DNA of 64,000 bases from Cyanosarcina radialis HA8281-LM2 (lineage in GTDB: Bacteria > Cyanobacteriota > Cyanobacteriia > Cyanobacteriales > CCAP-1448): positions 62,001-126,000 of the forward strand of contig JAHHHA010000002.1 of assembly GCA_019359615.1 (NCBI GenBank), written 5' to 3'. A program made the translations under genes and the position numbers. Positions 1 through 64,000 of the stretch are shown here, piece by piece (position 1 is the first letter of the stretch; every line of letters begins with the position of its first letter). Below the pieces are notes generated by a model, which was not told the origin of the DNA, made no database searches, and saw only the letters and a list, made by a program, of their open reading frames with translations.

Positions 1-48
1 CTCTACATTCTGAACTCCTGAACTTCTGTATTCTGAACTTCTGTTTTT
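1..48. repeat. Short tandem degenerate repeat (gaactcctgaacttctg type)
   Basis: Repeated variants of 'ctgaactcctgaacttctg' run up to the mtnA start codon. The same motif recurs before dnaE and elsewhere in the window. It resembles the short tandemly repeated sequences (STRR) known from filamentous cyanobacteria. No separate Shine-Dalgarno motif is visible before mtnA. Confidence 0.6.
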
Positions 49-1095
49 ATGATCTATCCCGTCATCTGGCAAGAAGATCGCGCCCTACTGATCGATCAAA
101 ATCGCTTGCCTACCGAATACTCTTTTGTCGAAATCAGCCGCTATGAAGATATGGCGGAGGCGATTAAAACCATGATCGTCAGGGGTGCGCCAGCAATTGG
201 GGTGGCGGCCGCTTATGGAGTATATCTGGGGGCGAGAGAAATCGACACCGCAGATCGCCAAGAATTTTTGACTCAACTAGAGCAAATTGCCCAAATATTA
301 GGCCAAACTCGCCCGACAGCGGTGAATTTGTTCTGGGCGATCGCTAGGATGCTGAAAGCTGCCCGTCAGACCGTAGGGCCTGTAGACTATATCAAAACCG
401 TCTTGCTGGAAACTGCCAAAGAAATTAATGCTGAAGACTTGCAAACTTGTCAGGCAATAGGCGATCGCGGTTTAGAAGTCTTACCTACTCAACCGGAAAA
501 ATTGTGTCTGCTGACTCACTGTAATGCTGGTGCGTTAGCCACAGCGGGTTACGGTACGGCATTAGGAGTAGTGCGCTCGGCTTGGCGAGAAGGGCGCTTA
601 GCGAGAGTGTACGCCGATGAAACCCGTCCCCGCCTGCAAGGAGCCAAACTAACCACTTGGGAATGCGTTCGAGAAGGGATTCCCGTCACCGCCATTACCG
701 ACAGCATGGCCGCCCATTGCATGAAACAGGGTTTAATCGATGCTGTCGTCGTCGGTGCCGATCGCATTGCGGCTAATGGCGATACGGCTAATAAAATCGG
801 GACTTACAGCTTAGCCTTAGTAGCTAAGGCTCATAACGTGCCCTTCTTCGTCGCCGCCCCCCTATCTACGATCGATTGGGAACTCCCCGACGGCAGCCAA
901 ATTCCGATCGAGGAACGCCACCCTTCAGAAATCTATCAAGTTGGAGATACCATTTTGTATCCGCCAGGGGTAGAGTTTTACAACCCCGCATTTGATGTGA
1001 CTCCAGCTAATTTAATTGCCGCGATCGTTACCGAATATGGGGCATTCGCCCCCAGTCAACTAAAGGAAAAGTTACATCAACAGCAAGCAGTTTAG
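49..1095 (+). CDS. mtnA: S-methyl-5-thioribose-1-phosphate isomerase
   Basis: This enzyme isomerises methylthioribose-1-phosphate to methylthioribulose-1-phosphate in the cytosolic methionine salvage pathway. The 348-residue product is full length for the eIF2B-like MtnA family. Visible signatures are [13 protein letters not shown] (residues 45-57), the [10 protein letters not shown] segment with the likely catalytic Cys158, and [13 protein letters not shown] with the likely catalytic Asp238. The ATG start gives the family N-terminus directly and sits right after a tandem repeat. No other salvage gene is adjacent, so it looks monocistronic. Identity is very likely from the motifs; activity is inferred from the family. 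Confidence 0.95.
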
Positions 1096-1217
1096 TTGGC
1101 TAAATATTTATGCCCAAATCGAATCGTCCAGCCGGAGCGAACATCCGCGAACTGGCCCTAAAAAGACGAGTCAAGGCGATCGCTTCTTTTGCTTCCGCAG
1201 GATTAGCCATGATTGAT

Positions 1218-1250
1218 GTAGGTTGGGTTGAACGGAGTGAAACCCAACAC
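1218..1250. repeat. GTTGGGTT...AACCCAAC hairpin repeat, copy 1
   Basis: The element reads GTAGGTTGGGTT-gaacggagtg-AAACCCAACA, so GTTGGGTT pairs with AACCCAAC around a ten-base loop. Two further copies lie near 9.85 kb and 34.15 kb. It is a dispersed hairpin repeat common in cyanobacteria and translates as the familiar spurious peptide GWVERSETQ. Confidence 0.8.
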
Positions 1251-1276
1251 TCTTGGGGTGCTGGGTTTCTAGCAAC

Positions 1277-2128
1277 TCAATTCAGTCGTAGAAATTGCTG
1301 GAGTCGATCGGCTATTTCTCCAACTCGAGCGAAATTTCTCACGCCAGGAAGCTTGTACTTCTTCCCAGAATTAAGCACGATCGTCAACTGATACAACTTC
1401 CAACGGCGACGATGAAAATACTCGCCCACTTCAACCGAGTGAATTTCTCGAAGCGCGTATGTTTTGGTACGAGTTCCCAGTAATGTATGGACTTCGCGAA
1501 GGTAGAGATTGCGGGTTTTATCGAGGGTAATGGTTTGCGATCGCACGCCTGCATACAGTACCAAAGGTGCAATTAAGACAAAGGACAACAAAAAGATCGC
1601 TCCTACCCAAAAGCCCTCGCTCCAGCGGGTATCCTCTTCAATTTGGAAAGAGGGAGCCTGGGAATTTAGAAAAGTTTTGATTTTTTGAGCGGCTTCAGGC
1701 TGAAATGTGGGTTGAGAACCCGATTCGATCGCATATTGCGTTTCAAATACCCTAACTTTACTGGACTTGGCAATCAAGGAAATCCAAACTTTTGCGGTTC
1801 CGCCCCCCCGGTTGTTCGACCACTTGGCCGAATCTAGCTTAGCATCGACAACTTGCGGAATCGAGCGATCGGGCACCATCTTCACCAAACCGAGATATTG
1901 AGATTTACTCCACGCGCAATCAACTATTTTGGGTTCGGTTCTTTGGCAAGATAGCCTAGATACGCCAAATTCAGACGAAAACAGCACCAGCATTCCTAGA
2001 GGAATGCCACCAAAACCAAGCGCCCAAAATACCATAAACAGATTAATCAGTATTCCAGGGTGATGTTTGAGAATCAGTTTTGATTCGCTTTCCTCGACAA
2101 TGCCAATTTGAGGAAATAAATTAGCCAT
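1277..2128 (-). CDS. Conserved membrane protein of unknown function
   Basis: A 283-residue protein not assigned to a named family. It has a hydrophobic segment near residues 27-50 and a second near 175-195. Between them is a soluble stretch with Cys residues (LSCQRTEPKIVDCAW). After the second segment a basic, beta-rich C-terminus follows (YLREVHTLLGTRTKTYALREI, LPGVRNFARVGEIADRL), reminiscent of the bacterial PH-like region in two-TM cyanobacterial proteins. The ATG start and lack of overlap with other genes support it as real. It converges on mtnA with the hairpin repeat between them. No function can be assigned. Confidence 0.7.
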   Translation of the reverse strand: MANLFPQIGIVEESESKLILKHHPGILINLFMVFWALGFGGIPLGMLVLFSSEFGVSRLSCQRTEPKIVDCAWSKSQYLGLVKMVPDRSIPQVVDAKLDSAKWSNNRGGGTAKVWISLIAKSSKVRVFETQYAIESGSQPTFQPEAAQKIKTFLNSQAPSFQIEEDTRWSEGFWVGAIFLLSFVLIAPLVLYAGVRSQTITLDKTRNLYLREVHTLLGTRTKTYALREIHSVEVGEYFHRRRWKLYQLTIVLNSGKKYKLPGVRNFARVGEIADRLQQFLRLN

Positions 2129-2352
2129 GTGAAGTAGTTAGAGCCATATTTTCAAGTTGCTAATTTTCAGGCTTAGAATGTTGTTTAAAAAAATCGCGAT
2201 CGTAGGGATACTACAACACTGATAAAATAGTAGGCGATCGCCCTCATCTTTAATTCTACACTCTAAGTAGAAATAATAAATCTGGCCATATGTTACAGAT
2301 AGAGCTAACACCCGAATGTCAAGCACGAATCTCAACCTATCTTGAAAAATGA

Positions 2353-2727
2353 GAGGGGAAAACCTTAATTTTATCAGTAAGTCGAACAGGCAAAAGTGCG
2401 GTCTGTCCAGGATGCGGTCGCCGCTCGGAACATTTACATCAAAACCAAAAACACTTAGTTAAAGATTTACCGATGGGGGATAAAGAAGTGATACTCAACG
2501 TAAATCGACTAAGATTCAAGTGTAAGAAATGTCAGAATACCTTTAGCCAAAAACTAGATTTTGTGGAAGAAAGAAGAGGATATACGCATCGATATGCCGA
2601 AAATATTGTGCGGCAAGTGATTAATAGCGATGTCAGTAATGTGGCAGTAAGTTTAATCCTGGCTCCGACCTGTTTAATTGCCGACTCAACTGCACCAGAA
2701 CCAATAGAACAAAGCTGTTCTGCCTGA
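2353..2727 (+). pseudogene. ISL3-family transposase remnant (N-terminal zinc finger only)
   Basis: Reading from just after the in-frame TGA gives SVSRTGKSAVCPGCGRRSEH followed by VNRLRFKCKKCQNTFSQKL and RRGYTHRYAENIVRQVI. This CPGC...CKKC zinc-ribbon layout is the N-terminus of ISL3-type transposases. Family resemblance stops near NSDVSNVAV, and the frame ends soon after, so the catalytic domain (most of a ~400-residue enzyme) is missing. No start codon precedes the zinc finger in frame; the first ATG lies inside it. It is a dead insertion-sequence relic. Confidence 0.8.
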
Positions 2728-3079
2728 TAATAACTGTAGTTAATGACGCTACATATGATTAACAGCCTGGAAATTTACTCAGAATTCTTAGACGCTCCAG
2801 CAGAATGTACAGGAGGAATTCGAGATGATGACTATGCCTATAAATCAGATATCTGCGATCGCTTGCTGAAGGCGATCGTTTGGAATAGCCAATCTAAAGT
2901 CAAATAGGCCCTGTCCGCAGCATCTAGAGAAAACTTGAAGGCAGTCAGTGGGGCTGCATCCTCATATGCTAGATTAAGGGCAAGTTATTTTTGGTGGAAC
3001 ATCAGAGCGAGAGCTTTCACCACGCAAAAGCGTCGAGCTATGCCAAAATTAACCCAGGTGTCTTGTAGATCTTGAGTAA
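2728..3079. other. Intergenic stretch without a recognised gene
   Basis: Between the transposase relic and the kinase gene there is one 50-codon frame (ATG near 2755) and two HIP1-like GCGATCG sites. No family, RNA fold or repeat was recognised. It may be decayed insertion-sequence DNA. Confidence 0.4.
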
Positions 3080-4483
3080 ATGGCTTGGGTAGCTGGGCAA
3101 AAGTTATACGGCGATCGCTATATCATCCAGAAAGAACTGGGCAAAGGGGGTTTTGGAGTTACCTATCTAGCCACAGACAAAAAGGGCAATCTCGTCGTCA
3201 TTAAAACCCTGAAGGATGATGTCCTGAGCGATTCTCAAATCTCCACTTTCCGCGATAAATTGTTGCGGGATTTTCGCGATGAGGCCCTGCGGCTAGCACT
3301 ATGCCGTCATCCTCATATCGTCTGCATTGAAAATGCCTTCTATGAAGGGCTGCTTCCTTGCATTGTCATGGAATACGTTGAGGGAGAAGATCTGTGGGAA
3401 ATCGTCGAAAAGTACGGTGCCCTCTCGGAAGCTGAGGCTTTGCGTTACATCTGGCAAATCGGACAGGCTTTAATGGTGATGCACGATAAAGGTTTGTTGC
3501 ATCGGGATATCAAGCCCCAAAATATTATGGTGCGGGCGGGCAAATCCGAAGCCGTACTCATTGACTTTGGGGTAGCTAGAGAGTTTATCTCTGATGTGAC
3601 GATGATGAATACCCAAACCTTAACTCAAGGCTTTGCCCCGATCGAGCAATATGCCCCCCAAGCGCGACGGGGAGAATATACCGATGTTTACGCCCTCGCA
3701 GCTACTTTGTACTACTTGCTGACCAAACAAATGCCCTTGCCAGCCCCAGCAATGGCGGCCAAAATTCCCCTGACTCCACCCCAACAGCTTAATCCGACGA
3801 TTAGCGATCGAGTCAATGAGGCCATTATCAAGGGGATGGCATTTGCTGGCGAACACCGTCCGCCGTCTGTGGAAGCCTGGTTGGAAATAGCGGGCAACCC
3901 CGATCCAGCACCAGCGAATCCAGCAGTACCCTCAGCGCCGCCGCCCGTCGCCCCGCCCGTGCCTGTAGCCGTCGAGAAGCCCAGCACTCAATCATCGCTA
4001 ACACCCCATCAAATTCAACTGTCTTCTGAAGTCGGGGCAGATTATCGCCCACTAGAAGATTTGCTGTCAGCCCAAAAATGGCGGGAAGCCGATGAAGAAA
4101 CTAGAAGAGTGATGCTGAAAGTCGCTAACCGAGAGAAAGAAGGCTGGTTGGATGCTACAGCGATCGATCGATTTCCTTGTAGAGATTTGCTGACAATCGA
4201 TCGACTGTGGGTGAAGTATAGTAAAGGCCGCTTTGGCTTTAGCATTCAAAAACAAGTTTGGGAAGGCGTTGGCGGGCAAGCTAATTCCGATTGGGAAACT
4301 TACTGTCGGTTTGGCGATCGCGTGGGCTGGCGAGTGAACGGCAACTGGGTCAATAATAACAACATCAATTTCGATCCTATGGGTTCTCTAGGACATTTAC
4401 CCATTTGCAGTCGGTTTTCTGGTTTGTTTTGGGTGCGGGTAATCTCTTCCCTGGCTGCTAGATTGCTCGAATGCGGCATTTAG
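3080..4483 (+). CDS. Serine/threonine protein kinase with C-terminal GUN4 domain
   Basis: A Hanks-type kinase. Residues 21-26 form the glycine loop GKGGFG, Lys42 is the ATP lysine in VVIK, HRDIKPQN at 141-148 holds the catalytic Asp143, and DFG is at 162-164. A proline/alanine-rich linker (about 270-315) leads to a GUN4 domain from about 318 (YRPLEDLLSAQKWREAD, DRLWVKYSKGRFGFSIQ, FGDRVGWRV). GUN4 domains bind porphyrins such as Mg-protoporphyrin, so a link between tetrapyrrole status and phosphorylation is a reasonable inference. No transmembrane segment is seen. This kinase-GUN4 fusion is a known cyanobacterial architecture. Its target is unknown. Confidence 0.92.
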   Translation: MAWVAGQKLYGDRYIIQKELGKGGFGVTYLATDKKGNLVVIKTLKDDVLSDSQISTFRDKLLRDFRDEALRLALCRHPHIVCIENAFYEGLLPCIVMEYVEGEDLWEIVEKYGALSEAEALRYIWQIGQALMVMHDKGLLHRDIKPQNIMVRAGKSEAVLIDFGVAREFISDVTMMNTQTLTQGFAPIEQYAPQARRGEYTDVYALAATLYYLLTKQMPLPAPAMAAKIPLTPPQQLNPTISDRVNEAIIKGMAFAGEHRPPSVEAWLEIAGNPDPAPANPAVPSAPPPVAPPVPVAVEKPSTQSSLTPHQIQLSSEVGADYRPLEDLLSAQKWREADEETRRVMLKVANREKEGWLDATAIDRFPCRDLLTIDRLWVKYSKGRFGFSIQKQVWEGVGGQANSDWETYCRFGDRVGWRVNGNWVNNNNINFDPMGSLGHLPICSRFSGLFWVRVISSLAARLLECGI

Positions 4484-4489
4484 AGAGGG

Positions 4490-4612
4490 GGAGAGGGGGA
4501 GATGGGGAGATGGGGAGATGGGGAGATGGGGAGATGGGGAGATGGGGCGAGAGGTGAGTTCGGAGTTCGGAGTTATTTTTAACTCCACACTCAACACTCC
4601 ACACTTAACACT
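4490..4612. repeat. Octamer GGGGAGAT array and ACACTCC/AACACTT repeats
   Basis: About six near-perfect GGGGAGAT units are followed by 'gagttcggagttcggag' and by variants of 'ctccacactcaacactcc'. The same CCCCATCT and AACACTC families recur before devA and beside the ndh genes. It is STRR-like low-complexity DNA, not coding. Confidence 0.85.
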
Positions 4613-4638
4613 TCTAAAGCACTCCACACTACACACCT

Positions 4639-4760
4639 GTACGGGCGAAGCATTTGGTAAATAAATTCAGGTTCAGACTATTAAGTTATCGCCCAAATGC
4701 TAAGTGCAAGGCACAGGCTGCGCCTTAGCGAAGCCATGCTGCAGGCTATACGCCCCTACT
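4639..4760. repeat. GGGCGAAGCATTTGG palindromic element interrupted by a second small element
   Basis: The left arm GGGCGAAGCATTTGG and right arm CCAAATGC...GCCCCTAC are the ends of a dispersed cyanobacterial repeat. The right arm is split after CCAAATGCT by about 48 bases rich in GCAGGCTGCGCC / GCGAAGCC, a separate palindromic unit that recurs elsewhere in the window. This looks like one small repeat inserted in another. Confidence 0.6.
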
Positions 4761-4826
4761 TCTTCAACTTCTGAACTCCTGAACTCCTAAACTTAACACT
4801 TAACACTCAACACTCAACACTTCTTA
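4761..4826. repeat. STRR leader directly upstream of dnaE
   Basis: Variants of 'ttctgaactcctgaactcc' and 'aacacttaacactcaacactc' fill the space up to the dnaE start. No purine-rich ribosome binding site is visible. Confidence 0.7.
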
Positions 4827-4828
4827 CA

Positions 4829-7800
4829 ATGTCTTTTGTTGGTTTACATATTCACAGCGATTACAGTTTGCTCGATGGTGCTAGTCAGTTACCCCAACTA
4901 GTCGATCGCGCTGTCGAGTTGAAAATGCCTGCGATCGCGCTTACCGATCATGGGGTCATGTATGGGGCGATCGAATTGATAAAAATCTGCCGAAATCGTC
5001 ATGTTAAGCCGATTATTGGCAACGAAATGTATGTGATTAATGGCGATATTGAAGAGAGAACGCGAGAAAGAAAAAAACGCTATCAAAGATTTCACCAGGT
5101 CGTTCTGGCGAAAAATACTCAAGGCTATAAAAATTTAGTCAAGCTGACGACAATTTCTCACCTCAAAGGCTTTCAGGTGCGCCCTTGTATTAATAAAGAA
5201 TTGCTTCAGAAGTATCATGAAGGGCTGATCGTCACTAGCGCTTGTTTGGGTGGCGAAGTTCCGCAAATGATTCTTCAAGGCAAGCTTGATACTGCCCGCG
5301 AAGTCGCTAAGTGGTATCAAGAAGTTTTTGGCAGCGATTACTATTTAGAAATTCAAGATCACGGTTCGATCGAAGATCGAATTGTTAACGTGGAAATCGT
5401 TAAAATCGCTAAAGAATTAGGAATCAAAATTATTGCGACTAACGATTCTCACTTTATCTCTTGCTACGACGTAGAAGCTCACGATGCCTTGCTGTGCATT
5501 CAAACGGGCAAATTAATTGCTGAAGATAATCGGATGCGCTACAGCGGTACGGAGTATCTCAAGTCGGCTGAAGAAATGGCGATGCTGTTTCGCGATCACT
5601 TGCCGGAAGAGGTAATTCAAGAGGCGATCGATAACACTTTAGAAGTTGCAGAAAAAGTCCAGCCATATAACATTCTGGGCGAACCTAGACTGCCAAATTA
5701 TCCAGTGCCAAACGATCACACCGCTGATAGCTTTGTAGAAGAAAAAGCTTGGGAAGGATTGATTGTTCGTTTGGGTTGTCGTTCTCGATCGGAAATTGAT
5801 TCTACCTATAAAGAGCGCCTGGAATACGAGTTGAAAATCATCCAGCAAATGGGGTTTTCTACTTACTTTTTGGTAGTATGGGATTATATTAAATATGCTA
5901 GAGATCATAGCATTCCTGTGGGTCCGGGACGCGGTTCGGCGGCAGGTTCTCTAGTCGCTTATGCTTTAAAAATTACTAATATCGATCCGGTACATCACGG
6001 CTTATTATTTGAACGTTTTCTCAATCCAGAACGGAAGTCAATGCCCGATATTGATACCGATTTCTGCATCGAGAAAAGAGATAAAGTGATTGAATACGTG
6101 ACCGAAAAGTATGGAGGCGATCGAGTCGCTCAAATTATTACTTTCAACCGTCTGACATCCAAAGCAGTTTTAAAAGATGTTGCTAGAGCATTAGGTATTC
6201 CTTATGGAGAAGCCGACAAACTAGCAAAATTAATTCCAGTAGTGCGAGGCAAACCGACAAAACTCAAAGTCATGATTTCTGACGAAACACCATCGCCAGA
6301 ATTTAAAGAAAAGTATGACAGCGATCCGCAAGTTCGTAACTGGCTCGATATGGCCATGCGAATTGAAGGTACTAATAAAACCTTTGGCGTTCATGCGGCT
6401 GGAGTGGTAATTTCCTCCGAGCCATTAGATGAAATTGTCCCGTTACAACGCAACAATGACGGGTCGGTTATCACTCAATATTTCATGGAAGATTTAGAAG
6501 CGCTCGGGTTGTTGAAAATGGATTTTCTCGGACTGAAAAACCTGACTACAATCCAAAGGACGATCGAGCTAATTAAAGAAACCAATCACGTTGCTTTAGA
6601 TCCAGACCAGTTACCTCTAGATGAAAGGAAAGCTCAGCGGATTCTAGCCAAAAGTGACGTGCAAAAAATGCCGCCCGATATTCAAAGAGCTTACGACACT
6701 TTAGAAAAAGGGCAACTAGAAGGAATTTTTCAATTAGAATCTTCGGGAATGCGTCAAGTCGTGCGAGATTTAAAGCCTTCTTGCATCGAAGATGTTTCTT
6801 CAATTTTGGCCTTATATCGACCGGGGCCTTTAGATGCGGGTTTAGTTCCTCAGTTTATCAATCGCAAGCACGGGCGAGAAAAAGTGGAGTATCAACATCC
6901 GCTTTTAGAACCAATTTTAGAAGAAACATACGGCACTCTTTGCTATCAAGAGCAAATCATGAAGATGGCTCAAGATTTAGCAGGCTACTCTTTAGGGCAA
7001 GCCGATTTACTGCGTCGTTGTCTGAGCGGTTCAACTGAAGTAATTGATGCCGAAAGTGGTAGATTAGTCACCCTACGAGAAATAGCCGATCGCCCAGAAT
7101 ATTGGTTGGGCAGAAAAGTTCTTTCTTTAGACTTAACCACTCAAAAAATCGTCCAAAAGCCAATTACTGAAATTCATCTTAACGGCGTTCAAGACGTTTG
7201 GGAGTTAACAACTAAAACTAATCGAAAAATTAGAGCTACTAACAATCATCTGTTTTATACACTGCTAGGATGGCAACCGCTCAAGCATTTTAAAGTAGGC
7301 GATCGCATCGGTTTACCTCAGATACTTCCGATAGATTGTACTAATGACATATTGGATGCTCAAATTAAGTTAACTGCTTATTTGCTTGGCGACGGACATC
7401 TTTCAACTAAATCTCCGTCTTGTAGTTATTTCTGTAATAGCGATCTGGAGTTGATTGCTGACTTCAATCGGTGTGCAACAGAACTTTTTGGTTCGCCAGC
7501 ACCATTAGATTGTCAATTACATCTAGGACGTAAATCAGTAACTTATGCCAGAATTGGTTTCGTGTCCGCTTTCAACAGTTGGGTAGATCGACACATAAAA
7601 CGCGCCCATTCTCGCGATAAAGAAATTCCTGACTGGGTATTTTCTCTATCGTCGCAACAATTACAACTTTTCTTGGGAACGTTATGGTCAACAGATGGCA
7701 GTTTCGATCTAAAAATCGGACATACTGACTACACTTCAACATCTGAAGTTCTAGTTCGCCAAATTCAACATCTCTTATTGCGGTTGGGTATAGTAGCATT

Positions 7801-9685
7801 ATTTAATATCAAAAAAATTACTTATCGAGGTCAGCCTCACGTTTCTTATCGGGCGCAAATTACAGGACGTGAGGATATACTGAAGTTTTGCAAGTTAATT
7901 CAACCGTATCTAAGTATCGCTAAGCAACAAAAAGCTCAAACTTGTTATTTGGCTGTTAAAGATAAAATTTGCAATCAGTCTAAATACTCGATCCCTTCAG
8001 AAGTTATCAAACTAATTGCAGTTGCTAAACAAGCAAAACAAATGACATGGGACGAAATCGATTTAGCTGTAGGTGCAACTAAAGGAACAATGTCCTCTGG
8101 TTTAAACTTTCAAAAAACTCCTTGTCGAAGTTTAGCCCGTCACCGAGTTCGTAACTTTGCTCTAGCTTTTCAAGATCGAGAATTGATGAGGATAGCGGAA
8201 TCAGAAGTTTTCTGGGATGAAGTTGTAGCAATTGAATATGTAGGCAAAGAAGAAGTTTTCGATCTAAGCATTCCGCAAACTCATAATTTTATTGCTAATG
8301 ACTTTATCGCTCATAACTGCATGGGTAAAAAGAAAGCCGATGAAATGCAGAAGCAACGGGAAATTTTTATTGATGGTTCGACTAAAAATGGAATTCAGAA
8401 AAAAGTCGCCGACCAACTATTCCAGCAGATGGTTTTATTTGCGGAGTATTGCTTCAACAAATCTCACTCAACGGCTTACGCTTATGTAACTTATCAAACG
8501 GCTTACTTAAAAGCTAATTATCCAGAAGAATATATGGCGGCGCTGCTAACGGCTAATAGCGGCGATACCGATAAGGTGCAAAAATATATTTCTACTTGTT
8601 TGAGTATGAATATTGAGATCGATCCGCCAGATATCAATCGCTCTGGAGTCGATTTCACGCCATCAAAGGGCAAAATTCTGTTTGGATTTTCCGCAGTTCG
8701 CAACCTGGGACAAGGAGCGATCGAATCGATTTTAACTGCTAGGAACGAGGGAGGAAACTTTAAAACTCTAGCTGATTTTTGCGATCGCGTCGATCTGCGT
8801 ACTGTTAACCGCCGTGCCTTAGAATCTTTGATCTATTGTGGGGCATTCGATAAAATCCAATCTAATCGGAATCAGTTACTCAAAGACCTAGACTTAGTAA
8901 TTAGTTGGGCGCAGTCTCGTGCTAAAGATCGATCGATCGGTCAAGGTAACCTCTTCGAGTTATGGGAAGAAGCAGCTTCAGAAACGCAAGCTAGTTCTGG
9001 GTTTGAATCTGCTCCTAAATCGGCCCCGGTACCAGATTTACCGCAACGAGAAAAACTGCGGCTGGAAAAAGAATATCTGGGATTTTACGTCTCGGAACAT
9101 CCCTTGAAGTCAGTTAACCAGTCAGCCCGCCTGCTATCGCCGATTAACCTGACTGAAGTTAACGATATTTACCAAGATACTGCTATTAGTGCGGTCATCA
9201 TCGTGACTTCGATTAAACCTGTAGTAACCAAGAAAGGCGATCGCATGGCAATTTTACAGATCGAAGACCTCACGGGTCAAACTGAAGCCGTGGTGTTCCC
9301 GAAAGTTTACGAACGGATTCACCCGGTTTTGCAACCCGACGCTCAGTTAATTATTTGGGGTAAAGTCGATCGGCGGGACGAACAAAATCAACTAATTGTC
9401 GAAGATGCCGAACCCATAGAAAGAGTGCAGTTAGTGATGGTAGAACTAACACCGCAGCAGGCTGGCGACAGTCAAGAACAGTATCGTTTAAGAAATACTT
9501 TAAAAGAATTTGCCAGCGATAAAGAGAAAGCTAAAGTTCCTGTATTTGGTATGGTTGTAGCTCCCAATCAGCGGCAAATGGTGCGATTCGGTCGTCAATT
9601 TTGGGTACACGATCGCCAAGCAGCAATTGCCGGACTCAACAATGCTAAATTTACGGCTTATTCGCAACCGCTCATAAGTAAGTAA
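4829..9685 (+). CDS. dnaE: DNA polymerase III subunit alpha, single gene with in-frame intein
   Basis: This is the replicative polymerase. The 1618-residue precursor should splice to about 1185 residues, normal for DnaE. The PHP domain opens with [11 protein letters not shown] and [10 protein letters not shown]. The catalytic MPDIDTD motif gives Asp407 and Asp409, and a C-terminal OB fold follows ([20 protein letters not shown]). The intein occupies residues 731-1163, between GQADLLRR and [10 protein letters not shown]. The site where many cyanobacteria carry the split DnaE intein (AEY/CFN) is uninterrupted: [15 protein letters not shown], with Cys at residue 1208. So the gene is neither split nor interrupted there. 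The ATG gives the standard [13 protein letters not shown] start. Confidence 0.97.
7019..8317 (+). other. DnaE intein with LAGLIDADG-type homing endonuclease
   Basis: A 433-residue intein. It starts with Cys1 ([14 protein letters not shown]), has the block B motif ATNNH (residues 74-78) and ends in [19 protein letters not shown], with the penultimate His and terminal Asn needed for splicing. The next residue is an extein Cys. Two endonuclease motifs are present, [10 protein letters not shown] (120-129) and [13 protein letters not shown] (218-230). Each retains an acidic residue, so the nuclease may be active. Ends, catalytic residues and reading frame are intact, so splicing is expected. Confidence 0.95.
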
Positions 9686-9730
9686 CTTCATGAATTCATA
9701 TATAATTTATCGGTTATGCCGTTTCACACC

Positions 9731-9790
9731 TAGATCCCCCTAAATCCCCCTTAAAAAGGGGGACTTTGAGAGTTTTCCCCCCTGTTTGGT
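9731..9790. repeat. GATCCCCCTAAATCCCCCTT / AAGGGGGA hairpin repeat
   Basis: TCCCCCTT-aaa-AAGGGGGA forms an eight-base-pair stem a few dozen bases beyond the dnaE stop. The sequence is a common dispersed cyanobacterial repeat. It could end dnaE transcription but has no long T tract. Confidence 0.65.
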
Positions 9791-9843
9791 ACAAGCTGCA
9801 CGGCAAGGAAACCTCGCCACGCTTGCATCCGCTTTTTAACCTA

Positions 9844-9876
9844 GTAGGTTGGGTTGAACGGAGTGAAACCCAACAC
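9844..9876. repeat. GTTGGGTT...AACCCAAC hairpin repeat, copy 2
   Basis: Almost identical to the copy near 1.2 kb (GTAGGTTGGGTT-gaacggagtg-AAACCCAACACTC). It lies in the convergent gap between dnaE and the FecR-TPR gene. Confidence 0.8.
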
Positions 9877-9916
9877 TCCAGAAACGTGGGGTTTTGCTAT
9901 CGCTGCATGGCAGAGT

Positions 9917-11356
9917 TTATCGATCGTCTCCCGTTTTTTCTTTAATTTGCTGCAAGTAGTTTTGGATTTCTTGAAGTCTTACGGGATCGTCAGTTTGTTG
10001 GGCTGCTTTTTCAAACAAATTTTTAGCTTCAACAAACTGCTCTTGGTTGAGTTTAACTATTCCTAGCCCGATCGCAGCATCGATGTTATTGGGTTCTCGC
10101 TGTAGTGCTTGCTCGAATCGCTGTTGGGCTAGCGGCAGATTTTTTTGGCGCTCGGCAATATAACCGAGAAAAACTAAAATATCTAAATTATCGGGCTGCA
10201 CTTGCCGTTGTTTTTCCAGGATTTGCTCTACTCTTGTCAAAAATTCTGGGTCTTTATCGGCTTGACGCAGAGCGATTCGTGCCAGTCCGATTTGAGCATC
10301 GACATAATTAGGAGCGAGCTTTAAAACTTGCTCGAATCTTTGTTGGGCTAAGGGCAGATCGTTGCGGCGATAAGCAATATATCCTAAACCCAATAAAGCA
10401 TCAGCATTGCTCGTATTTTCTTGTAACTGCTGTCTGAATAGCTGTTCCGCTTCGTCAAATTTAGCTTGACGATAAAGCAGCCAAGGATTGGGAGATACCT
10501 TGAGGTCAAAGGTTTTATCTTCCCCTAAAGGAGTGCGCACTACAACTGAGAGGCTGTTGCTATTTGGTACAGAGACAACCTGGTCTAACCTACCCCCAGC
10601 ACTGGTAGTAACGGCTTCGCCTTCGATAAACACCGTGTTGTAAGGCTCGACTTGAGCGACGATTCTGGCTTTGCCAGCCTCAACTTCCTCTAATCGCGCC
10701 ACCTGCAAGCAGGCGCATAATTTATCTGGGACGACGAGTATAGGCGTAGTTGGCGCTTTCCCTGGAACGATGACCGAATAATAACCCGGATTGACAGTAA
10801 CCGTCTCGCCTTGGGCTGTAGCTGTAACGCTTCCTTCTTCGGTAGCAATTACGGTTTTGCCGTCGGGAGTGACGCTGACTCCAAATGTAGTACCGCGCAC
10901 TCCAGCTACCCCCGCTGGAGTTTCGATTTGCAGTTGGGAATTGGGGTTATTAAAGCGACGCACTTGCAACCTAGCGATGCCGCGCGGTACGGCTAAGACG
11001 GTAATTCTGCCCCCCCCGTTAGCTATTTGCAAGCGTTTGACCTGCAAGATCGTATCCTCTATCGCCCGCACGCTACCAATACCATCATCAAAAATCAACG
11101 TCGCCGATGACTTTTTGGCAGTAGTAATTTTATCTCCTACCGCTCGCAAGCGATCGCCTAACTTGGCCGAACGAGGAGTTCTTTGCACTGGTTGATAAGT
11201 CACCTGACTTTGGATCTGCCGCAATTCTAGCCAGCGGGTAGGACGAGAGCTAGGTAAAGTGATATCTGGGGCGGCTATAGCCGCAGTGCTACCTAGAGAT
11301 GCAGCTAGCAAGCTAGGGGAAAGCAACCAGAACCAATGAGGATAGAATTTACGCAT
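9917..11356 (-). CDS. FecR-domain and TPR-repeat envelope protein
   Basis: The chosen ATG gives MRKFYPHWFWLLSPSLLAAS, a signal peptide ending near AIAAPD; a TTG 19 codons upstream would bury it. A FecR-type beta domain follows (GDRLRAVGDKITT, FDDGIGSVRAIEDT, ETPAGVAGVRGTTFGVSV, ATEEGSVTATAQG). The C-terminal half has TPR units, for example ADALLGLGYIAYRRNDLPLA and VDAQIGLARIALRQAD, with LPLAQQRFEQ repeated. FecR domains occur in surface and signalling proteins. The product is probably periplasmic or surface exposed and scaffolds other proteins. No sigma factor or TonB receptor lies nearby, so a classical FecIR role is unlikely. Confidence 0.85.
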   Translation of the reverse strand: MRKFYPHWFWLLSPSLLAASLGSTAAIAAPDITLPSSRPTRWLELRQIQSQVTYQPVQRTPRSAKLGDRLRAVGDKITTAKKSSATLIFDDGIGSVRAIEDTILQVKRLQIANGGGRITVLAVPRGIARLQVRRFNNPNSQLQIETPAGVAGVRGTTFGVSVTPDGKTVIATEEGSVTATAQGETVTVNPGYYSVIVPGKAPTTPILVVPDKLCACLQVARLEEVEAGKARIVAQVEPYNTVFIEGEAVTTSAGGRLDQVVSVPNSNSLSVVVRTPLGEDKTFDLKVSPNPWLLYRQAKFDEAEQLFRQQLQENTSNADALLGLGYIAYRRNDLPLAQQRFEQVLKLAPNYVDAQIGLARIALRQADKDPEFLTRVEQILEKQRQVQPDNLDILVFLGYIAERQKNLPLAQQRFEQALQREPNNIDAAIGLGIVKLNQEQFVEAKNLFEKAAQQTDDPVRLQEIQNYLQQIKEKTGDDR

Positions 11357-11422
11357 TGCTACGGGCGATCTAAAAAGTGCAAGAGCAGAAATGTCAGTCA
11401 AGCTTGCTCTCAAAGCCGATCT

Positions 11423-11773
11423 TTAGTCGTCAAGCATCTTATCTTTAAATTCTCGATCGAGAGCCGCCATCTGGTCTAGGATGCCGATAAACTTTTCTCC
11501 GAAAGAGGTCAAACGATACTCAACGCGAGGGGGAATTTCAGGATATGCTTGGCGCTGAAGAATTTTGTAGTTGGTGAGTTTTCTCAATCTCTCGTTCAGC
11601 ACTTTAGTGGTTAAGCCTTCCAAGCTGCGTTCGATCGCACCTGGACGACAAATTCCTTGGCGAACTAATTGAAGCACAGCCAGGGACCATTTGCAACCCA
11701 AAATATCTTCAGCCATGCTAGTGACTAAAGGCAGTTGGATCGATCGAGAACTAGAAATTTTCTGCTCGCTCAC
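11423..11773 (-). CDS. HxlR-family winged-helix regulator
   Basis: A 116-residue MarR/HxlR-type repressor using a GTG start; no in-frame ATG lies upstream of the conserved fold. The recognition region is LEGLTTKVLNERLRKL and the wing is PPRVEYRLTSFGEKF. Cys27 in DILGCKWS is the position that senses electrophiles or disulfide stress in studied HxlR/YodB-type proteins; Cys42 is an extra cysteine. It is divergent from a small CPVC redox protein with about 110 bases between them, so control of that gene, redox dependent, is a sound inference. Effector and operator were not determined. Confidence 0.88.
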   Translation of the reverse strand: MSEQKISSSRSIQLPLVTSMAEDILGCKWSLAVLQLVRQGICRPGAIERSLEGLTTKVLNERLRKLTNYKILQRQAYPEIPPRVEYRLTSFGEKFIGILDQMAALDREFKDKMLDD

Positions 11774-11883
11774 AGGTCTAAATCCGTACCAAAAAGTACC
11801 TACCCTACTTAATAGTACCCACTTACAGTTTCAAGAACGCTTTGGTATGGTGATGTTGCCAACCCAATTGGGCAGAAAAAACC

Positions 11884-12120
11884 ATGAAATCGAAAGCAAT
11901 TTTTTACCATGCTGGTTGTCCGGTTTGCCTGAGTGCGGAAGAAAACGTAGCTCGATCGCTCGATCCTAACCGCTACGAATTAGAGATAATTCATTTAGGC
12001 AATAGTCGAGATAAAATAGCCGAAGCTAAGGCTAAAGGCGTTCTATCTGTTCCAGCTTTGATATTAGACGGACAGCCATTTCACATCAATTTTGGGGCGG
12101 CTATTGCCGACCTAGAATAG
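11884..12120 (+). CDS. Small thioredoxin/glutaredoxin-like CPVC protein
   Basis: A 78-residue redox protein. It starts MKSKAIFYHAGCPVCLSAEE, placing the active-site CPVC at Cys12 and Cys15 after the first beta strand, and has the cis-proline segment GVLSVPALILDG (Pro57). This is the minimal thioredoxin fold. It is transcribed away from the HxlR regulator, a pairing that suggests induction under oxidative or electrophile stress. It overlaps a longer frame that has no family resemblance. Its substrate is unknown. Confidence 0.82.
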   Translation: MKSKAIFYHAGCPVCLSAEENVARSLDPNRYELEIIHLGNSRDKIAEAKAKGVLSVPALILDGQPFHINFGAAIADLE

Positions 12121-12127
12121 AAAGCTT

Positions 12128-12158
12128 TTGTGGGACAGCCGAGACGGCTATCCCACAA
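12128..12158. terminator. Palindrome TTGTGGGACAGCC/GGCTATCCCACAA between convergent genes
   Basis: A 13-base stem with one mismatch and a five-base loop sits between two converging stop codons, where a bidirectional terminator is expected. It belongs to the GGATAGCC/GGCTATCC repeat family seen about eight times in this window. No clear U tract follows on either strand, so the terminator role is inferred. Confidence 0.45.
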
Positions 12159-12179
12159 GTCATGAGAGAAAGGCTATAT

Positions 12180-14246
12180 CTATTTCCAATCTTCCCAATT
12201 CTCATTGAAAATCGAGGTATCTGGGAAAGCGGTAGGATTGCCACTCTTTTGCAACCTCTGCTGCAATTTTTCTAGTTGCGGTTCTCGGCGGGGTATGCCA
12301 TCTGTTAGCTCGTAAGGCACGATGCCCTCGTCCATTGATAGGTCTAAGGTCAAGGCCGCAGCGGCTCCCGACGACCATTCAAAGGCATGGACCCGATAGG
12401 CAGCGGCGGCAATATGGCTGGTAGCAATACTTTTACCGACGACCAACATATTATCGATTTTCTGAGGAATCATCGATCGCAGCGGGATTTGGAAGGGATA
12501 AGCTTGCCCCGCTCCCCGACGTTCGCCTTCTCGCTCTTTGTTTCCTGGTTTTTCTGGCGGACTCTCAGCCATGCAGGGGTGGAAATCGATCGCATAGTGG
12601 GCAATGCCTACCGAATCGGCATATATTGTAGAACGCGATCGCCTTTTGACTTGTTCTGGAGCTTCGGCCCCAGTAATGACCTTGACTAATTCCAGCCCTG
12701 CTAGAGAGGTCATCAAGCTGCGATACATTCGCGGCGGCAAGGTTTGGGCATAATAAGGATCGTCTCGATAGTTGCGACGCGAGATATCGATTTCTGACAC
12801 CATAAAGCCGCGCGGGTAGCCCAGTCCCGGCCTGCCGATAATCCGCCTGCCTTCGCGCATATAGGGATACTTAGATAGCCCGTGCCCCGTGCCCATGGGG
12901 GAATCTAACCCAGCCAGATAGCGGTGATTGGGATGCGGTTGCTTCACCCCCGCTCCTAACTGGGAATCGGTCGTCCCAGCCACGAGCCAGTAGTAATAAC
13001 CGATGGCGTGTTCCTCGCCTCGGCGTAAGGTTTCGGTTCGCAGTCCGCCCAGCCACCCTCCAGAGTTTAACTGCCCGCTGGCTTGCAATTGCTCGCGAGT
13101 GTAAACCAAATTGTCAGAACTGCTTCCCGGTCGATAGTCATTACCCCAAGTCCAGTTCTGCATCGAAATGTCTCCTGGTGCTGGGGCTTTAAAGTCAACG
13201 CCACCGAATTTGGTCGGCTCTCCTGGGTTAGGACTCCAAATGCGACGATAGGTAAAGACCAAACCAAAATCTGCCAGCCGCTTCAATTCGTAGCTATAGT
13301 AGGGCGAGTATTGCAGGTAGAAAGGAGGCATTTGCTGGGTTTGAGGTTCTTTAGTTTGCTCCATGGCAAACGTGTAGGTAAACCCTTGAGGGCAATAAGG
13401 ATCGCCTTTTTCGCTCGAAGAGGATGGTTCTAAATGAGATCTAGCATCGATTCCCAACTTGTAGGGCACATCCGCTAAAGCGATTAGTTCCCCAGTTTCA
13501 GAAGCATCGACTACATACCAAGCCGCTGGCTGGGGTTTCTCTGGAGGTTTTTCCGGTTTCAGGGGCAAGAAGCGGATAATCTTCTTATCAAATTGCTGAG
13601 AATTTTCGTAGCGATAAGCGTCTTCAATGGTGGCCGATAGCAGCTTGGTATTTAAAGGCGGCGCACCTTTAGCTGGAGCGTGTTGGATCGCGATCGCATT
13701 TTGAATTTGTTGCCCCGATCCTACCGTCTCGATCTGCAAATCCTTAATTACCGTATTGGGAAACCATTTCAGCGTGCCTTTGCCTTTTTTAGCTGCATCT
13801 TGCAACATCTCGGTCAGAAATTTGTCACCGTCAGCAGGCATAAAACAAGATTCGCTGACCCAACATTCTCCAGGGTTGAGTTTGCCGTAGTGTTTTTCAA
13901 TTCTAGTTCTTAAATCTAAGTAACCGCGAGAATAAAACAGCTTTTGTCGTTGAGTAGCCCGCTCGTCTAGGGCTGCGACCCCTTGGGAAGTAATTTGGCC
14001 GCCCAGCCAGTCGGTAATCTCTGTGAGGCAAACAGTACGTCCTGCCAGCAAGGCTTCATAGGCAGTTGCCGTGCCCGCCAGTCCGCCACCGACTACCAAT
14101 ATTTCACAAGTGACATCTTCATCTGGCGTTCTGGGAGGTGCTGCTACACTAGTGGGAATCGTCGCTCCTAGAGTGCCCAAGCCTAAAGAGAAAATAGCGA
14201 TCGATGTCTGGAGACAAGCCACACCACGTCTGCGCTTCATAGTCAT
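12180..14246 (-). CDS. Exported FAD-dependent oxidoreductase
   Basis: A 688-residue flavoprotein. The N-terminus MKRRRG plus a hydrophobic stretch to SVAAPPRTP looks like an export signal, with basic residues but no convincing twin-arginine motif. The FAD-binding Rossmann segment is EILVVGGGLAGTATAYEALL, followed by WLGGQITSQGV and a C-terminal IDNMLVVGKSIATSHIAAAA typical of FAD-dependent oxidoreductases of the 'FAD_oxidored' type. The reaction is not known. ATG start; the gene stands alone between repeats. Confidence 0.85.
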   Translation of the reverse strand: MTMKRRRGVACLQTSIAIFSLGLGTLGATIPTSVAAPPRTPDEDVTCEILVVGGGLAGTATAYEALLAGRTVCLTEITDWLGGQITSQGVAALDERATQRQKLFYSRGYLDLRTRIEKHYGKLNPGECWVSESCFMPADGDKFLTEMLQDAAKKGKGTLKWFPNTVIKDLQIETVGSGQQIQNAIAIQHAPAKGAPPLNTKLLSATIEDAYRYENSQQFDKKIIRFLPLKPEKPPEKPQPAAWYVVDASETGELIALADVPYKLGIDARSHLEPSSSSEKGDPYCPQGFTYTFAMEQTKEPQTQQMPPFYLQYSPYYSYELKRLADFGLVFTYRRIWSPNPGEPTKFGGVDFKAPAPGDISMQNWTWGNDYRPGSSSDNLVYTREQLQASGQLNSGGWLGGLRTETLRRGEEHAIGYYYWLVAGTTDSQLGAGVKQPHPNHRYLAGLDSPMGTGHGLSKYPYMREGRRIIGRPGLGYPRGFMVSEIDISRRNYRDDPYYAQTLPPRMYRSLMTSLAGLELVKVITGAEAPEQVKRRSRSTIYADSVGIAHYAIDFHPCMAESPPEKPGNKEREGERRGAGQAYPFQIPLRSMIPQKIDNMLVVGKSIATSHIAAAAYRVHAFEWSSGAAAALTLDLSMDEGIVPYELTDGIPRREPQLEKLQQRLQKSGNPTAFPDTSIFNENWEDWK

Positions 14247-14383
14247 ACTTCGCTCTGTTTCTAGTTCTTGCTGGCTTTAGACGTTACCATTCCTCAATCG
14301 ATCGTGGCAAGCGATTAGGACAAAAAGATCTCGGCGTTAAAACTGCTTCTACACAGACGAAACACGCCTGCGCGGGTTGAATT

Positions 14384-14462
14384 TAGTCCGCGTTCGCGTA
14401 GCGTGCGCCTCAGCGCTTAGGCGGACTTTGATTGTATAGCTGCGAATTCATTCGCCTGGGGT
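14384..14462. repeat. TAGTCCGCG...GGCGGACTTTG repeat, copy 1, with internal insertion
   Basis: Matches copy 2 (GTCCGCG-ca-GGCGGACTTTG, then TGTATAGCTGCG), except that the two-base loop is replaced by 27 bases (TTCGCGTAGCGTGCGCC plus CAGCGCTTA), itself palindromic. This indicates a very small element inserted into a larger repeat. The remaining gap to 14546 shows nothing recognised. Confidence 0.7.
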
Positions 14463-14546
14463 CGGAGGTTGGGCTTCTCTTAGAACAAGGTTTATCCGTG
14501 TGGATCTGTGTTTTAATTTAACATCAATAACGCGATATTCTCACCT

Positions 14547-15275
14547 TTATCTGGGTTGAAATAGTTTTTGAGCGAGGGTAAGATTAGTTTCAATTCCTAA
14601 AGAATTGGGTAAGCGATCGCTCTGATAATAAGTACCATGAATTTTATCCCAAATCTTGAAATTAGCTCCATAATTAGCGCCACTGAGATCGCTGCTATGA
14701 TGCCAAGCATGATCTTGAGGGAGAATCAGCCAAGGCGATAAGCACCGATAGATTAGGGATTTTGATGTAGGTGCGATCGCACTGTGTCGCCACAAATCTA
14801 AAGCTGAAGTAAGGCTAGCACCAAGAATATACCAAGTTGGATCTGCCAGCAGGTAAATAAATAAGGCATGAATCCATAAGTAAACAATGAAAAAGCTAGT
14901 CCATAGGGTGTTTCTCGACGTACCTAAAACATCCATATTTGTCATGGTGTGATGCACTAGATGCAACTTCCACAACCAAGGACTGTGGAGCAGTCGATGA
15001 TTCCAATAGTAGATATAATCTACCGCGACAAAGCTAAGGAGAAAGGCGGCGAACGCAGGGAGATGAAAACTAGCGCGATCGCTTGGTAGTAAATAAGAAT
15101 AAAGTTGATAAACTACGGCAATTTGCAGCCAGGGAATCGCTATACCTTGAAAAAATAAGCCTACAGCGTCTAAAATCCAATCTTCGCGACTTTTGGTGCA
15201 GATGGTAGTAAGTTGATGGCGATCGACAACAGTAAATGCTATTAAGATTGAGAAGGCAACAAAAACTAAAATCAC
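14547..15275 (-). CDS. Sterol desaturase / fatty acid hydroxylase-family membrane enzyme
   Basis: A 242-residue membrane di-iron enzyme. The histidine boxes are clear: HRLLH (93-97), HLVHH (105-109), and the C-terminal HAWHH (189-193), with His164 between. Several hydrophobic segments flank them. Such enzymes hydroxylate or desaturate lipids or carotenoids; the substrate here is unknown. The start is GTG with little room for a longer N-terminus. A Rieske oxygenase and a ferredoxin lie upstream on the same strand and could supply a related oxidation pathway or electrons. Confidence 0.85.
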   Translation of the reverse strand: MILVFVAFSILIAFTVVDRHQLTTICTKSREDWILDAVGLFFQGIAIPWLQIAVVYQLYSYLLPSDRASFHLPAFAAFLLSFVAVDYIYYWNHRLLHSPWLWKLHLVHHTMTNMDVLGTSRNTLWTSFFIVYLWIHALFIYLLADPTWYILGASLTSALDLWRHSAIAPTSKSLIYRCLSPWLILPQDHAWHHSSDLSGANYGANFKIWDKIHGTYYQSDRLPNSLGIETNLTLAQKLFQPR

Positions 15276-15408
15276 TGCGAAACTAATTTAAGATATTTCA
15301 TCCTAATTTTCTTTCTAACTGAATATAAAAACAGTTGTGACAGTAATGTAAGTGTCACATGGAGAGCGATCGCTCATGATTAACTCATACCAAATCTGGT
15401 TTACTCTT

Positions 15409-15476
15409 GAGTCCGCGCAGGCGGACTTTGGTTGTATAGCTGCGTTTACCCTGCGGGAAGCCGCTGCGCGTCTACA
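15409..15476. repeat. GTCCGCGCAGGCGGACTTTG repeat, copy 2
   Basis: GTCCGC-GCA-GGCGGAC hairpin followed by TTGTATAGCTGCG. The normal 'aattcattcgcc' tail is displaced by CCTGCGGGAAGCCGCTGCGCG, another small palindromic unit. Copies 1 and 3 lie within 2.3 kb. Confidence 0.7.
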
Positions 15477-15496
15477 ACCGCCAGGTTAAAATTATT

Positions 15497-16519
15497 TTAT
15501 ACCCAAAAAGTTACTTGACGTACAAGGTCTGGCAGGCTTCTCGGATCTTCACCCTTTTCTATTCGATCGCGAATAGATTCAACTAATACGTGAATTGTAT
15601 CTGCGGTCGTGTTAGAAAATTCAGTTCCATATTTGGCGATCGCTTCTTGTTGAATGCCAAGAATTTCTATATCTTGACGGATGATATATTGAGCCGTAAA
15701 CCGAACGAACGGACGAGCGATTTTGTTCCAAATACCGTAGTTAAAAGTTACGTCTGTATAAACCAGGGTCGAATCTTCAGTTTCGGGAATTGATTGGCTG
15801 GTAATAAAAAATCTGCGGTTCTTTCCTAAATTGTATTCGACGCTAGTAATATTAGGCATATGAAAACTATCTGTATGTCGAATTTCATCGCTTTTAGGAT
15901 TCAAAAATCGGCTATACCATCCCAAGTTGTTAGTTTCGTTTTTGTACTCCACAACTACAGAACCGTTTTTTCGTTCTACTGTCATTTCTAGTTTTTGCTG
16001 GCGGGCTTGCCGGAATACGCCAGGATGAACCGAAACCGTGTGAGGAATATCGATAAAGTTCTCGGCGCAGTTGGTGACGTTGTTGCGAAAGCGATCGATC
16101 ACTCGCACCGTCTCCCATCCAGGTTGTTGGTAGTAAGGCATCTTAAAAGGTTCAAATTCCTCACTGGGGTTAGCTACTAGCCTGACATAGACGTATCCAT
16201 CTCGTTCTTTGGTGTCGTATCTCTGGGCGCAGCGGCGATCGCTTAGTTTAAAATTATCTCCTTCTGCGGGTACTGCTACTACTTGGCCATTTTTGTCGTA
16301 AACCCAACCGTGATAAGGACAATGTAACTGTCCTCGATCGACTTTTCCGGGCGAGAGACGGCTGTTTCTGTGGGCGCAGCGATCCCTCAAAGCTACTGGT
16401 TTGCCATCGTCTCCTCGGAATACTGCCAGCCACTCTCCTAGCACTGTGCTACCTATTACGGTATGAGATTTAAGCTGCTGGCTGAGGGCGACAACGTACC
16501 AGAAATCTTCAAATTGCAT
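15497..16519 (-). CDS. Rieske non-heme iron oxygenase, alpha subunit type
   Basis: The chosen ATG yields MQFEDFWYVVALSQQLK, the usual beginning of this family; the longer frame adds 14 repeat-derived residues. Rieske [2Fe-2S] ligands are Cys48/His50 (CAHRNSRL) and Cys67/His70 (CPYHGW). The mononuclear iron site is ENFIDIPHTVSVH, with Asp157, His160 and His165. At 340 residues it is complete. The product is a soluble mono- or dioxygenase needing electrons from a ferredoxin, and a 2Fe-2S ferredoxin gene lies 218 bases upstream on the same strand. Its substrate cannot be read from the sequence. Confidence 0.9.
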   Translation of the reverse strand: MQFEDFWYVVALSQQLKSHTVIGSTVLGEWLAVFRGDDGKPVALRDRCAHRNSRLSPGKVDRGQLHCPYHGWVYDKNGQVVAVPAEGDNFKLSDRRCAQRYDTKERDGYVYVRLVANPSEEFEPFKMPYYQQPGWETVRVIDRFRNNVTNCAENFIDIPHTVSVHPGVFRQARQQKLEMTVERKNGSVVVEYKNETNNLGWYSRFLNPKSDEIRHTDSFHMPNITSVEYNLGKNRRFFITSQSIPETEDSTLVYTDVTFNYGIWNKIARPFVRFTAQYIIRQDIEILGIQQEAIAKYGTEFSNTTADTIHVLVESIRDRIEKGEDPRSLPDLVRQVTFWV

Positions 16520-16575
16520 ACATATCCAACCAAAAAGGCACAGAGAACACAAAGATAGCAATGGGCATTTCCCTT

Positions 16576-16642
16576 GACTTGTGGGATAGCCCTCTGGGCT
16601 GTCCCTGTGGAGGCAGGCAAGATGCCTACCTTACAAGAATGT
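16576..16642. repeat. GGGATAGCCC/GGGCTGTCCC plus GCAGGCA/TGCCTAC palindromic repeat
   Basis: Two adjacent palindromic modules, CTTGTGGGATAGCCctctGGGCTGTCCC and GGCAGGCaagatGCCTACC. The element sits between the ferredoxin and Rieske oxygenase genes. Confidence 0.7.
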
Positions 16643-16737
16643 AGTTCGCTCAATGCGATCGCACGGCAATTTATCTAACTACGATCGTTGGGCGATCGCC
16701 ACTTTTATTTAACTTTTAATTAAACTCACACATATCT

Positions 16738-17025
16738 TTATAAAAGAGTGATTTTAATATCGTTAGTTAGATCTATTTGACAAGCCAATCTTACCCGATC
16801 GCTTCCTGGGGCAATAGCTTCTAAAATCTCTTTTTCTTCTTCGCTAGCAGGAGGAATATTACCCTCGATCGCTACCAAACAAGTTCCACAAATTCCAGTA
16901 CGACACCCAAACAGCACCGGAGAATTTTGGATGGTAAGGCACTCCGATAAATTCTGATGTTGGGGTAAAGTTAACGGTGGATAATCGGTTTCTGGAAAGC
17001 TGACAACACAATAGCGATCGCTCAT
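16738..17025 (-). CDS. Plant-type [2Fe-2S] ferredoxin
   Basis: A 95-residue ferredoxin with cluster ligands Cys41, Cys46 and Cys49 in GCRTGICGTCL and Cys82 in RLACQ. The spacing is that of plant-type ferredoxins, but the sequence differs from photosynthetic PetF (CRTGIC in place of CRAGAC), so it is probably a dedicated electron donor. Position between a DUF1648 gene (35 bases upstream) and the Rieske oxygenase (downstream) makes the oxygenase its likely partner. Confidence 0.9.
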   Translation of the reverse strand: MSDRYCVVSFPETDYPPLTLPQHQNLSECLTIQNSPVLFGCRTGICGTCLVAIEGNIPPASEEEKEILEAIAPGSDRVRLACQIDLTNDIKITLL

Positions 17026-17060
17026 ACTTATTACCCTTCGGCAAGCTCAGGGCAAGCTTA

Positions 17061-17561
17061 TTACTTGTTCTGATACGCTTGCCATAAATAAAATCCAACC
17101 GTACCAAAGATCGTAATTAGAATTGCTGGTAAAAGCAGCCAACTCAAACCACTAGCTCCAGTTCTCGCCATTTCTATAATTAACCATACAATATATGTAA
17201 TTTGCCAGACAAATTCGGCTTTCAACCAATCGAGTAGCGAAACAGCAATTTGATATTGCTTAGCAGCATTTTCTTCTGTAATTGCTACTGGATAGTTAAA
17301 TGTATGGGGATAGCGACGCAAAATCGTGAAACCAACATAAACGATCGTCCCCAGAATTGGAAATAACCAAATAGTTGATTTGCTACCCCAACCGTCGGCT
17401 TTGCCAGCAATATCGAAATGAGTCGGAATGGTTTCTGGTAAAACCGACCAACCACGGATAGCGATCGTGAATACAGCAACCAAACCCGCGATCGCCACTA
17501 AATTAAGTATGGTTTCTTGCTGAGATTTTGGCAATGAAATAATTGGTCTTTGAGATTTCAT
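17061..17561 (-). CDS. DUF1648-domain membrane protein
   Basis: A 166-residue protein with four hydrophobic segments. Between the first two lies the DUF1648 signature WSVLPETIPTHFDIAGKADGWG, where IPTHF and G-x-x-DGWG are typical. Relatives include SdpI-like immunity and signalling membrane proteins, but no such partner is present here. It is 35 bases ahead of the ferredoxin gene and probably co-transcribed with it. Function unknown. Confidence 0.82.
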   Translation of the reverse strand: MKSQRPIISLPKSQQETILNLVAIAGLVAVFTIAIRGWSVLPETIPTHFDIAGKADGWGSKSTIWLFPILGTIVYVGFTILRRYPHTFNYPVAITEENAAKQYQIAVSLLDWLKAEFVWQITYIVWLIIEMARTGASGLSWLLLPAILITIFGTVGFYLWQAYQNK

Positions 17562-17588
17562 GGCAAATATATATGGTTTCTCTCATGA

Positions 17589-17648
17589 CTTGTGGGATAG
17601 CCGTCCCGGCTGTCCCAGTAGGCAGGCTGGAAGCCTACCATACAAGAT
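17589..17648. repeat. GGGATAGCC/GGCTGTCCC and GTAGGCAGGCT/AGCCTACC palindromic repeat
   Basis: Same family as near 12.1, 16.6, 18.7, 21.2, 22.4 and 60.4 kb. It lies between the divergent DUF1648 and cutA genes. Confidence 0.7.
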
Positions 17649-17722
17649 TGTTCGCCAATGATTTAGACTCGCTATATCATTCCTACATAATCTCAAATCC
17701 AGTTTTAAAACACTCTTTTTCT

Positions 17723-17768
17723 TTAGTTCGCGCAGGCGGACGAAATACTGTATAGCCGCGAATTTCTT
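17723..17768. repeat. TAGTTCGCGCAGGCGGAC repeat, copy 3
   Basis: Third copy of the GTCCGC/GCGGAC element, ending in CTGTATAGCCGCGAATTTC, about 45 bases before cutA. Confidence 0.7.
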
Positions 17769-17815
17769 CACTAGATTACTATCATAGAAGAAGGAAACAG
17801 GAAACAGCTAGAGAA

Positions 17816-18184
17816 ATGAAGCTTTACTACATCACCCTTAACACTTCAGAAGAAGCCCGTCAGATCGCCCTAGCCTTACTCGAACAAAAGCTAGCCCTTT
17901 GTGCTAATTGGTTTCCGATTACCTGCGCCTATCGGTGGGAAGGACAAATTGTCGAAGAACCAGAAACCGTCCTGATCGTCAAAACTCAATCTGGTTATCG
18001 AGAAGCGATCGAACACGTAATTCGCCAACATATTAGCTATACCAACTTGGTGGCAGAAATTGCGATCGATTCCAGCAACGAAAGCTTTCTGGCTTGGATG
18101 AATGCAGAGATTCCCTTCCAACCACTCAAAGCAGCTTCGGAACCAGGAAGCCTCGATATGCTAGCTCCTGAAACCCTGGGTTGA
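17816..18184 (+). CDS. cutA: CutA1 divalent-cation tolerance protein
   Basis: A 122-residue CutA1 homologue, a small trimeric alpha/beta protein linked to copper tolerance and metal binding in bacteria; its exact role remains debated. Family features are LEQKLALCANWFPI, a YRWEGQI strand, EETVLIVKT-like EPETVLIVKTQSGY, and YTNLVAEIAIDSSNESFLAWM near the end. The tail of about 15 residues (EPGSLDMLAPETLG) extends past the usual end. ATG start, stands alone. Confidence 0.9.
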   Translation: MKLYYITLNTSEEARQIALALLEQKLALCANWFPITCAYRWEGQIVEEPETVLIVKTQSGYREAIEHVIRQHISYTNLVAEIAIDSSNESFLAWMNAEIPFQPLKAASEPGSLDMLAPETLG

Positions 18185-18343
18185 TCCCACAAAGTCTGTA
18201 GAAGACTTTTTATATATCTGGTAACAACGATCGCTTCCTTTTGCAGGATGAGCGTGATAGAGTTTATCGTTAGGTTAATCTACGGTACGTTGGTAGATTT
18301 ACAGTAGTTTAGATTGCGATCGACTCATAAAGGACAATTTGAG

Positions 18344-18637
18344 ATGGTAGATGGAATTATGCTGCAAAACCTTATCCCCACTGAACAAGCAAAGGCTGCA
18401 AGCAAGATCGAGTTGCAGGAGTTTATAAATATTGACCTTGATGTTTTAGGTTATTTTGCTGTGGGCCACCACGAACCTGAGAGATTTCTAAAAACTGTTG
18501 CTAAGCAAAAGGGTGATTTCCCACCTCAAGAGCGGGTTAGATGGTCGTGGGCTGTATTTGAAGGGAATAAATTTGAAGAAGTTGAGGAACTAACTTTGGG
18601 GGCTACACCCATCACACAGATCGAGATCTACGACTAA
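18344..18637 (+). CDS. Hypothetical protein, 97 residues
   Basis: Not recognised. The ATG start (MVDGIMLQNLIP) is preferred over a TTG ten codons upstream. The product is soluble and acidic, with the central segment FAVGHHEPERFLKTVAKQKGD and the later one VRWSWAVFEGNKFEEVEELT. No signal peptide or TM segment is present. It lies alone between cutA and a repeat. Confidence 0.5.
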   Translation: MVDGIMLQNLIPTEQAKAASKIELQEFINIDLDVLGYFAVGHHEPERFLKTVAKQKGDFPPQERVRWSWAVFEGNKFEEVEELTLGATPITQIEIYD

Positions 18638-18706
18638 TACCAGATCTAGTTTGATAGTTGAGCCATGTGTATAGCAATTCTCAATTTAATAAGCTACAGT
18701 CTTTTT

Positions 18707-18766
18707 CTTGTGGGGTGGGCAGGAAAGCCCGCCCCAAGGGATAGGCTGGAAGCCTATCCCACAAGA
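18707..18766. repeat. CTTGTGGGGTGGGC / GGCTGGAAGCCTATCCCACAAG palindromic repeat
   Basis: Nested modules GGGCGGGCTTTCC-type and GGATAGGCT/AGCCTATCC inside outer arms CTTGTGGG/CCCACAAG. Member of the same family as neighbouring palindromes, just beyond the end of the ThDP-enzyme gene. Confidence 0.7.
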
Positions 18767-18827
18767 TATGGATTTCACTTATCTGAGAAACGCTATATCT
18801 TGCCAGCATTCAACCTTGGCATGGTTG

Positions 18828-20465
18828 CTAAATCGCACAACTTAACTCGCCAGCTTTTTGAGTGAAACGCAGATTCTCCCGATAATCTACAGCACAATCG
18901 ATCACGGCAGGAACGCTTTGAGCTAAAGCAGTTTTTAAAGTCGGAATAAAATCGGCTGTAGACTCAACTCGATATCCTTTTAATCCCATACTTTCAGCTA
19001 ATTTGACAAAATCGGGATTGGTAAATTTGACAAAAGAGGACTTGCCAAATTGATTGTATTGTTTCCACTCGATTAAGCCATAGCCCCCGTCGTTGAAAAT
19101 AATCGTGACGAAAGCAGTACCGATGCGGAGGGCGGTTTCTAATTCTTGGCAATTCATCATAAAACCCCCATCTCCAGTAACGGCGACGACGTTTTGTTGA
19201 GGAGCGACTAACTTAGCTGCGATCGCACCGGGAATTGCTATCCCCATCGCCGCAAACCCATTAGAGATCAGACAAGTATTCGGGCGATCGCAATGGTAAT
19301 GTCTAGCCATCCACATTTTATGAGCGCCGACATCACAAACGACGATATCTTCTTCGCCCATGACTTGCCGCAAGTCGTAAATCAGTTTTTGAGGTTTAAT
19401 CGGAAACTCGGTGTCGTTGGCATACTGTTCGTAATCGGCGCGGATATCGTCTCGTAATTCCAAGGCATAAGGTTCGGGTTTGCCGCTTCTATCGACCCGC
19501 TGCACAATTTCACTCAGGGAATCAGATATATCTCCTACCACTTCGGCTGCCGGAATGTAGCTGCTATCGATTTCAGCGTGAGTGCCAGCAATATGCACGA
19601 CTGGAATCTTCCCGTCAGGATTCCAACGCTTGGGAGAATATTCAATTAAGTCATATCCGATCGCAATTACTAAATCGGCGCGATCGAAGCCGCAGCTAAT
19701 ATAATCTCGCAATTGCAAGCCCACCGCCCACAACGCCAAGGGGTGAGTGTAGGGAATGACTCCCTTACCCATAAAAGTATTGGCTACTGGAATATTCAGC
19801 TTGGTGGCAAACTCCGTGACGGCTTCACTGGCTCGATCGCGAATCGCGCCATTGCCGACTAAAATTAACGGGTTGTTAGCTTGAGCGATCGTTTCAGCAG
19901 CCCGTTCGATACTGCGAAAAGAGGCATAAGTTTTCTCTAAATCCCCTTTACTGAGGGCTTCCCCAGCCACGGGCATAGCCGCAATATTTTCGGGCAAATC
20001 GATGTGGACCGCACCGGGTTTTTCCGTTTGAGCGATCTTAAATGCCCGACGGACGAGTTCCGGCGTAATTCCAGGCCTGACAATTTGTTCGCTCCACTTG
20101 GTTACTGGAGAGAACATTGCCACCAAATCCAGATATTGGTGAGATTCAATGTGCATACGATCGGTGCCCACCTGGCCTGTAATCGCAATCAGAGGTGCAC
20201 CATCCAAGTTGGCATCAGCCACACCCGTCATTAAGTTAGTAGCACCCGGACCCAAAGTGGAAAGACAAACCCCTGCTTGTCCGGTTAAGCGTCCGTAGAC
20301 ATCAGCCATAAAAGCTGCACCTTGCTCGTGGCGGGTGGTAATAAATTCGATCGAAGAATCCTTCAGCGCCTCTAGGACGTGCAAATTTTCTTCTCCAGGG
20401 AGTCCGAAGATATAACGCACTCCTTCGTTTTCCAGACAGCGGATCAATAATTCAGCAGTATTCAT
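18828..20465 (-). CDS. Acetolactate synthase-like ThDP enzyme, candidate 2-oxoglutarate decarboxylase
   Basis: A 545-residue ThDP enzyme. Glu47 in TRHEQGAAFMADVYGRL activates the cofactor, and the ThDP/Mg motif begins GDG at 431-433 and ends at Asn458 (FNDGGYG). It looks like the AlsS-type branch (AIGYDLIEYSPKRWN). The close cyanobacterial relatives, as I recall them (Synechocystis sll1981 and Synechococcus 7002 A2770), were long called acetolactate synthase but were shown to be 2-oxoglutarate decarboxylases that make succinic semialdehyde. A matching semialdehyde dehydrogenase lies about 10 kb away. Family is certain; substrate is inferred. It is 11 bases downstream of a PIN-toxin gene. Confidence 0.85.
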   Translation of the reverse strand: MNTAELLIRCLENEGVRYIFGLPGEENLHVLEALKDSSIEFITTRHEQGAAFMADVYGRLTGQAGVCLSTLGPGATNLMTGVADANLDGAPLIAITGQVGTDRMHIESHQYLDLVAMFSPVTKWSEQIVRPGITPELVRRAFKIAQTEKPGAVHIDLPENIAAMPVAGEALSKGDLEKTYASFRSIERAAETIAQANNPLILVGNGAIRDRASEAVTEFATKLNIPVANTFMGKGVIPYTHPLALWAVGLQLRDYISCGFDRADLVIAIGYDLIEYSPKRWNPDGKIPVVHIAGTHAEIDSSYIPAAEVVGDISDSLSEIVQRVDRSGKPEPYALELRDDIRADYEQYANDTEFPIKPQKLIYDLRQVMGEEDIVVCDVGAHKMWMARHYHCDRPNTCLISNGFAAMGIAIPGAIAAKLVAPQQNVVAVTGDGGFMMNCQELETALRIGTAFVTIIFNDGGYGLIEWKQYNQFGKSSFVKFTNPDFVKLAESMGLKGYRVESTADFIPTLKTALAQSVPAVIDCAVDYRENLRFTQKAGELSCAI

Positions 20466-20476
20466 TAAATTTCCTC

Positions 20477-20920
20477 TTAATTTATTAATTCATCTAAGAC
20501 TAAAACTTCGAGATTTGGTAAAGCAGATAATCGGCGATCGTTCGTCAAAAAGAATGAAGCGCCCCCGTGGATAACAGTTGCTACTTGAATGGCATCTGGA
20601 GTTCTCAGATTGTTAGCCGCTCTTAATTGTGCCGCTAACTGAGCGATTTCCGCATCAACTGCAATGCAAGCTAGGTTTTCTTGCTCGAAAAGAATTTCTT
20701 CGTACTGGCGAGCCAATTGGGCATTCCCCGCTCTCAAAGGATAAACCAATACCTCTGTCAACGTCAGGGTAGAGGTAACAACTCTGAACTCACCCCGATT
20801 CATTGCCTGAAAAAATGCGCGAACCATTTCTAAATAAGTAGGATTTTGTTCGATTAAATAAATCAGAGGTGCTGAATCTAAGCCTACAAGCTCACCCTGG
20901 AGTTGAGCTAACCATTCCAT
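20477..20920 (-). CDS. PIN-domain toxin (VapC-like)
   Basis: A 147-residue PIN ribonuclease of a type II toxin-antitoxin module. The acidic site is visible: Asp15 (VGLDSAPLIYLIE), Glu56 (LTLTEVLVY), Asp109 (RTPDAIQVA) and Asp128 (FLTNDRRL). The ATG overlaps the antitoxin gene by 13 bases, the normal arrangement. VapC-type toxins cut RNA when freed from the antitoxin. All catalytic residues are present, so it should be active. Confidence 0.9.
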   Translation of the reverse strand: MEWLAQLQGELVGLDSAPLIYLIEQNPTYLEMVRAFFQAMNRGEFRVVTSTLTLTEVLVYPLRAGNAQLARQYEEILFEQENLACIAVDAEIAQLAAQLRAANNLRTPDAIQVATVIHGGASFFLTNDRRLSALPNLEVLVLDELIN

Positions 20921-21132
20921 GAATCGCGTTCCTGGTTAACATACTCTTGAGCATCAATCCCTTGCCAGATTTCTTTACCTAGTCCCTCTAGTTCGAGAAT
21001 GCTGCGCTTAGATTTAGCAGGTTTAGGCATTACTTGGCGACGGACGATCGCTACCAATTCTCCCAGCAAGCGAAATTGCTCGTCAACGGTGAGATTTTCC
21101 ACCTGGCGACGAACTTCATGATAGGTGGACAT
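20908..21132 (-). CDS. Antitoxin of the PIN module
   Basis: A 74-residue protein starting MSTYHEVRRQVENLTVDEQF. The N-terminal part is a helical region (LTVDEQFRLLGELVAIVRRQ) and the C-terminus is acidic and flexible (GKEIWQGIDAQEYVNQERDS), suited to wrapping the toxin. An upstream in-frame ATG adds 13 residues from an AT-rich leader and is less likely. It immediately precedes and overlaps the toxin gene. Confidence 0.85.
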   Translation of the reverse strand: MSTYHEVRRQVENLTVDEQFRLLGELVAIVRRQVMPKPAKSKRSILELEGLGKEIWQGIDAQEYVNQERDSWNG

Positions 21133-21191
21133 AATTGAGTAAATAATGTTTAGCTTAAGTTTAGCGTACAAGCTATAGCCTTTCTAAATAA

Positions 21192-21224
21192 CTTGTGGGA
21201 TAGCCCTCTGGGCTATCCCACAAG
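21192..21224. repeat. Perfect palindrome CTTGTGGGATAGCCC - TCT - reverse complement
   Basis: Fifteen-base arms match without a mismatch around a three-base loop, the cleanest copy of this family in the window. It lies beyond the esterase stop and before the antitoxin start and could act as a terminator for the esterase, although no T tract follows. Confidence 0.75.
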
Positions 21225-21329
21225 AATTGCCCAATTGTTTTTTTAACTTCTATTAACTAAAGTTTCTGTCGAGTACCACCACATTGGATCGACCTTGACT
21301 TCAATGAGCGATCGTCCGCCAGGTAGACC

Positions 21330-22310
21330 CTACGGTTGCCAATAGCGATCGAAAAACAACGCCACCTCCTTCATGACGTTCTGTGCTTCTGGAGCTAGAA
21401 AAGCAACGAGATAATCGCCGTGGGACATACCTTCATAGACGTGCAGATCTGCTGGGATGCCTGCGTCTCTGAGCTTGCGATGGACGCGACTTGTGGTACT
21501 CAATAGCAGATCGCGGGTGCCAGAAACTAAGATCGCGGGTGGAAATCCAGACAAATCGCCGTAGATCGGAGACAGTAGCTCGTCGTGCAGATCGTGGCTA
21601 CCCGCATATAGCTTTGTAGACTCGACTAATCTGCCCTCGTACCGACCCAGGAAACGATCGACTTCTGCATTCAGATACAGGCTGTCTCCAGTTTTGGTCA
21701 GATCGGCAAAGGGCGTGCCCAGAAACAAAGCCGCTGGCATGGCGATTCCTTCCTGCTTGCAGCGGAGCATGGTCGTCATAATTAATCCGGCTCCTGCGGA
21801 AGTGCCACCCATGACCACCGATTTCGGATCGTAGTTCTTCATAAGGGCTTTCCACACCGTCAGCACGTCGTCTGGGGCGGCGGGAAACGTATAATCGGGC
21901 GGCATTCGGTAATCGATCGAGATCGCCTGAGTCTGGCAAGCTTGAGCCAGTAACATCGCTTCTCCGATCGCTGCCATGCCTGCATTGAACAGAAAAGCAC
22001 CGCCATGCACGTGCAAGATCGCATGGTTCTCTTTGCCAGGAGCGATCGATTTTGGCGAGACGCGATAGCAGGTTACGCCGTCGAGATCGATGGTTTCGAT
22101 CGTGATGCCCAATTGTTGAGCGCCTGCGATCGCCATATTTGCATACACCTGATTTGCTTCTTTCTGAAGCGCCTTCCAGCCTTCTGCCGTAGTGGGCATC
22201 GCAACCATTGGCGGGATCGGCGCGGCAATTTGCTTTTGCAGTTCGGGTGAAACCGTGCTCGGAATCGGGACTTCTCTGGTTGGAACGGTCAGGGAGGGCA
22301 GATTTTCCAT
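21330..22310 (-). CDS. Alpha/beta hydrolase, hormone-sensitive-lipase-type esterase
   Basis: A 326-residue hydrolase. The oxyanion motif is HVHGGAF (100-106), the nucleophile Ser171 is in GGTSAGAG, Asp267 is in SGTRDLL and His297 in GMSHGDY, so the triad is complete. There is no signal peptide, so a cytoplasmic carboxylesterase acting on short acyl esters is expected. It lies upstream of the PIN module and downstream of a beta-glucosidase, all on the same strand, but long gaps argue against a shared transcript. Confidence 0.9.
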   Translation of the reverse strand: MENLPSLTVPTREVPIPSTVSPELQKQIAAPIPPMVAMPTTAEGWKALQKEANQVYANMAIAGAQQLGITIETIDLDGVTCYRVSPKSIAPGKENHAILHVHGGAFLFNAGMAAIGEAMLLAQACQTQAISIDYRMPPDYTFPAAPDDVLTVWKALMKNYDPKSVVMGGTSAGAGLIMTTMLRCKQEGIAMPAALFLGTPFADLTKTGDSLYLNAEVDRFLGRYEGRLVESTKLYAGSHDLHDELLSPIYGDLSGFPPAILVSGTRDLLLSTTSRVHRKLRDAGIPADLHVYEGMSHGDYLVAFLAPEAQNVMKEVALFFDRYWQP

Positions 22311-22429
22311 GTTGCTCTGTTGGTAATGATACGAAGTCCGGTTTCCAAAACCTTCTTGACCTCAACGATCCGCTGGCTCCCCTCTGCCCCCCTTTTATGA
22401 AAGTTAAGAATTAAATCCGGTAATTTTGG

Positions 22430-22512
22430 GGTAGGCAAGATGCCTGCTTTCTTGTGGGGTGGGCATCCTGCCCGCCCCATTGGGACAGCCCAGAGGGCTA
22501 TCCCACAAGAAT
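22430..22512. repeat. Compound palindromic repeat (GTAGGCA/TGCCTGC, GTGGGCA/GCCCGCCCC, GGGACAGCCC/GGGCTATCCC)
   Basis: Three modules of the dispersed GGATAGCC family are strung together and end in CCCACAAG. The flanking AATTACCCAATTATTTTTTTAACT also follows the copy near 21.2 kb, so flanks as well as palindromes are shared. Confidence 0.7.
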
Positions 22513-22663
22513 TACCCAATTATTTTTTTAACTGCCATTTAAGGGGGCAGAGGGGTTGGGGGTGAGGGCTGCAATGGGTGGTATGAAAATCGGATTTGGT
22601 AATGACTCTTCTACAGGTGGAGATAGCTCTGTTGCCTGCGCTCGGCAACCGCTCTCGTGGGAC

Positions 22664-24823
22664 TTATCGCCCGAAGTACCGACCCGCTAGCTGAGTTTCT
22701 ACGGTTTCTACTGGATCGTCCGCAGCACGAGACAAGCTGACTCGGTAAGTGCCTTCGTCGATGCGCCATTGTCCTTTTGCGCCATCAAATCTCGCCAGCA
22801 ATCGCGGATCGGCCGTTAGCTCCACGCGCCGGGATTCACCGGGTTTCAGTTCCACCCGATCGAAGCCCAACAGTCGCATCCGCTTTTCACCAGGGGCATC
22901 GACGAGGTAAACCTGCGGCACGTCGGCTCCGGCTCGCGTTCCGGTGTTGGCGACCGTGAAGCTGGCCGTTACCGTTTCGCCGCCGCTGACTTGAAAATCG
23001 CTGTAGCCGAAAGTGGTGTAGCTCAAGCCATGTCCGAAGGCATAGTTCGGCTTTTCACCCGTCTTCGCCAGCCAGCGATAGCCGACTTCCGCGCCTTCAT
23101 GATAGTGAATTACGGTCGGAGTATTGTTTGGCGTTCCGAAACCGGGCATGACGGGATGCGGCGTTTGCTCTACATTGGCGTAGAACGTCACGGGCAAGCG
23201 CCCCGATGGGTTGACGGCACCGGAGAGAATCTCCGGCAGTACCCGGCCGCCGACGTTGCCAGAAAACCAACTAGCGACGATCGCCCTGGCCCGGTCGCGC
23301 CAGGGCATATCGATCGGATTGCCCGTCTGGAAAACCACGATCGTGTTGGGATTGGCGGAGATCGCGGCCTCAATGACTTCGCCCTGACCCCACGGCAGGC
23401 TGAGGTCGCCGTAGTCGTTGTTTTCTGACTCGGTTCTCAATGCCATGACGACGACCACATCAGCACGCTTGGCGATCGCAGCGGCATCCTTGGGGATCTC
23501 GCCAGGACTAAACAAAATTTGGGCGTTCGGGAACTGCTTTTGTAGCTCCGCCACCACAGATGGCCCCGCCATGGTCAAGCGTCTGAGTCCGGCAAAGAAA
23601 CCCGTACCGCCCAGAGGAATATCCAGCGAAAAGCCGCCGATTGGATCGGTCAAGCTCGAACCGCCGCCGCCAGTCAGCATCCCCTTCGTGGCAAAGCCGC
23701 CAATGACGGCAATGGTTTTTACGTCGGGGGCGATCGGCAAGATCCCGTCGTTTTTAAGCAAAACGGTTCCCTGACGAGCGATATCGATCGCGGTCTGCAA
23801 ATGAGCCTCCAGGTCGGGCTGCTCTTGCGGGCCGCTCCACTTATCCACACCTACCTGGTAGATGGCGGTGAGAATTCGGCGCACCATGTCGGCAAGTCGC
23901 TCTTTGGGAAACTCGCCCCGATCGTAGGCCTCCCGCAGCGGCCCTACGAACCATTCCTGCTGGTCTACCTGCGCTCCGGAATGCATATCTAATCCCTTCA
24001 AGGCATAGTCCCAGTGCCAAACTGCTTTCCAGTCGGACATGATGAAGCCCCTAAAGCCGATCGCCTCTTTGATCGCGTCGTTCAAAATCGCCGAATTGCC
24101 GCAGCAATACTCGCCATTGACCTTGTTGTACGCGCCCATAATCGACCCTGGATGGCCCCGTTCGATCGCGATTTGGAAGGCGAGCAATTCCGACTCTCGA
24201 TGCGCTGCTGGGTCAATTTGAGCATCTAAATTCCACTTATTGGTTTCCTGGGAGTTCAGCGACAGATGCTTCACCATACCAATTACTTTCTGCTCCTGCA
24301 CGCCCTTCACCGTTTCTGCCGCCAACACTGCCGACAGCCAGGGGTCTTCCGAGAGATACTCGAAGTTGCGCCCGTTGCGCGGATCGCGGGACAGGTTGAT
24401 GCCGCCACCGAGGGCCACATTAAAGCCCCGCGCCTTGGCCTCCCGTCCGAGAATGGCACCCATTTCGCAGGCCAGATGGGGATTAAAAGTTGACCCCAGC
24501 ATCTGTCCCGAAGGCAGGGCGGTCGCAGTATCGCCCTCGCGTCCGCTCGCCGGGTTGGTAATTCCTAACGGCCCGTCGGCATGAAGCAGGTCTGGAATCC
24601 CCAGTCGCGGTATTCCCTTCGTCCAACCTGCTATCTGGGGAATATGTTCTGGTACGCGCGGATCGCGCTCTCCCCGTCCGACCCCGGTGTAGACGTAAAC
24701 CATGAGGTTGTAGATTAGTCCGAAGCGTTCGTCATCGGTCATCTGCGCTTCGATTTCCGCTGCCCGACGCTCGGCTTCCGCCTGGTTGACGTTGCTTGAT
24801 GATATTCGATCTTGAATCTGCAT
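22664..24823 (-). CDS. Glycoside hydrolase family 3 beta-glucosidase
   Basis: A 719-residue GH3 enzyme. The N-terminal barrel has LGGGINLSRDPRNGRNFEYLSEDP, MVKHLSLNSQE (Lys185-His186) and the nucleophile Asp264 in IMSDWKAVWHWD. The C-terminal sandwich domain has VVVMALRTESENNDYGDLSLP, followed by a fibronectin-III-like domain (SGGETVTASFTVANTGTRAG). No signal peptide is seen, suggesting cytosolic hydrolysis of beta-glucosides. The gene is visibly richer in G+C and poorer in HIP1 than its neighbours, which hints at acquisition from another phylum. A MarC gene follows upstream; a porin and channel gene are nearby. Confidence 0.92.
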   Translation of the reverse strand: MQIQDRISSSNVNQAEAERRAAEIEAQMTDDERFGLIYNLMVYVYTGVGRGERDPRVPEHIPQIAGWTKGIPRLGIPDLLHADGPLGITNPASGREGDTATALPSGQMLGSTFNPHLACEMGAILGREAKARGFNVALGGGINLSRDPRNGRNFEYLSEDPWLSAVLAAETVKGVQEQKVIGMVKHLSLNSQETNKWNLDAQIDPAAHRESELLAFQIAIERGHPGSIMGAYNKVNGEYCCGNSAILNDAIKEAIGFRGFIMSDWKAVWHWDYALKGLDMHSGAQVDQQEWFVGPLREAYDRGEFPKERLADMVRRILTAIYQVGVDKWSGPQEQPDLEAHLQTAIDIARQGTVLLKNDGILPIAPDVKTIAVIGGFATKGMLTGGGGSSLTDPIGGFSLDIPLGGTGFFAGLRRLTMAGPSVVAELQKQFPNAQILFSPGEIPKDAAAIAKRADVVVVMALRTESENNDYGDLSLPWGQGEVIEAAISANPNTIVVFQTGNPIDMPWRDRARAIVASWFSGNVGGRVLPEILSGAVNPSGRLPVTFYANVEQTPHPVMPGFGTPNNTPTVIHYHEGAEVGYRWLAKTGEKPNYAFGHGLSYTTFGYSDFQVSGGETVTASFTVANTGTRAGADVPQVYLVDAPGEKRMRLLGFDRVELKPGESRRVELTADPRLLARFDGAKGQWRIDEGTYRVSLSRAADDPVETVETQLAGRYFGR

Positions 24824-24908
24824 GGTTTTAGCCTCGCAATCGGTTTGTTTTTTGGCTTTAAAATGCTTCTGAAAACTCCCGTCGAGCGCGTAAGCGGACG
24901 GGAGTAGT

Positions 24909-25520
24909 TTATCTAAAATTTATATCTTCAATGCCATTGAGAATGGCTTGAACTGCTAAGGCCACCTGAATAAATACCAACACGCTGGCGAGAATCTGGA
25001 ACAGCGGCACTAAACCTGGTATTTTCAAAATCTTGTCGGCGAAGAACATCACTAAAAAATCCAGCACTAAGATCGTCACTAATGCTTTCACGAGGGCGAT
25101 TTCAGAGCCAGGATAGCGAGAAGCACTCATCACGACCAGCAAGATGACGGCGACTCCGATCGGCGGCACGATTAGCGGTGTGGCCACGGGTGAAATTGCT
25201 AGATTCAAAGCAGTGGGTTTAGGTGGAGTTGGGCGAGGAGGCTCGACTCTGGGAAAGATAGCATTCATCGCCGATAGCAGCAGCACCAGTCCTCCGGCAA
25301 TCTCTAAAGCTGCGAAAGAAATTAAATACTTATTGAGGAGATTGTTTCCCAACAGCGCGATGCCAAAGCAGATTCCAGTGGCGATCGCAATCCCCATCAA
25401 AGCAATTTTTCGCTTAAATTTCGGCTCCATTGCCTGAGTCAATTTGGCAAACGGAAAAATAATCTTGAACGGGCCGACAGTCAAAAATAGAATAGTAAAA
25501 ATATACGCCTCTAATTGCAT
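24909..25520 (-). CDS. MarC-family integral membrane protein
   Basis: A 203-residue polytopic protein with about six hydrophobic segments. Features are FLTVGPFKIIFPFAKLT near the start and LAISPVATPLIVPPIGVAVIL in the middle, matching MarC/UPF0056 proteins. The ATG giving MQLEAYIFTILFLT places a TM segment first and is preferred over a start 13 codons upstream. The family's transport function is unknown; a role in antibiotic resistance was not confirmed. Confidence 0.88.
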   Translation of the reverse strand: MQLEAYIFTILFLTVGPFKIIFPFAKLTQAMEPKFKRKIALMGIAIATGICFGIALLGNNLLNKYLISFAALEIAGGLVLLLSAMNAIFPRVEPPRPTPPKPTALNLAISPVATPLIVPPIGVAVILLVVMSASRYPGSEIALVKALVTILVLDFLVMFFADKILKIPGLVPLFQILASVLVFIQVALAVQAILNGIEDINFR

Positions 25521-25559
25521 ATTTGCATTTCCTTGAAAGTGAATTCTTTCGCACGGCAA

Positions 25560-26062
25560 ACTCAGACTCTCAATCGATCGAGTCGTTCGATTTAGTTGAC
25601 CTTATTTAGTTTGGGAAATTCAAATATAGACTAATCGTAATCAGTCTGCGCTGCACGAGTGAATCGCCTGGAACCTTTTCTTTGTAACGAGCAGCGGAAA
25701 AAATTCATCATCATCTGCCTCCAGCAAAATCTCCGAGGCTGCGTGTGATTAACGGAGCAACCTTAAGATTAGTTTTCGATTGAGGTCTGACGCAAAAGCA
25801 AAACTATCGAATCAAAAATCCTAACGATTGAACTGTGATATTGTTCAGATAAAAATATTGTACAATGCTACTCAAGAAGAAGCAGCAAATTCTTAAGTTT
25901 TTATTCATGTTCGTTTAATTACTCGCTGGATATTGTTCGTGTTTAAGCTGCTTTTAAATCTATTTATAAACTACTTGACTAAAATAATCGATCGAACCCT
26001 AAACGTTTTTGTGCAAACGACTTTGCAATGAATTATCGAGATCGCGTGAAAGGTGAGTTTTG
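25560..26062. other. Divergent intergenic region, no gene recognised
   Basis: About 500 bases separate marC and the channel gene, which are divergently transcribed. The DNA is AT-rich with no repeat, tRNA or coding frame that I recognise. It should hold promoters for both genes, but no specific elements can be supported. Confidence 0.5.
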
Positions 26063-27859
26063 ATGGTGAAGCTGCCCCGCCAATTTATTTACGGCAGTCT
26101 GGCTTGGATTTGTGCGACTTCGATCGTGCTGGTTAATTTTGCAGGCGATGAAAGAGCGATCGCGAGTTCGACGCATCCACTTATTACTGCTGCGCAGTTG
26201 CCCTCTTTTGCTGTTCCCAACAGCACTCCAGTTCTTCCCAGCGAAGTCGAACGCCGAGGAACATTAGAATCTGCCAGAATTTATTTGGATGGCAAAGAAC
26301 TGTTTAGAATTGCATCTCCAGTAGTCCTCGATCGATCGAATCCTGGCGATCTGATTCCGGTTGAGATTCGTGCCAAACAAATCGAAGCCAATCTCCAGCA
26401 AACGGTTAGTAGCTACAGGTCGAATGAAACACTAGATCGTAATACACTCCAGGTAATTGTTGAAACCATCAACGAACAGCCCGTTTTATTTGTCAGAGAT
26501 CGCACTCAAGCTGAAACGAAAGTTTTGCTGACGGTAACTGATGCCGACGCTCAATACGCATCCACCAGTAAAGAACGCTTGGCTCAGCAATGGCGAGAAA
26601 CGCTAGAGCAAGCACTTCGACTGGCTTTGGAACTGCGTAAGCCCGGAGCATTAAAGCAACAAACTGCTGTTGCGACTCAGGTTTTGATGGCAACGCTGGG
26701 GTTGTCGCTGTTATTCGGTGCCATTTGGACGAAATTACGACACCGCAGAAAGCATCTCGAACAGCGACAAGCCACTGAAATCGCAGCCGCGCCTGCGACT
26801 GCATCGATCGCCACCGAACTAGATGAACCGCGCTCCTGGCTAGTACAAGAGCTACAGCAATATCTGGGATGGCAACGGCGAATTCAATTTGTTCGAGTAT
26901 TGCAGTGGATTTCGTTTTGGGCGATCGCGTTTATTTGGATGGTTGGCATTGCCTACAGCCTCAGTCTCTTTCCTCAAACTCAGCAGTTTGCTCGCAAAGT
27001 TATTACCATTCCAATTTTCGTTTTACTCACCTGGTTTTTCGCCGGATTAATTAATCGCGTTACCGATCTTTTAATCGATCGATTTATTCAAAACCGCAAG
27101 CAAGACCAATCGCTTACAGAGTCTAATCTTCAGCGAATTACAACGGTGGCCAGCTTTCTCAAAGGCTTAAAGCTGTTTTTGATTTATGCGACAGGACTTC
27201 TCTGGCTGCTGCAATCGCTGAATCTCGTTCCTGGTTCGGTGCTGATATTGGGAACGTTAATTGCTTTAGCGATCTCGTTTGCAGCGCAAAGTTTAGTCAA
27301 AGATTTTGTCAACGGCTTGCTAATTTTGCTGGAAGACCAATATCGCATCGGCGACATGGTTCGGATTGGGACGGTGGCTGGGCGGGTGGAAAATTTGAAC
27401 TTGAGAATTACCCAAATTCGCAGCGATGAAGGCGATCTGATTACGCTGCCCAACAATTTAATTACACAGGTCGAAAATCGAACGCGCCTCTGGGCGCGGG
27501 CCGATGTCCGCATTGAAGTGGCATACCAAACTAATGTCGATCGAGCATTGGCAATAGTGCGCGAAACCATCGATCGCATGGCACGAGATCCACATTGGCA
27601 AACGATTATTTTAGATACGCATGAAGTGTTTGGAGTCGAGCAAATTTCCCACGCCGGAATTATGATTCGAGTCTGGATCAAAACCATGCCAATGAAACAG
27701 TGGGATACAGCACGAGAACTGCGCCGCCGCCTGAAAAATGCGTTTGACGATCGCCACATTCAAATCGGCATTCCACAACAGATCTGGATAGACAATGGGT
27801 TGGTACAGAGCGATCGGATAGAGGCCGATCGGATGAGCGAATCAGAAAGACATCCCTAA
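26063..27859 (+). CDS. MscS-type mechanosensitive ion channel
   Basis: A 598-residue channel. An N-terminal signal peptide (to about ERAIASS) is followed by a periplasmic region, a TM segment near 210, and several more TM segments. The MscS pore helix and beta domain follow (ISFAAQSLVKDFVNGLLILLE, GDMVRIGTVAGRVENLNLRI, DLITLPNNLITQVENRT). Such long MscS relatives open under membrane tension and release osmolytes. The ATG one codon after an in-frame TTG is the natural start. Confidence 0.9.
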   Translation: MVKLPRQFIYGSLAWICATSIVLVNFAGDERAIASSTHPLITAAQLPSFAVPNSTPVLPSEVERRGTLESARIYLDGKELFRIASPVVLDRSNPGDLIPVEIRAKQIEANLQQTVSSYRSNETLDRNTLQVIVETINEQPVLFVRDRTQAETKVLLTVTDADAQYASTSKERLAQQWRETLEQALRLALELRKPGALKQQTAVATQVLMATLGLSLLFGAIWTKLRHRRKHLEQRQATEIAAAPATASIATELDEPRSWLVQELQQYLGWQRRIQFVRVLQWISFWAIAFIWMVGIAYSLSLFPQTQQFARKVITIPIFVLLTWFFAGLINRVTDLLIDRFIQNRKQDQSLTESNLQRITTVASFLKGLKLFLIYATGLLWLLQSLNLVPGSVLILGTLIALAISFAAQSLVKDFVNGLLILLEDQYRIGDMVRIGTVAGRVENLNLRITQIRSDEGDLITLPNNLITQVENRTRLWARADVRIEVAYQTNVDRALAIVRETIDRMARDPHWQTIILDTHEVFGVEQISHAGIMIRVWIKTMPMKQWDTARELRRRLKNAFDDRHIQIGIPQQIWIDNGLVQSDRIEADRMSESERHP

Positions 27860-27862
27860 TAC

Positions 27863-27957
27863 CATTTTGCTTTTTTGTTGCAACATATGTGGGGTAGGGG
27901 CGCAATGCATTACGCCCCTACAGGTAATTGGTGTGTAGCAGGTATGCGAGCAAAATG
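27863..27957. repeat. Intact MITE-like element with ACCATTTTGC/GCAAAATGGT ends
   Basis: Terminal inverted repeats TACCATTTTGC and GCAAAATGGTA enclose a central TAGGGGCGCAATGCATTACGCCCCTA palindrome module and the flanks GTTGCAACATAT and GGTGTGTAGCAG. The same element, inverted and interrupted, occurs at 29.87-30.20 kb on the other side of the porin gene. Confidence 0.75.
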
Positions 27958-28007
27958 GTATCAAATTGGTATAAGGTGAGATAATTTCAAGTTTTTATTC
28001 CACAACC

Positions 28008-29657
28008 CTAAAATCGAATGTTCGTTCGCAGGCCTAGAACCAAGGCATTATCGCTGCGCTGGTTGGCAGGATCGATATATTGTAGGTCGCCTGTGAGGTA
28101 GAACCACGGGGTAATGGCATAGCTGTAATACATTTCAATCCCATACTCATCACCAAAATCGATCAGAGGGTTAACTGCATTTTTTAGATCGTTGCTAAAG
28201 TTGTAGTAGTAGAATCCCAGACCAAAGCTGTCTCGTTCTCGCCCGGAAATCAGCCCTTTGCCACCCAAACCGACGATAAAGTAACTTTGAATGGGATTAG
28301 GATTGCCATCGGCAATAGCTGCTTTCAAAAATACGCCCCAACCTTCGCGAGGATTATTTGGGTTTTGGCGCAATAGGTGAGAGAACTGAAACTCAATGTT
28401 GTAAGAGCCTTGCCTTGTACCGTTAGTTCGCAAATCGGCAGGCAGCAAGAGATCTCTTAGGTCTGTACTCTCTTTGGTGCTGTAGGTAGCATTCAGCGTA
28501 TAGGTTGTAGGGCGACCTGAGATAGTTCCAACATGAGTTGCCGCCATAGAAAGATTCACCCCATCGCTAAATAGACCGTTTAGCCCGTAGTCATCTGTCC
28601 GATCGTTGGGATCGAACACCATGACCGTCAAAGCCACTGGCTGCGTCTTGACGCTGAGGAGCGCCCCCATAATCGCGGGAGGGACTACTCCTTTAGGCGG
28701 AGCCACAAAGGCAAGATTCATAAATCGTTGATTTCCCGAGCCACCAAAAAAGAGGTCGCCCGCTAACAAATCGACCGTGTTGATTTTGCCCAGGAGCAGG
28801 GATGTGCGAGCGTCAAATTGCTGCGAGAAATACAGCGAAGATGCCACAACGGTATCAGGACTGCCCAGGGGTAAAATCTGCCCGGTATTGGCTGGCATCA
28901 AAATCCCATCTTGAAATGCAGAAAGACCGCCAAACCTATATTCCAGATGGGTGTGAAAACCACCGCCTTGCCATAGTCCCAGTTTGCCCGTATCCAGGTT
29001 GATGAGAGCATCTAACCGTCCGCCATAATCAAACTCATTGTCCCCAGAACCAGCAGCTAATCCTTGATAAAATTGAGTGAATTCAAGATTGAAGGTCACT
29101 CCTGCATCTCGCAACCGAGCACGCCAAGCATCTCCCATGAGATACGATCGCTCCCCTAAGCTTTCGTTCCCCGATTTAGGAGGAGCGGCTGGTGGAGGCG
29201 AATCAGACGTTTCTGGCTGGGTCGTTTCTGCTGGCATAGGTTCTGCCGAACCATCGGTTCCAGAAGGCTCTTGGGCGATCGAACTGCCATCAGCAGGCAA
29301 CAGATCGGCAGCCTGCGTTGAAATTTGTCGATCGGTTAGATCGGTTAAATTGGCTTCAACAGAATCATTAGTTCCATTCGGCTTTTGGGCGATCGAAGTT
29401 TCACTAGGCGGCGAATCTGAAGGCGTTGAAAATGTCTTTTGAGGAGACTGAGAATTAGCAGACAAATCCTCAGTTTCTTGCCTAATTTTTTCTAAAACAG
29501 TAGTCTTAAACGATAAGTTTTCTACCTGGGGATCGCAGGATGCTAAAGTGTTTGTCTCGCTTGCCAGACAATTAGCCCGAACTGGTTCGCTCGCAAACGC
29601 CAAGGCCAGGGTACATCCCCCTATCTTCAGCAGAGAGTTTTTAAAAAATATAGTCAT
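28008..29657 (-). CDS. OprB-family carbohydrate-selective porin
   Basis: An outer-membrane porin. The ATG chosen gives MTIFFKNSLLKIGGCTLALA and a signal peptide ending near SEPVRA; a GTG start 13 codons upstream is possible. A long low-complexity Ser/Pro/Thr linker (about 35-165) follows, with a duplicated segment SIAQKPNGTNDS / SIAQEPSGTDGS. The beta-barrel domain starts near SYLMGDAWRARLRDAGVTF, and the chain ends LGLRTNIRF with the terminal Phe used in barrel assembly. There is no SLH domain. OprB proteins pass sugars; the nearby beta-glucosidase suggests glucoside use, which is an inference. Confidence 0.88.
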   Translation of the reverse strand: MTIFFKNSLLKIGGCTLALAFASEPVRANCLASETNTLASCDPQVENLSFKTTVLEKIRQETEDLSANSQSPQKTFSTPSDSPPSETSIAQKPNGTNDSVEANLTDLTDRQISTQAADLLPADGSSIAQEPSGTDGSAEPMPAETTQPETSDSPPPAAPPKSGNESLGERSYLMGDAWRARLRDAGVTFNLEFTQFYQGLAAGSGDNEFDYGGRLDALINLDTGKLGLWQGGGFHTHLEYRFGGLSAFQDGILMPANTGQILPLGSPDTVVASSLYFSQQFDARTSLLLGKINTVDLLAGDLFFGGSGNQRFMNLAFVAPPKGVVPPAIMGALLSVKTQPVALTVMVFDPNDRTDDYGLNGLFSDGVNLSMAATHVGTISGRPTTYTLNATYSTKESTDLRDLLLPADLRTNGTRQGSYNIEFQFSHLLRQNPNNPREGWGVFLKAAIADGNPNPIQSYFIVGLGGKGLISGRERDSFGLGFYYYNFSNDLKNAVNPLIDFGDEYGIEMYYSYAITPWFYLTGDLQYIDPANQRSDNALVLGLRTNIRF

Positions 29658-29870
29658 ATAGTCGATCGATTTAGTTGCTTCATAATTTTTTTTCACGCTA
29701 GTGTATAGCTTACAGGAATTAGCAACTTTTAGGAAAATTTAGGTTGTTTAAATTTACTTAAGTTATGGATCGATCGCATAAATCGCTACCATAAAATTCA
29801 AACAAGTCCATAAAAATCTCTGCGAACCTTTGGGTAAAAAACTAGCCTCAGTCGATCGCGTTTCTCATAT

Positions 29871-30202
29871 CATTTTGCTAAATGACTGCTACACACAATT
29901 TCCCTGTAGGGACGCAAAGCATTCATCGGTGTCAAGTTAACGGTCAAAGCTTCGTCCGACAGGGGTTCAAAACCCTACCTCTCAAAGCGAAAGTCCTCGC
30001 TCAGAGGACTGCCGATCTCTGGGTAATTTAGTTCATTAGTCCATTTCAATGGACTTAAGCTATTAGCCGGAGGTTTTGAACCTCCGGCGGTGGTGGCTGA
30101 AATCCATGGTTTAGCAAAGGCTCTAGCTCTAAGTTGACACCAATGCAAAGCATTGCGCCCCTACCCAAGATATGTTGCACTTAAAAAGCAAAATGGTATC
30201 AA
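29871..30202. repeat. MITE-like element (inverted copy) interrupted by a second ~210-bp element
   Basis: Ends CATTTTGC... and ...AAGCAAAATGGTAT match the intact element near 27.9 kb in reverse orientation. The centre is split between 'gggacgcaaagcattcat' and 'aatgcaaagcattgcgccc'. The inner element is bounded by GGTGTCAAGTT and AAGTTGACACC, and GCAAAGCATT occurs on both sides as a likely target duplication. The inner part carries CCGGAGGTT/AACCTCCGG and AGTCCATT/AATGGACT hairpins. No gene is present. Confidence 0.75.
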
Positions 30203-30213
30203 TTAACAAACAA

Positions 30214-31581
30214 TTATTTCACCCATACAGTCTTAAGATTGACAAACTCGTGAATGCCTGGAATGCCGAGTTCTCGTCCGTAACCAGAACGCTTAATCCC
30301 GCCAAAAGGCAGGCGCGGATCGGATTTGACCAAACCGTTGATAAATACAGCCCCAGCTTCGAGTTCGTTAATGAAGCGATCGCTCTCTTCCTTAACTTGC
30401 GTCCAAGCACTGGCCCCCAAGCCGAAAGGAATAGCGTTTGCTTTAGCTATAGCCTCGTCGATATTTTTCACCCGAAACAGCAGCGCCACGGGGCCAAAAA
30501 ACTCCTCGTTATCGGCGGGAGTGCCTGGGGGAATATCCGACAAAATTGTGGGCGGATAGAAGTTACCCGGACGATCCGACAACGGTTGCCCTCCCGTCAG
30601 GGCGCGAACCCCTTGGGCTAGGCATTTCTGTACCAATTCATCTATATCCTGCAAGATGCTAGGGGTGGCTAGAGGCCCGACATCGGTAGCTAAATCCATC
30701 GGATCGCCGATTTTCAAAGCTTGAAACTTTTGTACCAAGCGTTCGGTAAACTCCTGGGCGATCGCTTCAACTAAAATAAATCTTTTGGCAGCGATGCAAG
30801 ATTGGCCGTTATTCAACATCCGAGCGATCGCGGCCGTTTCCACCGCTGCGGTTAAAGCTGCGCTTTCAGTGACGATAAACGGATCGCTACCGCCCAATTC
30901 TAAAACGGTTTTTTTAATCTGTTTGCCCGCAGCTACGGCTAAACTCACTCCAGCCCCCTCGCTTCCCGTGAGAGTAGCGGCCTTGATGCGATCGTCAGCT
31001 ACAATTGCCGGAATGACATCCGAACCTACCAACAAAGTTTGAAATACTCCTGGGGGAAAACCTGCCTGAGTAAAGATTTCTTCGATCGCTAAAGCGCATT
31101 GCGGCACGTTAGAAGAGTGTTTGAGCAAACCAACGTTACCCGCCATTAATGCAGGCGCGGCAAAGCGAAATACCTGCCAAAACGGGAAATTCCAGGGCAT
31201 AATTGCCAGGATCGCGCCTAGTGGTTGATACCGAATAAAACTATTACTGGCATCAGTTGAAACTGGTACATCTTTGAGAAATTCCGCCGCATTTTCGGCA
31301 TAGTAGCGACAAACCCAGGCGCATTTTTCCACTTCAGCGATCGCACCTTTCAAAGGTTTGCCCATTTCCAACGTCATAATTTTGGCGAAGCGTTGGCTGT
31401 CTTGCTCTAAAATTTTTGCTGCTTGCTGCATCCATTGCGCTCTTTGGGCGAAAGATGTGTAACGGTAACGCTCGAATGCTTGTTGGGCTTGGGCTAACTT
31501 AGATTCGATCGCGTCGTCGGTTAACGGCTCAAAGGTTTTGAGTGTTTCCCCAGTAGCGGGATTAATAGTAGCGATAGCCAT
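30214..31581 (-). CDS. gabD: Succinate-semialdehyde dehydrogenase
   Basis: A 455-residue aldehyde dehydrogenase. Active-site residues are Asn131 (MPWNFPFW), Glu228 (LELGGSDPF) and Cys262 (NNGQSCIAAKRF). Lys154 and Ser157 in GLLKHSSNVPQ fit the NADP-preferring cyanobacterial enzyme of this size (Synechococcus 7002 SSADH, from memory). It oxidises succinic semialdehyde to succinate. With the ThDP decarboxylase at 18.8-20.5 kb it could form the cyanobacterial bypass that replaces 2-oxoglutarate dehydrogenase. ATG start; a Uma2 gene lies 32 bases upstream. Confidence 0.9.
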   Translation of the reverse strand: MAIATINPATGETLKTFEPLTDDAIESKLAQAQQAFERYRYTSFAQRAQWMQQAAKILEQDSQRFAKIMTLEMGKPLKGAIAEVEKCAWVCRYYAENAAEFLKDVPVSTDASNSFIRYQPLGAILAIMPWNFPFWQVFRFAAPALMAGNVGLLKHSSNVPQCALAIEEIFTQAGFPPGVFQTLLVGSDVIPAIVADDRIKAATLTGSEGAGVSLAVAAGKQIKKTVLELGGSDPFIVTESAALTAAVETAAIARMLNNGQSCIAAKRFILVEAIAQEFTERLVQKFQALKIGDPMDLATDVGPLATPSILQDIDELVQKCLAQGVRALTGGQPLSDRPGNFYPPTILSDIPPGTPADNEEFFGPVALLFRVKNIDEAIAKANAIPFGLGASAWTQVKEESDRFINELEAGAVFINGLVKSDPRLPFGGIKRSGYGRELGIPGIHEFVNLKTVWVK

Positions 31582-31613
31582 AACTGCACCTCTCTTCTAG
31601 AGAAACTTCAGAT

Positions 31614-32342
31614 TTATTGAGAGTTGACATTAGGAAGATTTTCGGGATCGACACCAATCGATCGTAAATAAATAGCCAATTTTTCTGCCCTTTGGGCTTC
31701 TTGTTCTGCCCTTTGGGCTTCTTGCTGCAATAATAATTCTGCTTGTTCTGCTCGTTGGCGTTCTTGCTGCGCCTGCTGTTCTAGTTCCACCGAAGTTAGA
31801 AATCTTTGTCCGTCTGGACGGTAAATTATTAACTCTCCTTGCCCAGTTTCAAACCGAATTCCCAAACGAGGGCTTACCCAGTTATCCATCTGCCACAATC
31901 TAGCCAGATGTCCGTTTTGCCGCTGCCATCCTTGGAGTTCAAAGCTTTCTGGATCGTATAGGTAGTATTCTTCCACCCCGTAGGTATCGTAGAATTCTAG
32001 CTTGCGATCCATCTCTTCAGCATTGTTACTGGGAGAGAGGATTTCAAACACCACTTGAGGTGGAATATTTTCTTCTTGCCATTGTTTGTAGGAACCGCGC
32101 CTGCCTTTAGGTCTACCGAAGGCTACCATGACATCGGGGGCACAAGGAGAAACAATCTTAGAGCGCACGGGATACCAGAGCAAATCGCCAGCGATAAAAA
32201 CATCTGCGATCGCTGCGAACATAATTTCTAAATTTTCCTTGATGATGACAATCCAGCGATATTGCTCGGTATTCTCTGCCATAGGTTTGCCATCGCTGTC
32301 GGGATAAGCGAGATCGCGATTGAGCCTGTAAAAAGTAGTCAT
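31614..32342 (-). CDS. Uma2-family protein (DUF820)
   Basis: A 242-residue Uma2/DUF820 protein, a PD-(D/E)XK-like fold greatly expanded in cyanobacteria. Signature parts are SPCAPDVMVAFGRPKG, PPQVVFEILSPSN and YYLYDPESFELQGWQ. The C-terminal 50 residues (EQQAQQERQRAEQAELL and the following AQRAEQ repeats) form a Glu/Gln/Arg coiled coil. Nuclease activity is predicted for the fold but unproven, and the role is unknown. ATG start. The short distance to the dehydrogenase allows co-transcription. Confidence 0.9.
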   Translation of the reverse strand: MTTFYRLNRDLAYPDSDGKPMAENTEQYRWIVIIKENLEIMFAAIADVFIAGDLLWYPVRSKIVSPCAPDVMVAFGRPKGRRGSYKQWQEENIPPQVVFEILSPSNNAEEMDRKLEFYDTYGVEEYYLYDPESFELQGWQRQNGHLARLWQMDNWVSPRLGIRFETGQGELIIYRPDGQRFLTSVELEQQAQQERQRAEQAELLLQQEAQRAEQEAQRAEKLAIYLRSIGVDPENLPNVNSQ

Positions 32343-32352
32343 GGTGAAGTCA

Positions 32353-32520
32353 GGAGTATTTCCTGCGGAAACGCTGCGCCAACAGAAGTCCAGGAGTCGT
32401 AGGGGCGGGTTTAGTCAAAAACTCTAGCAACACAAGAATTCAATCCTAAGTCAAACCCGCCCTGCCACACCATTAACGTCAGTAGAGTATGCGCCGAGCG
32501 CAGGCTGCGCCAACAGAAGG
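32353..32520. repeat. Compound repeat: GGGGCGGGTTT/AAACCCGCCC arms and GCGCAGGCTGCGCC units
   Basis: TAGGGGCGGGTTTAGTC is mirrored by TAAGTCAAACCCGCCCT about 50 bases on, and a related element lies near 35.04-35.11 kb. On both sides are small GCTGCGCCAACAGAAG units (two copies about 130 bases apart). No gene is seen from here to the small ORF near 32.7 kb. Confidence 0.65.
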
Positions 32521-32716
32521 CAGGAGGCATGAGTTTGGGTGTTCAGATGCCCCTCCCGTCTCGTCTCTCTCTTTCTCTTGCCAAGAGAGACAACCTACTG
32601 GATCGACACAGCTAATTTGGTGCTCCTGCGACGAATCGATCGATTCAAGTCAGAGCAAAGGTTATCGCCGTCTAACACACCCTACTCTAATGCACTATTT
32701 TAGGCGTGTCGATCCA

Positions 32717-32878
32717 CTACTGCAAATGCTGTACCAAAACTAAAATTACAGCAGCCGCGATCGCGGGGGTTATTGCCAAAAGCAAAAGTAAGATCGGAGT
32801 CGCCTTGGGATTGTTCATAATCAAATCCAAAGGTTCTACGTCGGTTGGCTCTGATTTGTTCGCGTCTTTGGTATTCAT
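32717..32878 (-). CDS. Small single-TM protein, 53 residues
   Basis: A 53-codon frame with ATG start. A polar acidic N-terminus (MNTKDANKSEPTDVEPLDL) is followed by ATPILLLLLAITPAIAAAVI, one clear transmembrane helix, and the short tail VLVQHLQ. The layout of acidic N-terminus plus one helix and a proline-containing TM is that of small cyanobacterial membrane subunits, but I do not recognise the family. It lies 60 bases downstream of the Zn-dehydrogenase on the same strand. Confidence 0.6.
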   Translation of the reverse strand: MNTKDANKSEPTDVEPLDLIMNNPKATPILLLLLAITPAIAAAVILVLVQHLQ

Positions 32879-32938
32879 GATACTTAAGCCCCGATCGGGC
32901 TATAAGAACAGCTTAATTCCATGGTGGCACAAGAAGCT

Positions 32939-34000
32939 TCATTCGTTACCGTTTGGTGGATAAATCAAAATTTTGTAAGTTTCTGCTGTGGGAGCGATCG
33001 CTTTTTCTACAGCTTCAGAGAGATTTTTCAACGGGTAGCGATCGCTAATTAAGGCATCAACATCAATGCGACGATTAAATACAATATCGGTTGACATCGA
33101 TTGCAAGCGATAGGAAGAACTGTAGCTGCCCATCAAATCGATTTCCCGACGATAGAGAATGTTGGGGTTAATCGGAATTTCCACTTCATCGGGGAACTCG
33201 GCAAAAAATAAGATTTTGCCGCCTTTGCGGGTACATTCTAAAGCTTGAAAAAAGGCTTTGTCGCTGGGAACTGCTAGCAGCGTGGTATCTACGCCCACCC
33301 CATTAGTGAGGGCGTGTATTTTGCTGGGCAATTGAGGATCGCGGGCATCAAAAGCGGCTTCAGCCCCAACTGCTAGGGCTTTTTCAATTCTGGAGGGCAG
33401 TAAGTCAGTAGCGATCGCTTTGCCACCGAAATACTTCACTAACATGATAAACATTAGCCCGATCGGTCCTGCACCCGTAATTAACACCGTCTCGCCCGGT
33501 TGGACTTGAGCTTTTTTCACGGCTTTGAGGCAGCAATTAGTCGGTTCGACAAAACTAGCTTGCTCAAAAGTCACATCGTCGGGAATGGCAATTAAGCCGC
33601 CATTTTGCACGATATGCCCCGGCACTTTCACGTATTCGGCGAAACCGCCCCCACTGGGGGAAAATCCGGCTGTGGTGGTGATGTTTTTATAGACATCGCA
33701 CATGGAGAAATTATCGTTCAAGCAATAGGCGCAACGCATACAGGGAATGTGGTGCATCACCACTACTCGCTGCCCGACTTGCCAACCCGATACATCTTTA
33801 CCGATAGAGGCGATCGTTCCTGCCGTTTCGTGTCCAAAGATGCGCGGCGGTTCGTAGAGAGGATAGAGAATCTTTTTAATATCCGATTGACACAGCCCTA
33901 CTACTCGTACCTGTACTAGGACTTCATCTGCTGCCACCTCTGGGGTTGGCACCTCTTCGTAACTCAGTTGATTAACGCCTCGAAATACTTGTGCTTTCAT
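32939..34000 (-). CDS. Zinc-dependent medium-chain alcohol/polyol dehydrogenase
   Basis: A 353-residue MDR enzyme. The ATG giving MKAQVFRGVNQLSYEEVP is preferred to a TTG 11 codons upstream. Catalytic zinc ligands lie in VGLCQSD and FGHETAG, the structural zinc site is CMRCAYCLNDNFSMC, and the nucleotide loop is TGAGPIGLM. Overall it resembles threonine/sorbitol dehydrogenases. The substrate is unknown. It ends close to the small TM protein gene, with which it may be co-transcribed. Confidence 0.9.
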   Translation of the reverse strand: MKAQVFRGVNQLSYEEVPTPEVAADEVLVQVRVVGLCQSDIKKILYPLYEPPRIFGHETAGTIASIGKDVSGWQVGQRVVVMHHIPCMRCAYCLNDNFSMCDVYKNITTTAGFSPSGGGFAEYVKVPGHIVQNGGLIAIPDDVTFEQASFVEPTNCCLKAVKKAQVQPGETVLITGAGPIGLMFIMLVKYFGGKAIATDLLPSRIEKALAVGAEAAFDARDPQLPSKIHALTNGVGVDTTLLAVPSDKAFFQALECTRKGGKILFFAEFPDEVEIPINPNILYRREIDLMGSYSSSYRLQSMSTDIVFNRRIDVDALISDRYPLKNLSEAVEKAIAPTAETYKILIYPPNGNE

Positions 34001-34147
34001 TGCCTGGGGGTTGGTCGGGGTTTTGACTTTCAACTTAACATGAAGAGGACAAGTTTAAAAGTCGATCGATATTGGATTTTGGATTGGTTCTGCGTTATAA
34101 AGAACGAGATTGAAATCAGAAAATTTTCTCGATCGTCCGTAATTAAT

Positions 34148-34178
34148 GTAGGTTGGGTTGAGCGATAGCGAAACCCAA
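34148..34178. repeat. GTTGGGTT...AACCCAAA hairpin repeat, copy 3
   Basis: Variant with loop 'gagcgatagcg' and a decayed 3' arm (AAACCCAAAA). Confidence 0.7.
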
Positions 34179-34209
34179 AATTCCTGGATTGTGTTTAGAG
34201 AATATGAAT

Positions 34210-34911
34210 TTACCAGAGTATCAAAAATGACTCAAGCTGGTCGTTTAAAGACTTACCTAAATATAGAATACCAGCAACAGGATTTATTTCTCGAATAAGC
34301 AGCCAAATAATTGGTGTAGTATTAAGTTGCAAGCCCATTATTGTAGGATTATGCTTGCGAAAAGTATTGTATATTTTCTTGCGATCGGCTTTCCAAGAGC
34401 GATATTCGTTTAAATAATATGCTTGGGTGGTGTAGCACTCTAATATGGTTGAGAAAAAGCTACTCAAACTTTTATAACACAGGAAAGGATACCAATAACT
34501 TTTTATATCATATACCCATAGTTCTGAATAGCTTCGATTATGCTGGCATGAGACAGTAAAGAAAAAATAGCTGTCATAAGAAAACAATATTAATCCTATG
34601 TCAGCGGGAAAGCGATCGGGTTCTGGATCTATAAAAATCTCCTCGATCCTTGTAGACTCTATTATTGATTCTTCTAAAGGGTAGAATATCAAAAACTGTA
34701 AAAAGGAGAAGCCCTGTCCTAAAGCACCGTTACGCCATTGATATAATTCATAGACATCTTCTGTTATATTGATGTTAAGTTCAGATTTGTTTAATAACTC
34801 ATCAATTTGTTGGCGGCTCAATCCTGAAGTTGATAAACTACCTGCTCGATCGGGAGCGTTTACAGTTAGCCAGTCCAATATTCCTTGCAGCGTTGCCGTT
34901 AAGTTACTCAT
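34210..34911 (-). CDS. SMI1/KNR4 (SUKH) family protein
   Basis: A 233-residue protein. Its first half carries the SMI1/KNR4 pattern LSRQQIDELLNKSELNI...DVYELYQWRNGA, with FYPLEESI and IGLILFSYDSYFFF further on. SUKH proteins often serve as immunity proteins against contact-dependent or polymorphic toxins. No toxin gene is adjacent, so an orphan immunity or regulatory role is possible. ATG start, AT-rich relative to neighbours. Confidence 0.8.
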   Translation of the reverse strand: MSNLTATLQGILDWLTVNAPDRAGSLSTSGLSRQQIDELLNKSELNINITEDVYELYQWRNGALGQGFSFLQFLIFYPLEESIIESTRIEEIFIDPEPDRFPADIGLILFSYDSYFFFTVSCQHNRSYSELWVYDIKSYWYPFLCYKSLSSFFSTILECYTTQAYYLNEYRSWKADRKKIYNTFRKHNPTIMGLQLNTTPIIWLLIREINPVAGILYLGKSLNDQLESFLILW

Positions 34912-35036
34912 AAAGTGCTGAGAATGTTGGTGGCGATCGCTGATACATTATAAGCAGTTCAACTGTCACCAAGATAGTTTTGGTATGAGATTAAATTGTT
35001 TGACTGCCACGATCGATTGAGATATTGCCGTTATCG

Positions 35037-35106
35037 GTGTGGCAGGGTGGGTTCGATGGAAGGCTGATGGTTAGGAGACAACGGGGCTGGCAAAACCCGC
35101 CCCTAC
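35037..35106. repeat. GGCAGGGTGGGTT / AACCCGCCCCTAC element
   Basis: Inverted relative of the element near 32.4 kb, with arms GGCAGGGTGGGTT and AAAACCCGCCCCTAC about 40 bases apart. It lies just past the egtD stop. Confidence 0.6.
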
Positions 35107-35147
35107 AAATATGATGACTGTTCGATCGGATCTGATATTAAACAGGT

Positions 35148-36131
35148 CTAATTTGGCAGTTGCAGATAATGCAAACTAAACAATTGTTTTGGATCTGTCC
35201 AAACTCTTTGAGGCTGAAAGCCTGCTAAGTCTGCTAAATTTTGAAATTCATCAACACTATATTTGTAAGAATGTTCGGTACGGAGAGTTTCACCTTGTTG
35301 GAAAGGAATTTCCATGCCATCTATATGTACTACCTGAGTTTCAAGGCTGACGATATACATTTCGATTCGACCGATCGCGTTATAGAATGCCCGATAGCAG
35401 AACTTATCTAGATCGAAATCAGCACCGAGTTCTCGATTAATCCTAACGAGTAAATTGAGCGCGAAAGCCGCAGATATTCCTTGAGGATCGTCGTAAGCAG
35501 GTTCGAGGATTTCCTTGCTTTTTTTCAGATCTACGCCAATTAATAAGCTACCGTTAGGTTCTAATAGCATCGCCGTATTTTTAAGGAATTGCACTACTTC
35601 TGATGGTTCTAAATTGCCGATCGAAGATCCCGGAAAAAAAGCAACTTTGCGTTTATGCTTAATTGAATAAATATCTGGTAATCTTATCGGTTGAGTGTAG
35701 TCGGTACAAATAGCGATCGCCTGTAATTCAGGATATGCTTCGACCAGATTCGTACACGATTCGTACAAATGCTGTTTAGAAATATCCAGCGCCACATAAG
35801 TTGGTAAGTTCGGCATCGTCGCATCCAAAATAAACCGAACTTTCTGACTGCTACCGCTGCCAAATTCAATTAGCACTCCGTCTTTGACTAAGGCGGCAAT
35901 TTCGTTGCCATAAGTTTGCAGGATATCGATTTCAGTGCGGGTTAGATAATATTCGTCTAACGTACAGATCGCATCGAATAATTCTGCTCCTCGTTTGTCA
36001 TAGAGAAACTTAGCAGAAATAGCTTTTTGCTGTTGCTGTAACCCTTGCAGAACCTCAGCTTTGAAATCATCTACAGGAGGATGAAAATCGTAGAACTCGA
36101 TCGCAGATTTAATACTTAAAGCGGCAGACAT
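35148..36131 (-). CDS. egtD: L-histidine N-alpha-methyltransferase
   Basis: A 327-residue SAM-dependent enzyme that trimethylates histidine to hercynine, the first step of ergothioneine synthesis. Family features are KFLYDKRGAELFDAICTLDEY, the SAM loop VLIEFGSGSSQKVRFILDA, and FFPGSSIGNLEPSEV. The start at MSAALSIKSA is preferred; a TTG 21 codons upstream adds non-family sequence. egtB lies 149 bases upstream on the same strand, so the two form a pathway pair. Confidence 0.94.
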   Translation of the reverse strand: MSAALSIKSAIEFYDFHPPVDDFKAEVLQGLQQQQKAISAKFLYDKRGAELFDAICTLDEYYLTRTEIDILQTYGNEIAALVKDGVLIEFGSGSSQKVRFILDATMPNLPTYVALDISKQHLYESCTNLVEAYPELQAIAICTDYTQPIRLPDIYSIKHKRKVAFFPGSSIGNLEPSEVVQFLKNTAMLLEPNGSLLIGVDLKKSKEILEPAYDDPQGISAAFALNLLVRINRELGADFDLDKFCYRAFYNAIGRIEMYIVSLETQVVHIDGMEIPFQQGETLRTEHSYKYSVDEFQNLADLAGFQPQRVWTDPKQLFSLHYLQLPN

Positions 36132-36179
36132 GAAATTGCTCCTAGTTGTTTTTCCCAGCAGAGGCACAAAGATGTAGAT

Positions 36180-36252
36180 AAGGCTTTTTGCCAAAGTCGA
36201 TAACTCATCTATTCCTATCTGTGTTTATCTGTGTGCATCTGTGGTTTTTATG
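36180..36252. repeat. ACCACAGATGCACACAGATAAACACAGAT repeat, copy A
   Basis: On the minus strand this reads as 'aaccacagatgcacacagat' then 'aaacacagat', 'gatgagttatcgactttggc'. A second copy lies before devC near 49.5 kb and includes the same GATGAGTTATCGACTT tail. It fills most of the egtB-egtD gap. Confidence 0.7.
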
Positions 36253-36280
36253 AAAAAATAGGCCTTTGCCAAAGGTCGAT

Positions 36281-37552
36281 CTACATTGCCAAGCGAATGC
36301 CGGAAAATTGCCAGCGAGTATTAGGAGGGAAAAAGTTGCGGTAAGAGGAACGGATATGATCGGGAGGCGTGACGCAAGAACCGCCGCGCAACACCATTTG
36401 ATTGCACATAAACTTACCGTTGTATTCCCCGACTGCCCCTGGTGCTGGCTGATATCCTGGATAGGGGAGATATGCACTTTGCGTCCATTCCCAGACATCG
36501 CCAAAAATTCCATCGGGGCGGGTTATCCCTGCTGCTGGTATAGGATGGAGTTGCCACGATTCTAAGAAATTGCCTCGCATTGGCACTTGGCTGGCAGCAA
36601 CTTCCCACTCGGCTTCTGTGGGCAAGCGTTTGCCCGCCCAGCGAGCATAAGCATCGGCTTCGTAAAAGCTAACATGACAAACCGGATCGCGATCGCTCAC
36701 TTGACGCATCCCTGTTAGCGTCATTACCCACCAATCACCATCAATTTTTTCCCAGTAAAGCGGTGCTTGCCATTGTTGGGTTTGAACTGTCGCCCAACCT
36801 TCCGACAGCCAATATTCTGGCTTCTCGTAGCCACCAGCGGCGATAAATTCTAGATATTCGCCATTAGTTACCAGTCGCGCCGCCAGCCAATAGTCTTGTA
36901 GGTAAACTTGATGTCGGGGAAGCTCGTTATCGAAACTAAACCCTTCTCCTGTATGCCCGATGGGGTAGAGTCCTCCTGGGTAGTCTAACCATCGTTCTCG
37001 CAGGTTAGCATCTCCAGTAACAACAGGAGGTACGATCGAGCTATAAGCCGGACGTAGGGGGTTCCCAGCGAGAATGTGTTTGATATCGGTGAGCAGCAAT
37101 TCTTGATGTTGCTGTTCGTGATGGAGTCCTAGAACGACTAGCTCTTCTAGCCTTGAATCTCCCGATTGTTGTGCCAGTAACGAAAGCATCGCTTCGTCTA
37201 CATAAGCCCGATAGCGATAAACTTCTTCTACCGTCGGGCGAGATAGCAGTCCCCGCTGATGGCGGGGATGGCGTTCTCCTACAGCTTCATAGTAGGAATT
37301 GAACAAATAGCCAAACTGGGGATGAAAAACCTCATAGCCGCTCAGGTAAGGCACGAGCAAAAAAGTTTCAAAAAACCAAGTAGTATGCGCTAGATGCCAC
37401 TTCGGCGGACTAACATCCGGCATACTTTGAATAACATAGTCTTCGATCGCTAGCGGTTGACAAATTCGATCGCTCAGTCCTCGAACCTGCTGGTAGTAAT
37501 CGGTCAGCGAACGACTCTGACTGCATTGCGAAATAGATGTTTCTGTCTGCAT
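36281..37552 (-). CDS. egtB: Ergothioneine biosynthesis sulfoxide synthase EgtB
   Basis: A 423-residue non-heme iron enzyme. The N-terminal DinB-like domain has WHLAHTTWFFE (His56) and LHHEQQHQELLL (His145, His149), matching the three-His iron site. The C-terminal FGE-sulfatase/C-type-lectin domain has FSFDNELPRHQVYLQDYWLA, RLPTEAEWEVAAS, GDVWEWTQS and LRGGSCVTPPDHIRSSYRN. It joins a sulfur donor to hercynine. No egtA or egtC lies nearby, so cysteine may be used directly, as in other egtBD-only bacteria; this is an inference. The ATG (MQTETSISQ) replaces a TTG four codons earlier. Confidence 0.93.
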   Translation of the reverse strand: MQTETSISQCSQSRSLTDYYQQVRGLSDRICQPLAIEDYVIQSMPDVSPPKWHLAHTTWFFETFLLVPYLSGYEVFHPQFGYLFNSYYEAVGERHPRHQRGLLSRPTVEEVYRYRAYVDEAMLSLLAQQSGDSRLEELVVLGLHHEQQHQELLLTDIKHILAGNPLRPAYSSIVPPVVTGDANLRERWLDYPGGLYPIGHTGEGFSFDNELPRHQVYLQDYWLAARLVTNGEYLEFIAAGGYEKPEYWLSEGWATVQTQQWQAPLYWEKIDGDWWVMTLTGMRQVSDRDPVCHVSFYEADAYARWAGKRLPTEAEWEVAASQVPMRGNFLESWQLHPIPAAGITRPDGIFGDVWEWTQSAYLPYPGYQPAPGAVGEYNGKFMCNQMVLRGGSCVTPPDHIRSSYRNFFPPNTRWQFSGIRLAM

Positions 37553-37990
37553 GAGAGTTTTCAACTCGGTGATGTTTTGGATAGAAACCGCAGGCTTTCA
37601 CCTATCGGCATGAAGGCAAAATTAGAGTCCGGCTAATCGATCCCTATACTAAATGCTCTCTTATTCTTTAGAGATTGGCAACAATCTTGATGGTGGGATT
37701 CACCGTACCTCTCAAGATCGAAAACCTCCCATCTCTTTGAAACCATATTAAATTTTGAGCAACATAGAATCGATTTCCTACAAGTTAACAGACGTTTAAC
37801 TTGAGATGATTATCAAGGTAAATCTAGAGGTAAAAATGACAGCCAGCTAAGAAAGATAGTTTAGTAAACCGAGAATTTTGTGAGATTTTGTTGAGGCCGA
37901 TTTCAACTAATTTTAAGATTTGCATATCTGACGAATGAGGCGATCGTCAATCTATAATTTAAAAGAATAGATAAATTATGAGGTGCGATC
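37553..37990. other. Divergent intergenic region, nothing recognised
   Basis: About 440 bases separate egtB and the pentapeptide gene. It is AT-rich with no repeat or RNA seen. It should carry both promoters. Confidence 0.5.
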
Positions 37991-38383
37991 GTGTCCGAAC
38001 TAACTCCGCACTCTTCAATTAAGACAGCGGCCGAACTGCTAGAGATGTATGCCGCCGGGAAGCGAGATTTCTCTGGAGTAGAGTTAGGTGCAGTTAACCT
38101 GAGCGGAGCCAATCTCAAGGGGGTCGATCTAAGTTATGCCGATCTCAGTGCTGCCAATCTGCAAGGTGCTAATTTGAGAGGCGCTGACTTGAGTTATGCC
38201 AATTTCAGCGAGGCGAACTTGACAGGGGCAGATTTGCGAGGTGCGATCTTTATCGGCACGAATTTCCAAAATGCTCTACTAGACTCAGCCGATTTGAGAG
38301 AAGCCGATTACGATCCCGACTCTACTCGATTTCCTGTTGATTTCGATCCTCTCAAAGCTGAGATGAAAGCAGACAAAAGTTGA
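37991..38383 (+). CDS. Pentapeptide-repeat protein
   Basis: A 130-residue protein with GTG start (no in-frame ATG upstream). After a helical N-terminus (IKTAAELLEMYAAGKRDFSG) come about 13 A(D/N)LxX repeats from residue 30 to 110, such as AVNLSGANLKGVDLSYADL and ANLRGADLSYANF, forming a right-handed quadrilateral beta helix. The acidic tail is DFDPLKAEMKADKS. These are abundant in cyanobacteria and generally of unknown role. No signal peptide. Confidence 0.88.
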   Translation: MSELTPHSSIKTAAELLEMYAAGKRDFSGVELGAVNLSGANLKGVDLSYADLSAANLQGANLRGADLSYANFSEANLTGADLRGAIFIGTNFQNALLDSADLREADYDPDSTRFPVDFDPLKAEMKADKS

Positions 38384-38409
38384 TAGTGAAAGAAACATCG
38401 TCGATCGGG

Positions 38410-39357
38410 TTATCGTAATAAATTCTGCATTTTTCTTCGAGGATTTTTCCCGAGCTTCCCACGGTTTCGTCCGAATACTTTGACGACTAAAAAGTAATAG
38501 GTAGATAAGAGGGCAATCGAAAAAATTTGCGTGCCCAAACCGATGTGCCAAAACTCAAACGTATCTTCTCCACGATCGAGGGCTAACACTAACCCTGCAA
38601 TTCTGATGACGTTAAAGACTACAGCTAGAACAACTCCTGAAACAATTAGCTTGGCTGTTTGCAGTCTGTTTTTCTGAGACATAATTCCGTATAACAATCC
38701 GGCTGTGCCTAAAGCTATGGCCATCTCCAAGCCATTACAAGACCAACCGACCTCAACATGGACGGTGGGTAATTCAACCGATTTACCGACCAAAGTAGCA
38801 TCATAACCAATAGCTTGCAACAGCCACACGCTCATCTGAGCCATCACCCCTTCCAGGAAATCAACCGGAGTCCAAGCTCGCCACGCATGACCGATTAAAA
38901 TATTGCCACCTGGATGGGCGCTAAAAAGCAGCAAAAAAGTTGGGCAGGGAAATTGTCTAAAAAATTTTATTCCCCAAGAACTCAAGGCGATACCAACTAA
39001 AATTAATACCCACAGCAAAGCTTGCGACCAAACAGCAAAGCGGCTAAAGGGAAACAGAATGACAGAGAGCGCCATCAGGATATATCCCAATCGGCGCTCT
39101 CTAATTGAAGCTGTTAATCCAGCTAAGTGCTCTCGTCGATCCCACAACCGTTTCAATCCGAAATACGCAGCAGCAATTACTAGGATTGGAAATAGCTCTC
39201 CTGTAGCGATCGAGGGTAGGAGTGCGGCAAACCAAACAGGTAAGTAACACAGGCCGACCAAGAGAACGCAGAGGGTAATTAAATTATGAGGAATTTTGAG
39301 ACTCTGCTGGATGGAAGGCCACAAACTTTTACAAGCTGCTATGGCTTTAATTTCCAT
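38410..39357 (-). CDS. Cyanobacterial exosortase (cyanoexosortase)
   Basis: A 315-residue membrane protein with about eight hydrophobic segments. The exosortase triad can be read: Cys207 in VEVGWSCNGLEMAIAL, Arg252 in FNVIRIAGL and His271 in FEFWHIGLGTQIF. Exosortases cut proteins carrying C-terminal PEP-CTERM-like signals and attach them to the envelope or release them. A gene for a small protein with such a signal lies 191 bases upstream on the same strand, so this seems to be a dedicated sorting pair. Confidence 0.88.
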   Translation of the reverse strand: MEIKAIAACKSLWPSIQQSLKIPHNLITLCVLLVGLCYLPVWFAALLPSIATGELFPILVIAAAYFGLKRLWDRREHLAGLTASIRERRLGYILMALSVILFPFSRFAVWSQALLWVLILVGIALSSWGIKFFRQFPCPTFLLLFSAHPGGNILIGHAWRAWTPVDFLEGVMAQMSVWLLQAIGYDATLVGKSVELPTVHVEVGWSCNGLEMAIALGTAGLLYGIMSQKNRLQTAKLIVSGVVLAVVFNVIRIAGLVLALDRGEDTFEFWHIGLGTQIFSIALLSTYYFLVVKVFGRNRGKLGKNPRRKMQNLLR

Positions 39358-39491
39358 GCTAAATCAAATTTTTTAAAACTTTCCTTATACTAGAATACCC
39401 ATTAAGTTTCAATAAATATCAGTTTTTTCTTCGTATTGGCGATCGCCCATACAGTTCTAGAGCTTACGCACGAGTAGCGCCTATCTATTCG

Positions 39492-39522
39492 GCAAATAGG
39501 GGCGCAATAGATTGCGCCCTTG
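39492..39522. repeat. TAGGGGCGCAAT / ATTGCGCCC palindrome module
   Basis: AATAGGGGCGCAATAGATTGCGCCCTT forms a hairpin. The same module is embedded in the MITE-like elements near 27.9 and 30.1 kb and in the ndhE-ndhG gap. Confidence 0.6.
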
Positions 39523-39548
39523 CCCTCGATATACTTACGATTTATAAA

Positions 39549-39821
39549 CTAAAGACTTTGCTCGTCGAGAGCAACTTGATTCTGCTGTTTCCGGCGCTTG
39601 TAGAGCATAGTTCCGCCGCCAAGAAGGATTAAAGCTGGTAACAAGGCAGGTGTAGGTACTGACTTACATTTCTTTGGTTGCCACCGCGATGGTACGCACC
39701 CATTATTTTGCGGATTACCAGGAGTATTACCTCTTTGGGCGTTAGCAGGAGCAATAGATAAAGCGCCCAGAGCGATCGCAGCTAAGATCGCAATTAGGTA
39801 CTGACGTTTTAAAAGCATCAT
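39549..39821 (-). CDS. Small secreted protein with PTPA/PEP-CTERM-type sorting signal
   Basis: A 90-residue protein. A signal peptide (MLLKRQYLIAILAAIALGAL to about ANAQ) is followed by a short mature region with two cysteines (NNGCVPSRWQPKKCKSV). The C-terminal signal is VPTPALLP, one hydrophobic helix (LPALILLGGGTMLY) and the basic KRRK cluster. This is the PTPA variant of PEP-CTERM signals found in cyanobacteria. An extra 12-residue tail follows the basic cluster. The exosortase gene is just downstream. The mature part would be only about 26 residues, so it may be a small surface peptide or model substrate. Confidence 0.8.
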   Translation of the reverse strand: MMLLKRQYLIAILAAIALGALSIAPANAQRGNTPGNPQNNGCVPSRWQPKKCKSVPTPALLPALILLGGGTMLYKRRKQQNQVALDEQSL

Positions 39822-39946
39822 TATTCCGTCGTTTAAAAAACTGACTTTAAGGTAACACAGCTTTTAAAAAAAGGGGGGGGGAAATTAAATAAATATATAG
39901 GACCTACTATTAAATTTGCTTAGTTCTGAGAACTAGGGGATCGCAG

Positions 39947-40453
39947 CTAGCTTTGGCTTGAGATCTGCTCGATTAGATGTACCAGTTCTGGCAAGATCAG
40001 CTTTTCTACAGCCAGTTTTACCGCACCAGTAGAACCAGGAATAGAGAAGATTAGCTGGTGTTGGTAAACTCCGGCAATGGCGCGAGAAGCGATCGCTCGC
40101 GAACCAATTTCTTGATAGCTCAGATAGCGGAATAACTCGCCAAATCCTGGCAAAGTCTTTTCTAACAGCCCTTCTAAGGCATCATGAGTAGTATCTCGTG
40201 GGGCAATTCCAGTACCGCCATTGAAGATGACAGCTTCGATCTGGGAATTGCCTATAGTTACAAGCTGCTCTCGGATCTGGCTGGGTTCGTCTTTGATAAT
40301 GGCGTAAGAGGCGATCGCATGACCAGCATCGAGCAATAACTGTTGAATTAGTTGACCGCTTTTGTCGGTTTCTGACGATCGAGTATCGCTAACAGTAATG
40401 ACAGCACAATTCACTGTCTTTGCCGATTTATTTGGGTGAGGCTGGTAAAGCAT
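39947..40453 (-). CDS. moaB: MoaB/MogA-family molybdenum cofactor biosynthesis protein
   Basis: A 168-residue MPT-binding protein. Key motifs are AVITVSDTRS, VIFNGGTGIAPRDTTHDAL and GSRAIASRAIAGVYQHQLIFSI ending in PGSTGAVKLAVEKL. The family adenylylates molybdopterin (MogA) or has a related role (MoaB) in molybdenum cofactor synthesis. No other mo genes are adjacent. ATG start behind an AACACTT-type tandem repeat. Confidence 0.93.
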   Translation of the reverse strand: MLYQPHPNKSAKTVNCAVITVSDTRSSETDKSGQLIQQLLLDAGHAIASYAIIKDEPSQIREQLVTIGNSQIEAVIFNGGTGIAPRDTTHDALEGLLEKTLPGFGELFRYLSYQEIGSRAIASRAIAGVYQHQLIFSIPGSTGAVKLAVEKLILPELVHLIEQISSQS

Positions 40454-40461
40454 TTTCAGTA

Positions 40462-40505
40462 AGTGTGGAGTGTTAAGTGTTGAGTAAGAAATGAAAAGTG
40501 TTGCG
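40462..40505. repeat. STRR (GTGTGGAGTGTTAAGTGTTGAG type)
   Basis: 'gtgtggagtgttaagtgttg' continues as 'agtaag' and 'gaaaagtgttgcgtgtag', the reverse strand of the AACACTTAACACTC family. It lies directly upstream of the moaB start. Confidence 0.6.
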
Positions 40506-40590
40506 TGTAGAGTATATGGTTATTCTATTTTCTCCTCCTCTCTCCTCCACACAAACTAATTTATAGGTTTCACGGGAAGTTTCAAAGAAA

Positions 40591-41079
40591 ATGGCAATGA
40601 AACTTACATTTCGACAACTTGAGGAAGAAGACGCGCTAGCTATCCTTAACTGGCGATACGCTTTCCCTTATGATTACTACAACTTCGATGCTACTGCTCT
40701 TCAAGAGAACTTGCCCTATATGCTCGACCCTGAAAACGCTTTTTATGCGATCGCGAACCTGCAAGGAGAACTCGAAGGCTATTGCTCTTTCGGCGCGGAT
40801 GGTCGAGTGCCAGGTGGAGACTACACCGCTGAAGCGCTTGACATCGGTATGGGAATACGACCAGATTTAGTCGATCGGGGATGTGGCAAGCTGTACGCAC
40901 AAGCTGTGGCTGGATATGGAGCCGATCGATATCGAGTACAACAGTTACGGGTAACGATCGCGCAGTTCAACCAGCGGGCGCAACGGGTGTGGGAACAATT
41001 AGGATTCGAGCGGGTGGAGAAGTTTGTCAAACTCGGTACTACAGAAGAATTTGTGATTATGGTTGGTGCAAATGAATAG
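40591..41079 (+). CDS. GNAT-family N-acetyltransferase
   Basis: A 162-residue acetyltransferase of the RimJ/RimL type. Visible are the N-terminal FRQLEEEDALAILNWRY, the acetyl-CoA region DIGMGIRPDLVDRGCGKLYA (GxG-type loop slightly altered), and the C-terminal LRVTIAQFNQRAQRVWEQLGFERV. The acceptor (protein N-terminus or small molecule) is unknown. ATG start; the next gene begins 43 bases downstream on the same strand. Confidence 0.88.
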   Translation: MAMKLTFRQLEEEDALAILNWRYAFPYDYYNFDATALQENLPYMLDPENAFYAIANLQGELEGYCSFGADGRVPGGDYTAEALDIGMGIRPDLVDRGCGKLYAQAVAGYGADRYRVQQLRVTIAQFNQRAQRVWEQLGFERVEKFVKLGTTEEFVIMVGANE

Positions 41080-41121
41080 ATCGTCGTGGGTTGGTGTTTT
41101 TGAAAAGTAGGAGCGTGTTGT

Positions 41122-41556
41122 ATGTACCAGAATTTCCCGATCGAGATCTTGAAAGCAAATCGATTGCTGCGATCGCCCAATGAAGTTGCCCTATTTGAAC
41201 AAACTTTAGAACAACTCGTCCAAAATCCTAACTCGGCGGATCTGCCTAGCTTACATCTAATTCTGGATGATACTTGCGATCGACCGGAAGTAATGTTTAG
41301 CTTGGTGCATTTCTTGGAATCTTTTGACGTGCAGGAACAGTTACAAGCATTTATTCAGGTGATGCCCGATCTCGTCAAGCAAGCCCCAGAATGGACGGCG
41401 ATTCTGCATTCTCGGATAACGAACGAGCCGATCGCACAAACTGCATTTGAGGAGATATTGCGATCGATGGATACTGAGAAACGAAGCGAGATCGATCGGT
41501 TACTCTCATTAGCTTTAAGAACAGCGTCTGCAAAACAAATAACACAAGTTGCTTGA
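41122..41556 (+). CDS. Conserved hypothetical, possibly Imm30-like immunity protein
   Basis: A 144-residue, all-helical, acidic protein. Segments such as SADLPSLHLILDDTCDRPEV, MFSLVHFLESFD and APEWTAILHSRI resemble, from memory, the Imm30 group of polymorphic-toxin immunity proteins. No toxin is next to it. It stands at the edge of the accessory island. Family assignment is weak; that it is a real gene is likely. Confidence 0.6.
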   Translation: MYQNFPIEILKANRLLRSPNEVALFEQTLEQLVQNPNSADLPSLHLILDDTCDRPEVMFSLVHFLESFDVQEQLQAFIQVMPDLVKQAPEWTAILHSRITNEPIAQTAFEEILRSMDTEKRSEIDRLLSLALRTASAKQITQVA

Positions 41557-41564
41557 TTTAATTA

Positions 41565-41640
41565 GATATTTATCTCGATCGCCTGACTTCCGATCGCTTC
41601 TTGAAAGCGATCGATTGCATAGTTATACCGGATTTTTAAT
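41565..41640. repeat. Island repeat, partial copy 1
   Basis: TATCTCGATCGCCTGACTTC and GCTTCTTGAAAGCGATCG share words with the fuller copies near 42.05, 43.35 and 45.84 kb. It lies between the Imm30-like and DUF433 genes. Confidence 0.5.
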
Positions 41641-41681
41641 GGAGATTTGCTATTATCAAAACAGTGAATTTGAAGGTGCTG

Positions 41682-41999
41682 ATGACACTAGCAATTGTGG
41701 CCGAACCTGCTCCTCTAAGGGCAAACGAGGATGGTGCGATCCTGGTCGGCAAAACTCGCGTTACCTTAGATACTGTGCTGGCTGTCTTTAAGCAAGGCGC
41801 GACGGCAGAGGAAATTGTTTGTCGATATCCGTCGCCGAACTTAGCTGATGTTTATGCCACGATCGCTTTCTATCTCAATCATGAATTGGAAGTAGAAGCT
41901 TACTTGCAACAGCGACAGCAGCGATCGCAAGAGATCCGGGCAATGAATCAAGCGAGATTTGACCCTCAAGGTTTGCGCGATCGCCTGCTGGCCGGCTGA
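41682..41999 (+). CDS. DUF433 antitoxin without adjacent toxin
   Basis: A 105-residue protein. The DUF433 core is GAILVGKTRVTLDTVLAVFK plus QGATAEEIVCRYPSPNLADV and YATIAFYLNHELEVEAYL. DUF433 proteins normally precede a DUF5615 PIN-like toxin. Here the stop is followed at once by the island repeat and no toxin-like frame is present, so the antitoxin appears orphaned. The ATG was chosen over an upstream GTG. Confidence 0.85.
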   Translation: MTLAIVAEPAPLRANEDGAILVGKTRVTLDTVLAVFKQGATAEEIVCRYPSPNLADVYATIAFYLNHELEVEAYLQQRQQRSQEIRAMNQARFDPQGLRDRLLAG

Positions 42000-42039
42000 A
42001 CAGAGCAAGCAGGATGTTAAAACTTCTTGCGGCTTGGTT

Positions 42040-42140
42040 GTTATCTCGATCGCCATCAAACATCTCAAAATCATCTGTTGTAATTCGATCCGATGCGATC
42101 GCCTCACCTATCATCATTTTCAAGAAGCGATCGCCTATTT
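42040..42140. repeat. Island repeat, copy 2
   Basis: 'cgatcgccatcaaacatctc' through 'ctgttgtaattcgatc' and 'ttttcaagaagcgatcg' match the copy near 43.35 kb with few differences over about 85 bases. It lies where the DUF433 toxin gene would be expected. Confidence 0.75.
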
Positions 42141-42233
42141 CATAGTTAGCGGCACGCGACCGAGACGGTCATATTAAAAAAATTACCATCCCGCCTCTTG
42201 CTATTTTTGGGGTTTCAAAATTTTGAGGTAATG

Positions 42234-42809
42234 CTACACGCCTGTAGGCGTATTTTGACCTCTAAACTGGCTCGGTGTAAGTATTGGAATTCCCTTGACC
42301 TCTTCAACAATAAGTTGGCAGATGTATGTGTCTGCCTCAAGCAAAATATCGTAAGGTCCCAAATTAATAATTTCTAGGGTTATGGTTCCCTCAAAACCTG
42401 CATGAATAGTTGGAGCAGTAAAGTGAACGAGAATACCACATCTTGCTAGCGAACTTTTACCTTCTACACGCGCCGAATAGCATATACCTTCATCATTATC
42501 TTGAATGGGGAAAGATACTCTTTCTCTTGTTTGTCCCAAGATAAAGCAGTTTGGTTTAAGCAAGAAAGGACGCTCTGAAGTAATCTCGTGCTGCTCGGAA
42601 TTATTCGTTAGGATCTTTGCCAAACTTCCCCTAGAAGGTCTTAGGGTCACTGTATCATCTTTTTTGGGAACAGCAATTCTTGGTGCTAGGCGCAAATCAA
42701 CAGAACTTGTGTTAAATGGAGGTAATGCAGGATCTAGTCCAGCTATGCGATCGATTCTGAGTCTTCCAAGGTTAATTGCCCGAACTATCTCAATATTACT
42801 CAGAATCAT
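42234..42809 (-). CDS. dcd: dCTP deaminase
   Basis: A 191-residue trimeric deaminase that converts dCTP to dUTP. Signatures are NTSSVDLRL (33-41), RVEGKSSLARCGILVH (114-129) and AGFEGTITLEI with the likely catalytic Glu146. Length and motifs fit a normal enzyme of pyrimidine nucleotide supply. Dcd relatives are also known phage-defence effectors that drain dCTP, and this copy lies in an accessory island, tightly linked (two bases) to an unknown gene. Housekeeping or defence role cannot be decided from the sequence. Confidence 0.92.
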   Translation of the reverse strand: MILSNIEIVRAINLGRLRIDRIAGLDPALPPFNTSSVDLRLAPRIAVPKKDDTVTLRPSRGSLAKILTNNSEQHEITSERPFLLKPNCFILGQTRERVSFPIQDNDEGICYSARVEGKSSLARCGILVHFTAPTIHAGFEGTITLEIINLGPYDILLEADTYICQLIVEEVKGIPILTPSQFRGQNTPTGV

Positions 42810-42811
42810 AA

Positions 42812-43102
42812 CTAAGCTAGCTGCTTCACTTGTTCGCGAGGGAATTCAAACCAATGGTTTCCTGTTTCTAAAGATTCTTTAGGTAAATACATCAAGATTT
42901 CTTTTCCTGTTTCCTGCTCGCCTGGCAACTTAACTTTTAAATAAGCTTTGTTATGCTCCAAGTCAATACTTTCCAAGTCCGATGACTCAGCAAAGAGGGA
43001 GAGGACTTTACCAGAAGTTAGCTCGATCTCCACAGCATACTCATCTGGAAACATACCAGGAGATATAATACAAGGGACGAGGGCGGTTGAAGACTTTTCC
43101 AT
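42812..43102 (-). CDS. Unknown protein translationally linked to dcd
   Basis: Not recognised. From the chosen ATG it has 96 residues: a Ser/Thr-rich start, then beta-rich CIISPGMFPDEYAVEIEL, SGKVLSLFAESSDL, KAYLKVKLPGEQETGKEILM and WFEFPREQVKQLA. The frame is open for another 29 codons upstream (GTG at 43189); that part starts with a short hydrophobic run, so the true start is uncertain. The stop lies two bases before dcd, implying co-translation and a related job. Confidence 0.65.
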   Translation of the reverse strand: MEKSSTALVPCIISPGMFPDEYAVEIELTSGKVLSLFAESSDLESIDLEHNKAYLKVKLPGEQETGKEILMYLPKESLETGNHWFEFPREQVKQLA

Positions 43103-43319
43103 GGGGATAGCTTTGAGTTTGACAGTTGCGCTTTTGGTCGGACACAGCACTAATGCCATTGTACTGACTAAGACTAGGGATGATACCACTAAATTGCGCT
43201 AAAAACACTATATGTAGCGCAATTTTACTTTGACTAACACTATAAATTCAGACTTACTCGTATAATATCTATAGTTATGCCGCCAAGCCCAGCATTTTTA
43301 AATGGACGATCGCTCGTTG

Positions 43320-43440
43320 CAGTCTGGCGATCGAGATAACATCTGCGATCGCCATCAAACATCTCAAAATCGCCTGTTGTAATTCGATCGAATGCGATCG
43401 CCTTATTCCCCGTTTTCAAGAAGCGATCGAGTAATTGGAG
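43320..43440. repeat. Island repeat, copy 3
   Basis: 'gcgatcgccatcaaacatct' through 'cctgttgtaattcgatc' and 'ttttcaagaagcgatcga'; nearly the same as copy 2. The rest of the gap between the dcd partner and the DUF2188 gene shows nothing else recognised. Confidence 0.75.
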
Positions 43441-43549
43441 TAGTTAATTCTTTTTGCCGTTGCAAGTTAAGCTGTAGAAAAAGGTGAATGAGCGGGTAAA
43501 AGTAACTTCCCCGCCTATTGAATTAATTCAAAAAGAAAGATGAAACAAA

Positions 43550-43801
43550 TTAACCTTTGGAAGAGGTTGGGTCTTTGCTACGGGGATACGTTCGTTCCTC
43601 TTGATATTTTCCATCTAATTTTTGAATCTTCACTGAGCCGCCCTCTTTCCCAACAGCTTGTTCTAGCACACCGCCTTGGATTGCCTCTGCTTTTGTGTCA
43701 AAGGTTTTCACTGTCCGGTCGGTTTTATCGTTGGTTAAAGTCCATGTTTCTTTGCGATCGTCGTAGCTCAGTGTGTATTTTGTGAGATTGTCTCTAGCCA
43801 T
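43550..43801 (-). CDS. DUF2188 family protein
   Basis: An 83-residue protein. The DUF2188 pattern is visible as WTLTNDKTDRTVKTFDTKAE, AIQGGVLEQAVGKEGGSVKI and QKLDGKYQEERTYPRS (the conserved EERTYP). A small, probably soluble protein of unknown function; relatives often lie on mobile DNA. ATG start. Confidence 0.85.
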   Translation of the reverse strand: MARDNLTKYTLSYDDRKETWTLTNDKTDRTVKTFDTKAEAIQGGVLEQAVGKEGGSVKIQKLDGKYQEERTYPRSKDPTSSKG

Positions 43802-43934
43802 ATTTATTTTTACTCATTCGACAATTTACTGATACTAATGTACTATAAAGTTTTCTGGCATGGCAACTACCACCTCAATAGGCTAACGTCTCAGTGTAGT
43901 GGACGAATGAGAGCGACTAGTAAGACAACTAAAA

Positions 43935-44651
43935 ATGCTGAAAAATCTTGAACGTCTAAAGGTAGCTTTAGAAGAATGGCTAATTCGTAATGGTCTAGAT
44001 ACGGATACCCGCTTTTACACCATAAGTGAATGGAAGGCTCGGCAAGAAGAGTACCTGAATGACGCTGAGTTAGTGCTTGTTTTTGAAAGCAATCTTTACA
44101 TAATGCTGAATTACGGTGGAGATATTGAAGAGTTTGAAGACTACATCGAGTCATTTGGCTATTACTACGAGCAAGGTCATCCTTGGAATATGGGTTTTTA
44201 TCCAATCCCAGATTATGACTACAGCCCAGTTATAGGTAGCTATTCCCAAAAGTTACGAGATGAGCGTTGGAAGAGGAAGGCAAAGCTAGTAAAGGAGAAA
44301 GCGGGCTGGAAGTGCCAAGATTGCGGAAATTCTGCTAACCTCGAAACGCATCATTGCTATTACACCAGTATTAGCAGTGGCCATGAACCGTGGGAGTATC
44401 CTCTCAGTGCCCTTCGGTGCTTATGCCACGAGTGTCATGAAGCTAGGGCAAAATCTGAAAGTCGAATGAGGGCCTATTTAGCAAGACTTACCACTGCTCA
44501 AATTGATTCTTTGATGCGTGGACTCGATCGTGCTTTCTATTGGTTTGAAGCAGATGCTGTAATTGAATTACTCTCAGGTCTAGGACACAGCGATGAGAAG
44601 ATTTATTTGGCAATTCTTGAGTTGCTGAAGAGAAGAAATGAAGATGTGTAG
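43935..44651 (+). CDS. HNH-type nuclease with novel N-terminal domain
   Basis: A 238-residue protein. Residues 120-170 form an HNH/zinc-finger module: CQDC (127-130), the His139-His140 pair in LETHHCYY, WEYPLSALRCLCHECH with Cys164, Cys167 and His168. It follows the typical lead-in LRDERWKRKAKLVKEKAGWK. The first 100 residues (EEWLIRNGLDTDTRFYTISE and GDIEEFEDYIESFGYYYEQG) match nothing I know and could be a sensor domain. The C-terminus is helical. DNA cleavage is the expected activity. The SLATT-like gene follows 147 bases later. Confidence 0.8.
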   Translation: MLKNLERLKVALEEWLIRNGLDTDTRFYTISEWKARQEEYLNDAELVLVFESNLYIMLNYGGDIEEFEDYIESFGYYYEQGHPWNMGFYPIPDYDYSPVIGSYSQKLRDERWKRKAKLVKEKAGWKCQDCGNSANLETHHCYYTSISSGHEPWEYPLSALRCLCHECHEARAKSESRMRAYLARLTTAQIDSLMRGLDRAFYWFEADAVIELLSGLGHSDEKIYLAILELLKRRNEDV

Positions 44652-44798
44652 ATGGATATGAGTCTAACAAGTGCGTACACTCAGAACGGAGGTTTACGCG
44701 ATCAGTTATATAGTTATACCGTATTTTTGCGATTTAACCCTACCGAACGGTATTCTATAAGCTAGTCTTGAGTTTAAGGTTGCTTAGCTAGAGGTTCA

Positions 44799-45389
44799 AT
44801 GCTTAACCAGGAAGACGCAAACAAGATCCGACAGCAGAAGCTCGATGCACTAGTCGCTATGCAACTGCACAGGAAACAAATTCGTAATCTTCAACAAACA
44901 AATCGGATTATTGAGTTTCTCTCAATAGCAGTGCCAGCTTTTTATCTCACCCCTCGGTTGTTAGCGAAAGGCACATTACTTGCAAACTTTATTGATAATT
45001 TGGGTGAGATTCTAGCTGCAATTTTGTTGGTACTAGTAATCTTAAGACTCGTCAATAAATGGCAAGATAATGAGATTAAACATGCGATTATGTCGCGGCG
45101 AAATGCAGATACTGCTTATGAGGCAGATCGGCTTTTGCAAAGCCAAGCTGCTAATAGTGAAGCTGTAGAACAGTTTCTAAGGAGTGTTAAAGATGTTAAT
45201 GCTGAGGACGAAGCTTTATTGCTTAATGTAAAAGGAGGAGATAGGCAGAAAGCATACAGAGAGGCCCTCAAACAGTTTAGCCCCACCACTTCCACTCTTT
45301 GTCCTATCTGCGGAGCCGATCCTTGGAAATTTACTCCAGGAAGCTGTGAAGCTTGCGGTGGTACTCCAGCGAAACGAAGAACTAATTAA
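44799..45389 (+). CDS. SLATT-like two-TM protein with CxxCx(11)CxxC zinc ribbon
   Basis: A 196-residue membrane protein. A helical N-terminus is followed by two TM segments (about 38-54 and 69-85), a charged helical region (90-160), and a C-terminal zinc ribbon with Cys168, Cys171, Cys183 and Cys186 (CPICGADPWKFTPGSCEAC). This pattern matches 'mobilome CxxCx(11)CxxC' proteins, and the helix-TM-TM-helix layout resembles SLATT domains, predicted pore-forming effectors of bacterial conflict systems. Both comparisons are from memory. A GAGG ribosome site precedes the ATG. A small zinc-finger gene follows by 60 bases. Confidence 0.8.
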   Translation: MLNQEDANKIRQQKLDALVAMQLHRKQIRNLQQTNRIIEFLSIAVPAFYLTPRLLAKGTLLANFIDNLGEILAAILLVLVILRLVNKWQDNEIKHAIMSRRNADTAYEADRLLQSQAANSEAVEQFLRSVKDVNAEDEALLLNVKGGDRQKAYREALKQFSPTTSTLCPICGADPWKFTPGSCEACGGTPAKRRTN

Positions 45390-45449
45390 GTGCTATAAAT
45401 TCATACATTGGGGTATTTATAAAACTAAACAAGCGTTGAGGAATAAAAC

Positions 45450-45722
45450 ATGAGCCAAGTTCTAGATATTTTCGTAGAGTGGTTTAATCAACTTACGCCT
45501 AGTCAGAAAATTGAAATAGCTCGCTATGCTTGCGACAGACAAAAAAGGGATTCGCATAGAGATAAAATACCAGCTAAAGGAGCGACTTCTCGCAAACGTA
45601 GCCAAAGACTCCGTATGGCATTAAGCCGCAAGTCCCAAACAGCTAACTTTGACGGATATTACGCTGGTCCAGCGCCAGGGCAACGTTCTAACTATTGTCC
45701 TTCATGCGGAAAACCACTTTGA
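45450..45722 (+). CDS. Small basic protein with C-terminal CPSC zinc-finger half
   Basis: Not recognised. Ninety residues: an acidic helical start (MSQVLDIFVEWFNQLTPSQK), a cluster of Lys/Arg (RKRSQRLRMALSRKSQ), and the end NYCPSCGKPL. A single CxxC suggests a half zinc ribbon that pairs with Cys28 or with a partner. A clear GAGGA ribosome site lies eight bases before the ATG. It is the last gene of the HNH/SLATT cassette. Confidence 0.65.
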   Translation: MSQVLDIFVEWFNQLTPSQKIEIARYACDRQKRDSHRDKIPAKGATSRKRSQRLRMALSRKSQTANFDGYYAGPAPGQRSNYCPSCGKPL

Positions 45723-45827
45723 ATTTAATTACTTCGTAATGTTGTACTGAACAGTCTAAAAATTCAAATGCAGTGGACGGTTAAAAGTCATCAGTGGTGA
45801 GTTCAAGGTTTCCTGCTGCGCTGATTT

Positions 45828-45905
45828 GAGTCGTTATCTCGATCGCCCTACTCCCCCAAACTAGCCTGTTGTAATTCAGTCAGATACGATCGCCTCGACC
45901 AAATT
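45828..45905. repeat. Island repeat, copy 4 (diverged), overlapping the tetR 3' end
   Basis: GTTATCTCGATCGCC and CCTGTTGTAATTCAG plus ACGATCGCCTC match copies 2 and 3, with a different middle. It closes the accessory island and runs into the last codons of the TetR gene. Confidence 0.6.
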
Positions 45906-46487
45906 ATCGATCAATCGATCGCTCTCCATCGGCACGATATCTTTACCGTGTAACATCTCTTGAATGATGAGATAGTGAACGAGCGCACCGATAAAAATGC
46001 GGGCAGTAGCTTCAGGATCGGCTAATTTGAGTTGCGGACAGGATTCTAAATATTGGCGCAGCATCCGAAACGAAGTCTTCTCGATATTCCGCACGAAGGC
46101 TCGCGCTAACTCAGGAAAACGCCCCGATTCACCCAAGATCAGGCGCATAAAATTGAGGAATTGCGGTTCGTTCGCACCCATATCTAAAACGCGATGGGCT
46201 AGTTCCCGCAAAAAAATTCTCGGTTCTGGTTGTGAAGTCTCCAAGGCATTACCAAAGAGCGATCGAAATTTGTATTGAACTAACTGCTCGATTAGTGCCG
46301 TAAATAAGCCTTCTTTATCTTGAAAATGACTGTAAACCGTTGCCTTCGATACGCCAGCGGCAGCAGCAACCCGATCCATACTGGTGGCCGCATATCCGTG
46401 GGCTAAGAATTCCTGCATCCCGCCTGCTAGGATGGCAGCGCCTTTTTCTGGGGATAGTTGACGCGGTTCTCTAATGGGTGTTGTCAT
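45876..46487 (-). CDS. TetR/AcrR-family transcriptional regulator
   Basis: A 203-residue repressor. The helix-turn-helix is GYAATSMDRVAAAAGVSKAT followed by VYSHFQDKEGLF; the C-terminal ligand domain is helical. The glycosyltransferase remnant lies upstream, and the devBCA exporter starts on the other strand beyond a region with two palindromes fitting TetR operators. Control of the exporter, perhaps with self-control, is the likely job. Confidence 0.92.
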   Translation of the reverse strand: MTTPIREPRQLSPEKGAAILAGGMQEFLAHGYAATSMDRVAAAAGVSKATVYSHFQDKEGLFTALIEQLVQYKFRSLFGNALETSQPEPRIFLRELAHRVLDMGANEPQFLNFMRLILGESGRFPELARAFVRNIEKTSFRMLRQYLESCPQLKLADPEATARIFIGALVHYLIIQEMLHGKDIVPMESDRLIDNLVEAIVSD

Positions 46488-46520
46488 TGCGCTCGTTTAC
46501 TATGTTCGATTGCGTTGGTT

Positions 46521-47648
46521 TCATTTCGCTTGACTGAGTTGTTTTTCAATAGCATCGCACGCTACACCTACACCATTTTTCGATCGCAATATCCTGCCGA
46601 TTTCTGTGGCTTTGGTGGCATAGCTGGGATTCTCCATTAATATTCTTAACTCTTTGACGACTCGCGAGCCTGAATATCGATCGCGCCGAATCGTCCGAGA
46701 AGTTCCCAATCTTTCGACTCGTGCGGCATTATCGGGTTGGTCGTGGCTGTAGGGCATAATTAGCGTCGGACGACCCGATCGCAATGCCTGAGCCGTCGTC
46801 CCAATTCCGCCCTGATGGACGATCGTGCCAGCCCGTGGAAATATTTGGGAATAAGGTGCATAATCGATCGCTACAATGTCAGGCGGCAAATTTTCGGGGG
46901 GTGGGTTCTTGCCTACGAGCAACACTGCCCGACGATGCAATTGTTTGACAGCTTCGACACTTTCTGGGAAAAATCGCCCTGGAGCCAGCACCGCAGCCGA
47001 ACCGAGGGTAAAGACGATCGGCGGCTCTCCAGCATCAAGAAAGCGATCGAGTTCTGGATTCAGTCCTGCGCCATCGTCGCCATCGTAGAAGGTAAAACCT
47101 GTCACCACTGTGTTCGGCGGCCAATCTGGTTGACGAGAGCCGATAACCGAGGAAAATAAAGCCAGGACTAAGTAAGGCGAAAATTTATCATCAACAATAG
47201 GGTTGCCGACCGATCGCAAACCAAGCTCTTGCCGAAGCTGGTGAATTGGCTCTCCCCAATCGCGAGTGATAAATTTAGCAAAATTCCTCACCTGTCGATT
47301 TACTTTTGGACCCAATGCCCGCAGTTTGGCTAAAGCAGGAAAAGGCGGCATCACGAAGGGATCGTAGGCAGAAAAGAACGAACCAGGAGCCAAGGCACAA
47401 AACGCCCACTGAATTTTGAGCGTTTCTGCCACTAAGGGAGTCGCATAGACAATTTCGTTTGTCACGATGAAATCTGCCTTTTGTGCGGCATCCATTAAGT
47501 CTGTGTAAGTCTGGCGCAAATTTGCTAAGAGATAATCCCGAATTACTCGCTCGGTCCCATTGTGGTTAAAACAATTCGACTCACGATCTCGCACTTCCCA
47601 ATTCTCAGTTCGCAATTCGCAATTAGTCGGTTCAGAGCCAGCTATCAA
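46521..47648 (-). pseudogene. UGT/MGT-type glycosyltransferase lacking its N-terminus
   Basis: The C-terminal two thirds is a normal GT1 enzyme: FTLGSAAVLAPGRFFPESVE, the nucleotide-sugar region HQGGIGTTAQALRSGRPTLI and PYSHDQPDNAARVERLG. Family resemblance begins only at GTERVIRDYLLANLRQTY. The expected first ~90-100 residues, with the first Rossmann strand and acceptor site, are absent. They are replaced by about 28 residues encoded by tandem-repeat-like DNA (GAATTGCGAACTGAGAATTG). Only a TTG could start the frame. It is probably inactive. Confidence 0.8.
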
Positions 47649-47676
47649 TCGCCATTGTGAATTGGCTTGACTCTAC

Positions 47677-47697
47677 TATACTAATCGGTTTAGTATA
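47677..47697. promoter_or_regulatory. Palindrome TATACTAA-N5-TTAGTATA, candidate TetR operator 1
   Basis: Perfect eight-base arms around TCGGT, 55 bases upstream of the devB start. Such a palindrome in the gap between a tetR block and the exporter genes is a likely repressor site. Confidence 0.6.
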
Positions 47698-47706
47698 ATA
47701 ACAGCA

Positions 47707-47730
47707 AAACTAAACTATACAGTTCAGTTT
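47707..47730. promoter_or_regulatory. Imperfect palindrome AAACTAAACTAT-ACAGTTCAGTTT, candidate TetR operator 2
   Basis: A 24-base near-palindrome with a few mismatches, ten bases after operator 1 and ending 21 bases before the devB ATG. The AAACT...AGTTT ends are common in operators of TetR/AcrR proteins. Confidence 0.55.
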
Positions 47731-47751
47731 TTGAAGCGGCAGGTAATCGCC

Positions 47752-49482
47752 ATGCAAAATGTTGTCGATCGCGCGGGATCTTTAACCAAAAATCTCAAAT
47801 TGCCACGCCTACTCATCCCGATCGCCCTGTTAGTCGGGGGTGCGGGTATGGGATTATTTTTCTGGCAGCAGAGTCAGAATTCGGCGATCGAGCAAACGCA
47901 GATTAACAGTCAGCCAGCTATCAAAACCATTACCGCGTTGGGACGATTGCAACCGACGGGCGAGGTGATTAAACTTTCGGCTCCGACTTCAACTAATGGC
48001 AATCGAGTCGATCGCTTGTTGGTGAAAGAAGGCGATCGCGTGCAGGCGAGGCAAGTAATTGCAGTCCTCGACAGCCACGATCGACTGCTAGCAGCATTAG
48101 AAGAAGCAGAGCAACAAGTAGCATCTGCCAGAACTAAACTGGCACAAGTTCTAGCTGGAGCGAAATCGGGCGAAATTGGGGCGCAGGCGGCCAAGTCGCG
48201 GCAAGCCCAAGTGGAATTGCAGAAGGATCGCGATTCCCAAGTCGATGAAATCGCCAGAGTGCAAGCTCAATGGAATGGCGATCGCACCGAGCAAGCAGCC
48301 AAGTTGCAGCAGATCGGCGTAGAAGTGCAAAACGATCGCGCCAGCCAAGTCGATGAAATTGCCAGGGTGCAGGCACAATGGAATGGCGATCGCATCGAGC
48401 AAGAAGCCAAATTGCGTCAGATCCGGGTAGAGGTGCAAAACGATCGCGCTACCCAAATCGACGAAATTACCAGAGTTCAAGCCCAATGGGACGGCGATCG
48501 AGCGGCCCAGGAAGCAAACGTTAGCCGATTGCAAGCTTCCTTGGAAAATGCCAAATTGGAATTCGATCGCTATCAGAAATTGCAAGCAGAAGGGGCGATC
48601 TCGACCTCGGTAAGAGATAGCAAAAAGCTAGCTTTTGACACCGCCCAAGAGCAGTTAGCCGAAGCGCAAGCCACCCTGAACCGGATTAACTTGACGGGCA
48701 AACAACAACTGCGACAGGCTCAAACCAAACTCAAACGGATCGAGTCATCAGGACAGCAACAAATCGCCGCCGCCCAAGCCGTCCTCAACCGGATTAATCT
48801 GACGGGCAAACAACAACTCAGCCAAGCGCGAACCAAATTGCAACGTACCAACTCATCCGGGCAGCAGCAGGTAGCAGCAGCCCAAGCCGTCCTCAACCGG
48901 ATCGATCGCACCAGCGAACAACAACTCAGTCAAGCGCGAACCAAATTGCAACGCACCAACTCATCCGGGCAGCAACAGGTAGTAGCCGCCGAATCGACCT
49001 TAGAGCAAATCCGAGAAGTTCGCCCGGTAGACGTGAAGGCCGCCCAGGCAGAAGTGAATCGAACGATCGCTAATGCCAAACAAGCTAGAGCGAGTTGGGA
49101 ACAATCGCTAGTTAAAGCGCCCCAAGCTGGAGAGGTGTTATACATTTATACCCGTCCTGGAGAAGTTGTTTCCAGCGATGGCATCGTCGAAATCGGTCAA
49201 ACGGCAGACATGGAAGCGATCGCCGAAGTCTATCAAAGCGATGTCGGTAAAGTGCGCCTGGGGCAAAAAGCGCGGATAACGAGCGAAGCTTTTGAGGGCG
49301 AACTGACGGGTACGGTGTCGCAAATTGGCTCGCAGATCCGCAGGCAAACGATCGTCAATACCGATCCGAGTACGAATATCGATGCCAGAGTCGTAGAAGT
49401 CCACGTTAAGCTCGATCGCCAATCCAGCCAAAAAGCGGCTAAATCGACTAACTTACAAGTCCAAGTTGCGATCGATTTATAG
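47752..49482 (+). CDS. devB: DevB-like periplasmic adaptor (HlyD family) of an ABC exporter
   Basis: A 576-residue membrane fusion protein. One TM anchor (LLIPIALLVGGAGMGLFFW) is followed by a lipoyl half (GRLQPTGEVIKLSAP, VKEGDRVQARQVIAVLDS), a very long coiled-coil hairpin, the second lipoyl half (VKAPQAGEVLYIYTRPGEVV) and a beta domain. The coiled coil is built of 36-residue tandem units: three of the 'RASQVDEIARVQAQWNGDR' type and about three of the 'KQQLSQARTKLQR...SSGQQQ' type. DevBCA exporters pass glycolipids or other lipids with TolC. ATG chosen over a TTG seven codons upstream; devC is next. Confidence 0.92.
   Translation: MQNVVDRAGSLTKNLKLPRLLIPIALLVGGAGMGLFFWQQSQNSAIEQTQINSQPAIKTITALGRLQPTGEVIKLSAPTSTNGNRVDRLLVKEGDRVQARQVIAVLDSHDRLLAALEEAEQQVASARTKLAQVLAGAKSGEIGAQAAKSRQAQVELQKDRDSQVDEIARVQAQWNGDRTEQAAKLQQIGVEVQNDRASQVDEIARVQAQWNGDRIEQEAKLRQIRVEVQNDRATQIDEITRVQAQWDGDRAAQEANVSRLQASLENAKLEFDRYQKLQAEGAISTSVRDSKKLAFDTAQEQLAEAQATLNRINLTGKQQLRQAQTKLKRIESSGQQQIAAAQAVLNRINLTGKQQLSQARTKLQRTNSSGQQQVAAAQAVLNRIDRTSEQQLSQARTKLQRTNSSGQQQVVAAESTLEQIREVRPVDVKAAQAEVNRTIANAKQARASWEQSLVKAPQAGEVLYIYTRPGEVVSSDGIVEIGQTADMEAIAEVYQSDVGKVRLGQKARITSEAFEGELTGTVSQIGSQIRRQTIVNTDPSTNIDARVVEVHVKLDRQSSQKAAKSTNLQVQVAIDL
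48223..48546 (+). repeat. Three 108-bp direct repeats inside devB, first set
   Basis: Units begin at 48223, 48331 and 48439. Each encodes a 36-residue block such as DRASQVDEIARVQAQWNGDR followed by IEQEAKLRQIRVEVQ. DNA and protein are both conserved between units, so duplication was recent or is maintained. Confidence 0.9.
48700..49011 (+). repeat. Three 108-bp direct repeats inside devB, second set
   Basis: Units begin at 48700, 48808 and 48916. Each encodes KQQLSQARTKLQR plus TNSSGQQQVAAAQAVLNRI variants with the same 36-residue period as the first set. They form the returning helix of the hairpin. Confidence 0.9.
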
Positions 49483-49504
49483 ACTTCTTGCAGACATTAG
49501 AGGT

Positions 49505-49575
49505 TTGAATAATAACCACAGATGAACACAGATAAACACAGATGAATATTGATGAGTTATCGACTTAGGCAAGAG
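49505..49575. repeat. ACCACAGATGAACACAGATAAACACAGAT repeat, copy B
   Basis: Shares 'accacagatg', 'acacagataaacacagat' and 'gatgagttatcgactt' with the copy between egtB and egtD. It occupies the whole devB-devC gap. Confidence 0.75.
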
Positions 49576-49580
49576 GTTTT

Positions 49581-50756
49581 ATGATTAAATTCCTCCAAAA
49601 ACTCCAACGTCGTACACCTTTGGGCTGGTTGCAATTAAGGCGAGATCCGGGTCGCCTGCGGGTCGCCCTGGCCGGAATTGCTTTTGCCGACGTGTTGATG
49701 TTCATGCAACTCGGCTTTCAGAATGCCCTGTATGACAGCAATACCAGAGTCGATCGGGCGATGCGAGCAGATATCATTTTATCGAGTCCCCAAGCCCTCA
49801 ACCTGCAAAATCTCTCCACCTTTTCCCGACGGCGACTGCTGCAAGCGATGGATATTCCCGGCGTGGAGACTGCCAGCGGCTTGTACGTCGGTACTCTGAC
49901 TTGGAGAAATCCCCAAACCCGGCTCAAAGCTACCGTTCAAGTTTTAGGCTTCGACCCCGACATCCCCGCGTTCGATCTGCCAGAAGTCAACCAACAACTG
50001 GATAAAATTAAAATTCTCAACGTTGTATTGTTCGATCGCGGTGCTAGAGGTAAATACGCCGAAACGATCGCCCAAATAGACAAAGGACAAACGGTAACTA
50101 CCGAAGTCGAAAACCGCACCCTGACCCTCGGCGGGTTATTCACATTAGGTGCGTCATTTGGTGCAGATGCCAGCTTAATGTCCAGCGATCAAACCTTTCT
50201 GCGCCTCTTTCCCCGTCGCGATCCGGCTAGCGTCAGTTTAGGACTGATCCGGCTCAAACCGGGCTACAATCCCCAACAAGTTGCCGCCGCTCTGAAATCT
50301 CATTTACCGGAAGATGTCCGCGTTATGACCGCTAAGGAGTTCGTCAAGTTTGAAGAAAACTATTGGCAGACTGCCAGCCCTATAGGATTCATATTCGGGT
50401 TGGGGACGGCGATGGCATTTGTCGTCGGTGTGGTCATCGTTTATCAAGTTCTATCTACCGATGTCAACGCTCATATCAAAGAATACGCCACCTTCAAAGC
50501 CATGGGTTACGACAATTCCTACCTGTTGAGCGTCGTGTTTGAAGAAGCTATTATTCTGGCATTTTTAGGGTTTATTCCCGGTTTTTTCTTGCCGAACGTT
50601 CTCTACGCGCTAGCTGCCAACGCCACGGCTTTACCGCTCTATATGACCTACTCTAGAGCGGCGCTGGTGTTTACCCTAACGTTAGTAATGTGTATGTTAT
50701 CGGGTGCGATCGCCACTCGCAAGCTCCAATCTGCCGATCCTGCCGATATGTTTTGA
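49581..50756 (+). CDS. devC: DevC-like ABC exporter permease
   Basis: A 391-residue FtsX/MacB-type permease. It begins TPLGWLQLRRDPGRLRVALAG with the first TM, has a large periplasmic domain (residues 45-265), then three TM segments from FIFGLGTAMAFVVGVVIVYQ onward, and ends QSADPADMF, the usual DevC end. It works with the adaptor upstream and the ATPase downstream to move substrate across the inner membrane. ATG start with AAGAGG eight bases upstream. Confidence 0.94.
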   Translation: MIKFLQKLQRRTPLGWLQLRRDPGRLRVALAGIAFADVLMFMQLGFQNALYDSNTRVDRAMRADIILSSPQALNLQNLSTFSRRRLLQAMDIPGVETASGLYVGTLTWRNPQTRLKATVQVLGFDPDIPAFDLPEVNQQLDKIKILNVVLFDRGARGKYAETIAQIDKGQTVTTEVENRTLTLGGLFTLGASFGADASLMSSDQTFLRLFPRRDPASVSLGLIRLKPGYNPQQVAAALKSHLPEDVRVMTAKEFVKFEENYWQTASPIGFIFGLGTAMAFVVGVVIVYQVLSTDVNAHIKEYATFKAMGYDNSYLLSVVFEEAIILAFLGFIPGFFLPNVLYALAANATALPLYMTYSRAALVFTLTLVMCMLSGAIATRKLQSADPADMF

Positions 50757-50775
50757 TCCGAGGAGTTCAGAAGCT

Positions 50776-50862
50776 TTGGAAGTGTTGAGTGTTGAGTGTT
50801 GAGTGTGAAGTTAATAAGGTTTCCATCTCCCCATCTCCCCATCTCCCCATCCCTCTATCTCC
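50776..50862. repeat. STRR: GTTGAGT units then CCATCTCC units, 5' of devA
   Basis: Three GTTGAGT units and about four CCCATCTC units fill the devC-devA gap, running to the ATG. The two repeat classes are also found together near 4.5 kb. Confidence 0.8.
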
Positions 50863-50863
50863 C

Positions 50864-51553
50864 ATGTCTGCCATCAAAATCCAAAACCTCTCCCACTACT
50901 TCGGGCACGGTCAATTACAGAAACAAGTTCTTTATGACATCAATCTTGAAATTGAGAGCGGTGAAATTATTATCATGACCGGACCTTCTGGTTCTGGGAA
51001 AACGACCTTACTTACCCTTGTAGGCGGTTTGCGTTCCCCTCAATCTGGCAGCTTGCAGGTATTAGGCAAAGAACTCTATGGGGCGACACCTAAAGAGTTA
51101 ACCGCAGCGCGGCGACATCACGGTTATATCTTTCAGTCGCACAATTTGCACGGTAGTCTCACCGCGTTACAAAACGTGCGGATGGGTTTAGAAGTACACC
51201 CCAATTATTCTAATAAAGAGATGAACGATCGCGCCGCCGAAATTTTGACCGAAGTAGGCTTGGGCGATCGCATCGATTACTATCCCGACGACTTATCCGG
51301 CGGACAAAAACAACGAGTGGCGATCGCGCGGGCCTTAGTCAGCCATCCGCAATTAGTGTTAGCCGACGAACCGACAGCCGCTCTCGACAGTAAATCGGGG
51401 CGAGATGTAGTCGATCTGATGCAAACTTTAGCCAGGGAACAAGGCTGTACGATTTTGTTAGTCACTCACGACAACCGGATTTTAGATATAGCCGATCGAA
51501 TTGTCAGTTTGGAAGATGGGAAATTGTCGGACAAAGCAACTGCCAAAGTCTAG
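50864..51553 (+). CDS. devA: DevA-like ABC transporter ATPase
   Basis: A 229-residue ATPase. Walker A is GPSGSGKT (40-47), signature LSGGQ (144-148), Walker B LVLADEPT (to 171), and the switch His is in LLVTHDNR. The ATG MSAIKIQNLSHYFG is the family start; a longer frame adds 25 residues translated from repeats and is rejected. It energises the exporter encoded by the two genes upstream. Confidence 0.95.
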   Translation: MSAIKIQNLSHYFGHGQLQKQVLYDINLEIESGEIIIMTGPSGSGKTTLLTLVGGLRSPQSGSLQVLGKELYGATPKELTAARRHHGYIFQSHNLHGSLTALQNVRMGLEVHPNYSNKEMNDRAAEILTEVGLGDRIDYYPDDLSGGQKQRVAIARALVSHPQLVLADEPTAALDSKSGRDVVDLMQTLAREQGCTILLVTHDNRILDIADRIVSLEDGKLSDKATAKV

Positions 51554-51588
51554 AGTTTTTAATAATCAGGTTGGCGATCCGTTGGAGA

Positions 51589-51755
51589 GTTATACCGTAA
51601 TTTTGCCGTATAACTCTACCAATTTTGGGAGCTATACCGTAAGATTGCCCGATAATACCCCAGGTATTGGAAGTTATACGGCAGATCTGCGGCATAAGAC
51701 CTCAAATAGGAGCGTTATCAAGCAAAGTGCGGCATAATATATAGTTATCTTGCTA
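51589..51755. repeat. Tandem array of four degenerate ~42-bp units with palindromic cores
   Basis: Units start at 51589, 51631, 51673 and 51714 (periods 42, 42, 41). Each begins G(T/C)TATAC or GTTATC and has a G(C/G)C(A/G)TATAA-like second arm. In unit 1 GAGTTATAC and GTATAACTC pair perfectly around a 12-base loop. One frame reads as a 14-residue repeat (GSYTVRLPDNTPGI). Single relatives occur near 41.62 and 44.71 kb. Not CRISPR: there are no spacers. Confidence 0.75.
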
Positions 51756-51788
51756 AGCGCAGCTTAAATGTGCGTAATACTCATATTT

Positions 51789-52730
51789 ATGGATAGAAAT
51801 AGGGTTGTTGATGAACTGAAACGCATCATCTATGCTGATTTAGTACGTGTGGAGCCTCACTGTTTTACAGGCGTAGGAGCAGGAGCGGTTTTCACAGGAA
51901 GCTTTGATTGGCATTCGAGTGTTCACGCGCACTGGGCGCTTTTGTCGATGGCACGTCTCACTCACGACGCGCCGCTTCAGCGTAAACTTTTGTCTCGCCT
52001 GACACCCGAAAACATTCAAGCAGAGCGAACATTTCTCAACAATGTAGAAAACATTGGATTCGAGATGCCTTATGGCAGAGCTTGGTTATTGCTCATGCTG
52101 GCTGAATTGTCTAATTATGAAGAGAGTAATAACTTGCTCTTGGATTCTTTTCGAGAAGAACTTGAACAGCAACTCACACTTTGGTTGGAGCAAAACAGTG
52201 CATTAGATAAAGTTATTTTGAACGGCAGTTATCAATCATGGCTTTTTATTTTTCTTTTGCTCCAATTGAGCCAGCCCAAACTCGAAACGCTCCACAGGCT
52301 TGAGGCGCTACGCCCCCGAATTGAAAACGTCAGGGAAGCTATCACTACCACACAAGCGGAAGAATCTGACTCCTTTTATCTTCCAGCGATTTTATTCTTG
52401 GTTGACCAAACGAAGGAACCGAGTGGGAAAGACTTTTCCTACTGCAATGATGCAACACCACAATTCAACCAAAACCTCAGCTTCAAGAATTGTCACCAGG
52501 CGGGGCTAAATGTCGTTCGATTGTGGCCCTACGCTCTTGACAAGCCGAGCAGAGGTGGCAGCAGTAGATTTTTCAAGGGTTTGGAGAAAATCTTATCACA
52601 GCCTGACCAATGGAGAGGTAGTTTTGAGCTTATCTCCCATTGGGTTCCGCAGTTCATCTGGCTGGGATTAATGCTTGAGCAAGGTGAATTGCTGGAAAAT
52701 CATCGAAGTGAATCATCTGCTATCACGTAA
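51789..52730 (+). CDS. DUF2891 family protein
   Basis: A 313-residue soluble protein. The family pattern is FTGSFDWHSSVHAHWALLSM in the first 60 residues and FEMPYGRAWLLLMLAEL near 95-115; these conserved His, Asp and Trp residues suggest an alpha/alpha barrel enzyme. Substrate and reaction are unknown. The ATG (MDRNRVVDELKRI) is preferred; an in-frame ATG seven codons upstream is possible. Confidence 0.82.
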   Translation: MDRNRVVDELKRIIYADLVRVEPHCFTGVGAGAVFTGSFDWHSSVHAHWALLSMARLTHDAPLQRKLLSRLTPENIQAERTFLNNVENIGFEMPYGRAWLLLMLAELSNYEESNNLLLDSFREELEQQLTLWLEQNSALDKVILNGSYQSWLFIFLLLQLSQPKLETLHRLEALRPRIENVREAITTTQAEESDSFYLPAILFLVDQTKEPSGKDFSYCNDATPQFNQNLSFKNCHQAGLNVVRLWPYALDKPSRGGSSRFFKGLEKILSQPDQWRGSFELISHWVPQFIWLGLMLEQGELLENHRSESSAIT

Positions 52731-52849
52731 GTATCAGTAATCAACTGCGACACTCTAAACGCAAGATAACGTTATCTTCTCCTACAAAACTTTTGCACTT
52801 GAAGTTACAAGCGATCGCCTCCGATCGAGTGGAACGCTAAACTCGAAGT

Positions 52850-53137
52850 ATGGCGTTTCAAGATTTTTCTATGCAACTCTCTCCTGAACTACAAGAGGCG
52901 ATCGCCCAAATTGCTAAAAGACAAGGAATTTCCCCAGAAGAGTTTATCGTCCAAACTCTGACTGAAAAGATCGGCAGCCTTCGATGGCCTGTTTCAACAT
53001 CTTCAACCTCCCAGACTGGACTAAAAGAGAAAGAAGGGATTTTAGTTTTTGAAACCGAGTCCCTCGATCGGATTGACTTCAACGCCCTCATCGCTCAGAG
53101 CCGTGAAGAGCGTGTTTGGGAGCAAATGGGACGGTGA
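52850..53137 (+). CDS. Antitoxin of a second PIN module
   Basis: A 95-residue protein with a ribbon-helix-helix-like N-terminus (FSMQLSPELQEAIAQIAKRQ then GISPEEFIVQTLTEKI) and an acidic C-terminus (TESLDRIDFNALIAQSREER). Its stop overlaps the GTG of the PIN gene (GTGA). This layout is that of a type II antitoxin which binds its own promoter and the toxin. Confidence 0.85.
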   Translation: MAFQDFSMQLSPELQEAIAQIAKRQGISPEEFIVQTLTEKIGSLRWPVSTSSTSQTGLKEKEGILVFETESLDRIDFNALIAQSREERVWEQMGR

Positions 53138-53568
53138 AAGTTTTGTTCGATACGTCTGTTATTATTGCGGCCCTGCTTCCACAACACCCAAGCCATACCC
53201 CCTGCTTTGCCCAACTACAGGCAGCAGAATTGAATCAAATCGAAGGCTATCTTTCTACTCATAGCTTGGCGGAAGTCTACTCCGTGATGACTCGAATGCC
53301 CAGTCAACCCCGAATGTCTCCCCAGGAAGCTCAAATCCTGATTGAGAGATGCTTACAATATTTGGCAGCGGTGCCATTAGAAACGGCGGACTATCGAGCC
53401 GCGATTGCCCAAATGATAACCCTCAATCTTCCTGGTGGTGGAATTTTTGATGCGTTAATTGCCCAAGCTGCTCTCAAAGTGTCCGCAGACCAGCTTTTGA
53501 CACTCAATCCCAGCCACTTCATGCGATTGGATGCTGCGATCGCTCAGATTACAAAGGTTCCAGACTAA
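53134..53568 (+). CDS. PIN-domain toxin (VapC-like)
   Basis: A 144-residue PIN ribonuclease with GTG start overlapping the antitoxin stop. Acidic residues are Asp6 (VLFDTSVII), Glu47 (HSLAEVYS) and Asp106 (GGGIFDALIA). The fourth position is Asn125 (LLTLNPSHF), as in many active PIN proteins. Its target RNA is unknown. A second toxin-antitoxin unit follows 25 bases later. Confidence 0.9.
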   Translation: MKVLFDTSVIIAALLPQHPSHTPCFAQLQAAELNQIEGYLSTHSLAEVYSVMTRMPSQPRMSPQEAQILIERCLQYLAAVPLETADYRAAIAQMITLNLPGGGIFDALIAQAALKVSADQLLTLNPSHFMRLDAAIAQITKVPD

Positions 53569-53593
53569 ATTATTAGACCAAAAATTGAAAGCC

Positions 53594-53818
53594 ATGAAAG
53601 CAATTGAAACCACTGCTAATCTCAACGAAAACGGACAACTGACGCTCGACGAACCCCTTCCCCTTCTAGATTGCAACCGCGTCCGCGTTATCGTTCTTAT
53701 CCCCGAAGAAGACTCGATCGAAACTATCCGTGAAGGACTCTACCGAGGATGGCAAGAAGTTCTCACGGGAAAAACTCGCCCTGTTTCTCAACTTTGGGAA
53801 GGAATGGATGTCGATTAA
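53594..53818 (+). CDS. Antitoxin of a RelE/ParE-type module
   Basis: A 74-residue antitoxin: MKAIETTANLNENGQLTLDE, then RVRVIVLIPEED and a C-terminal toxin-binding part (GWQEVLTGKTRPVSQLWEGM). The beta-strand start is the AbrB-like or RelB-like type common in cyanobacteria. It overlaps the toxin frame by 11 bases. The chosen ATG follows the preceding PIN gene; a longer frame overlaps that gene and is rejected. Confidence 0.83.
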   Translation: MKAIETTANLNENGQLTLDEPLPLLDCNRVRVIVLIPEEDSIETIREGLYRGWQEVLTGKTRPVSQLWEGMDVD

Positions 53819-54050
53819 TCCAGCCATTCGAGTATCTTTTAGCGATCGGTTGGAGCGCGACGTTCGCAGACTTGGTAAGCAAGATCGACGCATTCGTCTT
53901 GACATCCAACCTCTAATCGAACAACTTGAATCTGGCGAACTTCTGGGCGATCGAATTCCCAATATAGACTATACCGTCTTCAAAGTCAGAGTCAGAAATA
54001 GCAGCGATCGAAAAGGTAAAAGTGGAGGCTATTTGCACCCGACCGTTTAG
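53808..54050 (+). pseudogene. RelE/ParE-type toxin, C-terminally truncated
   Basis: Eighty residues match the start of this toxin family: RVSFSDRLERDVRRLGKQDR, IEQLESGELLGDRIP and FKVRVRNSSDRKGKSGGY. After SGGY the family continues with R-(V/I)-IYY and the last beta strands and C-terminal catalytic residues, but here the frame ends LHPTV. About 25-30 residues are lost. The toxin is probably inactive while the antitoxin is intact. Confidence 0.8.
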
Positions 54051-54073
54051 AGCCTTTTTAATTAACTCCCAAC

Positions 54074-54439
54074 TTATTGAAGCTGGTTGAGTTCGATAAT
54101 ATTGCCATCTGGATCTTGAGTGAAGATCGCGGCTCTCCCAGAGGCGCTAGCTTGAATGGAGTAGCTGCCAGTTACTAATTCTTGTTTGGCAGCCTCTAAG
54201 TCAGTTACGCTCAGAGCGATGTGGGGGTTGCGTCCCCATTTTTCTGGGTTTTGGAGCGGCGATCGCTCGTTTGAGTCTACAATCAGGTGAATTTGATAAT
54301 TGCCGACTTGATACCACGCTCCAGGATATTTTAGTTGGCGATCGACTTTTGCTAACCCCAAGACTCGACCGTAAAAATCCTCGGCTCTTTGTAAGTCAGA
54401 CACGAGAATGGCTGTATGAAGGCATTGACCGATCTGCAT
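54074..54439 (-). CDS. VOC/glyoxalase-fold protein
   Basis: A 121-residue two-module VOC protein. It begins CLHTAILVSDLQRAEDFYGR and has the second module HIALSVTDLEAAKQELVTGS with a C-terminal FTQDPDGNIIELNQL. The metal ligands would be His8, His50 (YQIHLIV), His73 and Glu117. It could be a lyase, dioxygenase or resistance protein; substrate unknown. ATG start, in a STRR-rich gap. Confidence 0.88.
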   Translation of the reverse strand: MQIGQCLHTAILVSDLQRAEDFYGRVLGLAKVDRQLKYPGAWYQVGNYQIHLIVDSNERSPLQNPEKWGRNPHIALSVTDLEAAKQELVTGSYSIQASASGRAAIFTQDPDGNIIELNQLQ

Positions 54440-54449
54440 AAAAAAGAAT

Positions 54450-54490
54450 TAAGGAGTTTAGGAGTTTAGGAGTTTAGAATTTAGAAGCTA
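54450..54490. repeat. STRR (TTAGGAGT units)
   Basis: 'aaggagtttaggagtttagg' and 'agtttagaatttagaag' before the VOC gene: four TTTAGGAG units, related to the 'gaactcctgaactcc' class on the other strand. Confidence 0.6.
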
Positions 54491-54568
54491 GTCAGTAGTT
54501 ATTATTTGTAGAGCGTTTCCCAACTAGATGAGCTACAGTTCCAGTCTATAGCTAAATGGAGATTATCC

Positions 54569-55108
54569 GTGAAAAAAGTAGCTGTATTTGGCAACGCTGG
54601 AGGCGGCAAATCAACTCTCAGCCAGAGATTATCGGAAATAACTGGTCTGCCACTTTACATATTGGACAAGATTCAATTTCTATCGGGAGGGATTGAGGTT
54701 CCGCAGGCAGAATATCAGCGCCTCCATCAAGAAATTTTGGCAACCGATCGATGGATTATTGACGGGTTTGGCTGCATGGAAACCCTCTGGCCGCGACTTA
54801 ATGAAGCCGATACTTTAATTTACGTCGATCTACCGCTATACGTACATTTCTGGTGGGTAACTAAACGAGCGATCGCAGGTCATTTTCAACCGCCCGCAGG
54901 CTGGCCCGAAGGGAGTTCGATCTTAAAAAGTTCTATTAGTAGTTATCGAACGCTTTGGTTGTGCCACAAATACTTGACTCCTAGATATCGCGAGTATGTC
55001 AATCGATCGCCAAGTACCAAAACTATCTATCACCTCAGATCTACTACCCAGATTTCGCAATTTTTAGCCTCGATCGAAAATGAGATTAACTCTAGTTTTA
55101 CCCGATAA
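54569..55108 (+). CDS. P-loop nucleotide kinase, topology-modulation (FlaR-like) type
   Basis: A 179-residue protein of the adenylate-kinase-like P-loop group. Walker A is GNAGGGKST (8-16), followed by LPLYILDKIQF and DRWIIDGFGCMETLWPRLNEAD, then LIYVDLPLYVHFWWVTKR. These match proteins annotated as topology modulation protein or AAA adenylate-kinase-like. The phosphate acceptor is unknown. GTG start; the nearest ATG upstream is out of frame. Confidence 0.8.
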   Translation: MKKVAVFGNAGGGKSTLSQRLSEITGLPLYILDKIQFLSGGIEVPQAEYQRLHQEILATDRWIIDGFGCMETLWPRLNEADTLIYVDLPLYVHFWWVTKRAIAGHFQPPAGWPEGSSILKSSISSYRTLWLCHKYLTPRYREYVNRSPSTKTIYHLRSTTQISQFLASIENEINSSFTR

Positions 55109-55119
55109 ATAATCTTTTA

Positions 55120-55500
55120 TCACTCAGATTCTTCTTCAAACCCATGACAGAAATCATTCGCTCCAGTTTTAACCGCATAAATTGCCACTAGTGTAGCTAA
55201 TTGTGAAGGAATGAACTTACTAGTTTCTAAGGCTTCTACGGCTACTGCTACCGATCCGGCCAGGAGATCGTCTTTAAAGTTCTCTTGGCAAATAATCGGA
55301 CGGCAACGTTTAGCTAAACTTTCTAGCCACCCCTCAGAAGTGTCTGGTTCTTGTCCGACATGAATGGCTAGAGCGATCGCAGCATCCTCTAAATTTCCCT
55401 CGCAGTCTTCGATCGCATCAAGTGCTACCAAAGCTTCGGAATTGCTCGATAATTCCGAGCGATATTTAGCAATTTCTACAGATGTAATTGCGATCGTCAT
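55120..55500 (-). CDS. Conserved hypothetical protein
   Basis: A 126-residue, acidic, helical protein starting MTIAITSVEIAKYRSELSSN. Segments ALVALDAIEDCEGNLEDAAI, KRCRPIICQENFKDDLLAGS and FIPSQLATLVAIYAVKTG are characteristic but I cannot name the family. A longer frame adds 39 residues coded by repeats and is rejected. It lies downstream of ndhE on the same strand. Confidence 0.7.
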   Translation of the reverse strand: MTIAITSVEIAKYRSELSSNSEALVALDAIEDCEGNLEDAAIALAIHVGQEPDTSEGWLESLAKRCRPIICQENFKDDLLAGSVAVAVEALETSKFIPSQLATLVAIYAVKTGANDFCHGFEEESE

Positions 55501-55547
55501 AGCTTCAATTATCCTTAAAGTTTGGCAACGTATAAAAATTGCGTATG

Positions 55548-55632
55548 CGTAAGCGCAGGCTACGCCAACGTCCAGCGTGTTGCCGTGCAACTTATCGCGC
55601 TTGTAGAGACGTTGCACTGCTACGCCTCTACA
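55548..55632. repeat. GCGCAGGCTACGCC unit and GTAGAGAC...CTCTAC element
   Basis: GTAAGCGCAGGCTACGCC belongs to the small palindromic units also near 4.7 and 32.5 kb; GTAGAGACGTTGCAC with CTCTAC is a decayed member of the GTAGAGACGTTGCA palindrome family found in the ndh gaps. Confidence 0.6.
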
Positions 55633-55642
55633 TTTCGTATTG

Positions 55643-55954
55643 CTACCATTTGAGCAAATTAAACTGTTCCATATCGACAGTATCGCGATTGCGATAGATT
55701 GCTAGAACGATCGCCAAGCCTACCGCTGCCTCCGCCGCCGCTACCGTAATCACAAATACAGTAAATACTTGCCCCTTAATTTCTTCGGGATCTAAGTAAT
55801 TAGAAAATCCCATTAAATTGAGATTGACAGCATTAAGCAGCAATTCGATCGACATCAACACCCGCACGGCATTCCGGCTAGTAATTAGTCCGTAAATACC
55901 GATACAAAAAAGTGCCGCTGCTAACAAGAGAAAATATTGAAGTTGTAGTTGCAT
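55643..55954 (-). CDS. ndhE: NDH-1 subunit 4L (NdhE, NuoK)
   Basis: A 103-residue subunit with three TM segments, part of the proton-pumping membrane arm of the thylakoid NDH-1 complex used for respiration and cyclic electron flow. Signature: [20 protein letters not shown] then NAVNLN, and [20 protein letters not shown] with the conserved Glu residues. It is last in ndhA-I-G-E. ATG start. Confidence 0.95.
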
Positions 55955-55982
55955 GATTTTGAGAAGTTCAGAAGTTCAGAAT

Positions 55983-56048
55983 GTAGAGACGTTGCATGCA
56001 ACGTCTCGCGTCTGGAGTAGAGACGCAAAGCATTGCGCCCGTGTATGT
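55983..56048. repeat. GTAGAGACGTTGCATGCAACGTCTC palindrome and GTAGAGACGCAAAGCATTGCGCCC module
   Basis: Two palindromic modules side by side in the ndhE-ndhG gap: GAGACGTTGCA/TGCAACGTCTC is perfect, and GCAAAGCATTGCGCCC is shared with the MITE-like elements near 30 kb. Confidence 0.75.
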
Positions 56049-56097
56049 AGTGTGGAGTCTAGAGCGTGAAGTTAATAATTCCCCCTCTCCCCTCTTT

Positions 56098-56700
56098 TTA
56101 TTTCCTCTGTGGATTCAAAAGTTCGCGAGGGCGTTCTGGCAAAGTTAAGCCCGTTTGCTTGGTCAGATCTGGTAATTGTTCGTCAGGAATGTATTCACGA
56201 CGTGCCAAAACGATCGCGCCAATCATGGCAATCAGCAACAACAAGGATGCCACTTCAAAGGGCAACAAAAAGTCATTGAAGAAGTGTTGCCCGATCTGAA
56301 CGGTAGAATTTTGGCCGGGAACGGGATTGGGAGCTATAGACCACGGCGTAATTAAAACCATCGTACTCAAAAGCGTAAATATCCCCGCACAGACTAGGGC
56401 GGTCGCTCCCTGACGTATCCAGTGTTTAGCCATGGGTTGGTAATCTTCCCGCTTGTTCACCAGCATAATGGCAAACAAAATCAAGACGTTAACCGCCCCC
56501 ACGTAGATTAAAACTTGGGCGGCGGCTACAAAGTCGCCATTGAGCAAAATGTACATCCCAGCAATGCTGATAAATACGCCGCCCAACAAAAATGCCGAGT
56601 AGACGACGTTAGAAAACAGCACTACTCCTAAAGCTGCCCCAATCATCATGACCGACAGCACGGCAAACGAAACTATCTGAACGCCTTGTGCTAAATCCAC
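56098..56700 (-). CDS. ndhG: NDH-1 subunit 6 (NdhG, NuoJ)
   Basis: A 200-residue membrane subunit with five TM segments. Family features: MIGAALGVVLFSNVVYSAFL, FVAAAQVLIYVGAVNVLILF and LLIAMIGAIVLARREY. Start is GTG (MDLAQGVQIVSFAVLS), with no upstream ATG. It is flanked by palindrome-filled gaps within the ndh operon. Confidence 0.95.
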   Translation of the reverse strand: MDLAQGVQIVSFAVLSVMMIGAALGVVLFSNVVYSAFLLGGVFISIAGMYILLNGDFVAAAQVLIYVGAVNVLILFAIMLVNKREDYQPMAKHWIRQGATALVCAGIFTLLSTMVLITPWSIAPNPVPGQNSTVQIGQHFFNDFLLPFEVASLLLLIAMIGAIVLARREYIPDEQLPDLTKQTGLTLPERPRELLNPQRK

Positions 56701-56736
56701 TTTTTTGTCCTTTGCTATTTGTCCTATAGAAGGTGA

Positions 56737-56880
56737 GGAGTTCAGGAGTTCAGAAGTTCAGGAGGTAGAGACGTTGTATGCAACGTCTGTAGAGGAGTCA
56801 GGAGTCAGTTGTTAATTTTTTCCCCTGCTCCCCTGCCTCCCCTGCCTCCCCTGCCTCCCCATCACCCCATCACCCCATCT
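56737..56880. repeat. STRR plus GTAGAGACGTTGTATGCAACGTC palindrome and CTCCCCTGC array
   Basis: 'gaggagttcaggagttcag' is followed by the palindrome, then by repeated CCCCTGCCTC and CATCACCC units. This fills the ndhG-ndhI gap. Confidence 0.8.
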
Positions 56881-56886
56881 CCCTCT

Positions 56887-57474
56887 CTAACTCCCGCTGC
56901 TTTGTTCCACAATTTCTTCGGGGCGCTGCCCGGCCCGGCGAGAACCAGATGGCAGATCGTGAGGATCGGTGACACCCTTGGGCAAGTAGGCCAATTCCCG
57001 CAGGGGCGTTACCATCGGGTCGTCGGTAACTTTGTAAGGCAAACGGCCGAGAGCAACGTTGTCGTAGTTGAGTTCGTGGCGATCGTAAGCCGAAAGTTCG
57101 TATTCTTCTGTCATCGACAGGCAATTGGTCGGGCAGTATTCTACGCAGTTGCCGCAGAAGATACAAACCCCAAAGTCAATGCTGTAGTGTTTGAGCTTTT
57201 TCTTTTTATTGGCTTTGTCGAATTCCCAATCTACTACGGGCAAGTTGATCGGGCACACGCGCACGCAAACTTCGCAAGAAATGCACTTGTCGAATTCAAA
57301 GTGAATGCGCCCCCGAAAGCGCTCCGAAGGAATTAGTTTTTCATAGGGATACTGGACTGTAACTGGTCGCCGCTGCATATGATCGAAGGTGACAGCTAAT
57401 CCCTGACCGATGTAGCGAGCAGATTGTACGGTTTCTTTGGCATAATCGCCAATTTGCTTGAGGAACTTCAACAT
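56887..57474 (-). CDS. ndhI: NDH-1 subunit I, 2x[4Fe-4S] protein
   Basis: A 195-residue peripheral-arm subunit. Cluster ligands are Cys64, 67, 70, 74 ([12 protein letters not shown]) and Cys104, 107, 110, 114 ([12 protein letters not shown]). It passes electrons toward plastoquinone in the NDH-1 complex. The N-terminal helix and C-terminal tail are those of cyanobacterial NdhI. ATG start. Confidence 0.97.
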
Positions 57475-57514
57475 TTCGTGTTTCTCTCTCTCTTGGGCTA
57501 ATAGCTATAAGAAT

Positions 57515-57542
57515 GTAGAGACGTTGCATGCAACGTCTCTAC
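57515..57542. repeat. Perfect 28-bp palindrome GTAGAGACGTTGCA + reverse complement
   Basis: The fourteen-base half GTAGAGACGTTGCA is followed directly by its exact complement, so it forms a hairpin or cruciform. It lies in the ndhI-ndhA gap and is the cleanest of four copies in the ndh region. Confidence 0.85.
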
Positions 57543-57548
57543 AGGAGG

Positions 57549-58667
57549 CTAACCACCAAAGGCTACGGGGAAGGCCAGTTTTAAACCAGCAGTTAACAGG
57601 AGGTTGACTAGACCGACAGGCAAAAGAAACTTCCAACCGAGATTGAGCAATTGGTCGATCCGGACGCGAGGTACAGTCCACCGCAACAGGATGGCCAAAA
57701 AGATTAGGAAGTAGGCTTTGAGTCCGGTCATGGTAATGCCCAGAGCCGCATCGATGACTTGCAGCCAAGGGCTGGTTTCGTCGGCTCCTAATAAGTTACC
57801 CAACAGTTCGATCGGAATTGGAGATTCCCAACCGCCCAAATACAAGATCGCAAACAACAGCGAAGACAGGATGAGGTTGACGTAAGAACCGATGTAGAAT
57901 AAGCCGAATTTCATCCCAGAATATTCGGTTTGATAGCCTGCTACTAGTTCTTCTTCGGCTTCTGGAAGGTCGAAGGGCAGTCGTTCGCATTCTGCTAAAG
58001 CTGAAATCCAAAAGATCAAAAAGCCTGCTGGTTGCCGCCAAACGTTCCAGCCCAAAATGCCGTATCCCGATTGTTGTTCTACGATATCGATCGTGCTGAG
58101 GCTATTAGACATCATCGCGATCGCTAGTACCGCCAATGCCAGAGGAAGTTCGTAGCTAATCGACTGTGCTGCCGCTCTCAATCCTCCTAAGAGGGAGTAT
58201 TTGTTATTAGAGGCGTAGCCAGACATCAGCAAGCCAATGGGTGCGATGCTGGAAAGGGCAATCCATAAGAAAATCCCGATGTTTAAGTCGGTAATCACTA
58301 AGTTCTGCCCGAAGGGCACCACCAGGAAAGACAAAAACACGGGAATGACGACAATAACCGGACCGAGGGTGAACAGGATTGAATCTGATTTTGCTGGTAC
58401 TATATCTTCTTTAAAAACCAGTTTGATCCCATCTGCGACGGCTTGAAGCACTCCCAGCGGGCCCGCAAATTCCGGACCGATTCGCTGTTGCGCCGCTGCC
58501 GAAATTTTCCGCTCTAGCCAGACGACCACTAAAACGCCTACCGTAGCACCAATAATAATCAGAAACATTGGTAGGGGCATCCAGATGGCTTTGGCCGCAC
58601 CCGGAGGGATGCCTAAACCCATCAGGGAGTCGATAAAAGTTTCTTGGAGGTCAATGCCTGAGTTCAT
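57549..58667 (-). CDS. ndhA: NDH-1 subunit 1 (NdhA, NuoH)
   Basis: A 372-residue membrane subunit at the quinone site, with about eight TM segments. Signatures are [40 protein letters not shown] and [20 protein letters not shown] then [10 protein letters not shown]. It is the first gene of the ndhA-I-G-E block. ATG start. Confidence 0.97.
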
Positions 58668-58948
58668 TTTCTCCCGTTAATTTTAATTACTAGGCCAATT
58701 TGAGGCGTTATTGTGAAGATTTTTTACACTCTCCCAGCCTAGTATATCTCGGACGGTCTATAGGTCCATCTACCCTAAATAGTGAAATTCCTTTATCGTT
58801 TCTTATTGTTGTACTAGAGGTTTATTTATCTTGGGGCATGGGGCATAGGGCATAGGGCATGAGGTGAAGAGGAGCAAAGCGGAAAATTAGCGACTGACAA
58901 ATGACAATTAAGAATTGACGACTGACAACTAGCAACGAACCATGAGCA
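58668..58948. other. Divergent gap between ndhA and the acyltransferase gene, with STRR
   Basis: Contains GGGGCATAGGGCATA-type heptamer/octamer repeats (about 58838-58865) and 'gactgacaaatgacaatta' repeats up to the acyltransferase start. The ndhA promoter should lie in its left half. No other feature was recognised. Confidence 0.55.
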
Positions 58949-60355
58949 ATGAACAATCTAATTAATCAGGCTCAACCGCCATTAGAATTTCTGCCACCTG
59001 CGCTTAATCTGTTTTGGTTGCGGGTGACTCAAATTATTTTGCCACTCTGGAGGCGATCGCAAACCTCGATCGTGCGGATTGAAGCCGAAAATGTGGAAAC
59101 GCTGGTAGATCTTTATGAGCAGTTTCAAGCTGGAAAAGTTCGGTTTTTAATGGCATTTCGCCATCCGAGTGCTGACGATCCGATATGTATGCTGCACCTG
59201 CTTTCTCAGATCGTGCCCCAGGTAGCGCGAAAACGGAAAGTTGCTTTGAAAAATCCGATTCACGCTCATTTTATTTACGATCGCGGCTTGCCATTATGGG
59301 TAGGTAGCATAGTAGGTTGGCTGCTGCCTCGTTTGGGCGGAACTCCGATTCAGCGGGGGAAGTTGGATCGAGTAGGTTTGCGATCGGCTAGAGATTTATT
59401 CGTTAATGGTAGTTTGCCGATGGCAGCAGCCCCAGAAGGGGCAACCAACGGTCACAATGAAATTGTCAGCCCCTTAGAACCGGGGATCGCCCAGATGGGG
59501 TTTTGGTGCGTGGAAGATTTGCTCAAAGCTGGGCGTAACGAGCAGGTTTTTATCGTTCCTATCGGGATTCAATACCGTTACCTTTCGCGTCCTTGGAAAA
59601 ATCTCGAAAAGCTTTTACGAGAATTAGAATCCGATCTCGGTTTACCTGTAGGAAAAGAGGCGATAATTTACGATGAAGAAGCTCAAAGAATTCTCTATCA
59701 ACGGCTCTATCGCTTGGGCGAGCATTTACTCAGAGCGATGGAGAAATTTTATGCGAAGTTCTATCATCAAAAATTGCTTGGAGAATCGAAAACCGCAGCA
59801 TCGTCACCAGAAGGCTCGATCGAGCGCTCAGAATTTGCTGCTAGGTTGCGATCGCTATTAGATGCAGCCCTGCAAGTAGCGGAACAATACTTCAACATTC
59901 AACCTCACGGTACGGAAGTCGATCGCTGTCGTCGTCTCGAACAAGCTGCTTGGGATTGCATCTATCGAGAAGATATCAAAGATCCAGAGGCACTATCGCC
60001 CGTAGAACGGGGATTAGCCGATCGCATTGCGGTGGAAGCTGATTTCCGCTTGTGGCATATGCGATTGGTAGAAAGTTTTGTCGCCGTCACTGGTGCGTAT
60101 GTCTTAGAGAAGCCTACAGCCGAAAGATTTGCCGAAACTATTTTACTGGTGCGAGATGCGATCGCCCGCATCAAAGGCGACAACCCCTTTAGTCGCCCTC
60201 GTCTGGGCAAGCAGTGGGTGCAGATGACTGTCGGGCAACCGATTTCGGTTTCCCAGCGTTGGGATGCTTATCGAGCCAGTCGTCGCGGTGCTAAGCAAGC
60301 GGTAGCTGACTTGACTGGTGAGTTACAAACGGCTCTTGAGAAGACGATCGTTTAG
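58949..60355 (+). CDS. PlsC-like acyltransferase
   Basis: A 468-residue protein of the 1-acyl-glycerol-3-phosphate acyltransferase superfamily. The catalytic HX4D box is HPSADD (His72, Asp77), followed by the substrate motif APEGATNGHNEI. It is larger than typical PlsC (about 250 residues); the extra C-terminal half (DRCRRLEQAAWDCIYREDIK and later) is a helical domain. It probably acylates a lipid precursor at the membrane. The ATG gives MNNLINQAQPPLEFLPP; an ATG seven bases upstream is out of frame. Confidence 0.85.
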   Translation: MNNLINQAQPPLEFLPPALNLFWLRVTQIILPLWRRSQTSIVRIEAENVETLVDLYEQFQAGKVRFLMAFRHPSADDPICMLHLLSQIVPQVARKRKVALKNPIHAHFIYDRGLPLWVGSIVGWLLPRLGGTPIQRGKLDRVGLRSARDLFVNGSLPMAAAPEGATNGHNEIVSPLEPGIAQMGFWCVEDLLKAGRNEQVFIVPIGIQYRYLSRPWKNLEKLLRELESDLGLPVGKEAIIYDEEAQRILYQRLYRLGEHLLRAMEKFYAKFYHQKLLGESKTAASSPEGSIERSEFAARLRSLLDAALQVAEQYFNIQPHGTEVDRCRRLEQAAWDCIYREDIKDPEALSPVERGLADRIAVEADFRLWHMRLVESFVAVTGAYVLEKPTAERFAETILLVRDAIARIKGDNPFSRPRLGKQWVQMTVGQPISVSQRWDAYRASRRGAKQAVADLTGELQTALEKTIV

Positions 60356-60376
60356 CTTAGGTTTGACGATGATTTC

Positions 60377-60505
60377 TGTGGGCAGGCAGGATGCCTACCC
60401 CACAAGAATTGTTGGAGATATCGAATATAAAGTTTGCATTTGAATAAACTTGTGGGATAGCCCTCTGGGCTGTCCCTGTGAGTAGGCAAGGTGCTTACCC
60501 CACTC
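60377..60505. repeat. Two GGATAGCC/GTAGGCA-family palindromic repeats
   Basis: First GGCAGGCaggatGCCTACCCC, then CTTGTGGGATAGCCctctGGGCTGTCCC with GTAGGCAaggtgcTTACCCC. They lie between the convergent ends of the acyltransferase and response regulator genes. Confidence 0.7.
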
Positions 60506-60540
60506 CAAATATAGTTCGCTCAATTGATAATTGCTATTAA

Positions 60541-61218
60541 TTAGTTCAAAAGTTCGGGATTGACCCATTGTTTTTGAATGGCTAAGATGGCAGCTTGAGT
60601 GCGATCGCGTACTTCCAATTTTTGTAAAATGGCGTGGACGTGTACCCGAACCGTACCCGCAGCAATATAGAGAATTTCGGCAATTTCTTGATTAGTTTTG
60701 CCAGCAGCAATCAACGCCAAAATTTCTTGTTCGCGCCCAGTTAAAGGATTAGAGAGCGTACCCGTAACTTCAGGTAGCAAATCCTTGGGCTGTTCGGTTT
60801 GAAAGGCTGTCTGAATTTCTCTAGTTGCAGTGGCATCCCACCAAGAGGCCCCCGCTGCTACCGAACGGAGAGCTAACAGCAAAGCATGGGCATCGATCCC
60901 TTTGAGGCAGTAACCCTGAGCGCCAGCGGCTATTAGGCGGGCAATTAATTCCTTTTCGGTACGGGAAGTTAAAACCAAGATGGGTAAATTTGGGTGCTGC
61001 TGTCTGATTTGGCGACAAGCCTCAACGCCACCAATTCCTGGCAATCCTACATCTAACAGCACGATGTCGAGAGGATATCGATCGGCTAATTCTACAGCAG
61101 TCTCACCATCTTCGGCTTCAGCTACAATTTCGATGCCCGGTTCTTGTTGCAACCTCACTTGCAAGCCCAAGCGAAACAGTTCGTCATCTTCTACTAACAG
61201 AATGCGTAACGATTTCAT
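60541..61218 (-). CDS. NarL/LuxR-type response regulator
   Basis: A 225-residue regulator. The receiver has Asp11/Asp12 (LLVEDDELF), phospho-acceptor Asp56 (VLLDVGLPG), Thr/Ser and Lys (LTSRT, CLKGID). The C-terminal LuxR helix-turn-helix is NPLTGREQEILALIAAGKTN then QEIAEILYIAAGTVRVHVHA. The chosen ATG is MKSLRILLVEDD; a longer frame adds 31 repeat-coded residues. The histidine kinase gene lies 120 bases upstream on the same strand and is the likely partner. Confidence 0.92.
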   Translation of the reverse strand: MKSLRILLVEDDELFRLGLQVRLQQEPGIEIVAEAEDGETAVELADRYPLDIVLLDVGLPGIGGVEACRQIRQQHPNLPILVLTSRTEKELIARLIAAGAQGYCLKGIDAHALLLALRSVAAGASWWDATATREIQTAFQTEQPKDLLPEVTGTLSNPLTGREQEILALIAAGKTNQEIAEILYIAAGTVRVHVHAILQKLEVRDRTQAAILAIQKQWVNPELLN

Positions 61219-61249
61219 ACTAAATCTGGTGATTAAAAGCATGAATCCA

Positions 61250-61309
61250 GCCCTCACCACGCCTGCGGCACCCCTCTCCCAAGCTTGGGAGACGGGAAGG
61301 GGTGAGGGC
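61250..61309. repeat. GCCCTCACC...GGTGAGGGC hairpin between kinase and regulator
   Basis: Outer arms GCCCTCACC/GGTGAGGGC enclose a perfect CTCCCAAG/CTTGGGAG palindrome. It is a dispersed cyanobacterial repeat placed inside a two-gene unit, where it could reduce read-through from kinase to regulator. Confidence 0.7.
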
Positions 61310-61338
61310 AAACCAACTTTTACTAAGCGGATTTGATT

Positions 61339-62421
61339 TCATCTCTCTAGAGGAGGTGGTGGAGCAGCAAGTAGTTGGAATCCAAAAAGTGCGCCTCCTG
61401 AAGGCCGATTCTCTGCCCAGATCGTACCGCCATGAGCGACAACAATCTGCCGCGCTAAATAAAGTCCGAGTCCAGAACCTTTGGCTTGGCGATCGCTATT
61501 TCCTTGATAAAACCGTTCAAACAAATGAGGCAACTCCGACTCGGTAATTCCTTGCCCATTATCGCTAATTTTGACGGTGTGCTTAGTAGCATCAGATTCC
61601 ATCAATATTTCTACTTTACCCCCGCGAGGAGAATGGTTAATTCCATTAATCAGTAAATTGGCAAAGATTCGTTGCAGTTGCAGGGCATCTCCATTTACCC
61701 ACAGGAAGCGACGAAAATCCGATCGGCCGTAATTGAGCGAAACATAGACGCGACGGGTGGTAGCTAAATCAGTAAGGGTCGCGATTACTTCTTCGGCAAT
61801 TACTACCAAGTTAACGGGTTCTAAGTGCAGTTTTAAACCTTCTGTATCGTTGCGATATATATCTAGTAGTGTTTCCAACATTTGGACGGTAATTTGATGC
61901 GATCGAACCATCATCGCTAGCACTTTTTGTTGGCTTGATGTCACTGCTCCAAATTGTCCGCCTTGAAACGATTTGATAGTTTCAATTGCTCCCAAAAGAG
62001 GGGTTTTTAAATCGTGAGTCAGAGTAGAAACAAAATCTTCGCGGATGCTAGATAGTTGCTGTTGATATTGCAACTGGGCTTGAGAAAGAGCGATCGCCTC
62101 TCGATCTCGATGATAGCGAGCGCTCAACCAACCTGTAACTACTAGAGCGATTCCCGCGATCGAGCGATTAGCTACTGCTGCCAATGATAGCGGTTCATGA
62201 CCTGGAATCGATAGATTTAACAGAGTTAAAACTAAAGCAAAAAGCGTTACTTGAAACGTTAATGAATTATTCTTCGATCGCGAGGAAGCTGCTAGCAAAA
62301 TCGGTCCGGTATATAGATAGCCAAATACGTAATCTGGCGAGGTAGAAAACTCTATAATTACTACCACTGCAAATCCAATAGCGATTAACCAATATGTATT
62401 TAGAGGCTGTTTTTTAGTCAT
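61339..62421 (-). CDS. Membrane sensor histidine kinase
   Basis: A 360-residue kinase. The N-terminus has about four short TM segments (residues 8-100) with almost no periplasmic loop, so it likely senses a membrane or internal signal. The H box is VSTLTHDLKTPL (His136), the N box FANLLINGINHSP, and G boxes are SDNGQGI and GSGLGLYLARQIV. It is divergent from kdpA with 250 bases between. It lacks the KdpD N-terminal and USP domains, so it is not a KdpD orthologue. Confidence 0.92.
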   Translation of the reverse strand: MTKKQPLNTYWLIAIGFAVVVIIEFSTSPDYVFGYLYTGPILLAASSRSKNNSLTFQVTLFALVLTLLNLSIPGHEPLSLAAVANRSIAGIALVVTGWLSARYHRDREAIALSQAQLQYQQQLSSIREDFVSTLTHDLKTPLLGAIETIKSFQGGQFGAVTSSQQKVLAMMVRSHQITVQMLETLLDIYRNDTEGLKLHLEPVNLVVIAEEVIATLTDLATTRRVYVSLNYGRSDFRRFLWVNGDALQLQRIFANLLINGINHSPRGGKVEILMESDATKHTVKISDNGQGITESELPHLFERFYQGNSDRQAKGSGLGLYLARQIVVAHGGTIWAENRPSGGALFGFQLLAAPPPPLER

Positions 62422-62523
62422 CGATCGTCAACTACTTCAGGTGCAGACTTAGAACGAATATAAACGCTATCTATACTTTGAGATATAGATATAGTCTAGA
62501 AATCTAGTGTTTTTGATATAGAT

Positions 62524-62588
62524 GCCCCCGTGTAATTACCCGATCGCAATTTTATATCGGGAGATAGTTGTTCTTTTAATTAGGGGGC
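62524..62588 (+). promoter_or_regulatory. Foldable leader element upstream of kdpA
   Basis: The outer stem pairs GCCCCC-TAATTA with TAATTA-GGGGGC, with GTG bulged from the 5' arm; the inner stem pairs CCCGAT with ATCGGG. About 65 nt in all, ending 84 bases before the kdpA ATG. This could be a cis-acting RNA or an operator for the divergent gene pair. I cannot match it to a known riboswitch class. Confidence 0.45.
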
Positions 62589-62672
62589 TGACATACTACG
62601 AGAAACATGAAGGCGATCGCCTGAAGATTGCCTCATCGAACAAAAACTAAATTCACCAATCCTGTGCCATCT

Positions 62673-64000
62673 ATGTTATTAGGATTGCTTCAAATTGCCC
62701 TGACATTACTAATTGTAGTGGCGATAACTCCCTTACTAGGACGCTATCTAGCTGTAGTTTATCTCGGAAATAAAACCTGGCTCGATCCGGCAATTAACCC
62801 CGTTGAAAAATTTATCTATCGACTGGTGGCAGTGCGATCGCAAGAGCAGATGACTGGCTGGCAGTATACCCGCAACCTGCTGTACAGCAATTTAGCTATG
62901 GGCGTACTCGTTTTTTTGTTGTTGATGCTACAAGGGTTGCTGCCCTTAAATCCTACTGGGTTGAACGCACCTACCTGGGATACCGCACTACACACCACGA
63001 TCTCATTTGTAACTAATACCGATCAACAACATTACTCTGGCGAAACTACCATCAGTTATCTCAGTCAGATCGCAGCCTTGGGCTTTTTGATGTTTACTTC
63101 AGCGGCTACAGGTTTGGCTGTAGGAATTGCTTTTATTCGAGGTTTAACTGGTAGACCTTTGGGAAATTTTTACGTCGATATAACGCGATCGATTACTAGA
63201 GTGTTGCTGCCAATTTCGATTGTTGGGGCGGTGTTGTTGATAATTTTAGGCGTACCGCAAACTTTAACTGGCCCGGCAACTGTAACCACTTTAGAAGGGG
63301 CAACCCAAACTATTGCTCGCGGTCCGGTTGCTAGTTTTGAAATTATCAAACAACTGGGAGAAAATGGCGGTGGTTTTTTTGGGATTAACTCGGCTCATCC
63401 GTTGGAAAATCCTAATGCAGCTTCTAATTTGTTAGAAACTGTAGCGATGCTGTGCATTCCTACTGCTTTAATTTACACCTACGGGGTGTTTGCTAATAAC
63501 ATCAAGCAAGCTTGGCTGCTATTTGGTATGGTATTTGCCATTTTTACCATCTTAGTAGTAGTGAGTGCAGTCGGAGAGTATGGAGGCAACCCCTTAATTA
63601 ACTCTCTGTTGGGCGAACAACAGCCGAATTTAGAAGGTAAAGAAGTTAGATTTGGTTGGGCGCAGACAGCATTATGGGCAGTTTCTACCACTGCTACTAT
63701 GTGCGGGGCAGTAAATGGAATGCACGATTCTTTAATGCCAAATGGGGGCTTTTCTACCCTATTCAATATGTTTCTCCAAATAATTTGGGGCGGTCAAGGT
63801 ACGGGTACGGCTTACTTGTTTATTTACTTAATTTTGACCGTATTTCTGACAGGATTGATGGTGGGACGCACTCCAGAGTTTTTCGGGCGCAAAATCGAAA
63901 AGCGAGAAATTGTCTTGGCTAGTGTGATTTTATTAATCCATCCGATCGCAATTTTAATTCCTAGTGCGATCGCTTTGGCTTTTCCCGACACTTTAGCTGG
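62673..64000 (+). CDS. kdpA: Potassium-transporting ATPase subunit A, cut by window end
   Basis: The first 442 codons of the K+-binding, channel-like subunit of the high-affinity Kdp pump. It begins [20 protein letters not shown]. Selectivity-filter loops seen are TNTDQQ (114-119) in P1, [14 protein letters not shown] in P2 and [11 protein letters not shown] in P3; P4 lies beyond the window. Multiple TM segments. ATG chosen to match the family; an in-frame GTG lies three codons upstream. kdpB and kdpC are expected downstream. Confidence 0.96.

Follow-up and report, generated by a model that had tools for sequence, protein, structure and literature searches.

A cyanoexosortase C gene paired with a very small two-cysteine PTPA-type protein in Cyanosarcina radialis HA8281-LM2

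The gene for a cyanoexosortase C (CrtC) in Cyanosarcina radialis HA8281-LM2 lies directly beside a gene for a 90-residue PTPA-type protein with a short core containing two cysteines, and a PTPA-type neighbour recurs throughout the branch of CrtC loci to which this one belongs. The favoured reading, held at a probability of roughly 0.6, is that enzyme and neighbour form a dedicated exosortase-substrate pair, in which CrtC would free or anchor a small, disulfide-looped surface or secreted peptide of a recognition type. The window, by which is meant the whole analysed stretch of 64,000 nucleotides from contig JAHHHA010000002.1, was considered together with the rest of its genome and with CrtC loci from other genomes; the features are collected in Table 1. 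The original prediction had proposed a dedicated exosortase with a very small adjacent substrate; the pairing is supported, but the genome encodes three other exosortases and a second PTPA-like protein, and the arrangement is not unique to this genome.

Table 1. Features of the CrtC-peptide locus and of the related orphan gene elsewhere in the genome
Feature	Position	Strand	Basis
crtC-like gene, cyanoexosortase C, 315 aa; C207, R252, H271	38410..39357	-	NF033464, PF09721, alignment, AlphaFold2
Perfect 9-bp inverted repeat, spacer of peptide gene and crtC	39500..39519	.	sequence
90-aa mini-peptide precursor, putative PTPA-type substrate	39549..39821	-	ORF; NF033465; upstream small PTPA-type gene kept beside related crtC
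Signal peptide, residues 1-28, end ANA	39738..39821	-	AxA rule in script
26-residue core, residues 29-54, C42 + C52	39660..39737	-	two cysteines in 5/5 two-cysteine-group peptides
PTPA-CTERM-like signal VPTPA-helix-KRRK, residues 55-78	39588..39659	-	NF033465 match, residues 55-81
12-residue tail beyond KRRK	39552..39587	-	ordinary length for class
Orphan 75-aa PTPA-like paralogue, contig C9	L128:6599-6826	-	between GH57-hydrolase-like gene and IS-type transposase (by eye)

The window enzyme scored 287.8 bits against the NCBIfam CrtC model (NF033464, cutoff 225), placing it in that family, with CrtA as the next-best NCBIfam model at 65 bits and a match of 104.6 bits to PF09721. The triad of Cys207, Arg252 and His271, which we take to be the catalytic residues of exosortases and which had been correctly picked out in the original prediction, was present without exception across an alignment of 60 CrtC sequences. 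An AlphaFold2 model of the enzyme had a mean pLDDT of 92.6 and was nearly all-helical, the class being characterized by about eight membrane helices; there was no solved relative detectable by sequence, nor any Foldseek match at E 0.001 or better. In the same alignment the window CrtC carries changes at several positions that other CrtCs conserve to 90% or more, and its terminal branch in the tree is long (1.38). Given these changes, the long branch and the sub-cutoff score of the adjacent peptide, the window system could be either decaying or specialised, which counts against the favoured reading.

The adjacent protein reads as a leader with an AxA site (ANA at residues 26-28), a PTPA motif, a hydrophobic helix and a C-terminal basic cluster, in agreement with the signal peptide and VPTPA-helix-KRRK end first ascribed to it. 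Its match to the PTPA-CTERM model (NF033465) reached 22.4 bits, or 22.3 in the genome-wide search, under the cutoff of 29. The mature part had been put at about 26 residues with two cysteines, which holds, and nine residues separate C42 from C52. The 12-residue tail beyond KRRK had been singled out as unusual, a view that does not survive comparison: in a set of 72 distinct PTPA-type proteins from the vicinity of CrtC genes, 2-15 residues (median 9) follow the basic cluster, with 10 or more in 25 of the proteins, so that tail length was dropped as an oddity.

Under the favoured reading, which applies the working model of Parrett et al. for CrtB (described below) to this pair, the precursor would be exported by the Sec pathway and then lose its signal peptide after residue 28, and the C-terminal helix and KRRK cluster would tether it in the cytoplasmic membrane. 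CrtC, by way of Cys207, His271 and Arg252, would cut at or near VPTPA, and the cut would either release a peptide of about 26-31 residues or join the peptide to an acceptor, which, if there is one, would probably be a component of the envelope or of a polysaccharide. C42 and C52 would most likely form a nine-residue disulfide loop.

The peptide gene is the first of the two on the minus strand, with 191 bases between it and crtC. The inverted repeat within this spacer is absent from the list of T-tailed terminators, and it could be an RNA hairpin that would uncouple the message levels of the two genes. A terminator behind the peptide gene was considered and dropped, the search having given only a weak six-pair stem within the gene end (3 found against 1.8 expected). 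There is no HpsJ-like gene in the 12 kb around the window crtC (33001-45000). The surrounding genes include an apparent ergothioneine pair at 35148-37564 (minus strand), in which an egtD-like gene (PF10017, 357 bits) accompanies one resembling egtB (FGE-sulfatase with DinB_2), and a pentapeptide-repeat protein on the opposite strand facing crtC (37991-38383, plus strand). Upstream of the window peptide gene is a molybdopterin-type gene (PF00994; 39947-40453, minus strand), and a MoaC-like gene, identified by eye, occupies the corresponding upstream position at one related locus, L044 (L044:4583-5089); this shared neighbour is perhaps a coincidence, since the related locus L045 has no such gene.

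Genomes with a CrtC above cutoff numbered 4 of 386 sampled across the phylum, 6 of 388 from the order and 16 of 217 from one family; among 60 relatives the window's own genome was the only one, and these samples overlap with one another. A scan of genome contigs yielded 58 loci, 56 of them with a CrtC by phmmer (all except L100 and L101), and the surroundings of every CrtC were scanned by script for HpsJ-like proteins and for tails of PTPA type. The tree comprised 65 distinct, long enough CrtC rows and two outgroup exosortases, leaving out L043 (a near copy of L094 with a stretch of N), the duplicates L102, L104, L106, L108, L113 and L114, the too short L093, L095, L096, L098 and L099, and L100 and L101 as not CrtC. 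Two kinds of locus were apparent: in 40 of the 65 rows an HpsJ-like gene lies no more than 800 bp upstream, in 15 a PTPA-type protein is encoded directly upstream on the same strand (at 38-313 bp), and 10 show neither arrangement.

The 15 rows with a PTPA-type protein directly upstream are the 15 distinct loci of one branch, made up of the window, four two-cysteine loci (L044 from Nostocales HT-58-2, L045 from Tolypothrix campylonemoides, L103 and L105) and ten Nostoc-type loci. The small gene is thus not absent beside the orthologous exosortases of this branch, and the idea of a pair unique to this genome was dropped. None of the 15 has the HpsJ-like gene, against 40 of the 50 other CrtC loci in the tree, and the split that sets the 15 rows plus the two outgroup exosortases apart from those 50 has support of 100/96. 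By path, the nearest rows to the window CrtC are the four two-cysteine relatives, the placement of a branch this long being unsure, and the five two-cysteine rows grouped as one clade in just 8% of bootstrap trees. The upstream PTPA-type proteins of the 15 loci are 82-142 residues long, except in L115 (224 residues), and those at the remaining CrtC loci are mostly 150-365 residues; short PTPA proteins of 55, 86 and 99 residues in HpsJ-type loci look, in our judgement, like cut open reading frames and were excluded from the count of tiny substrates. Carriage of CrtC on phage or plasmid DNA was also considered and dropped, as 82 pattern matches in viral contigs included none that was confirmed, and 72,556 plasmid records held no relative at E 1e-20.

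Among the five two-cysteine peptides, the window's included, the cores are 26, 27, 26, 39 and 29 residues long and every one has exactly two cysteines. For comparison, the mature parts of 52 ordinary PTPA proteins, drawn from HpsJ-type loci and others, contain 21 cysteines in 8763 residues (0.0024 per residue), and 10 of the 52 likewise have two. Protein identity between the five cores is 0.23-0.35, and between the tails of the four relatives 0.92-1.0. The turnover is most readily seen in L103 and L105, from two species of one genus, where the DNA of crtC and of the upstream region is 93% identical in each case, that of the leader 94% and that of the tail 87%, with downstream identity of 83% per column or 92% of aligned bases. 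For the core, 57 of 200 shuffles scored as well as the real alignment, which is therefore no better than expected from shuffled sequence. Across 251 windows of 90 columns along these two loci the median identity was 0.94, and deep dips were limited to the core (minimum 0.27) and the spacer beyond crtC, the dip just after crtC being an insertion or deletion in that spacer rather than a coding change. In the remaining five pairs among the four relatives, 77, 42, 44, 25 and 0 of 200 shuffles were as good, the last being L044 and L045, whose cores are still related. Silent cassettes as donors of the cores were dropped as a candidate: searches with the L103 and L105 cores in the four genomes (G713, G721, G722 and G723) found no second copy of either, other matches being weak (E 0.066 or worse).

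Nostoc-type peptides of the same branch have cysteine-free cores with identity of about 0.53-0.73 between relatives at similar CrtC distance, and as these cores are conserved, rapid core change does not characterise the branch in general, which counts against the favoured reading. Such change is shown for the four two-cysteine genomes only, the window's family having no close relative for comparison. The Nostoc-type cores (L042, L050, L051, L056, L107, L109-L112 and L115) have in common a stretch rich in tryptophan, SLEIQWFLGFIPW or a variant of it, and are otherwise polar. Rapid turnover of the core in relatives, with its length, its paired cysteines and the adjoining sorting signal all retained, would point to a surface or secreted peptide of a recognition type, and not to an enzyme or a structural protein. 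A more far-reaching interpretation, that the system delivers a hypervariable two-cysteine peptide whose cassette-like core, framed by a fixed leader and exosortase signal, is swapped or quickly remade from one close relative to the next, is regarded as doubtful; such a system would resemble those of self-recognition, signalling or antagonism, and the exosortase would be its enzyme of release or display.

The genome that contains the window (6.5 Mb, 65 contigs) is rated 100% complete. Four exosortases in it exceed the Pfam cutoff: by NCBIfam, two are CrtA (271.8 and 328.2 bits), another is XrtO (584.8 bits) and the fourth is the window CrtC. The PTPA model gave two matches there, both sub-cutoff, namely the 90-residue peptide and a 75-residue paralogue on contig C9, so that the initial description of one exosortase with one peptide is inexact in both of its halves, while the many other PTPA substrates that would have refuted the pairing were not found. 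The C9 protein has a cysteine-free core of 11 residues and does not fit a disulfide-loop product, which counts against the favoured reading. Its tail is identical to that of the window peptide at 20 of 27 residues, with dN of 0.23 and dS of 2.0, and the tail is therefore under constraint. The only other genome of the window's family that was available had neither CrtC nor a match to the paralogous peptide, in favour of the pairing. Three further PEP-CTERM-like matches in the window's genome, at E up to 10, could be served by CrtA or XrtO. XrtO itself adjoins a 913-residue TIGR02921 PEP-CTERM protein (L131:2929-7404) in what is probably a second dedicated pair, similar to the CrtC pair in that an exosortase lies beside its probable own target and different in that this target is a large integral membrane protein.

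An alternative explanation is that the system is in decay, CrtC and its substrates having shrunk and drifted, with the tiny proteins as leftovers of what were once larger substrates. The long CrtC branch and altered near-invariant columns, the 11-residue core on contig C9 and the sub-cutoff PTPA match would all suit such a history. However, both window reading frames are open, the triad is intact and the enzyme is confidently modelled, the paralogous tails differ mainly at silent sites, and the pairing and small size are common to 15 branch loci, some with strong family scores, making decay unlikely.

The small protein could also be a partner of CrtC rather than its cargo, i.e. a membrane microprotein of two helices with a helping, regulatory or stabilising role towards the enzyme, which would accord with conservation in the leader and tail around a core that is nearly free in four genomes, with a C9 copy that is barely more than leader plus tail, and with the adjacency of crtC and the small gene where no other genes are shared. 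The tail nevertheless shows the three-part architecture typical of sorting signals, scores as PTPA-CTERM above cutoff in relatives, and the core retains its cysteine pair, or in Nostoc a conserved stretch, so that a partner role is considered decidedly unlikely.

The favoured reading of a dedicated pair is further informed by the number of candidate substrates per genome, obtained by running the PTPA model on 30 genomes with a limit of E 0.1. In each of the four Nostocales genomes with two-cysteine peptides the model has a single match, which scores above cutoff (45-51 bits) and is encoded beside crtC. Among the Nostoc-type genomes, ten in all, the number of matches is 0-2 per genome, every one sub-cutoff, and in G774 the sole match is not the neighbour of crtC. 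A general enzyme, with its neighbour just one of many substrates, would suit the 15 other, HpsJ-type CrtC genomes, which have 1-22 PTPA matches (median 4, with two or more in 14 of the 15). It is very unlikely here, where the window's genome has two matches, both sub-cutoff and counting PTPA-motif substrates only, and the four relatives one each.

Relative to known systems, the pair is like the CrtC, PTPA-CTERM and HpsJ-like C (NF050019) families of NCBIfam in enzyme family, catalytic residues, signal type and linkage of enzyme to substrate. It differs from the usual CrtC loci in that its branch has no adjoining HpsJ-like gene, in the sub-cutoff PTPA match of the window, and in having one tiny substrate (82-110 residues in the two-cysteine group, 90 in the window) instead of several proteins of about 200 residues. 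As defined by Haft and Varghese (2011, PMC3237569), a dedicated sorting system is one enzyme with one target in adjacent genes; that type having been defined there, the pairing as such is not new. The single adjacent target is likewise found in the four relatives, with one protein above cutoff each, and the window's genome departs from that type by a second tiny PTPA-like paralogue. The target is also far smaller than sorted proteins usually are, and in the relatives its core changes fast.

Two further systems offer partial parallels. In Flavobacterium johnsoniae, loss of either XrtF or its adjacent partner abolishes biofilm (PMC10936215), again a variant exosortase with a neighbouring partner gene, but in another lineage and with a partner that is not shown to be a substrate. 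For CrtB of Nostoc punctiforme, Parrett et al. (PMC12188702) propose a model that runs from Sec export through signal peptide removal and tethering by the C-terminal helix to exosortase processing, and that gives the fate of the processed product as unknown. CrtB is likewise a cyanobacterial exosortase, with Sec export, tail removal and surface delivery in the working model, and it differs in having about 35 PEP-CTERM proteins per enzyme and a linkage to polysaccharide genes. A search of the literature that covered few subscription journals returned nothing on PTPA-CTERM, on an exosortase with hpsJ or, by title, on hypervariable PEP-CTERM peptides; within what could be searched, three features are new, namely so small a substrate with two cysteines, the lack of an HpsJ-like gene and the turnover of the core.

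The action of exosortases on their substrates is poorly known, partly because most of these enzymes serve many large proteins. A pair of one enzyme and one peptide of about 26 residues would be the smallest possible test case for exosortase function, and if the fast-changing core proves to be general, it would represent a new cyanobacterial route by which a variable peptide is displayed or sent.
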